Source: Bacteroidales bacterium (GTDB taxonomy: Bacteria; Bacteroidota; Bacteroidia; Bacteroidales; P3). Taken from it: DNA of 5,558 bases. Below, one piece after another: positions 1-5,558 of the stretch. The DNA lies in NCBI GenBank assembly GCA_017632095.1, contig JAGBSA010000140.1, positions 1 to 5,558 of the forward strand, in the 5' to 3' direction. How positions within the stretch are numbered: the stretch's first letter is position 1; each line of letters opens with the position of its first letter. The notes under the pieces are model-generated. The model saw only the letters and a list, made by a program, of their open reading frames with translations, did no database searches and was not told where the DNA came from. The translations under genes and the position numbers were made by a program.

Positions 1-9
1 AATAAAACC

Positions 10-1341
10 ATGAATACATTTAGATTGGGTGGTGTACACCCTGAAGAGAATAAGTTGGCTAGAAATCATAAAACGGAAACTTTTGCTTTGCCGTCAAAGG
101 CTGTTGTGTTTGTCAGCCAGCATCTAGGAGCTCCATCTACACCTGTTGTACAGAAAGGCGATAGAGTTAAAACTGGTCAGTTAATAGCAAAAGCTGAAGC
201 ATTTATATGTGCAAACACTCATTCACCTTACACAGGTACCATAACGAAAATAGACATGGCTGCTGACTTTAACGGTTATAAGAGACCAGCTTTTTATATT
301 GATGTAGAGGAAGATGAATGGGATGAAGGGATAGACACATCTGATACAATAGTTCGAGAAATAAAATTAGAGCCTAAGGAAATCATAGAAAGGATAAAAG
401 ATAGAGGTATAGTAGGACTTGGAGGAGCAGCCTTCCCTACTCATGTTAAGTATATGATTCCTGATGACAAGAAAGCAGAATATTTGATTATAAATGCAGT
501 TGAGTGTGAGCCATATTTGACATCAGACAATAGAGTGATGATGGAAAATGGTGAAGAGGTGTTGATTGGTATCGAAATAATGAAAAAAGCATTAGGCGTA
601 AGCTGTGCAAAAGTCGGCATAGAAAACAACAAACCTGAGGCTATAGCTCACATGAAGAAATTAGCAGCATCTTACAATGGAATAGAAATAGTGCCATTAA
701 AGACTAAGTATCCGCAAGGTGCAGAAAAGCAATTAGTGTATGCTTTGACTCAAAGAGAAGTCCCAAGTGGTAAATTGCCGATTGAAGTCGGTTGTGTGGT
801 GAATAACGTTGGTACAGCTTTGTCTATCTATCAGGCTGTGCAGAAAAACCGTCCTCTTATCGACAATGTGCTTACCTATACGGGTAAAAGCGTTAAGGAA
901 AGCAAGAATCTTTTGGTCAGAGTAGGAACACCGATTCGTTCTGTTATAGATTATTGCGGCGGATTGCCGGAAGACACAGGCAAAGTCATAAGTGGTGGTC
1001 CTATGATGGGAAAAGCAATGGTTAATCTCGATGCTCCGACTGTCAAAACCACATCAAGCATCTTGGTTATGAGCGAAAAAGAGGCTAGACGTAAGGAAGA
1101 AACCAATTGTTTGCGTTGTGGTAAATGCGTATCGGCTTGTCCGATGGGTTTAGAGCCAATTCAGTTAGCCTTACTTTCGAAACAACAACGTTGGGAGGAA
1201 GCAGAGAAGGAGTGTGCCATGGATTGCATAGAATGTGGTTGCTGTTTGTTCACTTGTCCTGCAGGACAGCCATTGTTAGACTTGATTCGTGTGGCTAAAA
1301 ACAACATAGGGGTAATCAGAAGAGAAAGAAGCAAAAAGTAA
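10..1341 (+). CDS. rnfC: Rnf electron transport complex subunit C (RnfC)
   Basis: This is the peripheral cytoplasmic subunit of the Rnf complex (ferredoxin:NAD+ oxidoreductase), the site where NAD(H) is thought to bind. The 443-residue product has the family's usual length for Bacteroidota. Visible in order are the N-terminal GGVHPEENK motif (7-15), a barrel-sandwich region (about 40-80, with GDRVKTGQ), the glycine-rich GLGGAAFPTH loop (136-145) and INAVECEPYLTSDNR (161-175) of the Complex1_51K-like NADH/FMN region. An SLBB-type region follows at about 262-320. Two 4Fe-4S motifs close the protein: C367-x2-C370-x2-C373-x3-C377-P and C406-x2-C409-x2-C412-x3-C416-P. All eight ligands are present. 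There is no long N- or C-terminal extension as in some proteobacterial RnfC/RsxC. The ATG at 10 gives the complete family N-terminus. A TAA at 3-5 could be the stop of an upstream rnfB, but only nine bases are visible. The next gene starts 6 bp after the stop, so they are surely co-transcribed. Confidence 0.97.
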   Translation: MNTFRLGGVHPEENKLARNHKTETFALPSKAVVFVSQHLGAPSTPVVQKGDRVKTGQLIAKAEAFICANTHSPYTGTITKIDMAADFNGYKRPAFYIDVEEDEWDEGIDTSDTIVREIKLEPKEIIERIKDRGIVGLGGAAFPTHVKYMIPDDKKAEYLIINAVECEPYLTSDNRVMMENGEEVLIGIEIMKKALGVSCAKVGIENNKPEAIAHMKKLAASYNGIEIVPLKTKYPQGAEKQLVYALTQREVPSGKLPIEVGCVVNNVGTALSIYQAVQKNRPLIDNVLTYTGKSVKESKNLLVRVGTPIRSVIDYCGGLPEDTGKVISGGPMMGKAMVNLDAPTVKTTSSILVMSEKEARRKEETNCLRCGKCVSACPMGLEPIQLALLSKQQRWEEAEKECAMDCIECGCCLFTCPAGQPLLDLIRVAKNNIGVIRRERSKK

Positions 1342-1347
1342 ATTGCG

Positions 1348-1869
1348 ATGAAAAAAGCCCTGTTCCTTTCGTTTATAATGATGTTTGCTTGTTTGCTATT
1401 GCAGGCTCAAGAAGAGGAACAAGCAACATACTTTAACGAAATATACCAATACTCTTTGAGCTATCCGAAATCATGGGAAGGCGAGGAGAATGAAGAAAAC
1501 GGGACAGCAACATTTTATGTGCCATTGCAGGAAGGTGAAACTGTTTATAAACAATTACAGATAAGTGTAGCAAGATGGGAAGAAGGAGATTTGAATGATT
1601 TTTTGCAAGCCACCTTTATTGAAGATGATTTGCGAAAGCTTTTTCCTGATATAACGATTCGAGATTTGGGCGGATTCAATTCAATAGATAAAGAAACACA
1701 TTCCTTTGAACTGAACTACACAATGAACGAAGAGAAAATCACGACTTTGTATTATATGCAGAAAACCGCAGACATAGTATGTATAATTTTGGCAGAGTCG
1801 CCTCAAAACGAATATGCCGTTTATAAAGAAAAATATTTGGAGATTATAAACTCACTTATAATCCATTGA
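1348..1869 (+). CDS. Exported protein of unknown function inside the rnf operon
   Basis: I do not recognise a named family. The 173-residue product starts with a clear signal peptide: KK at 2-3, a hydrophobic core at 4-18, and LQAQ with likely signal peptidase I cleavage near 20/21. Cys15 lies inside the core (MFAC) and is a poor lipobox, so a soluble periplasmic protein is more likely than a lipoprotein. The mature part is acidic (EEE at 22-24, EGEENEENG at 44-52) and contains YSLSYPKSW at 35-43. It then continues as alternating beta-like stretches and ends in a short helix-like segment (about 156-171). The 'Y-x-hydrophobic-x-YP-x-x-W' opening and size recall the PsbP/Mog1/DcrB (DUF1795) fold, which is inference only. 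It starts 6 bp after rnfC and ends 28 bp before rnfD, on the same strand and with similar codon use. This implies joint expression and suggests a role beside the periplasmic face of Rnf, where RnfG and the RnfD flavin reside. It is not a standard Rnf subunit. The stop is TGA, showing that TGA terminates translation in this genome. Confidence 0.88.
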   Translation: MKKALFLSFIMMFACLLLQAQEEEQATYFNEIYQYSLSYPKSWEGEENEENGTATFYVPLQEGETVYKQLQISVARWEEGDLNDFLQATFIEDDLRKLFPDITIRDLGGFNSIDKETHSFELNYTMNEEKITTLYYMQKTADIVCIILAESPQNEYAVYKEKYLEIINSLIIH

Positions 1870-1897
1870 AACTAAAAAATAAAAACATAAACACAAT

Positions 1898-2854
1898 ATG
1901 GGATTACTTACAGTATCGGGCTCTCCTCACGTTCAGAGCAAAGAGACAACCAAATCAATAATGTGGAACGTTGTAATAGCGTTACTGCCAGCCTTATTAG
2001 TAGGTATATATTACTTTGGCTTCAGAGTATTGTCGCTAACCTTGGTATCTATTGCGGCATGCTTGTTGTTCGAATGGTTAATTCAAAAATTCCTGCTTAA
2101 AGGCAAGGAAACAATAAGCGATGGGTCTGCTGTGATAACAGGAATCTTGCTTGCGTTCAATCTACCTTCAGATGTGCCGTCTTATATCGTCGTAATAGGA
2201 GCATTTGTTGCGATAGCCATAGGCAAGATGACCTTTGGAGGCTTGGGCAAAAACCCATTCAATCCGGCATTGGTTGGACGTGTTTTCTTGTTTCTTTCAT
2301 TCCCAACCGAAGTAGCGAAGTCTGAGTGGCCTAAACCGCAACCTTTATTCGATAGTAAGGTAGTTGATGCTTTGAGTGGTCCGACTCCATTGGCAGAAAT
2401 CGGGGCAAAAAGCTCACAAAATTTGGATGCCTTGCAACTATTTCTTGGTTCAACAGGCGGAAGCTTTGGAGAAGTAGCAGCAATTGCAATCTTGCTTGGA
2501 GGAATCTACCTTTTGATAAGACGAGTAATCACTTGGCATATACCGGTTACTTTCATAGCATCGGCAGGTCTGTTTGCAGGCATACTATGGCTTTGTGGCG
2601 TAACAGTAAATCCTGTATATCATCTGTTAGCAGGAGGATTGATGTTAGGAGCAGTCTTTATGGCGACAGATATGGTAACGAGTCCGGTAACTAAAAAGGG
2701 ACAACTGATATTTGGAGTAGGCTGTGGATTGCTTACAATTTTGTTCCGTTGTTTCGGACCTATGCCAGAGGGAGTTTCTTTCGCAATTCTTATCATGAAT
2801 GCTTTGACTCCGCTTATCAATAAGATGTGTAAACCGAAACGATTCGGATATTAA
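1898..2854 (+). CDS. rnfD: Rnf electron transport complex subunit D (RnfD)
   Basis: RnfD is an integral membrane flavoprotein of the NqrB/RnfD family that takes part in electron transfer across the membrane and ion translocation. The 318-residue product fits the family length. It has several hydrophobic membrane segments (for example about 22-65, 77-112, 191-209, 214-235, 240-256 and 270-290). Family motifs seen are SPHV near the N-terminus (9-12), GGLGKNPFNPALVGR (114-128) and ATDMVTSPVTKKG (256-268). The covalent FMN site expected for ApbE flavinylation is D157-A-L-S160-G-P-T163, with T163 as the attachment residue. The usual S/T-G-A-T has proline in place of alanine here. The start ATG at 1898 gives the conserved N-terminus (LTVSGSPHV) and follows an A-rich, SD-less 28-bp gap, as is usual in Bacteroidota. 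It sits between the unknown exported-protein gene and rnfG. NqrB is the alternative relative, but the neighbouring RnfC with two ferredoxin motifs makes this Rnf, not Nqr. Confidence 0.96.
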   Translation: MGLLTVSGSPHVQSKETTKSIMWNVVIALLPALLVGIYYFGFRVLSLTLVSIAACLLFEWLIQKFLLKGKETISDGSAVITGILLAFNLPSDVPSYIVVIGAFVAIAIGKMTFGGLGKNPFNPALVGRVFLFLSFPTEVAKSEWPKPQPLFDSKVVDALSGPTPLAEIGAKSSQNLDALQLFLGSTGGSFGEVAAIAILLGGIYLLIRRVITWHIPVTFIASAGLFAGILWLCGVTVNPVYHLLAGGLMLGAVFMATDMVTSPVTKKGQLIFGVGCGLLTILFRCFGPMPEGVSFAILIMNALTPLINKMCKPKRFGY

Positions 2855-2877
2855 CAAACCCAAATACCGAGAGAGAT

Positions 2878-3456
2878 ATGGCAAAGATGGAATCTTCATT
2901 AAAGAATATGATTTTGAGTTTGACGCTTATTTCGTTAAGTGCCTCTGCACTTTTGGCTGGTGGATATGTCTTGACGAAAGAACCAATCGATAAGGCGGCT
3001 CAAGACAAAAAAAATAACGCAATAAAAGAAGTCTTACCAAAAGGCGACATAACAATAGAAGAAGCCGTTGAGATAAAACTTGAAGGCTATGAAGATGCTT
3101 TTGTGATTTATCCTGCAAAACAAGGCGATAAATTAGTCGGCTGTGCTATTGAAACCTACGACAACAATGGTTACGGTGGTAAAATTAAAACCATGGTAGG
3201 TTTAGACGCCGAAGGAAAAGTTATAAACTACTCTATATTGGAGATGAACGAAACTCCGGGATTGGGAGCCAAAGCAACGGATTGGTTTAAGGAAAAAGGA
3301 GACATCAGAGGTAAGAATCCGTCAGATGCAAGTTTCAAAGTAACAAAAGATGGAGGAGAAATCGATGCAATAACAGCTTCAACCATCACCTCAAGAGCCT
3401 TTATCGCATCTATAACAAAAGCATACGAAGCATTCGTTAAGTATCAAGAACAATAA
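2878..3456 (+). CDS. rnfG: Rnf electron transport complex subunit G (RnfG), FMN-binding
   Basis: RnfG is a membrane-anchored subunit with a periplasmic FMN-binding domain (FMN_bind; NqrC/RnfG family). The 192-residue product has one N-terminal membrane segment (about 9-32) that keeps the rest outside the cytoplasm. NETPGLGAKA (124-133) is the family's E-T-P-G-L-G motif. The covalent FMN site is D163-A-I-T166-A-S-T169-I-T, with T169 as the probable phosphodiester-linked flavin carrier; the typical D-x-x-T-G-A-T reads D-x-x-T-A-S-T here. The start is taken as the ATG at 2878, preceded by a purine run (GAGAGAG at 2869-2875) that is the most SD-like site in the operon. A second ATG at 2887 (M4) would also leave the membrane anchor intact. 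The gap from rnfD is 23 bp and to rnfE 15 bp, so translation is probably coupled within the operon. Confidence 0.96.
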   Translation: MAKMESSLKNMILSLTLISLSASALLAGGYVLTKEPIDKAAQDKKNNAIKEVLPKGDITIEEAVEIKLEGYEDAFVIYPAKQGDKLVGCAIETYDNNGYGGKIKTMVGLDAEGKVINYSILEMNETPGLGAKATDWFKEKGDIRGKNPSDASFKVTKDGGEIDAITASTITSRAFIASITKAYEAFVKYQEQ

Positions 3457-3471
3457 AAAAAACTTACAGCA

Positions 3472-4056
3472 ATGAACAAATTTAAGATAGTAATAAACGG
3501 AATCATCAAAGAAAACCCTGTATTCTGCCTTTTGCTCGGAATGTGTCCTACTTTGGGAACAACCACATCGGCAATCAACGGTATGGGAATGGGATTATGT
3601 ACAACCTTTGTTTTGATTTGTTCGAACGCAGTCATCTCTTTGCTCAAGAATGTCGTGCCAGACAAAGTGCGAATCCCTGCATTCATAGTCATAATCGCTT
3701 CTTTCGTAACCTTGTTGCAACTTTGCATGCAAGCATACCTGCCTTCGTTGTACGAAAGTCTCGGATTATTCATTCCGCTCATCGTTGTAAACTGTTTGAT
3801 CCTTGGAAGAGCAGAATCATTCGCCAGCCGCAACACACCGATCGACTCCATATTTGACGGAATCGGCATGGGATTAGGATTTACCTTAGGTTTGACCACA
3901 CTTGGTTTGATAAGAGAACTATTGGGCAATGGTTCAATATTTGGATATAAGTTCATAGGAGAAGCAGACGGTATGATAATTTTCGTACTCGCACCCGGAG
4001 CATTCATCGTTCTTGGTTATTTGATTGCATTGGTTAATAGATTGAAATCGAAGTAA
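3472..4056 (+). CDS. rnfE: Rnf electron transport complex subunit E (RnfE)
   Basis: RnfE is a membrane subunit of the NqrD/NqrE/RnfA/RnfE family with about six transmembrane helices. The 194-residue product has NPVFCLLLGMCPTLG (15-29), INGMGMGLCTTFVL (35-48) and FIPLIVVNCLILGRAE (99-114). The GRAE(S/A)FAS continuation and the MCPTL motif mark it as RnfE rather than its paralogue RnfA. Cys25 and Cys108 are the two conserved cysteines that, with the equivalent pair of RnfA, are known in this family to ligate the iron-sulfur centre buried between the subunits. It starts 15 bp after rnfG in an A-rich stretch without a Shine-Dalgarno site. It is the last gene of the operon here: an intrinsic terminator begins about 30 bp after its TAA, and no rnfA follows within the remaining 1.5 kb. 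Long open frames on the other strand and in another frame across this gene are coding-bias shadows. Confidence 0.95.
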   Translation: MNKFKIVINGIIKENPVFCLLLGMCPTLGTTTSAINGMGMGLCTTFVLICSNAVISLLKNVVPDKVRIPAFIVIIASFVTLLQLCMQAYLPSLYESLGLFIPLIVVNCLILGRAESFASRNTPIDSIFDGIGMGLGFTLGLTTLGLIRELLGNGSIFGYKFIGEADGMIIFVLAPGAFIVLGYLIALVNRLKSK

Positions 4057-4078
4057 AGATATATATATCCTTATATCT
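4057..4078 (+). repeat. Short A/T hairpin directly after the rnfE stop
   Basis: AGATATA at 4057-4063 is complementary to TATATCT at 4072-4078, leaving an 8-nt loop. It starts on the base after the rnfE stop codon. The stem is only 7 weak pairs, so it is unlikely to terminate transcription. It may add to 3'-end structure just before the main terminator, or be chance in an A/T-rich stretch. Confidence 0.3.
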
Positions 4079-4085
4079 AAACATA

Positions 4086-4128
4086 AAAGCAGCCGTATCT
4101 TGATAAAAGATGCGGCTGCTTTGTTTTT
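4086..4128 (+). terminator. Rho-independent terminator of the rnf operon
   Basis: A 16-bp stem pairs 4086-4101 with 4107-4122. All positions pair, with one G-U wobble (T4096 against G4112), around a 5-nt GATAA loop. The core GCAGCCG/CGGCTGC is strongly G/C-rich against a very A/T-rich background, and the stem is followed by G and five Ts (4124-4128). It lies 30 bp after the rnfE stop and closes the operon. Confidence 0.93.
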
Positions 4129-4141
4129 CTCCACTAAAATC

Positions 4142-4234
4142 AAGAGTTACCGCCAACAACTCTTCGTTTTAATTTTCTAAAACCAAGAAAGAAAAAATTA
4201 AAACTTCGTTTCAGTGATAGCAAAACGAAGAGTT
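4142..4234 (+). repeat. Cluster of interlocking inverted repeats with two exclusive pairings
   Basis: A perfect 13-bp inverted repeat, AACTCTTCGTTTT (4158-4170) and AAAACGAAGAGTT (4222-4234), encloses 51 nt. Its arms can instead form three local hairpins. AAGAGTT 4142-4148 pairs with 4158-4164 (9-nt loop). GTTTTAATTTT 4166-4176 pairs with 4194-4204 (17-nt loop). CTTCGTTT 4204-4211 pairs with AAACGAAG 4223-4230 (11-nt loop). The long arm pair and the three short hairpins largely exclude each other. It sits after the rnf terminator and before the next promoter, so whether it is transcribed is unclear. It may be a DNA-level binding site, a decayed repeat element, or a switching RNA fold from terminator read-through. 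Confidence 0.55.
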
Positions 4235-4320
4235 ATTTTAGCCTACTCACGAAGCGTTTTTTCATAATATGGATTTGCGAAAATTATTGAAAGCAAAAGA
4301 GGGATTATTTTTAATTTTAT

Positions 4321-4351
4321 TTTGCAGAAAACCAAAGTTTTTATATCTTTG
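4321..4351 (+). promoter_or_regulatory. Bacteroidota-type sigma-ABfr promoter
   Basis: TTTG at 4321-4324 (the -33 element) is followed after 19 nt by TATCTTTG at 4344-4351, an exact match to the -7 consensus TAnnTTTG of the Bacteroidota primary sigma factor. Transcription would begin around 4356-4360, giving an approximately 200-nt leader before the ATG at 4556. No equally good match was found in the gaps between the rnf genes. Confidence 0.8.
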
Positions 4352-4381
4352 CGAAAGATTTATTTATTTCAAAAGCAGGAT

Positions 4382-4552
4382 ATGAAAACAGCAATCTTTA
4401 TCCTCGGCAAAAATAACTTCATTTGAGTAGGATGTTTGCTTTTCTTATCTTGTGCAAACATCGGTAAAATAAATCCAAACAAGTCTGAAATAAGTTCAAT
4501 GAATAAAAAATATGTTAGTAATATATCAAAATTAAATAATAAACATAAGTAA
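4382..4552 (+). pseudogene. Leader ORF or broken small lipoprotein gene
   Basis: From ATG 4382 a frame encodes MKTAIFILGKNNFI and meets TGA at 4424-4426. The same frame then stays open for 41 codons to TAA at 4550-4552, reading VGCLLFLSCANIGKINPNKS and onward. LFLSC-AN looks like a lipobox after a hydrophobic core. Ignoring the TGA, the whole would therefore read as a 55-residue small lipoprotein with a Lys/Asn-rich tail, ending just before the next gene's ATG at 4556. TGA is a genuine stop in this genome (it ends the gene at 1348-1869), so read-through is unlikely. Two readings compete. It could be a decayed lipoprotein gene, or a 14-codon leader peptide with chance openness afterwards; a hairpin at 4431-4462 favours a structured leader. 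The A/T-rich composition makes chance open frames common. Confidence 0.35.
4431..4462 (+). repeat. 9-bp hairpin in the leader of the secreted-protein gene
   Basis: GATGTTTGC at 4431-4439 pairs perfectly with GCAAACATC at 4454-4462 around a 14-nt pyrimidine-rich loop. It begins five bases after the TGA of the short leader ORF. No T-tract follows, so it is not a standard terminator. GATTTATTT at 4357-4365, near the predicted transcript 5' end, can also pair with AAATAAATC at 4467-4475. That would enclose the short ORF and this hairpin like a closing stem, though this second pairing is A/T-rich and weak evidence. Confidence 0.4.
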
Positions 4553-4555
4553 GAT

Positions 4556-5558
4556 ATGAAGATTACGAAATTAAAGATTGCATTTATCTTAGGATTATTT
4601 GTGTGTTTGCCGTTTTTATCTAAGGCTCAATACGATACGATGTATATAAACAATGCCTACAGAAGTCAATATATGTTTCCTGAACTGAAAAGCCCTGCTT
4701 GCCAACAAGTGATTGAAGATTTCAAGTTTTGGAATGGAGGAACATTGAATATGATATGTCAGAGTCACGGGGTAGGAGTTTATGAAAATTGTGTCAAAAA
4801 GATTGGGCATAGGTTTGATATAACAACAGACACCGTAAAACTGATAGGTACAGGAATACTTATGAGTTCTCCTAGGACTATGCTTCCGAATATTCCTGAT
4901 TATGACAGTATAACAGTGAGTATTTGGAACTCAAACTTGACCACGGAATTATATTCCAAGCGAGTATTCAGGGCAACCTATCATCCTGACTTACCTTGGG
5001 AAGAACGAAGACAAGAACAAGCTATTCTTGAAGTTTTGTTTAATGATACCATTGCGCTAACAGAAAGTTTTTATGTTATAGTTTCCACTCCTTGTTATGA
5101 TAGTCAAGAAGAAACTAAAACTTGGATTCATGGAATACTTGCAAGACCTGATGACTATAATGTTGAGACAGGGGTGATAGATTATGGTTATAATCCAAAG
5201 TATTATCCAACGCTTATGTGGTGTGATGGAAGAGAGCCTATACAACTTGATTTCCCTGACACTTGTTACTATGTTCAGGAATTTCTTTCAACTTGTGTGG
5301 GTTGCGATGAACTGATGTATCCGGAATGTGCTTACGAGCCACACTACGAATACCCAATGATTTTTCAAGCAGCGGGAATATTCCCAATCAAGGCTGTTGA
5401 AAACGGAGTGGTGGAAGACTCAGTCAATTCTGCTATTTCAAGAGTTGAACTTGAAAACAGAGTAACTATTTCTCCAATTCCTGCAAAAGATGTGTTAAAC
5501 ATAAGTTGTGATGATAATATTATCGGAATTGAGATTAGGGACGAGGTTGGTCGATTGT
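4556..5558 (+). CDS. Secreted protein with T9SS (Por) sorting domain, 3' end cut off
   Basis: This frame starts at ATG 4556 and runs open for 334 codons to the window edge, so the gene is incomplete at the right. The product opens with a signal peptide (charged 1-7, hydrophobic 8-21, likely cleavage around KA24/Q25, typical of Bacteroidota). The body has no domain I can name. It looks beta-rich (for example TVKLIGTGILM at 92-102, SITVSIWNSNL at 117-127) and holds ten cysteines after the signal peptide, including C247-x2-C250 and C258. From V303 the sequence VTISPIPAKDVLNIS, followed by IEIRDEVGRL, matches the beginning of a type A C-terminal sorting domain (consensus near YPNPAKDxLxI...GRxV). 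Such a domain directs export through the type IX secretion system and anchoring or release at the cell surface. Roughly 30-45 residues should remain beyond the window. The diagnostic PNP is PIP here. It is driven by its own promoter at 4321-4351 and has no visible link to Rnf. Confidence 0.85.
   Translation, partial: MKITKLKIAFILGLFVCLPFLSKAQYDTMYINNAYRSQYMFPELKSPACQQVIEDFKFWNGGTLNMICQSHGVGVYENCVKKIGHRFDITTDTVKLIGTGILMSSPRTMLPNIPDYDSITVSIWNSNLTTELYSKRVFRATYHPDLPWEERRQEQAILEVLFNDTIALTESFYVIVSTPCYDSQEETKTWIHGILARPDDYNVETGVIDYGYNPKYYPTLMWCDGREPIQLDFPDTCYYVQEFLSTCVGCDELMYPECAYEPHYEYPMIFQAAGIFPIKAVENGVVEDSVNSAISRVELENRVTISPIPAKDVLNISCDDNIIGIEIRDEVGRL

Follow-up and report, generated by a model that had tools for sequence, protein, structure and literature searches.

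The locus described here raises the question of why a gene for a predicted exported protein lies between rnfC and rnfD, and whether its product serves the Rnf complex. The window, by which we mean the whole stretch of DNA analysed, is the entire 5,558-base contig G000:C152 of a Bacteroidales genome (G000; 1.5 Mb, 73% complete) and contains rnfC, the additional gene (hereafter X), rnfD, rnfG and rnfE in that order, followed by the beginning of an unrelated exported ORF. The rnf genes were named with the NCBIfam models TIGR01945, TIGR01946, TIGR01947 and TIGR01948, each match being above cut-off. The features are as follows.

10..1341, + strand: rnfC, 443 amino acids, NADH-side cytoplasmic subunit (TIGR01945, E 3.1e-163)
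1348..1869, + strand: X, 173 amino acids, predicted PsbP-fold protein with a signal-like N-terminus (ORF; orthologues; fold model)
1348..1407, + strand: N-terminal residues 1-20 of X, resembling a signal peptide, with likely cleavage before Q21 (by eye; Q21 conserved)
1898..2854, + strand: rnfD, 318 amino acids, membrane flavin subunit (TIGR01946, E 4.6e-105)
2878..3456, + strand: rnfG, 192 amino acids, periplasmic FMN subunit (TIGR01947, E 6.2e-41; PF04205 FMN_bind)
3472..4056, + strand: rnfE, 194 amino acids, the next gene not being rnfA (TIGR01948, E 4.8e-81)

Since the rnf order published for this group is given as rnfBCDGEA (PMC4014512), a gene between rnfC and rnfD departs from it. The X gene opens with an ATG 6 bp past the rnfC stop codon and ends 28 bp ahead of the rnfD start. 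A preliminary description of this DNA had read it as an intact, signal-bearing gene, and this was confirmed: another 14 genomes carry orthologues in the same position and dN/dS was 0.09-0.27, so that X is no chance ORF. Read by eye, the N-terminus, MKKALFLSFIMMFACLLLQA-QEEE, resembles a signal peptide and has no good lipobox, and export of X is therefore a prediction. The glutamine after the likely cleavage site was invariant in the 15 rows of alignment A1 of X and almost invariant in an alignment of 26. DcrB, to which the protein had been likened, is a lipoprotein; in A1 no cysteine just before Q21 was aligned. As judged by eye, X has no haem motif. A consensus scan of positions 1200-2000 identified no terminator and no + strand promoter-like site, the promoter consensus being of the E. 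coli type and weak for Bacteroidales. X is probably co-transcribed with the rnf genes.

The family was sampled evenly from a larger group, and a search of 101 of its genomes with X identified orthologues in 15, all within two genera, g1 and g10; the other ten genera were without X. When these two genera were themselves searched, five of six g1 and 10 of 11 g10 genomes had X. Each orthologue was present as a single copy. Two g4 genomes gave weak matches that are not X, and G058 gave another such match as its second; a profile search recovered the same 15 genomes plus three short noise matches. X was not found away from rnf anywhere in the genomes searched. It lay directly upstream of rnfD in 15/15 and rnfC was seen on its other side in 14, the contig of G036 beginning inside X so that the rnfC side is not visible; in the 14 loci with both sides visible, rnfC was 6-37 bp and rnfD 12-58 bp away. 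The g1 genome lacking X (G046) is an assembly 72% complete in which rnfD over the cut-off was absent. The g10 genome lacking it (G010), at 99% completeness, carries rnfB, C, D, G and E, and only 44 bp separate its rnfC and rnfD, so that X is truly absent there. X was absent from the four g12 genomes as well and is thus dispensable. Retention in the rnf loci of close relatives, which the preliminary description had treated as decisive, thus holds for nearly all of g1 and g10 and fails for G010 and the g12 genomes.

The preliminary description had taken rnfC and rnfD to be normally adjacent. Among the 62 junctions without X that were read in the family, the gap was about 105 bp or less in 58, with a possible error of some bases as gaps were derived from tblastn ends. 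Four were longer: two of 209 and 276 bp held no sizeable gene, and the others measured 692 and 1,558 bp. The 692 bp junction, in G006 (g6), contained a gene for a DUF3795 cysteine-rich protein (L052 923-1375; L115 4229-4681), and that of 1,558 bp, in G083 (g4, 9% contamination), contained two unrelated ORFs of 260 and 211 amino acids with signal-like starts, in rnfD-sense orientation (L076 1000-2440). Of the remaining genomes, three were without rnfD over the cut-off and 15 more were left out of the junction reading; rnfD was without rnfC directly upstream in six more (three g12, three g4). X was absent from 62 of the 76 rnfC-rnfD junctions read in the family, that of G010 included, and this rules it out as a core subunit general in rnf operons. 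In a set of 80 named loci that overlaps the family set, the junction was visible in 75, of which four had X and 71 did not.

A tree of RnfD, built from 83 of the 98 genomes whose rnfD exceeded the cut-off, placed g1, g10 and g12 in a single clade (support 97/93). The distribution of X on this tree requires three changes, at least two by the starred branches; one such history is a single gain in the ancestor followed by losses in g12 and in G010. The X tree split the same two genera, g1 from g10. In five pairs of X genes dN/dS was 0.086, 0.188, 0.132, 0.128 (dS saturated) and 0.269, two of the pairs sharing G054, and these values were 0.6 to 4.7 times those of neighbouring rnf genes. X diverges faster than Rnf, with an identity between G000 and G026 of 39% for X vs 81% for RnfC. 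X is a lineage-specific insertion under purifying selection. Two of the four g12 genomes (G033 and G043; L061 and L062) carry rnfD alone, with neither rnfC nor rnfG adjoining, so that the rnf operon is breaking up in part of that genus.

X is extremely acidic. After removal of the first 21 residues, the 14 complete X proteins have net charges of -14 to -25. They were ranked among 253 signal-like ORFs of 120-300 amino acids from the fetched loci, selected with a home-made, crude signal filter and with 12 X rows counted within them; X accounted for 12 of the 13 most acidic, the first eleven places being unbroken. For X of G031, which failed the signal filter, and X of the window, which was outside the set, 10 and 5 of the 253 rows, respectively, were equally or more acidic. 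Charge per residue was -0.09 to -0.17 in X and, without overlap, -0.006 to -0.062 in distant PsbP-like relatives (ten proteins, of which two are identical). This strong acidity is kept despite an identity of only 27-31% between the window protein and the X proteins of g10. In the latter, part of the acidity resides in an insert (L005-L010, L018-L021) that separates strands 4 and 5 and is about 6 to 21 residues long; g1 proteins lack the insert and are acidic without it.

The preliminary description had also seen a hint of a PsbP/DcrB-like fold, and a structure prediction agrees with it. The AlphaFold model of X (pLDDT 90.4, pTM 0.79) has an antiparallel sheet at its centre with helices on either side, arranged in the same order as in PsbP, which would place the protein in the PsbP/Mog1/DcrB fold class. 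PsbP-type chains, cyanobacterial PsbP included, were on top of the Foldseek matches of this model, and the leading ones included two chains of NDH-PSI supercomplexes, 9grx_0 and 7wff_f. The structure records name only the supercomplex; we take these two chains and 7f9o_a to be PNSL1/PPL2. Another match, BT_1490 of Bacteroides (3hlz), presumably belongs near PsbP_2 (PF18933). With PF18933 itself (cut-off 27 bits) the window protein scored 17.4 bits and the G026 orthologue 34.1, above cut-off; with PF01789 (PsbP) the window protein scored 12.8 bits, below the 23.5 cut-off. At E<=1, eight of the 15 proteins in A1 matched PF18933 and six matched PF01789, which is also noted in the record of one relative (P0003). 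According to the Foldseek matches, the PsbP fold occurs across many unrelated roles.

X differs from the proteins it resembles. Unlike PsbP and CyanoP of photosystem II (PF01789), it sits in an rnf operon and scores under the family cut-off, and DcrB, Mog1, Tsi3 and EagT6, which share its predicted fold, occur in other contexts and are 4-13% identical to it. PNSL1/PPL2, described as a PsbP-like lumenal subunit of chloroplast NDH (PMC3813922), is 11-15% identical; NDH is unrelated to Rnf, and PNSL1 is one of several lumenal proteins, whereas the operon encodes no comparable partners for X. Among Rnf systems, RnfH, RnfX and RnfY have been named as extra proteins (PMC4014512). Like X, RnfH of Azotobacter and the multihaem cytochrome c of Methanosarcina acetivorans Rnf are lineage-specific additions to the six-subunit Rnf, but RnfH is described as cytoplasmic and the cytochrome bears haem (PMC12174285), whereas X is predicted to be exported. 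Extra Rnf proteins are already known; no PsbP-type one was found in the literature searched.

The Rnf structure of Acetobacterium woodii is reported to contain six subunits, of which RnfG is the one on the periplasmic side; electrons pass outward via RnfA/E to the FMN of a mobile periplasmic RnfG and back via the RnfD flavins, and Na+ exits on the periplasmic side (PMC11889175). For PsbP-type proteins, PsbP is described as retaining Ca2+ and Cl- in photosystem II, CyanoP and PPL1 as aiding assembly of that complex (PMC12661325), PPD1 as aiding photosystem I and PNSL1/PPL2 as part of a lumenal NDH subcomplex (PMC3813922). Proteins of this fold serve membrane redox complexes on the side corresponding to the periplasm. 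The reading we favour, and to which we give about an even chance, is that X is a periplasmic Rnf accessory that docks on and stabilizes the outer face of RnfD/RnfG. An exported acidic protein that is produced after RnfC and before RnfD would encounter RnfD and RnfG ahead of other subunits, as their flavins face the periplasm and they are the next to be made; it would dock at their outer face and steady it, perhaps holding a mobile redox complex in working form as PsbP-type proteins may do. In a bolder form the effect would instead be on ions held at the outer face, namely the Na+ that Rnf releases there. X would then count as a lineage-specific seventh subunit of Rnf, covering RnfG/RnfD with an acidic cap by which Na+ is held or gated at its exit, in the way that PsbP retains ions in photosystem II and PNSL1 steadies chloroplast NDH; the PsbP fold would have been recruited again, independently of photosynthesis, to an ancient ion pump fed by ferredoxin. 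This version we consider doubtful. Several anaerobes use Rnf as their respiratory ion pump, and X is a natural and testable candidate for an accessory on its periplasmic side; if so, the same fold may be found on the outer face of both Rnf and the photosynthetic redox machines.

A role in assembly fits the observations nearly as well as a stable accessory. Much as CyanoP does with photosystem II and PPD1 with photosystem I, X could act as a transient factor that holds RnfD/RnfG during insertion or flavin attachment and leaves the finished pump. Nothing in the sequence tells a transient partner from a stable one, and the strong acidity of X is not required for such a role, and we judge this version rather unlikely.

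The comparison of Rnf subunits bears on the favoured docking at RnfD/RnfG and on the opposite view that X has no part in Rnf. A co-variation test, in which each subunit was represented by 12-15 genomes with X and 12-19 without, identified one residue in RnfB and one in RnfC that were invariant with X and absent without it, and none in RnfD, RnfG or RnfE, so that interface residues for X cannot be named; RnfG of G010 differed at 1 of 70 sites in this test. Compared with other g10 genomes, RnfB, C, D, G and E of G010 were changed at 4.7-9.7% of sites with no excess in the periplasmic subunits, and the same comparison for X-bearing G021 gave similar values (4.5-11.3%; 8 of the 10 X-bearing g10 genomes used). 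The net charge of RnfG did not follow the presence of X and no charge complementarity was seen, G036 with its partial X being counted among the X-less rows. Of the preliminary proposal of an accessory or lineage-specific subunit, fixation in the rnf operon of the lineage was upheld (5/6 g1 and 10/11 g10 genomes, all beside rnfD); a general core subunit was not, nor did any residue of RnfD, G or E follow X.

Beyond the family, relatives of X are scattered. A search at the level of the order gave matches in 23 of 393 genomes, four of them g1 and the other 19 weaker (E 3e-10 to 0.009); the full-length relatives that were read were exported proteins or lipoproteins of the PsbP_2 kind, several being lipoproteins by eye. 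At class level PsbP_2 was present in 13 of 139 genomes, above cut-off in five, and a profile search of a set of 5.8 billion proteins reached 21. Searched with the Rnf proteins of the window, 24 neighbourhoods of distant relatives from order and class level (4.6-13.5 kb, some cut by contig ends) contained no rnf gene, so that within the searched genomes rnf linkage is confined to X; the tally of homologues proposed earlier divides into orthologues, 15/15 beside rnfD, and distant PsbP_2-like relatives, 0/24. This scatter, together with the lack of co-varying residues in RnfD, G and E and the occasional entry of unrelated ORFs into the rnfC-rnfD junction (L052/L115, L076), is what would be expected if an exported PsbP_2-like protein with an unrelated envelope role had been inserted once in the common ancestor, the rnf promoter being its sole link to the pump. 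The 15/15 placement is no proof of an Rnf role, because a single ancestral insertion inherited by both genera gives the same result. However, X has been kept in place even though its g1 and g10 versions are now about 30% identical or less, and it was never found elsewhere in the genomes searched, and the unrelated junction inserts were seen in one genome each among those read; the constant placement makes an unrelated role less likely, and we regard it as unlikely.

The Bacteroidales type VI toxin Bte2 is reported to depend on the membrane part of Rnf in the cells that it attacks, namely on RnfD, G, E and A, with an intermediate effect when RnfG is lost (PMC12718326). The predicted fold of X also occurs in several type VI immunity proteins and chaperones. 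That X shields Rnf from toxins using it as a foothold is nonetheless very unlikely: the fold is common to many unrelated families, dN/dS is well under 1, no toxin-like gene was recognized beside X, and neither X nor the first two of its relatives is labelled an immunity protein by Pfam, NCBIfam or source name, although one A1 protein has a weak Imm30 match (E 0.017). With rnfC and rnfD as its neighbours in 14/14 complete loci, X is not a type VI immunity protein with an adjoining effector gene. As Rnf is the foothold of such a toxin (PMC12718326), X may also bear on gut ecology.

The nearest named records for RnfC of the window were from Bacteroidales genomes at 79-81% identity, including two X-bearing ones from the gut of water buffalo and of yak; among records that carry a genus name the closest was Candidatus Onthomorpha intestinigallinarum (80%), whose contig ends inside rnfC. 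The exported ORF at 4556-5557 of the window is truncated at the contig end and has no Pfam match, and its visible C-terminal part resembles what is presumably the beginning of a sorting domain for type IX secretion. In G000, rnfA was located at G000:C212:6537-7115 (L077), separate from rnfDGE. Among the fetched loci, rnfA was not seen adjoining rnfE in g1, g2, g3, g4, g5, g10 and g12, and adjoined it in g6, g8 and g11.
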